From positions 1-32,843 of the forward strand of contig CALCMJ010000011.1 of the NCBI GenBank assembly GCA_937967615.1: DNA of 32,843 bases, read 5' to 3'. The notes under the pieces were generated by a model. It did not search any database. It had not been told where the DNA came from and was given only the letters and a program-made list of their open reading frames with translations. Numbering within the stretch: position 1 is the stretch's first letter; each line of letters opens with the position of its first letter. The DNA comes from an uncultured Saprospiraceae bacterium. GTDB lineage: Bacteria; Bacteroidota; Bacteroidia; Chitinophagales; Saprospiraceae. Shown here one piece after another: positions 1-32,843 of the stretch. The position numbers and the translations under genes are program-made.

Positions 1-7
1 TAAATTC

Positions 8-871
8 ATGAGTCTCATTACGCTCTCCTTTCTTTATAGACCCCTCTTGTACAATTTTCTTGATGACAAATACACCCGTAGGTTAATAGTATTGAGCATC
101 CCCTATTTCATACTATTGATATTTATTTTCCCTTTGACCAGTATGCAATCATATCCTTTTTTCCCTGATTTTACTGATAACAATTTAACAAAGTCATATA
201 CGAGTGAGCATTCTGTTCAATGGCACTTATATGATGATTTAAGGAAGGAGTTTATTGAAAACTCAAATTCTTCCTTTAAAAAGAAAAAGGTCATTAGGCT
301 AGCAAGCCTTTCTTCATTTACTATTTCTGAAGACTATGCAACTTTGTTTTTGAGACAAACTACTGGTGATGCATTACGTTTAGAACAACGAGCACCAAGT
401 TCAGCTTTGTTTAAGAAAGGCTTGCGACATAAAATTATGGGCACAACTGCAAAAGATACTGTGTATAATAAAATAAGAAAGGAAAACCTACAAAAATACA
501 AAGAGCTCCTTAAATACAAAAGTGAGAACCCAGACCTCCATAGCAAAGATCGATGGAAAGAAATTCAAGATAGTGTACTGAACAATAATGCACAAAATAA
601 AATCATGTATGACAGAGGGAAGATCACTTCCAATTTAAATGCATTCAAATCTTTATTTAATGTAACATTGGATGGCAAAGACATATTAGATGAATGCACT
701 TGTAAATATTATAAACATCCAAATGCTGGTGAGAATGGAATCATTTGTTTTATCAACATTAAACAATTAGAAGGAGGAGAACACGAACTGAGAGTGGCTA
801 AAAATATTGACATCCCTAACAGATCACCTAGAGACAATCTTGTTAGATATATCCCTTTCCTAAAATTATAA
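8..871 (+). CDS. Unrecognised protein, probably 5'-truncated by the window edge
   Basis: I do not recognise this protein. The reading frame is open to the left edge of the window, so the ATG at position 8 may be internal and the true N-terminus may lie outside. One hydrophobic membrane segment is visible near residues 25-45. A mostly polar, lysine-rich region of about 240 residues follows, with no repeats and no familiar motif. A CTCKYYKHP stretch near residue 230 has two cysteines. The layout suggests the last helix of a membrane protein followed by a large soluble tail, but that is inference. It precedes the CDP-alcohol phosphatidyltransferase on the same strand by about 70 bases, so co-transcription is possible. 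The coding call rests on length and a protein-like composition. Confidence 0.6.
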   Translation: MSLITLSFLYRPLLYNFLDDKYTRRLIVLSIPYFILLIFIFPLTSMQSYPFFPDFTDNNLTKSYTSEHSVQWHLYDDLRKEFIENSNSSFKKKKVIRLASLSSFTISEDYATLFLRQTTGDALRLEQRAPSSALFKKGLRHKIMGTTAKDTVYNKIRKENLQKYKELLKYKSENPDLHSKDRWKEIQDSVLNNNAQNKIMYDRGKITSNLNAFKSLFNVTLDGKDILDECTCKYYKHPNAGENGIICFINIKQLEGGEHELRVAKNIDIPNRSPRDNLVRYIPFLKL

Positions 872-938
872 GGCAGATTCCATTAAAATCAAAAGATCTT
901 ATATAAGGACAAATCTTAATGTTTTCTATATTGCGTAA

Positions 939-1460
939 GTGAAATGGCATGTCGCACAATATCTCAGTTTTATTCGGATTCTTCTCGCACCTCTTTGCTT
1001 GATTTATCTTAGTGATATCCCCTATAAAACAGAAATTACTATTGTTTTAGGCGCCATTGCGGGTGCTACTGACTACTTTGATGGAGTGCTTGCTAGAAAA
1101 CAAGGCCTTACCAGTTCATTTGGTGCTGTTTTAGATTATACTGCGGATAAGGTCTTTGTAATTACTGCTCTCTTTATTCTTTGCGTTGCGGGCAAGCTAG
1201 CCCCATGGATTGTAGTCTTCTTTATTTTTAGAGAGATTGTTACAATGGGTATGCGACTCGCTTCTACAGAGCGGAATGTAACTATAAATGCGAGTAATAT
1301 TGGAAAATACAAAACAACAATTATCTTCTTCGCAATGCTTTTCTTGCTTTTAGAATGGGATTGGCACATTTATGTTTTTTACTTCGCTATACTTCTCGCA
1401 ACAATATCCTTTGTTGACTATTTCCTAAAGTTTGTAAAATCCATGGAAACCGTCAAATAG
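939..1460 (+). CDS. CDP-alcohol phosphatidyltransferase, PgsA-like
   Basis: An integral membrane enzyme of the CDP-alcohol phosphatidyltransferase family. These enzymes transfer a phosphatidyl group from CDP-diacylglycerol to an alcohol in the inner membrane. The full family signature D-G-x2-A-R-x8-G-x3-D-x3-D is present: D48 G49, A52 R53, G62, D66 and D70, with a further Asp at 45. The protein is 173 residues with several hydrophobic helices, about the length of phosphatidylglycerophosphate synthase, so PgsA is the most likely role. Phosphatidylserine or inositol-type transferases of the same family cannot be excluded. The start is a GTG at 939; no in-frame ATG lies near the N-terminal helix. 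It converges with the DUF58 gene, leaving 143 bases between the two stops. Confidence 0.85.
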   Translation: MKWHVAQYLSFIRILLAPLCLIYLSDIPYKTEITIVLGAIAGATDYFDGVLARKQGLTSSFGAVLDYTADKVFVITALFILCVAGKLAPWIVVFFIFREIVTMGMRLASTERNVTINASNIGKYKTTIIFFAMLFLLLEWDWHIYVFYFAILLATISFVDYFLKFVKSMETVK

Positions 1461-1603
1461 TAAATGCATTTGAGTAGCTAGGTAGACTTCTCATAGATTT
1501 TAGGATTGATAAAAAAAACTCTAGTTTCTATTTCCCTATAATTTCAATGAATTTAATATCCGTTACTCTTGAATCTAATATTATTCAAAAGCCTCAACTA
1601 GCT

Positions 1604-2938
1604 CTATACAATTCCTCTAGCTTTCAATTCCAAATACTTATTGATTGTGTTTATAGTCAAATCTTTGGGCTTAGTTAAAATACTATAAATCCCATTTTGT
1701 TTTAAACGCTTGACGATTAAATGTTTTTCATTCATATGCTTTTCAGCTATCGTCTGTTGGTAAATTTCTTGTACGGATTGTGGATCATTCTTTTGTAATT
1801 TTTCCAAACCAGTATTCTTAAAAATAACGATAATCAAGACATGGCGTTTTGCAAGTATGCGGAAATAGGGCAACTGCCTTTCAAAAGAATGTACAGATTC
1901 AAAGTTTGTGAATAATAAGAGTAAGCTTCTTTGAGAAATGCGTCTCCGAATAAATGCACTTAGCAATTCAAAATTTGATTCTAGATACTTGGTTTTTTGA
2001 GAATAAAGGGCTTCTAATAACTTTGATAATTGGCCAGGCTTCTTTTCTGCTTTTACTACTAAACTCATTTTATTTGAGAATGTAATAAGTCCAGACTTAT
2101 CTCCTTTTTTTAAAGCAATATTTAAAATGACTAAACTTGCGTTAATACTATAATCTAGTAAGCTGAGCTTATCAAAGGGCATTTTCATTAATCTACCTTT
2201 ATCCACAATGGCGTAGACTTGTTGAGATTTTTCCTCTTGGTATTGATTGACCATTAAAGAATTTCTACGTGCAGAGGCTTTCCAATTCACTGCTCGCAAG
2301 TCATCCCCTTGCACGTATTCCTTGATTTGTTCAAACTCCATTGTTTGCCCTAGCCTTCTTTGTTTTTTAATTCCAAATTCTTCCAAGTAATTTGAAAAGG
2401 CTGCAAGTTCATATTTACGCATCTGTAAAAATGAAGGATAGACTGGTACCATTTTATTATTATCAAAACTAAATCTGCGTTCCACCAGTTTCAAAAAAGA
2501 AGAGATATACACATTGACTGCTCCAAAACTGTACTCCCCTCTCTTCACTGGTTTGAGCTTGTATAATAATGTTTGTGATTCGTTGTTTTCTAGGTTGACA
2601 ATCCAAGCGGTATCCCTTAACTGAAACTGATGCGGTACTTCATCTATAACTTTGGCCTGACAAGCGAATGGGTACCTGCTTTGAAGCTCTATGAAGATTT
2701 CATTTTCATCCCCGTTAGAAAGTTTATCTGGGACAATGCGTTTAGCATGGAATCCTTTTTTTACTCTATATAAAAATATGATCTCAATAATTACCCAAAG
2801 AAGAAACAAAAGCAAAATAGCAAGCGCTACAAAAAAAAGGGATTGAAAAAAGCCAGCAAAGACAAAAAGGAAAACAATAGAGACTATGCCAGCATAGAAT
2901 CTATTCGTAAAAAATAAATCAGTAATGTTTTTAAGCAT
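1604..2938 (-). CDS. DUF58 domain protein (VWA-like partner of MoxR)
   Basis: DUF58 family protein and the last gene of the MoxR operon. Two hydrophobic segments at about residues 17-57 anchor it to the membrane. A beta-rich region follows, then the diagnostic DUF58 core around residues 200-285, including GDDLRAVNWKASAR (211-224) and an Asp-containing strand IVDKGRL (244-250) that resembles the start of a degenerate von Willebrand A fold. In known operons, DUF58 proteins are encoded beside MoxR ATPases and are thought to act together as a chaperone-like pair, though the client is usually unknown. Its ATG shares one base with the moxR stop (TAATG at 2936-2940), which implies translational coupling. 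The 444-residue length is normal. Confidence 0.9.
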   Translation of the reverse strand: MLKNITDLFFTNRFYAGIVSIVFLFVFAGFFQSLFFVALAILLLFLLWVIIEIIFLYRVKKGFHAKRIVPDKLSNGDENEIFIELQSRYPFACQAKVIDEVPHQFQLRDTAWIVNLENNESQTLLYKLKPVKRGEYSFGAVNVYISSFLKLVERRFSFDNNKMVPVYPSFLQMRKYELAAFSNYLEEFGIKKQRRLGQTMEFEQIKEYVQGDDLRAVNWKASARRNSLMVNQYQEEKSQQVYAIVDKGRLMKMPFDKLSLLDYSINASLVILNIALKKGDKSGLITFSNKMSLVVKAEKKPGQLSKLLEALYSQKTKYLESNFELLSAFIRRRISQRSLLLLFTNFESVHSFERQLPYFRILAKRHVLIIVIFKNTGLEKLQKNDPQSVQEIYQQTIAEKHMNEKHLIVKRLKQNGIYSILTKPKDLTINTINKYLELKARGIV

Positions 2939-3903
2939 TATCGAGGTATTTCTATACTTTTAATCAAAGAACTAATCACTGCCTCTGGACTCGTACCCTC
3001 CATCTCTTTTTCTGGACTAAGACTGATCCTATGACAAAGAACTGAGTTACTTAGATCTGTGATATCTTCAGGAGTAATGAAATCCCTTCCTCTTATAACT
3101 GCTAAAGCTTTGGAACCAATAAGTAATGCAAGAGAAGCTCTAGGAGAAGCACCTATATGGATGTCTTTAAAGCTCCTCGTCTTTGCGGTAATTTCTGCAA
3201 TGAACTGAACGAGCTTAGGTTCTACATGGACGTTTTGTACTAGATCTTGGAATTCATTGATCTTATTATGGTCTAATTTTGCAATGATGTCTTGGAGCTT
3301 GGCTGCACCTCCACCCGTATGTGCATTATTTAGTATTTGCACTTCTTGATCAATTGTAGGATAATCTACTTTTATTTTAAAAAGAAATCTATCCATTTGT
3401 GCTTCTGGCAAACGATATGTCCCTTCCATGTCAATAGGATTCTGCGTTGCCATTATGAAAAAAGGCTCACTCATTTCATAAAGCACACCTTCATTCGTAA
3501 CCTGTCGTTCTTCCATTACTTCAAATAAAGCAGCCTGTGTTTTTGCTGGAGCACGGTTTATTTCATCAATGAGGATAATATTTGAAAAAATAGGGCCTTT
3601 TTTATACTCAAAACTTGAATCCTTGAAATTAAAAACGGACGTTCCTAATACATCTGAAGGCATTAAGTCTGGTGTAAATTGAATTCTACTAAAATCCGCA
3701 TCAATTGTCTTTGCAAGAATTTTTGCAGTCAATGTTTTTGCTAGCCCTGGGAATCCTTCAATAAGAACATGGCCTTTTGCTAGAATTGCAGCAATAAGAA
3801 GATCCACCATTTCCTCTTGTCCAACAATAATTTTGGCAATTTCTTGCTTTACTTCAATTATACTTTGCCGGATAGGCTCCATATTTATCCTACTTTCAAA
3901 CAT
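2938..3903 (-). CDS. MoxR-family AAA+ ATPase
   Basis: A MoxR-type AAA+ ATPase, presumed cytoplasmic and acting as a chaperone-like remodeller on membrane or secreted partners. Visible motifs are Walker A GFPGLAKT (50-57), Walker B LIDEINRAP (111-119), a sensor-1 region ATQNP (152-156), and the MoxR signature EGTYRLPEAQMDRF (160-173). The length of 321 residues is typical. The start could be the ATG at 3903 or residue 8 (MEPIRQ); I kept the first because it leaves a 6-base gap to the upstream DUF4350 stop. It sits between DUF4350 and DUF58 genes and overlaps the latter by one base. This neighbourhood defines a MoxR/DUF58 cassette rather than a methanol-dehydrogenase cluster. Confidence 0.95.
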   Translation of the reverse strand: MFESRINMEPIRQSIIEVKQEIAKIIVGQEEMVDLLIAAILAKGHVLIEGFPGLAKTLTAKILAKTIDADFSRIQFTPDLMPSDVLGTSVFNFKDSSFEYKKGPIFSNIILIDEINRAPAKTQAALFEVMEERQVTNEGVLYEMSEPFFIMATQNPIDMEGTYRLPEAQMDRFLFKIKVDYPTIDQEVQILNNAHTGGGAAKLQDIIAKLDHNKINEFQDLVQNVHVEPKLVQFIAEITAKTRSFKDIHIGASPRASLALLIGSKALAVIRGRDFITPEDITDLSNSVLCHRISLSPEKEMEGTSPEAVISSLIKSIEIPR

Positions 3904-3909
3904 ATTTCT

Positions 3910-5109
3910 TTATTTATAAAATTTATTTATTTTTTCAGTCAGTGTTTTCAGGCTTGCAACATTCACCTCTGCTCCTTGCAGGACTTGTTCTATCAAGGTA
4001 AATAATTCTGCTACTTCATCTTTTGGTTTGCCAGTCTTAGCTAAAAGTCTTTTTTGATCCTCTTCAGAAAAATTAATATTACTCATATTATAATTCCTGT
4101 ACAAATAGGATTTAAAATACTCTATCTTTTTAAGTACAATACTTTTAATGCTAGCTTGATTATAATAGAGGTTACCCATTGTTTCAACATATTCTACAGA
4201 AGAATTCTTTAACTCTTCTTCTACAGGAATAATGCGTTGCCGCCTTTTAGAATGAAATCCCATGAAAAGTAAAATTGTAAAGAGACTGATCCAGTATGCC
4301 CATCGCAAACCTGGTATCTTAAGAATCTCTGCAAGAGGCGTCTTAGACCTTCCTGGTTTACCTATCTTATAGTAGCTATCCCAAATAATCTTGCTATGTG
4401 CTCCTAGATAGCTTAAACAATTTGCAGCATAGGTACTCTTCCCTTCTTTTAATATGTTGTAATTAGTAAAGCCTAATGGATTGGAGTTTAATATAAATCT
4501 TCCTTTACCAAAAGGAACTATAACTTGATTAAACTGTATATCATAATTTACATAAGAAACTACATTTCCATTAAAAAGCGAGTCCGCTTCAAAGGTATAG
4601 AGAAATTGCGCTTTTGGAAATTCAAATTCTTTCTTTGAAAATGGCCTTGCAGTAAAAGCATATTTTACAGAATCTTTTTCACTTGGGTACATGAAATCTT
4701 CTACGACATCAAGATTAAGTGTATCTAATAAATTTTCCGAATAGCCTTCTGCAGCGATAAATACTGTATTCCCTTTAGAAACAAAAGAGTATAATCTACT
4801 CAGCTCCAACGAGTCTGTATAAAAGTTTTTATTTAGAAAAACATATGCTGTCTTTTCATCAAATTCTAAAGTATCATGAACAGTGTTGAAAATGGGTCTT
4901 TCACTATCCATTATTTCTGAATCTGGAAATAAGTATGCGAGCTCTGATCTCAATACTTTCGCTCCATATGGTTTACTATGCTGAGCAGAATAACTGGGTC
5001 TCCAATCTACTTCTTGTGGCCAGTAATACGAGATTACCAATATCAAGCAAAAATAAAATGCTAAGAGATATATGGCCTTTTTGTTATTTTTAATAAACCC
5101 TTGCAGCAT
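3910..5109 (-). CDS. DUF4350 domain-containing membrane protein
   Basis: A 399-residue protein matching the DUF4350 type found next to MoxR/DUF58 genes. It has an N-terminal membrane helix (about 12-30). An extracytoplasmic domain of about 230 residues follows, in which conserved-looking segments such as YGAKVLRSEL and SKGNTVFIAAEG resemble the glutamine-amidotransferase-like fold of this family. A second membrane helix lies near 270-287, followed by a cytoplasmic helical tail. The substrate is unknown. The ATG overlaps the stop of the DUF4129 gene by one base (TAATG at 5107-5111). The topology, with a sensor-like domain outside and a tail inside near the MoxR ATPase, suggests signal or force transfer across the membrane; that is inference. 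Confidence 0.85.
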   Translation of the reverse strand: MLQGFIKNNKKAIYLLAFYFCLILVISYYWPQEVDWRPSYSAQHSKPYGAKVLRSELAYLFPDSEIMDSERPIFNTVHDTLEFDEKTAYVFLNKNFYTDSLELSRLYSFVSKGNTVFIAAEGYSENLLDTLNLDVVEDFMYPSEKDSVKYAFTARPFSKKEFEFPKAQFLYTFEADSLFNGNVVSYVNYDIQFNQVIVPFGKGRFILNSNPLGFTNYNILKEGKSTYAANCLSYLGAHSKIIWDSYYKIGKPGRSKTPLAEILKIPGLRWAYWISLFTILLFMGFHSKRRQRIIPVEEELKNSSVEYVETMGNLYYNQASIKSIVLKKIEYFKSYLYRNYNMSNINFSEEDQKRLLAKTGKPKDEVAELFTLIEQVLQGAEVNVASLKTLTEKINKFYK

Positions 5110-5837
5110 TATTCATTCAGTTTATGAAAGAATACATTAAATGCATTCTTATTTTCTAAATATGCTTCTCGTGAGTCAATTTCAAATTCGCCATACCAAA
5201 AATATTCGTACAATCTTGTGACACGGACAAAATCAGTTTTCAAATTTGGAACACTTAGTTCAGATATAAAATCACTATTTGTTTTTTCAGCTTTCCAATG
5301 TATCAGCTGTTTATCATCTAAGGTGCGCAAAAGTTTCAAATAAATAAACCGAATTGCTAATCTAAAATCTTGCCGCTTTTCTGCTTCTTCAATTAGTTTA
5401 GATAAATCTATTGCACTCATATCAGCATCTACAAGAACGCTATCTATAGAATGAATTTTTTCTTCCTTTTTCTTTATAAAACCACTCAAAGAGGAGTTTA
5501 AGAAAAACCGGACCATTAAATATCCAGCAATCCCTATGAATAGAAATTTAAAGAATTGAAAAAGTCCATAACCAAACTTTATTCCTGTTGCTTCTGAAAT
5601 CCAATTCAAAAATTTATACAAGAGTTTCAAAAAGACATTGTCCTCATACTTTGCATCTTGTTCATAATTATATTCAGAATTCCTTTTGTAATTCTCGATG
5701 TGTAGACTATCAAAACTTAAAACTCTACCCTCAAAAACACTGTCTTGATTAACATATATCTTGCTCTGAGCTCCTAAGGGTATGGAAGCAGCAAAAATAA
5801 TGAAGGACGCTATTGTAAGTCTAATATTCGCCCTCAT
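5109..5837 (-). CDS. DUF4129 domain-containing membrane protein
   Basis: This has a clean signal peptide (MRANIRLTIASFIIFAASIP, cleavage near Ala-Gln), a short outer segment, one membrane helix near residues 90-113 and a C-terminal cytoplasmic DUF4129 domain. The domain is recognised by AIRFIYLKLLRTLDD, the HWKAEKTNSDF stretch and the RLYEYFWYGEF motif. I chose the ATG at 5837 because it begins directly at the signal peptide and overlaps the upstream gene by only 17 bases. An in-frame ATG at 5876 would add 13 residues and overlap by 56. DUF4129 proteins recur in MoxR operons, and in some bacteria the domain is fused to transglutaminase-like proteins. The specific role here is unknown. Confidence 0.85.
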   Translation of the reverse strand: MRANIRLTIASFIIFAASIPLGAQSKIYVNQDSVFEGRVLSFDSLHIENYKRNSEYNYEQDAKYEDNVFLKLLYKFLNWISEATGIKFGYGLFQFFKFLFIGIAGYLMVRFFLNSSLSGFIKKKEEKIHSIDSVLVDADMSAIDLSKLIEEAEKRQDFRLAIRFIYLKLLRTLDDKQLIHWKAEKTNSDFISELSVPNLKTDFVRVTRLYEYFWYGEFEIDSREAYLENKNAFNVFFHKLNE

Positions 5838-6774
5838 TTTCAAAGAAGCTATCATTTGATTTTCCGAGTGTATCAATTTTATCCAATAGCTTAGTACTAT
5901 CTTTTTTCTCCACTAAGTCATAGTACTTTAAACCAAGAGCAATCTGTGTATACATTGAGGTAAATAAACTACCTATTAAACCAAGCAAATAAGATAAGGC
6001 CACCATCAAGCTAACACTCTCTATACCTTCTTCCCCGCCTATACCGCCTAATGCAGCACCTGTAGTAAATACTAGATAAGGAACATTAAACACAACTGCA
6101 ATCAGGCCTGCAATTAGGCCAGCTACAAACAAGACTCCAAATACACTCCACCAATTTTCTTTGATTAAATACTTGCTTCGATGATATGACTCAATAAAAC
6201 TCAACTCTTCCTCTACTCGAATAAAGGGCATGAGTGAAGTTATTATTGCCAAATAAAGGACAAATGGCATGATAAAGAGGACTGCTATAAAGACCAAAGC
6301 TGGACTTATTATTCCTAAAATAAAAATGGGAAAAAAGACTGCACCAATTACTACTAACATGATTAAAAAGAAAGTTGCACTAACGGGTATGATGTACTTC
6401 AGAAAATTTTCCTTTAATTCATCAAAACTAAATTCTTCATCCCCATTTTCTCGATATGCCTTTAAGCCAGCATACACCAATGTATAAGTAGACATATAGC
6501 ATAAATACAGTCCTGCATAGAGCAGACCTAATCCTGTTACTAGAGCTCCCAGATCTCCAGCCATCCCAATAATATCATTATTCATCATTTTATTTAATGT
6601 ATCACCTCCTACAGAAATAATAGCAATGCCCAATAGCATAAAAATGGGAATCACAAACACTAAAAATCCAAAACTGTACACCTTGAAATTTTTAAAGAAA
6701 ATTTTAAACGCATCGCCTATAATTTCTCCAAATTCTCTTTTCCTAAGAGTTTGTAATTCTATCTGGGTAGCCAT
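5821..6774 (-). CDS. Multi-pass membrane protein of the MoxR operon
   Basis: A 317-residue protein with about six hydrophobic helices and a short polar N-terminus containing KREFGEIIGDAFKIFFKNFK. That N-terminal pattern (a short amphipathic stretch before the first helix) is common in membrane proteins related to DUF4013 or the GDPD membrane domain, but I cannot assign a family firmly. The helices carry Gly/Ala/Pro-rich faces and no obvious catalytic residues. A transporter-like or scaffold role is possible. It overlaps the SpoIIM-like gene upstream by 32 bases and the DUF4129 gene downstream, so it is an integral member of this cassette rather than an inserted gene. Confidence 0.7.
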   Translation of the reverse strand: MATQIELQTLRKREFGEIIGDAFKIFFKNFKVYSFGFLVFVIPIFMLLGIAIISVGGDTLNKMMNNDIIGMAGDLGALVTGLGLLYAGLYLCYMSTYTLVYAGLKAYRENGDEEFSFDELKENFLKYIIPVSATFFLIMLVVIGAVFFPIFILGIISPALVFIAVLFIMPFVLYLAIITSLMPFIRVEEELSFIESYHRSKYLIKENWWSVFGVLFVAGLIAGLIAVVFNVPYLVFTTGAALGGIGGEEGIESVSLMVALSYLLGLIGSLFTSMYTQIALGLKYYDLVEKKDSTKLLDKIDTLGKSNDSFFENEGEY

Positions 6775-7723
6775 TAGTTTTAAGTTTAAGTGGATAATAA
6801 ATGTAATACCAAATTATATAGGCGAAGGAGAGAATGATGATAACCCCTCTCCCATAATTCCCTAGAACAAGATAGTGCCTAGTAACATAACTCTCTAGCA
6901 AGGCTGCTACTATAAAAACTGGCACTAAGCCAATAATGATTTTCAAACTTCTTTTTGCACCTTCTTGCAAAGATGTCATTCTTGAATATGTTCCAGGAAA
7001 AAGAAAACTATTTCCAAGAACAATTCCTGCTGCACCTGCAATTACTATTGCCGAAAGTTCTAAGGCCCCATGTATGAATATGGTTCCTAAGGCCAAACTC
7101 GTAAGCCCGCGCTCTATAAAGAAACCAAGAAATGCACCAACCATTATTCCGTTTTGGAATAATATATATGCAGAGGGAATTGTTCCTAAAATACCAAAAA
7201 CATATACTAGAAATGATACGCGCACATTGTTCGTTGAAATTCCAATGAACATGGAACTTTGTGAAGCGGATCTATATACACCTAAAGGATCTCCCTGATC
7301 AATATTTTCTTCTGTCATATTTACATAACCATCTCCTATGATTGCTCTTACAAAATCAATATTCATAGACTGTGAAAATAAGCCAATCACTGTAGCAGTC
7401 ATAAAAATAAGAAAGGCATAAAGAAGTGCGCGATGTGATTTTGCCATGGCTAATGGAACCTCATACTTCCAAAAATCTTTAAATCGGCTGCGCTTTTCTT
7501 TTTTATTCTTATAAATAGATTGATGCGCTTTCAATGAAATTCCATTGAGATAAGACACTAAGGGGCTGTCTTGATAAAATGTACGTGCATAGGAAAGATC
7601 ATCCGTGATATGGATGTAGAGACTTGCCAGATGATCAGCATCTACGTTTTTATTGGAGTTTAAAATAGTTTCAAATTCCTTCCAATATTTTTCGTTTTTC
7701 TTTATGAATACAATTTCTTTCAA
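6743..7723 (-). CDS. Stage II sporulation protein M-like (SpoIIM/DUF95) membrane protein
   Basis: SpoIIM-family membrane protein. In Bacillus, SpoIIM belongs to the peptidoglycan-degrading engulfment complex; homologues in non-sporulating Bacteroidota sit in MoxR cassettes and have no assigned function. The protein has a soluble helical N-terminus (FIKKNEKYWKEFE is typical of the family opening), then about five or six helices with a conserved-looking IFIHGALELSAI segment. I chose a TTG at 7723, which begins MKEIVFIKKN as in relatives. An ATG at 7774 would add 17 atypical residues and leave only 6 bases to the divergent RDD start, with no room for promoters. It is the first gene of the six-gene minus-strand operon. 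Confidence 0.85.
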   Translation of the reverse strand: MKEIVFIKKNEKYWKEFETILNSNKNVDADHLASLYIHITDDLSYARTFYQDSPLVSYLNGISLKAHQSIYKNKKEKRSRFKDFWKYEVPLAMAKSHRALLYAFLIFMTATVIGLFSQSMNIDFVRAIIGDGYVNMTEENIDQGDPLGVYRSASQSSMFIGISTNNVRVSFLVYVFGILGTIPSAYILFQNGIMVGAFLGFFIERGLTSLALGTIFIHGALELSAIVIAGAAGIVLGNSFLFPGTYSRMTSLQEGAKRSLKIIIGLVPVFIVAALLESYVTRHYLVLGNYGRGVIIILSFAYIIWYYIYYPLKLKTNGYPDRITNS

Positions 7724-7780
7724 AAAGACTTTGAATTTTATCTTTGCCAATATAATCAAACTTGATATATTCAAAGACTA

Positions 7781-8491
7781 ATGAGTAGACCATCCTATCT
7801 TAATACTGCGCAAAATGTAAACCTAGAGCACAAACTTGCTGATCTAGGTACACGAATTGCAGCATATTTGATTGATTTCATTATCAAATTTGGTTACATG
7901 CTCTTTATTTTCATACTCATATCTGCAAGTGGTATGATTGAATCGCCAATGCTAATGAGCTTCTTTTTTCTACCCATCATGTTATACACATTATTGTTTG
8001 AAATATTTAATGAGGGCCAAACTCCTGGAAAAAAGGCACAAAACATTCAGGTGATATCTGCAGATGGTGCTCCAGTGAGTATAGGACAATACTTTACACG
8101 ATGGTTATTTTGTATTATTGATTTTTACCTTCTAAGCTGGTCCATAGCGCTTATCTCAATAGGTGCATCTAACAAAAACCAAAGATTAGGTGATATTGTT
8201 GCAAACACTTTAGTCATCTCAAATAAACAAGCAAAGCGACTTGAGGACACTGGCTATCAAGACTATGACGAAAGCTATATGCCCACCTACCCTAGTGTCA
8301 CTAATCTAAGCTCTGAGGATATTCGTATAATCAGAGAAGTATTGTCAAACAATTCTAAGAACGCTTTTACAATTGTAACCCAAACATCTAACAGGATTGA
8401 ACTTATTTTAAACGTAAAAAAGACAGAAAGCTCTAGAAGTTTTCTCAATAGAGTAATCAAAGACTTTAACTATTACCAAAGAGTAGGTTGA
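7781..8491 (+). CDS. RDD family membrane protein
   Basis: RDD-family integral membrane protein of 236 residues. The family features are visible: R25 and D32 in TRIAAYLIDF, the TPGKKAQNIQV loop (81-91) before another helix, and NQRLGDIVANT (133-143). About four membrane helices are followed by a cytoplasmic tail of about 90 residues with no recognisable fold. RDD proteins have been linked to ion (Na+/H+) exchange in some bacteria, but no general function is established. The gene diverges from the SpoIIM-like gene. The RDD/SpoIIM/MoxR association suggests that all act in one membrane system, which is inference from context. It ends 14 bases from the convergent DUF4105 gene. Confidence 0.88.
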   Translation: MSRPSYLNTAQNVNLEHKLADLGTRIAAYLIDFIIKFGYMLFIFILISASGMIESPMLMSFFFLPIMLYTLLFEIFNEGQTPGKKAQNIQVISADGAPVSIGQYFTRWLFCIIDFYLLSWSIALISIGASNKNQRLGDIVANTLVISNKQAKRLEDTGYQDYDESYMPTYPSVTNLSSEDIRIIREVLSNNSKNAFTIVTQTSNRIELILNVKKTESSRSFLNRVIKDFNYYQRVG

Positions 8492-8505
8492 ATTCAAAAT
8501 AGAAA

Positions 8506-9672
8506 TTAGACTTGCTCAAATTTCCACCATCTGTACAACTTCATCAAAAGCATAATCATAATAGGTATAAAAGCCAAATGATATTGCTGCGGGATAACTA
8601 ACCAAAACACAAGAGCGGCCGCTGTCAATACTGCACTCAAGATGAGTAGCCAGTTTGCAGAAGTTCTTGGGCTTTTAAAAGCGAGTAGTAAGTAAAAAGG
8701 ATGAATCCAGAGCAGATTCCAATTTGCCTTAGTTGCAATATGGTCAGTAAAGAACCACATCACAAATAACAAGAGACTGCTGAGTCCAAGTATGAGAAAG
8801 CAAAACTTGTCATACCATTTCAAGCCCTTACTATTCTTGTCAACAAAGAAAAACAAGAACACTTCCAAAAGAAGTAATAAAATAAATACAAGCATAGGTG
8901 TAAACCAGGGACGGGTGAATCGTTTCTCTTGTTCTTCAGAGAAATCAAGTACATTGCTTGTACTCTTTACAAAATTCTTTTCTCCAATTTTTTTATTCTC
9001 TAATGACTTCATCAAATAAGCAGGCAGAAATGTCTGATGAAGATCAGAGGCCTTATCGTCTGCAACACTGCCTATAACTAAATCTATTCCAAAATCTGAC
9101 CATGGGAGTCCAGGTAAAAATTCATCTAAGAGATTTCTGAAAGTTTTATCTGTCTTTTGATCTGGAAACTCTATCCCTAAAGATTGTGTAAATACATCTC
9201 TGGGCCTTGTGGAACAATTATCAAAAAAGAAATCATACTTATAGGTTCTATTTTCTTCTTTGGAATTGTTAACCAAGAAATCAAAAATTCTTTGTCGCTC
9301 TAAACTATCTAAATTAAGTTTTTGCTCGTATACTGATCTTGAGTAATGATTATATTCTCTAAGAAAGATTCCATACTTCTGCATACCTAAATGGTAGTCT
9401 AATTTTCCCCGTAGGAATTTTCTATAAAATCCTGGAGTATTAAAACTAAACATGCCATAATTAAATACAATATCCATCTCTTGTCCTGGATCATTTACAC
9501 GCATGCCTGTATGTCCAAACGTAGAATAGAGCTGGTTACCAGGATCACAAGTAAGTAGAGATATTTCAGCCAGTGAAGAAAGCGGCTTTTGTGCGAAAGC
9601 AGGACTGCAACACAGCAATGAAAGAAGGAGAAAAGACAATATGTGATTATTCAATATCCTCATAGGAATCAA
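8506..9672 (-). CDS. DUF4105 membrane protein, candidate lipoprotein N-acyltransferase (Lnb-like)
   Basis: A 388-residue protein with a signal peptide ending in SPAFAQ near residue 28, an extracytoplasmic DUF4105 domain (about 32-200) and roughly five C-terminal membrane helices. From memory, DUF4105 (PF13387) is now named after the periplasmic domain of Lnb, the lipoprotein N-acyltransferase of Bacteroides. The likely catalytic pair is visible: H54 in TFGHTGMRV and C153 in FDNCSTRPRD. If correct, it would add the third acyl chain to outer-membrane lipoproteins in an organism lacking Lnt. Paralogous DUF4105 proteins are common in Bacteroidota, so orthology to Lnb is not proven. It lies 41 bases downstream of metG on the same strand and may be co-transcribed. 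An alternative start is M4. Confidence 0.8.
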   Translation of the reverse strand: MIPMRILNNHILSFLLLSLLCCSPAFAQKPLSSLAEISLLTCDPGNQLYSTFGHTGMRVNDPGQEMDIVFNYGMFSFNTPGFYRKFLRGKLDYHLGMQKYGIFLREYNHYSRSVYEQKLNLDSLERQRIFDFLVNNSKEENRTYKYDFFFDNCSTRPRDVFTQSLGIEFPDQKTDKTFRNLLDEFLPGLPWSDFGIDLVIGSVADDKASDLHQTFLPAYLMKSLENKKIGEKNFVKSTSNVLDFSEEQEKRFTRPWFTPMLVFILLLLLEVFLFFFVDKNSKGLKWYDKFCFLILGLSSLLLFVMWFFTDHIATKANWNLLWIHPFYLLLAFKSPRTSANWLLILSAVLTAAALVFWLVIPQQYHLAFIPIMIMLLMKLYRWWKFEQV

Positions 9673-9713
9673 GAATGATACTTATGTAACGTAAAAAAGA
9701 AGATTTTGCATTC

Positions 9714-11846
9714 TTATGAGACAGAAAAACCGTTTGCCCAACCTTTCGCGGGACTTACAAAAGAAAGTTTTCCATCTTTATCTTCTGCCATTAGAATCAT
9801 TCCTTTAGATTCTACTCCACGTATTTTTCTAGGAGCAAGATTAGCAAGGATTAAGACTTCTTGGCCAATGATATCTTGTGGATTATAGAATTGCGCAATC
9901 CCAGAAACAACCGTTCTTTTTTCAAAACCTAAGTCGACTTGAAGTTTTAGCAACTTATCAGCTTTCTCTACTTTTTCTGCTTCTAGTATTGTAGCAGTAC
10001 GAATATCCATTTTTGAAAAATCTTCAAAAGCTATAGTAGGTTTAATATTCGATTCTTCCGTTTCTATTGTTTCCATAGCTCCTGCAATTAATTTGTTCCT
10101 TTGGTCTTGAATGATATCATCTTCTATTCTTGAAAACAAGTGCACTGGTTCATTAATTTTGTGTCCTATTTGGATAATATTCTTCCCTTCAGCTAGGTCA
10201 TCCATGATATCTAGAAGTTCGCCTTTTTCTGTTACACGTTCTAAATTCAAAAGATCTCTAAGCTTATCAGAAGTAAAAGGTAAAAAAGGTCTTAATGCAA
10301 TACTCAGTGCTGTAACATATTGCATGGACAAGTTCATCACCACCTTAACTGTGTCTTCATCCTCTTTGATCATTTTCCAGGGTGCGTTAAATTGCAGGAG
10401 TTGATTTCCAAGTGAGGAAATATCCATGATCTTTTTAAGAGCTGATCTAAAGTCATATCTACGCAAGGCGCTACACATCGCATCTAAATTATCATAGAGC
10501 AATAGCATCTCGCTTTCATGGTAGCCCATGTCATCTTCATTCTCTGCAGCTGTGATCATCAATGCCTCATCATAATCAGGGATGACACCTTCATAATATT
10601 TATTAACAAGGACTACTACTCTATTGATGAAATTGGCCAGATTGTTTACCAGTTCATTATTATTTGCATCCTGATAGCCTTTCCACGTAAATTCACTATC
10701 CTTCAACTCGGGCATATTCTTTATCAATGCATATCTCAGCTCATCTTCTTTACCAGGAAAGTCTTTGAGATAGTCATGCACCCACACAGCCCAATTCTTG
10801 GAAGTAGAAAGTTTTTTTCCTTCTAAATTTAAAAACTGGTTAGCTGGTACGTTTACGGGCAAAACATATTCTCCATGTGCTTTTAAAATTGCAGGAAAGA
10901 TTAAGCAATGGAATACGATATTATCTTTTCCAATAAAATGTATAAGTGCTGACTTCTCATCTTTCCAGTAGAGCTCCCAGTCTTTTCCGTTTTCAGCGGC
11001 CCAAGCTTTTGTAGAGGACACATAACCAATGGGCGCATCCATCCATACATAGAGTTTTTTGCCTTCTGCTCCTTCTATACTTTGGGGTACATCTACTCCC
11101 CAATCTAAGTCTCTGGTCATAGATCTAGCCTGCAATCCTCCATCTAACCAAGATCTGCATTGTCCTAGAACATGATTCTTCCAGTCTTCCGGATAATGTA
11201 GCTGTTCTTCACCTACTTTTCCTGTCTGTATCCATTCTCTTAACCAATCTTCATACTTATCTAAAGGTAAATACCAATGCTTGGTTTTTTTCAAGACTGG
11301 CTTTTCTTTAGATAAGGTAGATATAGGATTGATTAATTCTGTGGGACTAAGATCAGATCCACAGTTTTCACATTGGTCTCCGTAGGCTTCTTCATGAGAA
11401 CAATTAGGACAGGTTCCTAAAATATATCTATCTGCTAGAAACATTTTAGCTGTCTCGTCATAATATTGTTCAGATTCTTTTTCTACAAATTCTCCTTTGT
11501 CATAGAGGTTTTGAAAAAACTCTTGTGCGGTTTCGTGATGGAGTGGGTCAGATGTACGATGGTAATAATCAAATGATATCCCAATGCCTTTAAATACTTC
11601 TCTAAAAAGTTTATCGTACTTATCTACAATTTCTTGTGGCGGTAAACCTTCTTTAAGAGAACGCATTGTAATTGCGGCACCGTTCTCGTCACTACCACAG
11701 ATATAGACTATATCTTTTCCCATCAAGCGTTGGAAGCGAACAAAAATATCTGCTGAAAGATATGCACCTGCAAGATGCCCTAAGTGCAAAGGACCATTCG
11801 CATACGGTAGTGCGGAAGTCACCAGATATCTTTCAAATTGTTTCAT
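9714..11846 (-). CDS. metG: Methionyl-tRNA synthetase
   Basis: Cytoplasmic class I aminoacyl-tRNA synthetase charging tRNA-Met. Numbered from the chosen ATG, it shows the HIGH-type signature HLGH (21-24), a zinc knuckle with C146, C149, C159 and C162, and the KMSKS-type loop as KLSTS (345-349). An anticodon-binding helical domain comes next. The last ~110 residues form an EMAP/Trbp111-like tRNA-binding domain (from FSKMDIRTATIL). The length is 710 residues, typical for the long MetG form with the C-terminal dimerisation/tRNA-binding module. I preferred the ATG at 11846 (MKQFERYLVTSALPYANG), which matches the family start; an in-frame upstream ATG at 11882 would add 12 atypical residues. Confidence 0.97.
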   Translation of the reverse strand: MKQFERYLVTSALPYANGPLHLGHLAGAYLSADIFVRFQRLMGKDIVYICGSDENGAAITMRSLKEGLPPQEIVDKYDKLFREVFKGIGISFDYYHRTSDPLHHETAQEFFQNLYDKGEFVEKESEQYYDETAKMFLADRYILGTCPNCSHEEAYGDQCENCGSDLSPTELINPISTLSKEKPVLKKTKHWYLPLDKYEDWLREWIQTGKVGEEQLHYPEDWKNHVLGQCRSWLDGGLQARSMTRDLDWGVDVPQSIEGAEGKKLYVWMDAPIGYVSSTKAWAAENGKDWELYWKDEKSALIHFIGKDNIVFHCLIFPAILKAHGEYVLPVNVPANQFLNLEGKKLSTSKNWAVWVHDYLKDFPGKEDELRYALIKNMPELKDSEFTWKGYQDANNNELVNNLANFINRVVVLVNKYYEGVIPDYDEALMITAAENEDDMGYHESEMLLLYDNLDAMCSALRRYDFRSALKKIMDISSLGNQLLQFNAPWKMIKEDEDTVKVVMNLSMQYVTALSIALRPFLPFTSDKLRDLLNLERVTEKGELLDIMDDLAEGKNIIQIGHKINEPVHLFSRIEDDIIQDQRNKLIAGAMETIETEESNIKPTIAFEDFSKMDIRTATILEAEKVEKADKLLKLQVDLGFEKRTVVSGIAQFYNPQDIIGQEVLILANLAPRKIRGVESKGMILMAEDKDGKLSFVSPAKGWANGFSVS

Positions 11847-12215
11847 AGGCTTATAAAGACATAAATATATATAATAACGCATTAAAGAATGTTATATCTA
11901 AGGATTGTTTTCATATGAAGTTTGTTGTTTTCATAATGGTAATTAGAAGATGGATTGGGTTTTATATGATTCCGTTTTGGGAAGAGAATAAAAGAACACC
12001 AAAGTGATCATAAAATAGTCTCATCTTTCATTGCGATTATGATTGCGTGAGCTGCCTGGAGTGGCTGGCAGTGCAACTGCCAGAGTACGCAGTACCGAGT
12101 GAACAACGAGCGCGTAAGGGAGCGACCTGAACGCATGTAATGCGTGAATGGGCACGCCCTTTTAAAAATTATAATCAATTCTTTGCGAGCACTTTTTGTT
12201 TTTTAAATTCGTGTT
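11847..12215. other. Intergenic region with GC-rich structured repeat
   Basis: No gene is supported here. From 11847 to about 12040 the sequence is AT-rich and unremarkable; it must contain the metG promoter, but I see no clear TAnnTTTG box. From 12041 to 12165 the base composition changes sharply and hairpins appear; this part is listed separately. The last 50 bases before the 12216 gene are AT-rich again. Confidence 0.6.
12041..12165. repeat. GC-rich folded repeat, possibly REP-like
   Basis: A block of about 125 bases, clearly richer in G and C than its surroundings. It contains a perfect 8-bp hairpin with GCA loop (12065-12083, CTGGCAGT/ACTGCCAG), a GTAC-GCA-GTAC unit (12085-12095), a 6-bp hairpin with GTA loop (12131-12145) and a GGGCACGCCC quasi-palindrome (12150-12159) followed by TTTT. 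Read on the minus strand it opens with GGGCGTGCCC. From memory, that is a common head of interspersed non-coding repeats in Bacteroidota. No ORF makes sense of it. It could be a REP-type element or a small structured RNA. Confidence 0.55.
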
Positions 12216-12734
12216 ATGGATTTTAATGTAGAGTTATCTAAGAGACCTTCAAAGGCACGTGTGCTAGAAATTGTAGATATCGTGCTACGGGATCCTACTC
12301 AAGTCAAGGGCTTAATGAAATATTATTTTGCACATACGGATAGACTAGGTATGATTGCATCTTGGATTGTAAGTTATGTTGCGCGAAAAAATCCAAAGCT
12401 GATAGAACCTTATTATGGCAAAATGATCACGCATATACAGAGGGATATTCACACGGGTATAATGCGAAATACGATACGGATTTTTGAAGATGCTCCTATC
12501 CCAAAAAGAATACAGAGTAAGTTATACGAACAATGTTTAGAATTTATCTCTGACACAAAGATGCCTATGGCCGTCGCAGCATTTTCTATCACAACTGCTA
12601 TGCGTATTTCCAAACCTTACCCAGAGCTGAGGGACGAACTCAAAGAGATTCTTTTACTCATGGACAATCACGGCACTGTAGGTTTTCAGTATAGAAGAAA
12701 AAAGGCATTAAAAGAATTAAATAGTAATAGCTAA
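12216..12734 (+). CDS. Helical repeat-like protein of unknown function
   Basis: A 172-residue, almost wholly alpha-helical, soluble protein with no signal peptide or membrane segment. Helix pairs such as GMIASWIVSYVARKNPKLIEP and the following amphipathic units look like degenerate HEAT-type repeats, so a protein-binding role is plausible. I cannot name the family with certainty. It is the first of four genes on the plus strand, 51 bases before the sigma factor, but its composition gives no link to the uptake locus. The N-terminal start at 12216 is the only good ATG. Confidence 0.7.
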   Translation: MDFNVELSKRPSKARVLEIVDIVLRDPTQVKGLMKYYFAHTDRLGMIASWIVSYVARKNPKLIEPYYGKMITHIQRDIHTGIMRNTIRIFEDAPIPKRIQSKLYEQCLEFISDTKMPMAVAAFSITTAMRISKPYPELRDELKEILLLMDNHGTVGFQYRRKKALKELNSNS

Positions 12735-12785
12735 GCTTTGTCTTTTATATTAAAAATCTTCATTAAATTGGTTTAGCTACACCAT

Positions 12786-13331
12786 ATGGATTCTGAGCAC
12801 GACTTAATGTTATGGAAAAAAATTGGGAATGATGATACTGCGTCATTTGACACCCTATTTTCAAACTACTTCAACTACCTCTACAATTATGGTTTATCTC
12901 TTACAAGTGATAGTGAGATAATAAAAGATGTTATTCAGGATTTGTTTCTGGACCTTTGGAAAAATCGAAAAAGACTAAACATACAGCGTTCTGTAAAATA
13001 TTATTTGCTCCAGTCATTCAGACGGCTATTGTTTGCTAAATTAAAAGAAAACAAGCAGGTCCCATTAGAGGATTACCATATAGATCAGCAAGAGACAGAA
13101 TCCATTCAATCTTCAATAATTCATGAAGAAACACGAGAAATGAGTAGGCTAAATCTGAAGGCGATGAGTGTGCATCTTACGCCTAGGCAGCGGGAAGCTT
13201 TGTTTTTGAAGTTTTATAAGGGGATGGACTCTCAGGAAATATCAAATTTAATGGAGATTGATGTAAAAGCGGTTTATAAGCTCATTTCTACTGGAATTAT
13301 CCGATATCGCCAAATTTTTAAAAAATTATGA
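12786..13331 (+). CDS. ECF (FecI-type) RNA polymerase sigma factor
   Basis: A 181-residue extracytoplasmic-function sigma factor. Region 2 spans about residues 20-85, with SEIIKDVIQDLFLDLWKNR resembling the core-binding and -10 recognition helices. Region 4 spans about 125-177, with a helix-turn-helix (LTPRQREALFLKFYKGMDSQ followed by the recognition helix). There is no region 1 or 3, as expected for ECF factors. It is followed by a FecR anti-sigma factor and a TonB-dependent receptor with an STN domain. This is the classical cell-surface signalling trio, in which ligand binding at the receptor releases the sigma factor to transcribe the uptake gene. The 272-base gap to fecR is wider than usual. 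Confidence 0.92.
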   Translation: MDSEHDLMLWKKIGNDDTASFDTLFSNYFNYLYNYGLSLTSDSEIIKDVIQDLFLDLWKNRKRLNIQRSVKYYLLQSFRRLLFAKLKENKQVPLEDYHIDQQETESIQSSIIHEETREMSRLNLKAMSVHLTPRQREALFLKFYKGMDSQEISNLMEIDVKAVYKLISTGIIRYRQIFKKL

Positions 13332-13603
13332 GAAGAAATGGGTAGAAACACAAGAAATGAGACTCTTGTTATCATGGGCTTGGAAGTTGCCCCTAGACTT
13401 TCTTTAGGAAGTTGTTCAAATTTTTTAAGTTTCTCAATTAAACACCCTTTATATCCTGGGTGAGGTTGAAAAGCTCTTTGCTCTGTAATGACAAGCAACC
13501 AGCTAGACAATTCTTTGTCGTATTTAATACTCAAGATCTTTTGATCTAAATGCTTTTCAAACTTTGCCCAGGATTATTAATTTTATCTGTTCTAAATAGA
13601 TAC

Positions 13604-14581
13604 ATGAAAGAAAAATTTAAAAATATTGATGAGATTTTGTCTAATCCACTGTTTATAGAGTGGCTTTGTGACCCATCTGAGGAAACAAATGCGTATTGGA
13701 CTAGCTTATCTAATTCTGACTCTGGACAAGCTGTGCTTATTCAGGAGGCTAGAAATATTTTTAATGGTATTACAATTGATGCAATACAGGTGGCTCCCAA
13801 GGTACAATCTGAAGTATATCAAGCAATACAAAACAAAAAGAATACAGGTCAAGACAACACTATATTTTTACAATTCCTCAAGATAGCTGCAGCACTATTA
13901 TTTATTGTTGCTGCTATTTCTTTCTTTCTAATTCCTAAAACATCTTATAACACTGACTATGGTATTACCAAAAATCTCAGTCTAAAAGATGGAACTAAGA
14001 TTGTGATGAATGCCAATTCTAATCTAAGAGTTGACTTAAATGCAGACGATAATCAAAATAGAGAGGTATGGATGGATGGCGAAGCATTTTTTGAGGTAAC
14101 TTCAGATCCTGAACATCCATTTACTGTGCACACTAGTCGAGGAGACATTATTGTAGTAGGTACAAAATTTAATGTTGTGGACACTAGAGAGGAATTTTCT
14201 GTTTATTTAACTGAGGGTAAAATAAAATTTGAACCAAATAAGCAATATCAAGAGGAAAGTATTAACATAGATGTCAAAAAACGTCTTATATTTAAAGAGG
14301 CTATTAAAGGATTTGAGCTAGAAACAAGTAATGACCCCAATATTTTAGCTTGGAAAGACAAACAGATTATATGTGACGAAATGTCTATTCTAGAATTATC
14401 AAAAGAAATAGAATCTTATTACGGGGTTAAAGTTGTTATCAAGCAAAGTTCATTAGCTGACAGAGAGCTCAATGGTACTTTGGAAAATCAAAGTCTTGAA
14501 GAATTGCTTTTCATTATTTCTGAGACTTTTGATCTAAATATTATTTCTAATAAAAGTAGCATTGAGTTTAGTTATAACTAA
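13604..14581 (+). CDS. FecR-family anti-sigma factor with DUF4974 domain
   Basis: Inner-membrane anti-sigma factor of the Bacteroidota FecR type. Numbered from the chosen ATG, it has a cytoplasmic N-terminal region (1-88), one membrane helix (about 91-110), a periplasmic FecR domain (about 118-215, including WMDGEAFFEVTSDPEHPF and the VVGTKFNV strand) and a C-terminal DUF4974 module (about 258-322). It should hold the neighbouring sigma factor inactive until the receptor's STN domain signals. I chose the ATG at 13604 because MKEKFKNIDEIL fits a cytoplasmic start; the ATG at 13550 adds 18 hydrophobic residues that look untranslated. The receptor gene begins 10 bases after its stop. Confidence 0.92.
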   Translation: MKEKFKNIDEILSNPLFIEWLCDPSEETNAYWTSLSNSDSGQAVLIQEARNIFNGITIDAIQVAPKVQSEVYQAIQNKKNTGQDNTIFLQFLKIAAALLFIVAAISFFLIPKTSYNTDYGITKNLSLKDGTKIVMNANSNLRVDLNADDNQNREVWMDGEAFFEVTSDPEHPFTVHTSRGDIIVVGTKFNVVDTREEFSVYLTEGKIKFEPNKQYQEESINIDVKKRLIFKEAIKGFELETSNDPNILAWKDKQIICDEMSILELSKEIESYYGVKVVIKQSSLADRELNGTLENQSLEELLFIISETFDLNIISNKSSIEFSYN

Positions 14582-14591
14582 ATTCATGTAA

Positions 14592-17555
14592 TTGCTTTTT
14601 TCTATTTACAAATCATTCTTACATACTTTCCTATTTCTATTGATAACACATGGAATAGCCTTCTCTCAAATTTCTTCCAATTCTAAAAATAAAAATGTGT
14701 ACTTAAAATCCTATTTACAGGATTTAGAAACAGAACAGAATATTCATGTATATTATGAAAGTTCAATCCTTGACGAGATAATCATAAATACAAATCCAGA
14801 CTCACTCCCTGTGGATCCTTATGAAGCACTCAGCCATATTCTTAAAAACACAAAGTTATTTGTAAAAAAAATATCAGACAATGCATATGTAATAAAGTCA
14901 AAACTCAAAGTGGGCTTTATTTACGGAAGCATCTTAGGGGAGAATGGCATTGGCTTGCCTGGAGCTACAGTCATTGCAGAGGAAACTGAGAAAGGGAATG
15001 CGGCTAATATTAATGGAGAATATGAACTGGCGATTAAACCTGGAAAGTGGCTTATAACATGCAGTTATGTGGGCATGGTAGAAAAACAGAAAAGCATTTC
15101 TATTGTTTCAGGCGATAGCATCAGGCTTGACTTTGTTTTAGAAGACCAAGCCTCTATGCAAGAAATCGTCGTTGTAGGAAGAAGCCCATTAAATTCAGTT
15201 TTTGAAGTTGCCTCTCCTACTACTGTGGTTAATTTCAAAGAAGAAGAACAAAAGACTTATTATGGTTTATCTGAACTTCTTCAAAACACAATCCCATCAT
15301 TCCATTCTACAAATCAAACGATAGCAGATGCAACTGATCATATAGATCCGGTTACCTTGAAAGGACTGGGATCTGATCAACTTCTTGTTCTAGTGAATGG
15401 GAAACGAAGGCATCATAGTGCACTTGTAAATGTGAATGGAAGTCTAGGCAGAGGTTCTGTAGCTACAGATTTAAATGCTATTCCCACTTCTGCTATTGAG
15501 CGTGTTGAGATCATTCGTGATGGAGCAAGTGTATATTATGGTTCTGACGCCATTTCTGGAGTGCTTAATGTCATTCTAAAAAAGAACACCAACTACACAG
15601 ATATAAAACTCAAATCAGGAATAAGCCAAGCGGGGGATGGTCTATTAACGAACTTGTCTGCCAACACAGGCTTTTCATTTAATTCTGACGGAGTTCTAAA
15701 TTTATCTATTGATTATAATAAGAGAAATGAAATAAACAGATCTGGTGCTTATACCGGAATTATTTACGGAGATGACAGAGACAATGACAAGAAAAAAACG
15801 GATGCATTTTTTAAGCAAACAGGTTTTAAAGATAATCGCGTTATCAATGCTGGTAGAGCATCAACAGATAATCTGAGTGTTTTTCTCAATAGTGAATTTA
15901 AAATTAGTCCCAAGTTTCTTTTTTATGGTTTTGGAGGAATGAACTTCAGGTTTGCAAAATCTTCTGGATTCTATAGATTTCCATACCAGGTTGCTAAGCA
16001 ATCCGGATTATATGACTATGGTTTCTTACCAAAACTCAAATCAAACATACAAGATCAATCCATGACCTTAGGTGTTAAAGGAAAAAGAAACAAATGGAAT
16101 CTAGATATAAGCAACACTACGGGAAGAAATAGAATCCTGATGAATGTAGTAGATTCCAATAATGCTTCCCTAGGTCCTGCCTCCCCTTCATCAGCTGTTG
16201 TTGGAGGTTTTAATTATTTACAAAATATTTCAAACTTTGATTTTTCCAGGAACCTAGAATCTTACCCATTAGCTATTAGTTTTGGATTGGAATTCAGAAC
16301 TGAATTGTTTAACCAAATGGACGGAGAAGAAGTCTCCTGGCAGGACTACGGATTTGTAGATCTTGAAGGCGTTAGAAAAGAGCCTGCTATACAAATGTTT
16401 CCTGGATTCAGACCTGAAAATAGTTTGGACAGGCTGCGTTATAATACAGGTATGTATCTCAACCTAGAGTCAGACCTTACAAAAAATATAAAAATAGGTG
16501 CTGCAAATCGATATGAATATTATCAAGATTTTGGAGGTAACCTAAGCCTTAAACTATATTCAAGATTTAAATTAACGTCAACGCAATCAATTAAAGGTTC
16601 CGTTAATACTGGTTTTAGAGCGCCCTCACTTCCTCAAATCTACTATAACAGTATATCTACTCAATTTGTATCAGATGGTCCTCAAGAAAAAAGTGTGTTT
16701 GTAGGAAGTTTTAATAGTGAGTCACCAGTACGAGCAAAGTTTGGGATTGACCCGCTAATCGCTGAGACCTCAATGAATATAAATCTAGGTTATAATTTTA
16801 ATCCGAACGACAATTTTTCTTTGGCATTTGATGTATACAATATTGATATAAAAGATAGAATAGTTTTATCCGGGAGATTCAATTCAGCAGACGATCCTCT
16901 TTTTAAAGCGTTACTAAAACCTTTTAAGATTGAAGAGGCACAATTTTTTACCAATGCTATAGATACAAGAACCCAGGGGGCAGACGTTGAGCTAGAATAT
17001 GTCTATAATTTCAAAGGGTTTAAATCAAAATTTTCTAGCCTAGTAAATATTTCCAAAACATCATTAATGAAAGATGAGGATGGAAAACGCATCATTAAAA
17101 CATCAGAAAAACTAAAAGGCTTTGAAAACGTACTATTTGGCAGAGAGGACATTGGCAGAATTGAAAACTCTCAACCAAGTTCCAAAATCATTTTTAACCT
17201 TAACTTAGAAAAATCTAAGTACGTAATTAATTTGAATCTAGTTAGGTATGGAGACATCAGTTATTTTCATCCAGAAGATTATAAAGAAGAAGACTATGTT
17301 CTGAATAGCTTTAGCGGTAAATATGAAAGCAGGGATCAGATATTTTCATCAAAGTGGATAAGTTCTATGCAGCTAGGATGTGATCTTGAAGATTTTGCAA
17401 TTTCTGTAGGAGTAAATAATCTCTTCAATATATTTCCAGAACAACACAGCCATTCTTCAAATACGTCTAATGGAATTTTTCCCTATAGTCGCCGGGTACA
17501 GCAGTTTGGACTTACAGGCGCTTTTTGGTATAGTACTGTAAGTTTCAAATTATAG
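14592..17555 (+). CDS. TonB-dependent outer-membrane receptor with STN signalling domain
   Basis: A 987-residue outer-membrane receptor for energy-dependent uptake of an unidentified ligand. In order: signal peptide (1-25, ending near FSQ); STN secretin/TonB short N-terminal domain (about 35-105), which contacts the FecR protein; a carboxypeptidase-D-like beta domain (about 107-186, with GLPGATV); a TonB-box-like EIVVVGR (191-197); a plug domain (about 205-335, with VLVNGKRRHH and the IERVEIIRDGASVYYGSDAI signature); and a beta-barrel ending in an aromatic-rich strand, FWYSTVSFKL. The start is a TTG at 14592: the only nearby ATG, at 14586, is followed at once by a stop, and the signal peptide begins right after the TTG. 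Substrate not inferable; siderophore, vitamin or peptide are all possible. Confidence 0.93.
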   Translation: MLFSIYKSFLHTFLFLLITHGIAFSQISSNSKNKNVYLKSYLQDLETEQNIHVYYESSILDEIIINTNPDSLPVDPYEALSHILKNTKLFVKKISDNAYVIKSKLKVGFIYGSILGENGIGLPGATVIAEETEKGNAANINGEYELAIKPGKWLITCSYVGMVEKQKSISIVSGDSIRLDFVLEDQASMQEIVVVGRSPLNSVFEVASPTTVVNFKEEEQKTYYGLSELLQNTIPSFHSTNQTIADATDHIDPVTLKGLGSDQLLVLVNGKRRHHSALVNVNGSLGRGSVATDLNAIPTSAIERVEIIRDGASVYYGSDAISGVLNVILKKNTNYTDIKLKSGISQAGDGLLTNLSANTGFSFNSDGVLNLSIDYNKRNEINRSGAYTGIIYGDDRDNDKKKTDAFFKQTGFKDNRVINAGRASTDNLSVFLNSEFKISPKFLFYGFGGMNFRFAKSSGFYRFPYQVAKQSGLYDYGFLPKLKSNIQDQSMTLGVKGKRNKWNLDISNTTGRNRILMNVVDSNNASLGPASPSSAVVGGFNYLQNISNFDFSRNLESYPLAISFGLEFRTELFNQMDGEEVSWQDYGFVDLEGVRKEPAIQMFPGFRPENSLDRLRYNTGMYLNLESDLTKNIKIGAANRYEYYQDFGGNLSLKLYSRFKLTSTQSIKGSVNTGFRAPSLPQIYYNSISTQFVSDGPQEKSVFVGSFNSESPVRAKFGIDPLIAETSMNINLGYNFNPNDNFSLAFDVYNIDIKDRIVLSGRFNSADDPLFKALLKPFKIEEAQFFTNAIDTRTQGADVELEYVYNFKGFKSKFSSLVNISKTSLMKDEDGKRIIKTSEKLKGFENVLFGREDIGRIENSQPSSKIIFNLNLEKSKYVINLNLVRYGDISYFHPEDYKEEDYVLNSFSGKYESRDQIFSSKWISSMQLGCDLEDFAISVGVNNLFNIFPEQHSHSSNTSNGIFPYSRRVQQFGLTGAFWYSTVSFKL

Positions 17556-18365
17556 TCTTGGATCAAGCCATGCCGCTAAATCTTTATACACAATTTCCTT
17601 TTCTGGTTCATTGATTAACTCATGATAAAGGCCTTCATATATTTTCATAGTCTTATCCTGACTAGAAATATTTTTATAGAATAACTTACTGCCTTCCAAC
17701 TCAGCAAGTTTGTCAACTGTACCATGTCCCAAAAAAAGTGGGTAAGCAAAGTCAGAAGCTTTCTGCTGAACATATTTCATAGCTTTCATAATTTCCCATC
17801 CTGTTCTGGCATGTGATTTCTTATGATATACAAGAGGATCTGCTCTGTAGGCTTCAACAATTTTAGGGTCTTTAGAAATAAATTCTCCATCTAAGCCAAT
17901 AGTCGTCATTCTAGGGACAAGGCTTCCTATGATTGGTGCAAGTTTTTGTAACAAGGGAGCTAGGTCTTTACTAACCATAAGACCAGGTGCTGTATACATG
18001 ATTCCTTTCATGTTTTTGAGTACCGGCTTTTTTAAAAGCAAATAGTAGCTACAAACCAAGGCACCAAGACTATGTGCAAAAATGAAACTAGGTGTATTTT
18101 CGTCATAAACAGAATTCATCCATAATTCCATATCATCAGCCAGGAGCTTAAATTTGGAAATATATGCTCGTTCACCCTCTGACTTTCCATGGCCTCTATG
18201 ATCGTAAGAATACACATTGCATTCTTTTTTGTTGAAAAAATCAGCCAGTTCGCCATATCTGCCAGAATGCTCAACAAAGCCATGGACCAAAAAAACATTT
18301 GCTTTGGCATCAGGAACTTCCCAGTTTCTGGTAAAGAGAGATAGTTTATCTTGAGTTATAAGCAT
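17550..18365 (-). CDS. Alpha/beta hydrolase, monoacylglycerol lipase-like (Hydrolase_4)
   Basis: A 271-residue soluble alpha/beta hydrolase of the serine-aminopeptidase-S33/monoglyceride-lipase group. The catalytic triad is readable: S99 in the nucleophile elbow AHSLGA, D218 in HGTVDKLAE and H248 in YHELINEPE. The HGFVEHSGRY oxyanion segment (28-37) and YDHRGHGKSEG (54-64) are typical of this group. The elbow reads A-H-S-L-G in place of the more usual G-H-S-M-G. No signal peptide is present. It probably hydrolyses monoacylglycerol or lysophospholipid esters. It converges on the receptor gene, overlapping its last 6 bases, and seems unrelated to it. Confidence 0.9.
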   Translation of the reverse strand: MLITQDKLSLFTRNWEVPDAKANVFLVHGFVEHSGRYGELADFFNKKECNVYSYDHRGHGKSEGERAYISKFKLLADDMELWMNSVYDENTPSFIFAHSLGALVCSYYLLLKKPVLKNMKGIMYTAPGLMVSKDLAPLLQKLAPIIGSLVPRMTTIGLDGEFISKDPKIVEAYRADPLVYHKKSHARTGWEIMKAMKYVQQKASDFAYPLFLGHGTVDKLAELEGSKLFYKNISSQDKTMKIYEGLYHELINEPEKEIVYKDLAAWLDPRL

Positions 18366-18455
18366 ATGTTAAGATAAATAAGTTTAAAATAATGCCAAAT
18401 TAAGCAGCACATCTAATACCTTATGAGTCATAGTAGCATATAACACAATCTCAAT

Positions 18456-20750
18456 ATGAAAAAACAAAGCAAATTATTAGGCCAATTCTTAGTAATTCTA
18501 TTATTCCTGGGGACTTCTGTTTTAAAAGCTGAAAGCAATGGCCCCTGTGCAATAGAATCCATGGCTATAGAATTCTTGGACTGTAACTCAGACGGAACAT
18601 ATAATGTAGAAATCTACTATACCGTCCTTAATCCTGTAGGTGATACTCTAAGCCTTTTTATAAATAGTGAGCATCATGCTGACTATATTATAGGGGGAAG
18701 TATAACTGTCAATAATGTAGAACCCTCTGATATCTTTGAAACAGATATCTTCTATTTATGTATGAAAGCAGATGAAGACTGTTATTACAGTCTTGATTTT
18801 GAACAACCTGAATGCCTTTGTGATGGGCCATGTTCTGTTGAAGATATTCAGGTACTCATTTTAGAATGCAATGAATTCCATAACACCTATACAGCTCAGG
18901 TATTTTACACTATAACTAACCCAGGGCATGAGCTTGTTTATGTGACAATTAATGGTGTTTACTATGGCGAGTTCCCTATTGGTGAAAGTATCATTATTGA
19001 TGGAATAACCCCAAGACCAAATTCAGATTACGATATCATCCAGATATGTGCAGCAGATGAATGTTGCGGTTTATATGAATACTTGCAAGAAGATTGTGAT
19101 GATAATGGTGAAGATTGTAATATATATGATATTGAGATAGTAGACTATGTGTGTTCCACAAATAGTGATGGTTATGCGGCTATCTGGCTAAACTATGAAG
19201 TAGATAATCCTTTGGATAGTATAATCTGGATAAACGTAAATGGCAATGAAATGGGCGGATGGTTGGTTGGAGAGACAATTTCGTTTGATGTAAGTTCAGA
19301 CGCAGCAAATCTTGTAATTACTTTATTTTTTGATGGAACAGATTGTAGTGAAACAATTGAGATACCAAATGTATGTCCAGGCGATTGTGACTGGGATGGC
19401 ATGGAGTTGGACGGATTTAAATGTTTTGATGGGGGATATTTTACAACTCTATATTACAATGTTAACAATCCACCCAATGATGAGGTTTTTCTTGTAATAA
19501 ACGGAGCAGGCTTAGGTGATTTTCCTGTAAATGAACCTATCAGTTGGGAAGCAAAAAGCAGCCCTCAAATAGAAGTATTTATGTATTTCTATAGTGAAGC
19601 AACAGATACGATATGTACTATTACGCAGATATTTGACAATCCATGTTTTGAATGTAATAGCGGCTGTCTTGAGGGACAGTTAGATTATACTTATGAATGC
19701 CTTGGAACTGGCGCCTACTCTCTGAATATTTCGCCGACACTAGAATGTGGTGCTGACACAATTCCATTACTGATAACAGTAAATAATCAGATTACCATTC
19801 CGTATAATTCAAACGAAAACTGGATTTTTGATGTAATAGAAAATGATCCTGACACAGATATTTTATCTGTAGAAGTTTGTTACGAGAATCATCCAGAATG
19901 CTGTGTAATATATGCTTTGACTCCACCACCTTGCGATAACAATCTTCCATGTTCAGTAGATTCTGTAATGGTTTATTTAAACTGTGTGGGTGATAATTCA
20001 TATTACATGGAAGGATTTGCAGTTTTAAGCAATCCTGGAAACGACTTTATAGACGTATTTCTAGACAGTACTTTAGTAGGATTCTATGAGATAGACGAGA
20101 ATGGTTTTGCAGGAATTTATTCGGGAAAAGATAATTTGTTTGTATTAGAGCCCAATACATCCTATGACATAACTGTTTGTGTAAATGATAAATCAGAATG
20201 TTGCACAACCTATACAGCAGTCACTGAAGATTGCAATGTATCCTGTGAATGTTTAGAATTTCTTGGGTTTGAAGTAATAGCGACTGAATGCGGTGATGAC
20301 AACACCTATTTAATGGAGTTTGAATATGATTTTCTATGTGATACTGTCAGTATACAAATTAATAATGGTCCAGTAGAATTCTATTATGGTGAAGGCGCAT
20401 CAACAATAGAAGGTATTCAAGCCGCGGATGAACCTCTAGTAACAATATGTTTAGCAAATAATCCAGATTGTTGCATCGAATATGACTGGATACAGCCACA
20501 ATGTTTCAATGGCGATGACCCAGTAGAACAGTTAGTTTCTATTTCATTAAACAATTCAGAGATGATAGTGGATACAAAAGAATACTCCCAAGTAGGATTG
20601 ATAGATATAAATGGCCGTAAGGTAAGAAGTCATGGCAATAAGGCAATGCAACATAGGATTAATACAACGGGACTCACGACTGGAGTATATCTAGTCAACA
20701 TTATAGAACCAACACGCATTAGTACACAAAAGGTATTTATATCCAATTAA
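18456..20750 (+). CDS. Secreted Cys-rich repeat protein with type IX secretion sorting domain
   Basis: A 764-residue secreted protein. It has a signal peptide (1-25, cleavage near LKA-ES) and then seven degenerate repeats of about 90-100 residues, starting near C31, C126, C221, C311, C404, C499 and C599. Each repeat opens with a Cys, runs through a short beta-rich domain (NPxxDxVxxxINGxxxG-type strands), and most close on an E/D-C-C-x3-Y-x5-C motif, seen at 202-214, 481-493, 581-593 and 671-683. The last ~70 residues are a type-A C-terminal sorting domain (SQVGLIDINGRKV, then TTGVYLVNI and QKVFISN), which directs export by the type IX secretion system. The repeats carry a strong acidic bias. 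No enzyme domain is visible; adhesion or matrix function is a guess. Confidence 0.9.
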   Translation: MKKQSKLLGQFLVILLFLGTSVLKAESNGPCAIESMAIEFLDCNSDGTYNVEIYYTVLNPVGDTLSLFINSEHHADYIIGGSITVNNVEPSDIFETDIFYLCMKADEDCYYSLDFEQPECLCDGPCSVEDIQVLILECNEFHNTYTAQVFYTITNPGHELVYVTINGVYYGEFPIGESIIIDGITPRPNSDYDIIQICAADECCGLYEYLQEDCDDNGEDCNIYDIEIVDYVCSTNSDGYAAIWLNYEVDNPLDSIIWINVNGNEMGGWLVGETISFDVSSDAANLVITLFFDGTDCSETIEIPNVCPGDCDWDGMELDGFKCFDGGYFTTLYYNVNNPPNDEVFLVINGAGLGDFPVNEPISWEAKSSPQIEVFMYFYSEATDTICTITQIFDNPCFECNSGCLEGQLDYTYECLGTGAYSLNISPTLECGADTIPLLITVNNQITIPYNSNENWIFDVIENDPDTDILSVEVCYENHPECCVIYALTPPPCDNNLPCSVDSVMVYLNCVGDNSYYMEGFAVLSNPGNDFIDVFLDSTLVGFYEIDENGFAGIYSGKDNLFVLEPNTSYDITVCVNDKSECCTTYTAVTEDCNVSCECLEFLGFEVIATECGDDNTYLMEFEYDFLCDTVSIQINNGPVEFYYGEGASTIEGIQAADEPLVTICLANNPDCCIEYDWIQPQCFNGDDPVEQLVSISLNNSEMIVDTKEYSQVGLIDINGRKVRSHGNKAMQHRINTTGLTTGVYLVNIIEPTRISTQKVFISN

Positions 20751-20760
20751 TTGGATATAA
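20737..20760. repeat. 24-bp perfect palindrome over a stop codon
   Basis: A perfect inverted repeat centred between 20748 and 20749, containing the TAA stop of the secreted repeat protein (20748-20750). Its core is ATCCAATTAATTGGAT. It lies 12 bases before the long terminator hairpin. It could form a stem in the mRNA end or be a protein-binding site; no evidence decides between them. Confidence 0.6.
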
Positions 20761-20772
20761 GTTTTAAGTATT

Positions 20773-20819
20773 GACAAAAAGAAAGCGTCTTGACAATGTC
20801 AAGACGCTTTCTTTTTGTC
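20773..20819. terminator. Bidirectional rho-independent terminator, 22-bp stem
   Basis: A perfect stem of 22 base pairs with a three-base loop (AAT at 20795-20797). The GC-richer centre is AGCGTCTTGAC/GTCAAGACGCT, and A-rich and T-rich arms flank it, so either strand gives a U-rich tail. It lies between the convergent secreted repeat protein and the small lipoprotein gene and should end transcription from both sides. Confidence 0.9.
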
Positions 20820-20860
20820 TTGTGTATCTACAAACCTAACAAGTAGCTAAAAAGATTTAG

Positions 20861-21271
20861 CTACTTCCTTTTCCACCTTTCTACAATTTCACATCCATCT
20901 TGATTTCCCGTGAACACCATCGTGTTTTCAGTAAACGTTCCAGATCTTGCTACACCATCAACTGTCATTTGAATCGTCATCGCCGTTTCATCCGTTGAGT
21001 AACTTATAAACAAGTCATCTAAAGACTCTTCGTTCTCTGTTCTGAAATACGTTCCTGAAGACTCTTCAAGAGTCATTGTGTAACAAAACGTGTTATTAAA
21101 TTCTGTCAATACACACCCATCTGTAAATTCCGTTGCCCTGTCATCAGTAGGGTCTATACAAACTCTGGAAAATTCTAGTGCTTGCCATTCTCCAGAAAGA
21201 TCAATTGCATCATCCTTGCAAGAAACGAGTGCCGTTAAGGATATAAACAATGCTAGATTTAAAAACTTCAT
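20861..21271 (-). CDS. Small lipoprotein, paralogue of the 23287 gene
   Basis: A 136-residue lipoprotein. Its signal peptide ends in a lipobox-like LVSC with Cys 18 or 19 as the lipidation site. The mature part is a compact beta-rich domain with a GEW start, similar in layout to lipocalin-like small proteins of Bacteroidota, and ends in RWKRK. Four cysteines (in RVCIDP, TDGC, TFCYTMT and DGCE) align in order with those of the lipoprotein at 23287-23712, so the two are paralogues. It lies downstream of, and on the same strand as, the radical SAM gene, across a 363-base gap. The start ATG is the only good one. Function unknown. Confidence 0.85.
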   Translation of the reverse strand: MKFLNLALFISLTALVSCKDDAIDLSGEWQALEFSRVCIDPTDDRATEFTDGCVLTEFNNTFCYTMTLEESSGTYFRTENEESLDDLFISYSTDETAMTIQMTVDGVARSGTFTENTMVFTGNQDGCEIVERWKRK

Positions 21272-21634
21272 ATTAAATGCATTTTATGGTTAATAATCAT
21301 TGGTACAAGTAAATGTACTTAAGACTATAATCGTTACCTCTTTGTGAAAAAAAAGTGAACAAGGGAATGCAGTTCCCTGAAAATCAACGCATTGTATTGA
21401 AATAATATGCTATTCCATCACGAACGACAAATTAGAATGCCTCTCTAATGCGATTATAAAATATGTAAAGATCATTTTTATACAGTGAACAGGAATAACA
21501 AGTAAGCTCCTGTTCAGTAAATAGTAAGATGAATGAAATTGTGCTGGAGAGATAAAATATTAATTAACGCTCGATAATTTAATACTAATCATACCCCTGG
21601 ACTATTCAGCTCATGCTCTAGAATGCAATTTATC
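21272..21634. other. Intergenic region without a gene
   Basis: 363 bases, AT-rich, with no supported ORF. Two weak hairpins are visible: AGGGAA/TTCCCT with a five-base loop at 21362-21378 and TGAACAGGA/TCCTGTTCA at 21486-21516. Neither is followed by a convincing T-run on either strand. The promoter of the lipoprotein at 20861-21271 should be here, but no clear box is seen. Confidence 0.5.
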
Positions 21635-22768
21635 TTACCACTTTGAAGGATTCTGCTCTCCCCTCAGATGATCTAGTTTCGCATTTTTTTCGAGATAAAG
21701 TTTATACAAATCACTTCGATCTTCATCCATCATATAATCTAAAATACTTTGAAAAGCCATATTAATTTGTTTTGGCCTACTTGCATCCATGTGATTCAAG
21801 TACTTAGCCATTACTTTTAGTTTCAATTCTTTAGGTAAAATTTGAATATTGTAATAAGATGGTCTTTCAAGGATGTTGATATAAAGATCATGAGCTTTAA
21901 TCATATTCAAATTGAGACATTCTTCATATAGATCTGGTATTTGATATACATTAAGAATCGAAACAGTAGGGGCAATCTTAAATTTGACGAAAGAATATGG
22001 TTCAATAAACTTTCTGTTTCTTAAGATATCTTGCCAGTTCATGTCCTTTCTTATATATTCCCCTAAGGTATTGCTGGCATCAATACTGGCTAACAATTCG
22101 ACTTCATCAAAGTGGCTCCATAGCTCAATGAGATTGTAATCCTTGTATACTAATTTTGAAAAGTTGGTGTTATATCTTAGTCTTGAATTAGTTGCCTTGT
22201 TTTGAATCAACCATTCAATTAGTCTATAATGTTCTTCTGTAACGAGAGGTTCGCCTCCGGCGAAGTAAAATTCTTCTGCACCTAACAAGGCTTCACGAGA
22301 TGAACTTATAAATTCATCTAAGTCATTTATATTTTTAATGATTGCTTTTTCCCCAATGTTGCTGTTCAGCAATTTGGAATCATTAAACCATTTTGAACTA
22401 GCACCATGCCAGCATGTCCTACATCTGAAATTACACACATTGGAAAATCGTATGTCAAAATAAATTGGTAAGCTTGGATTTGCATCTATGGTACGATAAT
22501 CGAATTTTTCGAAAGTTTCTAAGCGGATGCTTTTTCCACCGCTGGCCTCTATTTTGTGACAGACAAAACATCTACCATCGATCTCATTTTTTGAAAATTT
22601 TGCTCTGAGTTGATTGATATCTTTGCCATTCCAAATTTCATCTAATGTTTGCGTATTTGCATTTCCGTAGGTAATATTTGCGACACAACAAGCCTTTGCT
22701 AACCCATTGTTTGATACATGGTAATGGATAAAGGGCATTAGGCAATGTGGCTTTTCTTTCACGGACAT
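21635..22768 (-). CDS. Twitch-domain-containing radical SAM protein
   Basis: A 377-residue radical SAM enzyme with its auxiliary twitch/SPASM-like Cys cluster in front of the core. The N-terminal part has C9, C27-C28, C67 and C70 (CLMPF, KACCVA, CFVC) with a TLDEIWNG segment in between. The radical SAM motif CNFRCRTC gives C112, C116 and C119, and AGGEP (170-174) binds S-adenosylmethionine. This order matches the twitch-domain radical SAM proteins known from marine bacteria and phages, whose substrates are mostly unknown. It is cytoplasmic, without a signal peptide. It is isolated by 363 and 518 bases from two same-strand lipoprotein genes. A TAnnTTTG-like box at 22770-22777 sits too close to the start codon to be a normal promoter. 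Confidence 0.92.
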   Translation of the reverse strand: MSVKEKPHCLMPFIHYHVSNNGLAKACCVANITYGNANTQTLDEIWNGKDINQLRAKFSKNEIDGRCFVCHKIEASGGKSIRLETFEKFDYRTIDANPSLPIYFDIRFSNVCNFRCRTCWHGASSKWFNDSKLLNSNIGEKAIIKNINDLDEFISSSREALLGAEEFYFAGGEPLVTEEHYRLIEWLIQNKATNSRLRYNTNFSKLVYKDYNLIELWSHFDEVELLASIDASNTLGEYIRKDMNWQDILRNRKFIEPYSFVKFKIAPTVSILNVYQIPDLYEECLNLNMIKAHDLYINILERPSYYNIQILPKELKLKVMAKYLNHMDASRPKQINMAFQSILDYMMDEDRSDLYKLYLEKNAKLDHLRGEQNPSKW

Positions 22769-23286
22769 TCAAAGATAAGAATGAGCCAATAAAATATTCA
22801 ATCAAAGATTTTTTTATTGAAGGCTTAAAATGTAATTCTATAGGAGCATTATAATAATTATGCCTACTAAATAATTTTCCCCCACAAATTCTTCATTTAA
22901 CTTTTGCTGAATATTAATTATAAACACACCTTGGTCATTTTTTACCTAGGGTTCTGGCTATCAACTAAGCTATTGACAAGGCGAAACAAAAAATTATTTT
23001 ATGGCAATTGGAATGATACACTTTTTAGAATACTACCCTTTCAGTAGCAACTTCTTGCTTTATAACGCTCTCGCTCAGACTCCCCTTTTTCTTCAGTCTT
23101 CCACTTTGCCGCTCTCTCTTCACTCGCCCACTCGCCCCGTCGCTCAGTCCTCCTTACTGATTAATCTCCAAAACCCTAAGCTCCACGCACTGATTCTTAG
23201 AAATACGAATTTCCAGTGCCTAAGTAATAAGCAGAGTATATATTAAATTGAAAATGAAACTATCCTTTCCTTAGAATGCTAGTAAG
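22769..23286. other. Intergenic region with a pyrimidine-rich block
   Basis: 518 bases with no convincing gene. The first ~290 bases are AT-rich. From about 23061 to 23160 the plus strand is about three quarters pyrimidine (76 of 100 by eye count) and has recurring words such as CGCTCAG (23072-23078 and 23141-23147) and ACTCGCC. An 81-codon frame runs through it, but its composition is that of the skewed block and it has no conserved look. Confidence 0.5.
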
Positions 23287-23712
23287 CTATTTTTTCTTAA
23301 ACCGAAAAGTCTCAACACAGTTAAACTGATCTACACTAAATGTGAGGATATCCCCAGTAATGGGCTCTGTTGTAGCACATTCATTTGCAGCTGGACATAT
23401 TGTTATTGTTTCATTGACATCGTCTAAGGTCACAGTCCCTATTTCTCTTGTTTCAGAATCTCCAGCAAACACCTCTGTAATCGTAGCTGTAGTTGCAGTA
23501 ATAGTCATGGTAATGCACCATTCTTCTCCATCTTCTGTGGCGCAGCCATCATCAAAGCTATTGGAATAATTATTTGAAGGATCATCACATACATATGAAT
23601 CTCGTTCCAAATTCCAGACACCTAAGGCCCTTTCTTCGAAAGTTTCTGAGCCACATGAGCTCATACAGATGAGCGCTAAAAATCCGAGTATTGTTGTCAG
23701 TTTTAAATTCAT
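23287..23712 (-). CDS. Small lipoprotein, paralogue of the 20861 gene
   Basis: A 141-residue lipoprotein with an N-terminal signal peptide ending in MSSC (Cys 20). The mature domain begins GVWNLERD and ends FRFKKK. The four cysteines of the paralogue at 20861-21271 recur in the same order (YVCDDP, DDGC, EWCITMT and FNC), and two more sit in a CPAANEC loop. The shared VC-x-DP, F-x-DGC and C-x-TMT strings make the relationship clear, although overall identity is low. It is presumably outer-membrane anchored. The gene sits just upstream of the radical SAM gene on the same strand, and the nqr terminator lies beyond its start. Function unknown. Confidence 0.85.
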   Translation of the reverse strand: MNLKLTTILGFLALICMSSCGSETFEERALGVWNLERDSYVCDDPSNNYSNSFDDGCATEDGEEWCITMTITATTATITEVFAGDSETREIGTVTLDDVNETITICPAANECATTEPITGDILTFSVDQFNCVETFRFKKK

Positions 23713-23780
23713 TATAAATTTATTTAGTTAGTAATCCGTTTGTAATGAAGGTTGAATGATCTGGGAAGATCATGTATTCT

Positions 23781-23827
23781 TTAAACAAAATAAGAGAACA
23801 GAAATTCTGTTCTCTTATTTTGTTTAA
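23781..23827. terminator. Terminator of the nqr operon, 23-bp inverted repeat
   Basis: A perfect inverted repeat of 23 bases on each side of 23804, with centre AGAGAACAGAAATTCTGTTCTCT and A/T-rich arms. On the minus strand it lies 26 bases after the nqrF stop and should end the nqr transcript. It also lies 69 bases upstream of the lipoprotein start, separating the two units. Confidence 0.85.
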
Positions 23828-23852
23828 GTGCTATTTTAACATTAAATGTAAA

Positions 23853-25178
23853 TTACCCGCCAAAGTCATCAAAAGCGATATTCTCATCCGGCACGCCTAA
23901 ATCATCTAAAGCCTTAAGTACTGATGCATTCATCGCCGGTGGCCCACAGAAATAATATTCTACCTCTTCTGGCTCAGGATGATTCTGCAAATATTCTTTT
24001 ACACATACTGGCATAATATAACCCTGGAATCCATCTCCATCTGAGTCAATATTTTCTTTCACCTGCCAGTTATCCTCTGGTAATGGATTATCGAGTGAAA
24101 CATAGAATTTGAAATTTGGAAATTCCTTCTCTATCTCTCTGAATTCATCTACATAGAATAATTCTCTTTTTGTTCTTCCTCCATACCAAAACGATACCTT
24201 TCTATCTTTCATCTTCTCAGTCTGGAACATGTGAAATAAATGCGACCGCAATGGTGCCATTCCTGCTCCCCCACCTATATACACCATCTCTTTTTTTGTA
24301 GGCTTAATAAAGAACTCTCCATAAGGACCAGATATCGTACACTTGTCTCCTGGCTTTAATCCAAACACATAACTTGAACATACTCCTGGATTCACATCTT
24401 TCCAACCGTTCGATGCTCTATCAAATGGTGGTGTCGCAATTCTAATATTCAACTTTACGATATTCCCTTCTGCTGGGTGATTGGCCATGGAATATGCACG
24501 AAACTGTGTTTCATCATTTACCATCTTCAAATCCCATAATTTAAACTTATCCCACTCCGATTGGAATTTACTAGGATCGTCATGGTGCTCTGGATGCGCA
24601 GTTATGTCCATATCTTTAAATGGTACAACTATCTCAGGAACATCTATCTGAATATAACCACCTGGCTTAAAGTCTAGCTCCTCGCCTGCTGGTAATTCAA
24701 CGACAAATTCTTTGATGAATGAAGCGACATTGTAATTTGACTTCACTGTACATTCCCATTTCTTAATCCCAAAAATTTCATCTGGAATTCTAAGAACCAT
24801 ATCGTTACGCACTTTCACCTGGCAAGCAAGCCTCTTATTCTCTGCTGCCTCTTTTCTTGTAAGGTGATTCATCTCTGTAGGAAGTACTTCTCCCCCGCCT
24901 TCATCTATATGACACTCGCACATAGCACATGTTCCACCACCTCCGCACGCAGAAGGAAGAAATACATTCTGATCTGCTAGTGCAGTCAATAACGTAGTTC
25001 CTGGAGATACTCGCACAGGATTGTCTTTTTCTCCGTTGATAAATAAACTTACCTCTCCTTGAGGTACAAGTTGCTTTCTTGCATAAATCAACATCATAGA
25101 TAATGCAAGGATTACTCCACAGAACACTAAGAGTGCCAGTAAAATAACTTTAGGATCAAAACTCAGAAGTACAATCAT
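23853..25178 (-). CDS. nqrF: Na+-translocating NADH:quinone reductase subunit F
   Basis: The NADH-oxidising subunit of the Na+-NQR complex in the inner membrane. It has one N-terminal membrane helix (about 8-32) and a [2Fe-2S] ferredoxin domain with C78, C84, C87 and C119 ([11 protein letters not shown] and RLACQVKV). The FAD-binding motif RAYS is at 227-230, and a [10 protein letters not shown] nucleotide-binding loop is at 302-311. At 441 residues it is longer than the ~408 of Vibrio NqrF, partly through an acidic/His insert around 195-212 ([11 protein letters not shown]). It is the last gene of the operon and is followed by a strong terminator. No apbE (flavin transferase) or nqrM lies next to it in this window. 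Confidence 0.97.
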
Positions 25179-25197
25179 CTTTATCTATCTAATGGTA

Positions 25198-25800
25198 TTA
25201 TTTAATTGCTGATGGATCTATTCCCATCAAACTCATGAATGCCATTCCCATTAATCCGGTAAGGATGAATGCCATTCCCAATCCTCTTAGCGCCGGTGGC
25301 ACGTCAGAGTAAATTATTTTTTCTCTTATTGCTGCAATTGCAATAATCGCAAGGAACCAACCAAAGCCACCACCTAATCCAAAGGCAATAGACTCAGACA
25401 GGTTATACTCTTTGGATACCATAAATAAGGATCCACCTAGTATCGCACAGTTCACCGTTATTAACGGAAGGAAAATTCCCAGCGAGTTATATAATGCTGG
25501 CGAAACCTTTTCAATTACCATCTCCACTAACTGCACCATTGATGCAATTACGGCGATGAATAGTATTAGCCTTAAAAATGTAAGATCAATTCCAAAAGGT
25601 CCTGTATCAGCCAAAAGGTAATTTTCTATCATCCAGTTTATAGGCATCGTAATACCCAAAACGAATATTACTGCTAGTCCTAAACCAAAAGCTGTCTTTA
25701 CAGTCTTAGAAACTGCTAAGTAAGAACACATCCCTAGAAAATATGCAAGTGCAAGGTTTTCAATGAATGCTGACTTTATAAATATATTTACTAACTCCAT
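25198..25800 (-). CDS. nqrE: Na+-NQR subunit E
   Basis: A 200-residue hydrophobic subunit with six predicted membrane helices. NqrE and NqrD form the membrane pair that binds an Fe centre and carries electrons across the membrane in Na+-NQR. The opening [23 protein letters not shown] is characteristic; it contains a [14 protein letters not shown] segment with the cysteine (C25) expected near the intramembrane iron site, and a second conserved-looking cysteine lies in VNCAILGG. It lies 19 bases after nqrD and 19 before nqrF, so it belongs to one transcript. The related Rnf subunits RnfA/RnfE are excluded by the presence of nqrF and nqrA in the same operon. Confidence 0.96.
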
Positions 25801-25818
25801 TTTATTCTTTACTTAGGT

Positions 25819-26517
25819 TTAAGAAATATCTACAAGATTTGGTCTCCAAGAACGATGTATCCAGATCAAAATTCCGATAACAAACATCGCAGATGGAAAT
25901 AAGACAAATAAATTATTGTGGGAATACCATCCTAACCAAGAACTTGTTGTAGTATTTAACCAGTAGTCAGCAGATGGGCCTATAATCTTTACGCCTGCAA
26001 GTGCACCCTTGCCAAAGAACTCTCTGATGACTGCTACAATGATTAATATAATTCCATATCCTATACCATTCCCTATTCCATCAAGAAATGACCTCCAAGG
26101 TCTATTGCTCATCGCATATGCCTCAAGACGTCCCATGATAATACAGTTTGTAATAATCAAGCCTATAAACACTGACAGCTCCTTAAAGATTGGATAGTTG
26201 ACTGCTTTTAATGTCAACTCAACCACAGTTACGAGTGCTGCAATAATTACAAGCTGTACAATCATACGCACCTGCTTAGGAATACTGTTACGTAGATAAG
26301 AGGTAATGAGATTTGAAAATGCTAATACAAACACCACAGCGATAGCCATTACAAATGCTTTGCTCACTAGTGTTGTAACTGCAAGAGCTGAACATATCCC
26401 CAGTACTTGTACAGTAATTGGATTATTGGAATCCAATGGATCTGTAAGTAACTTTCGTTCAGCTTTTCCAAAACTGAGGCCAGACTCCTTCTTTTCTAAT
26501 ACTTTAGTTTCTGCCAT
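25819..26517 (-). CDS. nqrD: Na+-NQR subunit D
   Basis: A membrane subunit homologous to NqrE, with six predicted helices and a cysteine-bearing ITNCIIMGRLEAYAM segment that is typical of NqrD/RnfE. It has a polar N-terminal tail (MAETKVLEKKESG) before the first helix, longer than in Vibrio. I chose the ATG at 26517; a TTG three codons upstream at 26526 is possible but weaker. The gene follows nqrC by 28 bases and precedes nqrE by 18. In the complex it contributes half of the intramembrane iron site used for electron transfer coupled to Na+ export. Confidence 0.96.
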   Translation of the reverse strand: MAETKVLEKKESGLSFGKAERKLLTDPLDSNNPITVQVLGICSALAVTTLVSKAFVMAIAVVFVLAFSNLITSYLRNSIPKQVRMIVQLVIIAALVTVVELTLKAVNYPIFKELSVFIGLIITNCIIMGRLEAYAMSNRPWRSFLDGIGNGIGYGIILIIVAVIREFFGKGALAGVKIIGPSADYWLNTTTSSWLGWYSHNNLFVLFPSAMFVIGILIWIHRSWRPNLVDIS

Positions 26518-26545
26518 TAGAGACAAATTTATTTTTTGTTAGTTA

Positions 26546-27286
26546 TTAACCTTTAATACTCTGAAAGTAGGGCTCGTAGTATTTTAAACCACGACTCATC
26601 ATTTCTGTAACCCCATCTGCTGTAATTGTTGCTCCTGAAATTCCATCTACTTCGTACACGGGATCTTTCGCTCCCCCTTTTCTTACAAAGACAGACCTAA
26701 GTTCTCCGTTGTCATATATCTTCTTCCCTTTGAACTGATTGTAAAAATCCTTGTTATCTTTTATTTCTGCACCTAATCCTGGCGTTTCAGCCTTGTGGTC
26801 AAATGACACACCGGCGATTGTATTTATATCCTCTTCAAAGGCAATGTTTCCCCATATTTCATCCCAAAGTCCTTTTCCCCGCACTGTCACGATATAGTAT
26901 TTTTTACCAGCATCTGACGTAAACAAATACGCAGGATAAATCTTTTCAGTTTCTGCCTTCTTTCTTTCTTTCCCCATATCTATACTAGACGCTGTTCCTT
27001 CCTTATAACCAGAAGCTATTACACCATCTTTATCTACCAGACTACCATCTGCCTTAATAACAGTTTGTGTGATCTTAGAAAAAATTTCTTCCACTTGGTC
27101 ATCGTTAAGTTCCGTAACAGGACTAGGTAAAAAGTCATTTACTGCTGCGAGTATCGCACGCTTATTATAAACGGCTTCATTCTTCTGATGAATTGGTTTT
27201 AATACGGTATTCATCCCTGCTAGTACAACAGCAACTAAGGCTGTCATAATGAGAACAAATTTTATTATTTGATTTGTACTATGCAT
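26546..27286 (-). CDS. nqrC: Na+-NQR subunit C, covalent FMN-binding
   Basis: A 246-residue subunit with one N-terminal membrane helix (about 8-30) and a periplasmic FMN-binding domain. The flavinylation motif D-G-I-S-G-A-T is present at 214-220, so T220 should carry the phosphoester-linked FMN attached by ApbE. GLGAEI (171-176) is another family landmark. The start ATG overlaps the last 8 bases of nqrB. The required apbE gene is not in this window. Confidence 0.97.
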   Translation of the reverse strand: MHSTNQIIKFVLIMTALVAVVLAGMNTVLKPIHQKNEAVYNKRAILAAVNDFLPSPVTELNDDQVEEIFSKITQTVIKADGSLVDKDGVIASGYKEGTASSIDMGKERKKAETEKIYPAYLFTSDAGKKYYIVTVRGKGLWDEIWGNIAFEEDINTIAGVSFDHKAETPGLGAEIKDNKDFYNQFKGKKIYDNGELRSVFVRKGGAKDPVYEVDGISGATITADGVTEMMSRGLKYYEPYFQSIKG

Positions 27287-28544
27287 TTGCTAAACGTTTT
27301 TTCATGTTTGTCTCTAATACAAAGTGATCAATTAAAGCCGCAAAAGTATTTAAGAAGAGTATTGCTAACATCCATCCTTCTGGGTAAGCTGGATTCAGAA
27401 CACGTACTATCATACCAATGAAGCCTATCAAGAATCCGTAGATCCATTTTCCTTTATTTGTTGATGCTGCAGTTACAGGATCAGTTGCCATAAATGCCAT
27501 TGCAAAAAAGAAACTTCCTAAATAAAATTGGTAGTACCATGGCACATCCATAAACGGAGTAGCTCCCCATAGATTTAATAACATGGACATACTTATTGCT
27601 CCTATGAGCATACTTAACATGATTCTCCAACTTGCAATTTTAGTAAACAACAAAAATGCTGCTCCTAAAAGAATAAGCGGCTTGCTTGTTTCTCCTATTG
27701 ATCCCGGAATTGCTCCCCACCATAATTGTGAAGCAGAGAATTTACTTGTTACTCCTTCCCATCCGCCTTGGTATGCTAATGCTAAAGGTGTTGCTCCACT
27801 ATAACCGTCAACTACTGCACCTGAAGTAAATTGGTCTAGACCCATCCAATCAAATAGCCCATTAAACAAGCCAGTATGCCACCAACTATAATCTGTTAAA
27901 CTACCTGGATTCATTGAAATGGCTCCTGTAGCATCTGCAAATCCTGATACCCATACATTATCTCCACTTATCGTAGTAGGGTATGCAAAGAAAACAAATA
28001 CCCTTGCGAGTAATGCGACATTCCAGATGTTCATTCCTGTTCCTCCAAATGCTTCTTTTCCAATGATAACTGCAAACGCAACTGCTACGCAAAGAATCCA
28101 AATTGGAATGTCTGGAGGCATAATGAGGGGAATAAGTGCACCTGAAACTAGGAAGCCCTCTTCTACTGCATGTCCCTTCTTGTATGCAAACCAAAATTCA
28201 ATACCTAGTCCCACAACATGGGTCCATATGAAAATAGGTAGCATCTTAATAAGTCCATGACTCAACTTAAGATGAAATCCTTCTAGGAAGCCAGGATACA
28301 TGCCCATAGCATCAAAATGCTGATGACCAATATTATACGTTCCAAATAAATAACAAAGTTGCATTGCTAAAACAACATGCACCATCGTTCGCTTAAGATC
28401 CATACCATCTCTGATATGTACTCCCCCCTTTGTCGTACTATCAGGAGAATAAGCAAAAGTGAAAAACGCATCATATGCTGTATGCAAAAATGGTTTCTCC
28501 TTTTTATCTGGCTCTATTCGTTTTAAAAAATCTAATAATCCCAT
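27279..28544 (-). CDS. nqrB: Na+-NQR subunit B, covalent FMN- and quinone-binding
   Basis: A large integral membrane subunit of about ten helices that carries Na+ through the complex and binds riboflavin, covalent FMN and the quinone site. The FMN motif D-G-Y-S-G-A-T lies at 246-252 with T252 as the attachment residue. The N-terminal sequence MGLLDFLKRIEPDKK and the early IRDGMDLKRTM region match NqrB rather than RnfD. The 421-residue length is in the usual range. The gene starts 39 bases after nqrA and overlaps nqrC by 8 bases. Confidence 0.97.
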   Translation of the reverse strand: MGLLDFLKRIEPDKKEKPFLHTAYDAFFTFAYSPDSTTKGGVHIRDGMDLKRTMVHVVLAMQLCYLFGTYNIGHQHFDAMGMYPGFLEGFHLKLSHGLIKMLPIFIWTHVVGLGIEFWFAYKKGHAVEEGFLVSGALIPLIMPPDIPIWILCVAVAFAVIIGKEAFGGTGMNIWNVALLARVFVFFAYPTTISGDNVWVSGFADATGAISMNPGSLTDYSWWHTGLFNGLFDWMGLDQFTSGAVVDGYSGATPLALAYQGGWEGVTSKFSASQLWWGAIPGSIGETSKPLILLGAAFLLFTKIASWRIMLSMLIGAISMSMLLNLWGATPFMDVPWYYQFYLGSFFFAMAFMATDPVTAASTNKGKWIYGFLIGFIGMIVRVLNPAYPEGWMLAILFLNTFAALIDHFVLETNMKKRLANA

Positions 28545-28583
28545 TAATTCTAATATTCAAAAGTAAAACAGTAATTAAATAAT

Positions 28584-30122
28584 CTAGGATTGCTCCTGCA
28601 TCATATCCAAACCGTCTCTTAATATTTGTTGTAGAGGCATTTTTGATGTGCAAGCAAACTCACACAAGGCCAAATCCTCTTCTGATAATTCGTTTATTCC
28701 TAATCCTTCCATACGCTCAAAATCCCCAGCCATGATCGCTTTCATTAAATGTTGCGGATAAATATCCATAGGCAACATAGACTCATATTGTCCCGTCATC
28801 ACAAAAGCTCTCTTTTCACCATGTGTGTTTGTATCCACTTCAAACTTATGACTTGGAAATAAAAAGTTAGGGAATGTTTTAGATACACTTGGTCTTGGTT
28901 TGATTGGTAATAACCACCCAAACATCTCGTGATAATTTCCTTCTTTTATTACGGTAAGTTGATCCGTTTTCGCATCTATAAAGCTGTCAGGACTAAGTTG
29001 GTTTCCACCTAATACACTTCCTGCAATAATTCTTTTATCTGCATTCAGCGTTTCTGACTTCAATAATTCAGCAACACTAGCGCCACTAGAAACTCTGACG
29101 ATTCTAGGATTATCCAACTCAGAACCTGTAAGCGCTACTAATTTTGAAGAATCATATACACCCTCAGAAAATAACTTACCTATCGTAATGACATCTTGTA
29201 CTTTTAATGTCCATACAACATCCGCACTTTTAATAGGCTTGATGTGATGTATCTGGATTCCTACATTACCGGCAGGATGCTTACCTTTAAAATAATGCAC
29301 TTCTGCATTTTGTGCAGAAGTAAACGCAGTACTGTTTTTTAAATTTGAACTTTCTACACCCAGATATACCTTACCATCTGTAAGTGATGCTAATACATCA
29401 ATCCCTTTTTGAAAGTAAGATTCGTGACCTGATACTACTTTGTTTTGATCTAAAGCTAGAGGAGCCGAATTAAATGTAGAAATAAATATATCTCTAGGTG
29501 TCTCTTCTGGTTTTGCAATTGTATCAAAGGGTCTTCTTGAAATACTTGTCCAAACCCCAGACTCCATCATAAACGCTTTGACGTCTTCTCTACTTGCTTC
29601 TCCTATTTTTGGTGCATCAAATTTTCTATGCTTGATTTCCTTGTCTGCAAGAATCACAATATTTTCAATTGCACGCTTTGCACCTCTTCCTATTTCTACA
29701 ACTTCCCCACTTACTGGAGAAACAAATTTGATATCAGGATTAAGCTTATCATAGAATAGTGCATCCCCTGCTAAGACTTCTTCCCCTTCTGCCACAAGCA
29801 TCTTTGGAATAGGCGCAATGCCTCTATAATTTGTAGGCTTAACAGAATATCTGCTAGATTGGACAGAAACAACATTGCCGCTTGCTTCACCGGTAAGTTT
29901 AATGTCATGTCCCTTCGTCAGAACATGGTATTTAGACTTATCAATGTTTTCAGGAACAGGAGGGCCAAAAAACTCTCCTAATTTTGGAAACAAGCTAAAG
30001 TTCTCTTTAGCTGTGTCAATGCCCGATTTTTTTGCTTCAATTTGAAGAAAGCTATCAGTGATAGATATAATTGCAAGAACTAAAAGTATTCCTGCAATTA
30101 CGAATAAGGTATTTACCAACAT
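28584..30122 (-). CDS. nqrA: Na+-NQR subunit A with extra N-terminal membrane segment
   Basis: The first gene of the nqr operon. The body from about residue 65 onward (VLTKGHDIKLTGEA, the SRYSVKPTNYRGIAPIPKML region, and the C-terminal FPNFLFPSHKFEVDTNTHG area) matches NqrA, normally a ~447-residue peripheral cytoplasmic subunit. This protein is 512 residues from the ATG at 30122; a TTG at 30128 is the other option. The excess is N-terminal: a hydrophobic helix (about 4-23) followed by a Lys-rich linker. No alternative start lies near the usual NqrA beginning, so the anchor appears genuine. Positive residues after the helix favour a cytoplasmic C-terminus, consistent with NqrA's known location. 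Confidence 0.93.
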   Translation of the reverse strand: MLVNTLFVIAGILLVLAIISITDSFLQIEAKKSGIDTAKENFSLFPKLGEFFGPPVPENIDKSKYHVLTKGHDIKLTGEASGNVVSVQSSRYSVKPTNYRGIAPIPKMLVAEGEEVLAGDALFYDKLNPDIKFVSPVSGEVVEIGRGAKRAIENIVILADKEIKHRKFDAPKIGEASREDVKAFMMESGVWTSISRRPFDTIAKPEETPRDIFISTFNSAPLALDQNKVVSGHESYFQKGIDVLASLTDGKVYLGVESSNLKNSTAFTSAQNAEVHYFKGKHPAGNVGIQIHHIKPIKSADVVWTLKVQDVITIGKLFSEGVYDSSKLVALTGSELDNPRIVRVSSGASVAELLKSETLNADKRIIAGSVLGGNQLSPDSFIDAKTDQLTVIKEGNYHEMFGWLLPIKPRPSVSKTFPNFLFPSHKFEVDTNTHGEKRAFVMTGQYESMLPMDIYPQHLMKAIMAGDFERMEGLGINELSEEDLALCEFACTSKMPLQQILRDGLDMMQEQS

Positions 30123-30179
30123 TCGCAAATAATTGTAAAAATGTGATTACAGAAGGGAAATAATCCCAAAAATTCACCG

Positions 30180-30187
30180 CAAAGATA
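30180..30187 (-). promoter_or_regulatory. TAnnTTTG -7 box for the nqr operon
   Basis: On the minus strand the sequence reads TATCTTTG, an exact match to the Bacteroidota TAnnTTTG element. It stands about 58 bases before the nqrA ATG, in the 133-base gap after metF. No TTG at the -33 distance is seen. The placement suits an independent nqr promoter. Confidence 0.45.
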
Positions 30188-30243
30188 ACAAGCTTTAAAG
30201 ATTAGAGACTATCACATAATTAACAAAATATCAGCTAAAATTG

Positions 30244-30260
30244 TTTAGACTGAGTCTAAA
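30244..30260 (-). terminator. Hairpin over the metF stop codon
   Basis: A perfect 7-bp stem, TTTAGAC/GTCTAAA with a TGA loop, containing the metF TAG stop. On the minus strand a short T-rich run follows (CAATTTTAG). It could end the metF transcript just before the nqr promoter box. The stem is short and AT-rich, so the call is moderate. Confidence 0.45.
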
Positions 30261-31209
30261 TAACTTCTTTCAAAATCTTGGAAATAATACGGGCATCACT
30301 CATAGTGTAGTAATGTAAAACTGGGACTCCTGCTGCCTTGAGCTCTTTGGACTGTGCTATGCACCATTCTACGCCTATCTCCTTGATTTTCTCCTTATCA
30401 TCAGTTCCATCTATTGCCTTAATAAGATCGTTTGGCATATCAACAAAAAAGTGACGTGGTATAGTTGTAATTTGACTCTTACGCGTAATTGGTTTTATAC
30501 CCGGAATGATGGGAACGTTTATTCCATTTTTTCTACAAAGCTCTACATAATCAAAATAGGATTGATTATTAAAAAACATCTGTGTAACAATATAAGAAGC
30601 TCCTGCATCCACCTTCATCTTAGTATACTTCATATCAAGCTCCAGGTTAGGTGCTTCAAAGTGTTTTTCTGGATAACCTGCGACACCTATGCAAAAATCT
30701 GTTTTAAACCCGTTTGCTATATTTGGATCTAGATAGGATCCCTTATTCATATCTTCTATCTGATTCACTAGGTCTACCGCATAATTATGCCCCCCAGCTT
30801 CTGGTATAAATCTTCCCTCAAACTTTCTTGCATCTCCTCTTAAGGCTAAAACATTTTTAATCCCTAGAAAATTAAGATCTATGAGTGCATTTTCCGTTTC
30901 CTCCTTACTAAACCCTCCACAAATAAGATGTGGCACAGCCTCTACTCCATATCTATGCATGATGGATGCACATATACCTACCGTCCCAGGTCTTTTACGT
31001 ATCGCAATCTTTTCGTAATAACCACTCGGTCGCATATTGTAAATGAACTCTTCTCGGTGATAAGTCACATCTATAAATGGTGGCTTAAACTCCATCAGAG
31101 GATCCAGCGATTTAAATATCGCTTCCATACTTCCTCCTTTCAATGGTGGTAGTATTTCAAAGGAAACAAGCGTGTCCTTACTGTTCTCAATAACTTCTGT
31201 AATCTTCAT
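30256..31209 (-). CDS. metF: Methylenetetrahydrofolate reductase
   Basis: A 317-residue TIM-barrel flavoenzyme that reduces 5,10-methylene-THF to 5-methyl-THF for methionine synthesis. The key features are visible: the catalytic-type Glu in VSFEILPP (E18), the IDVTYH strand, PHLICGGFS, NVLALRGDA, GVAGYPEKH and the TQMFFNNQSYFDYV segment that contacts FAD and folate. The length is normal for the bacterial enzyme. It is cytoplasmic. It stands alone, with a -7 box at 31237-31244 and a hairpin over its stop codon, so it looks monocistronic. I saw no SAM riboswitch upstream. MetG elsewhere in the window also concerns methionine but is not linked to it. Confidence 0.97.
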   Translation of the reverse strand: MKITEVIENSKDTLVSFEILPPLKGGSMEAIFKSLDPLMEFKPPFIDVTYHREEFIYNMRPSGYYEKIAIRKRPGTVGICASIMHRYGVEAVPHLICGGFSKEETENALIDLNFLGIKNVLALRGDARKFEGRFIPEAGGHNYAVDLVNQIEDMNKGSYLDPNIANGFKTDFCIGVAGYPEKHFEAPNLELDMKYTKMKVDAGASYIVTQMFFNNQSYFDYVELCRKNGINVPIIPGIKPITRKSQITTIPRHFFVDMPNDLIKAIDGTDDKEKIKEIGVEWCIAQSKELKAAGVPVLHYYTMSDARIISKILKEVI

Positions 31210-31236
31210 TCTTCGTTTATGACGCTAAAAGGATGC

Positions 31237-31244
31237 CAAAAGTA
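31237..31244 (-). promoter_or_regulatory. TAnnTTTG -7 box for metF
   Basis: The minus strand reads TACTTTTG, an exact TAnnTTTG match, 28 bases before the metF ATG. This gives a leader of about 20 bases. No -33 TTG is seen at the right distance, so support is the single box and its position. Confidence 0.4.
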
Positions 31245-31290
31245 CTGAATGTATTACATTATTTTTTGATGGAACTCAAATCATTGGTTT

Positions 31291-31375
31291 TGGGCATCTC
31301 TCCCGAAAGCTTTCGGGAGCCGGGCTATCCAGGGGTTCCGTCCCTAAGGGACCCCTCCGGGCCCTTATTATCCCT
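31291..31375. repeat. GC-rich folded repeat with GGGCTATCC motif, REP-like
   Basis: A GC-rich island in AT-rich sequence. It holds a perfect 20-base palindrome CTCCCGAAAGCTTTCGGGAG (31300-31319), then CCGGGCTATCC, then a second hairpin region centred on GTCCCTAAGGGAC (31340-31352), ending CCGGGCCCTTATTATCCC. From memory, GGGCTATCC with flanking hairpins is a recurrent interspersed repeat in Bacteroidota; I cannot confirm copies here. It lies upstream of metF. Confidence 0.6.
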
Positions 31376-31422
31376 TCTATGTGAAAAAACGAATAAAACA
31401 GGATATTTTTTTCCTTAACCCA

Positions 31423-31477
31423 ATAGATTTTATGTAAACACCTTGCACCCGCAAGAAGGTGTTTATATAAAATCTAT
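31423..31477. repeat. Long hairpin, 22-bp arms
   Basis: Arms 31423-31444 and 31456-31477 pair over 22 positions with a single mismatch, which would be a G-U pair in plus-strand RNA. The 11-base interior (31445-31455) can form a small extra stem, TTGC/GCAA. No T-run follows on either side, so a simple terminator is unlikely. It lies between the GC-rich repeat and the IS110 transposase. Confidence 0.65.
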
Positions 31478-31705
31478 AAGCGGGAATATAGAATAAAGTG
31501 ATTAAAAATATTTTAAGTGATTTTAAATTAAGATTATCCTTCTATAATCAGACAAATGCATATACATTGCTGGAAGACCGTGAATCAGATCAAAAAGAGT
31601 TAGACTGGAGCCTGATGGTACAGACACAATTAAATGCTTACACTTTAATTGGCTGGAAGGGATAGGAACAGATCTAACCATACCTTTTTCAAAATCACAT
31701 TAATT

Positions 31706-32761
31706 TTAAATTTTGGACATCTCAATTTGATGCCATTCGTATCTTATTTTTCTCAATAATTTGACCATTACTTTTATGATCGCATATTGTGATTTGCGGA
31801 GTCTAACTTTCTGATCTTCGTAATATGCACTCATTTCAGAATTAAATCTAACAGCACTCCAGGCGCATTGATTCAGTGCAATCATCACAAGTCCATTACA
31901 CCTTTTAGTCAAGTGGCCTCTTCTATCTGTTTCTGCAGAGGATTGCTGCGAAGGAATTAATCCGACAAAACTTTGCAAGTTGTTAAATGTTTTAAATCTT
32001 GACATACTTATTAACTCTGTGATAAAAATCATTGCGGTAATACTACCAACTCCTTTGATTTTTATCAAGCTTTCAATAAGCTCTTTGTATTGTTGTGTTT
32101 GGCTAAGCTGTCGTATTCTTCTTAGGCTTTTCAATTCTTGTTCACGTAAACTCTTGATAGTATCTAGGTAACCTAACATGGCAAAATCATCTCGTAGCTC
32201 TGCATTTTGTTCAAGTTGTCTTATTTTATTTCTAGACCAATACTTAGGCATTTGTCCTTCGTCCCACTCAACAAGTAATCCTTGGAAGTTATAATGACTC
32301 ATGATACGATTCTTGAACTGTTTAATACATTGATTAATTCTAACACGCTGTCGAACCAAACTTCTAGACTGTTCTTCTTGTTTTGTAGGTATGTAAATGC
32401 CTTTTAATTGGTTAGCTCTAAGGGCTTTACTTAATTTAATAGCATCAATCTTATCACTTTTATACACCGAATCTTTATTCGATGTAGGTACATCAGCTGG
32501 ATTTACTATAATGCAGTCAATTCCTAAAAGACTCAATTCCCTATGAAGCCAAAATCCACTAAAGCCAGCCTCGTAGACGCAATGGTAATTAGCTCCTGGA
32601 TAATGCTTAGTCAAATACTTATAAATGACATCTCCATTATAAGGATTTAGTTTTACTACATTACTTAATGAAAGATTACTGCTTAAAACTTTCAGATCAC
32701 AACTCTTTTTGTGTACATCGAGGCCAACATAGATTTCCTTACCTTTAAAATTACTATTCAT
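31706..32761 (-). CDS. IS110-family transposase
   Basis: A 351-residue transposase of the IS110 type. The N-terminal RuvC-like DEDD domain has D15 (GLDVHKKSCDLKV), E64 (YEAG), D103 and D106 (KSDKIDAIKL). A helical middle region follows, then the C-terminal Transposase_20 domain, with KGVGSITAMIFITEL (236-250) and SFVGLIPSQQSSAETDRRG (264-282) including the probable catalytic serine (S274 or S275). All key residues are intact and there is no frameshift, so the gene may be active. In this family, insertion is guided by a structured non-coding RNA encoded in the element. A TAnnTTTG box lies 64 bases upstream. No cargo or neighbour relation is seen. Confidence 0.95.
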   Translation of the reverse strand: MNSNFKGKEIYVGLDVHKKSCDLKVLSSNLSLSNVVKLNPYNGDVIYKYLTKHYPGANYHCVYEAGFSGFWLHRELSLLGIDCIIVNPADVPTSNKDSVYKSDKIDAIKLSKALRANQLKGIYIPTKQEEQSRSLVRQRVRINQCIKQFKNRIMSHYNFQGLLVEWDEGQMPKYWSRNKIRQLEQNAELRDDFAMLGYLDTIKSLREQELKSLRRIRQLSQTQQYKELIESLIKIKGVGSITAMIFITELISMSRFKTFNNLQSFVGLIPSQQSSAETDRRGHLTKRCNGLVMIALNQCAWSAVRFNSEMSAYYEDQKVRLRKSQYAIIKVMVKLLRKIRYEWHQIEMSKI

Positions 32762-32824
32762 AGTTTCAGATTTAAATTATTTAGAATATTCCAATTTAAA
32801 TATTCTGAAATCTATTCCTCTTTT

Positions 32825-32832
32825 CAAACATA
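32825..32832 (-). promoter_or_regulatory. TAnnTTTG -7 box upstream of the IS110 transposase
   Basis: The minus strand reads TATGTTTG, an exact match to the Bacteroidota -7 element, 64 bases before the transposase ATG. A -33 element would lie beyond the window edge. In IS110 elements a promoter half at the element end can be completed by circle-junction formation, which this position would fit. Confidence 0.4.
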
Positions 32833-32843
32833 CGGCCTGATGC

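Follow-up and report, generated by a model that had tools for sequence, protein, structure and literature searches.

NqrA is described as a subunit without a transmembrane helix in the cited passages of three reports (PMC9325719, PMC10643135, and PMC4014512), and a passage of a fourth describes its role as open (PMC12174285). According to part of PMC9325719, a loop of Vibrio NqrA (residues 330 to 379) is entwined with the NqrB N-terminus and reaches into the membrane, and the N-terminal part of Vibrio NqrB is a quinone lid that touches NqrA (passages of PMC9325719 and PMC10643135). RnfC of the RNF complex is likewise cytoplasmic and is held by RnfD, the counterpart of NqrB; it has FMN and two 4Fe-4S clusters and, in the passage cited from PMC9588780, no helix anchor. 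NqrF and NqrC each have one N-terminal helix bearing a hydrophilic domain, which is how an anchored NqrA would work (passages of PMC9325719 and PMC10643135). In contrast to this likeness in design, their domains are unrelated to NqrA, and that of NqrC faces the periplasm.

We analyzed nqrA in a window of 32,843 nucleotides, by which we mean the whole stretch of DNA under study. The nqrABCDEF operon is complete in the window, and nqrA is its first gene. The relevant features are as follows.

28584..30122, minus strand: nqrA, 512 amino acids from an ATG start, heading nqrABCDEF, with a match to NCBIfam TIGR01936
30054..30113, minus strand: predicted membrane-spanning helix of NqrA, residues 4 to 23 (predicted helix 2 to 32), from hydropathy and AlphaFold2 and found in relatives
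29931..30053, minus strand: helix continuation and putative cytoplasmic linker, NqrA residues 24 to 64, with conserved motifs D-N-L-L-x-I-E-A-K, S-x-F-P, and E-x-F
28584..29930, minus strand: NqrA core, residues 65 to 512, with three NQRA Pfam domains and structural superposition on V. cholerae NqrA
28788..28937, minus strand: NqrB-docking loop, NqrA residues 396 to 445 (Vibrio NqrA 330 to 379), located by alignment, with its role taken from a passage of PMC9325719
30180..30187, minus strand: TATCTTTG, a match to TAnnTTTG (the Bacteroidota -7 promoter box) that begins 65 nt upstream of the nqrA ATG
27279..28544, minus strand: nqrB, encoding the docking partner, by ORF and Pfam
26546..27286, minus strand: nqrC, by ORF and Pfam FMN_bind
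25819..26526, minus strand: nqrD, by ORF and Pfam Rnf-Nqr
25198..25800, minus strand: nqrE, by ORF and Pfam Rnf-Nqr
23853..25178, minus strand: nqrF, by ORF and Pfam Fer2, FAD, and NAD domains

The window protein scored 443.9 bits against the TIGR01936 cutoff of 321.05 (NCBIfam), and the Pfam domains NQRA_N, NQRA_2nd, and NQRA_SLBB occur in it in order. We found that it has the same core fold as V. cholerae NqrA (7XK3, 8A1Y, and 8ACY; Z 47 to 48, 2.0 to 2.2 Å over 390 to 439 residues, 37% identity), with the docking loop and the domains common to both, and that its core is related to that of RnfC (7ZC6, 9ERI, and 8AHX; Z 27 to 28, about 4 Å). In contrast to V. cholerae NqrA, which has no transmembrane helix in the passages of PMC9325719 and PMC10643135, the window NqrA has about 64 residues, forming a helix and a linker, before the core: NQRA_N begins only at residue 68, and residue 65 of the predicted model superposes on residue 1 of Vibrio NqrA.

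The preliminary description had placed a hydrophobic helix at about residues 4 to 23 and a linker roughly 60 residues ahead of the usual start, and both were borne out. The best 19-residue window spans residues 5 to 23, with a mean Kyte-Doolittle hydropathy of 2.44. Given an alignment of 75 anchored relatives as input, AlphaFold2 predicted a single helix at residues 2 to 32, with a pLDDT of about 90 for residues 1 to 20 and then 73 and 55 for the next two sets of ten; confidence was low in the linker and high in the core (mean pLDDT, 90.5 overall). By both hydropathy and AlphaFold2 the window NqrA thus departs from the published description of the subunit, and because a predicted transmembrane helix is present, we regard it as a variant and not an ordinary member. 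The absence of such a helix describes the enzymes studied and is no criterion of the TIGR01936 or Pfam models. The anchor may easily be overlooked because the Pfam match begins only past the extension.

We searched 148 related genomes from the family and order of the window; 101 had a match, 99 loci were obtained, and 97 could be classified. Two genomes (G014 and G039) were left out since their matches begin inside the core, at residues 129 and 155, and two loci (L095 and L099) stayed unclassified, their best match starting beyond residue 100 beside masked stretches. A hydrophobic helix stood in the same place in 82 of the 97 loci, so the extension is conserved among relatives, and its presence is not due to chance. 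The same count rules out an artefact of one assembly. Seventy-one loci had a signal-peptide-like segment followed by the helix, 11 had the helix alone, as in the window, and 15 had no anchor. The anchor occurred in 74 of 79 loci from the window's family (Saprospiraceae and allies) and in 8 of 18 from other families of the order. We concluded that the anchored NqrA is real and extends beyond the window's genome.

Among the best 80 of 587 loci from named genomes, which partly overlap the genomes of the 97-locus set and include 11 near copies of other rows, 39 were anchored, 40 were unanchored (L146 and L164 assigned by hand), and 1 (L144) was improperly read. The anchored loci in these best 80 came from Saprospiraceae, Lewinella, Neolewinella, Phaeodactylibacter, Membranihabitans, Saprospira grandis, Chitinophagales, and unplaced bacteria; cultured organisms with the anchor include S. 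grandis, Phaeodactylibacter xiamenensis, Membranihabitans, and Neolewinella xylanilytica. The unanchored ones came from Flavobacteriales, Bacteroidales, Cytophagales, and others and from one Saprospiraceae metagenome-assembled genome. For 56 loci classed as unanchored, including the badly read L144, we also ran a profile search over three frames of as much as 700 nt of upstream sequence and found no separate ORF encoding the anchor (best E, 0.54).

In a phylum-wide sample of 296 genomes, NqrA exceeded the cutoff in 54. The stop-to-stop frames were 520 to 567 codons long in 6 members of the window's family and at most 488 codons in 48 genomes outside the order. Against a 446-position profile, those 48 frames leave no room for an extension as long as that of the window but could still accommodate a very short helix-only anchor like that of L066. 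In a plasmid collection (51 records), 28 of the 30 matches listed start at residue 68 or later.

A profile of the extension had nqrA as its sole match in the window's own genome. In 198 genomes of the phylum, 30 matched it with E values of at most 0.01. Six of these belong to the window's family; the other 24 gave weak matches (best E, 5.0e-6), and the one inspected (L187) was a cytochrome-like protein with a signal peptide. Seven further weak matches that we inspected (L180 to L186; E, 6.0e-6 to 1.2e-3) were Bacteroidota proteins that we take to be CcmD-like or CcoP-like, names based on sequence features and not on a family search. They have a signal peptide ending in Ala-Gln or alike and then one helix. 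These proteins are not NqrA fusions, and the likeness, which may or may not reflect common descent, extends over no more than the signal peptide and helix. By eye, the ORFs of L180 to L185 (71 to 94 codons, signal peptide plus helix, CcmD-like) adjoin a glutamate-dehydrogenase-like ORF.

The signal-peptide-like segment of the 71 loci (for example, L003, L005 to L010, and L012 to L014) covers NqrA residues 1 to about 35, mostly ends in Ala-Gln, and is absent from the window's genus; it was called by a rule on hydropathy and charge, in place of a trained predictor, and a positive residue near the start is built into that rule. The motif [AGS]Q precedes the helix in 82 of 90 signal-peptide forms, and the peptide may be cleaved near it. 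Lys and Arg were in excess on the inner side of the helix in 85 of the 90 (equal in 5). Helix-only homologues kept the same charge order, with the excess in 18 of 18 and no Lys or Arg before the helix; these 18 rows include the window, and their start codons were picked by a set rule. With a signal peptide followed by a stop-transfer helix, the core should be cytoplasmic in either case, with the peptide cleaved or intact. An external amino end and a cytoplasmic NqrA core would agree with three features: the signal peptide, the charge pattern, and the location of the partners in the cytoplasm. For the window protein, the predicted topology is accordingly a single helix (2 to 32) with N-out/C-in orientation. 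In two helix-only genomes (G001 and G018), upstream profile matches considered as relics of a signal peptide each cross one stop and were rejected; in L002 the stretch overlaps the promoter box and was regarded as chance.

A signal-peptide-like start is also what would be expected if the helix served only in targeting and assembly. According to this alternative, the main one, the helix leads the nqrABCDEF message and NqrA to the insertion machinery, where NqrA meets NqrB during its insertion, and the helix plays no part once the enzyme is complete. In keeping with this alternative, nqrB came after nqrA, in the same orientation, in all 161 loci whose sequence continues for 300 nt or more past nqrA, and we found no conserved face on the helix, with 2,630 of 5,000 shuffles equally strong. 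Specific packing of the helix against NqrB is therefore unsupported. In contrast, the conserved motifs in the cytoplasmic linker go beyond the needs of a pure targeting signal. The linker residue Pro46 is nearly invariant (93% by weight), and D23, A30, G34, and S43 are fairly conserved. Alignment A1 leaves out L066, L070, L074, L078, L080, L097, and L098, all anchored; alignment A2 holds 58 of the 86 signal-peptide rows and the window. Across 75 relatives, the extension was more variable than the core (mean entropy, 2.2 to 2.6 versus 1.5 bits). Between the window and a relative in its genus, a single pair with dS near saturation, dN and dS were 0.085 and 2.0 for the extension and 0.128 and 1.9 for the core. 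The extension thus changes no faster than the core between these two species. In the same comparison, the helix codons (dN, 0.094; dS, 3.7, saturated) were under purifying selection.

This selection also bears on whether the start was misassigned, in which case translation would begin after the helix and NqrA would be soluble, as it is elsewhere. The preliminary description held that no alternative start codon exists near the usual beginning. This was right for ATG, the next in-frame ATG being M108, inside the core; in contrast, an in-frame TTG lies at codon 44 (29993 to 29991), 21 codons before the usual beginning. Such a later start gains from that codon, from a GTG in frame right at the usual NqrA beginning of L002, a relative in the same genus, and from the lack in Bacteroidota of Shine-Dalgarno sequences marking starts (a passage of PMC6847099). 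Nevertheless, we judge it very unlikely: the open frame and helix are repeated in 82 loci, the helix codons are under the selection just described, codon 44 is not a start codon in L002, and the promoter box precedes the entire extension. Another TTG (30128) precedes the ATG by two codons, and a start there would add an Arg before the helix; we prefer the ATG because the helix-only rows have no Lys or Arg there.

In Flavobacterium psychrophilum, the box TAnnTTTG occupies positions -12 to -5 relative to the transcription start (a passage of PMC9723704). We found it in the 120 nt ahead of the assigned start in 74 of 88 loci with signal peptide and helix, 18 of 18 with the helix only, and 38 of 54 without an anchor; from mononucleotide shuffles, 6.6, 1.8, and 5.2 would be expected. 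Within the extension itself, the box occurred 9 times in the signal-peptide set and twice in the helix-only set, as plain counts with no computed expectation. In the window, the predicted promoter sits upstream of the whole extension. The membrane anchor named in the preliminary description thus draws support from conservation, the charge pattern, purifying selection, and the upstream promoter box, with insertion itself a prediction from these features.

We built a quick tree, with SH-aLRT support only, from 163 NqrA cores, that is, 177 classified loci minus L097, L098, and L144 (short or unread core) and minus 11 near copies. It required at least four changes between anchored and unanchored NqrA and at least six between signal-peptide and helix-only forms, counts that cannot separate gain from loss. 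The at least six changes are most simply read as cases in which the signal peptide was lost and the helix retained, which argues against a helix that acts in targeting alone; given also the linker motifs, we consider that alternative unlikely. Four unanchored rows are nested in the Saprospiraceae clade, so the anchor is not essential. In anchored rows from the order's other families, the helix and linker are similar by eye, at low identity, and this likeness suggests a single origin of the anchor followed by losses. Consistently with secondary loss of the helix, the first 20 residues of L067 and L082, unanchored members of the window's family, resemble by eye the end of the linker (P-x-Y-x-x-G or alike). 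The ancestral form probably had a secretory signal peptide, likely cleaved near Ala-Gln, then a short Gly/Ser-rich outer segment and the helix; in the window's lineage, the signal peptide was probably lost and the helix would be inserted directly. We also observed that the unanchored NqrA sequences of L093 and L164, from genomes of the window's family, grouped with a Cytophagales sequence and not with those of the Saprospiraceae, which points to horizontal transfer or a misplaced genome.

The preliminary description had also proposed that the anchor could change how NqrA docks onto NqrB. In its strongest form, the helix and linker would take over contacts with NqrB and change the lid of the quinone site. 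We found no change in the overall length or hydropathy of the docking loop between 108 anchored and 55 unanchored sequences: the median length was 50 in both groups, mean hydropathy was 0.18 versus 0.16, and the equivalent of Vibrio Trp337 was invariant (163 of 163). Single positions do differ. At Vibrio Leu352, Pro stands in 92 of the 108 anchored and 14 of the 55 unanchored sequences; at Ala338, Leu stands in 101 and 25; and Lys62, in the patch facing NqrF, is kept in 63 and 6, although such group differences are confounded with descent. The first two positions, together with the nearly invariant linker Pro, speak for altered contacts, as does a shorter NqrB before the HIRD motif, the region of the quinone lid in Vibrio. 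In 145 of the 161 loci (93 + 4 + 10 + 38), with a start rule that takes a late Met in some, the median number of residues before HIRD was 43 in anchored loci (n = 93) and 47 in other Bacteroidota (n = 38). In contrast, part of this shortening is present without an anchor in the same order (median, 44.5; n = 10); the four unanchored family members had 22, 24, 43, and 44. The loop keeps its length and mean hydropathy but differs at some contact positions, and we regard re-shaped docking as possible but quite improbable.

The reading that we favor, and hold to be probable, is that NqrA of this lineage is a membrane-anchored subunit with an N-out helix, a linker, and a normally docked core, for which the anchor acts as a tether. 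The single helix would cross the membrane from an external amino end to a cytoplasmic carboxyl side, and a linker of about 40 residues would carry an ordinary NqrA core that docks on NqrB by the usual loop. Most likely, the anchor brings NqrA to the membrane while it is being made and holds it there at a high local concentration, and it may thereby stabilize the NqrA-NqrB-NqrF assembly. An auxiliary tether, added to normal docking, is the most likely role because the docking loop is retained and the anchor is missing from some Saprospiraceae. Vibrio NqrA tolerates an N-terminal tag (a passage of PMC10643135), which makes an extension at this end plausible on steric grounds.

A bolder version, which we put forward tentatively and think rather doubtful, is that a lineage of about the rank of an order made the peripheral NqrA integral, the first such case described in the NqrA/RnfC family, and that the anchor lets NqrA and the NqrF domain leaning on it loosen from NqrB in turnover or stress and re-dock without being lost. 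If this were true, NqrA would have a scaffold function that could be dissected by trimming a tether.

We found no report of an anchored NqrA in the titles and opening parts of abstracts of the papers listed, in a literature scope that takes in few subscription journals. The membrane-anchored NqrA is a new form of a known subunit, and predicted helices may already stand in database annotations. The existence of this form suggests that respiratory-complex subunits classed as "peripheral" can acquire membrane anchors across whole lineages unnoticed. Lineages with the tether, with the helix minus the signal peptide, or with no tether are natural experiments on the open role of NqrA.

Two other ORFs lie on the minus strand near the operon. 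One, at 23287 to 23712 directly downstream of nqrF, is small and lipoprotein-like, without a Pfam match. The other, at 31706 to 32761 upstream of metF and nqrA, resembles an IS110 transposase by eye.
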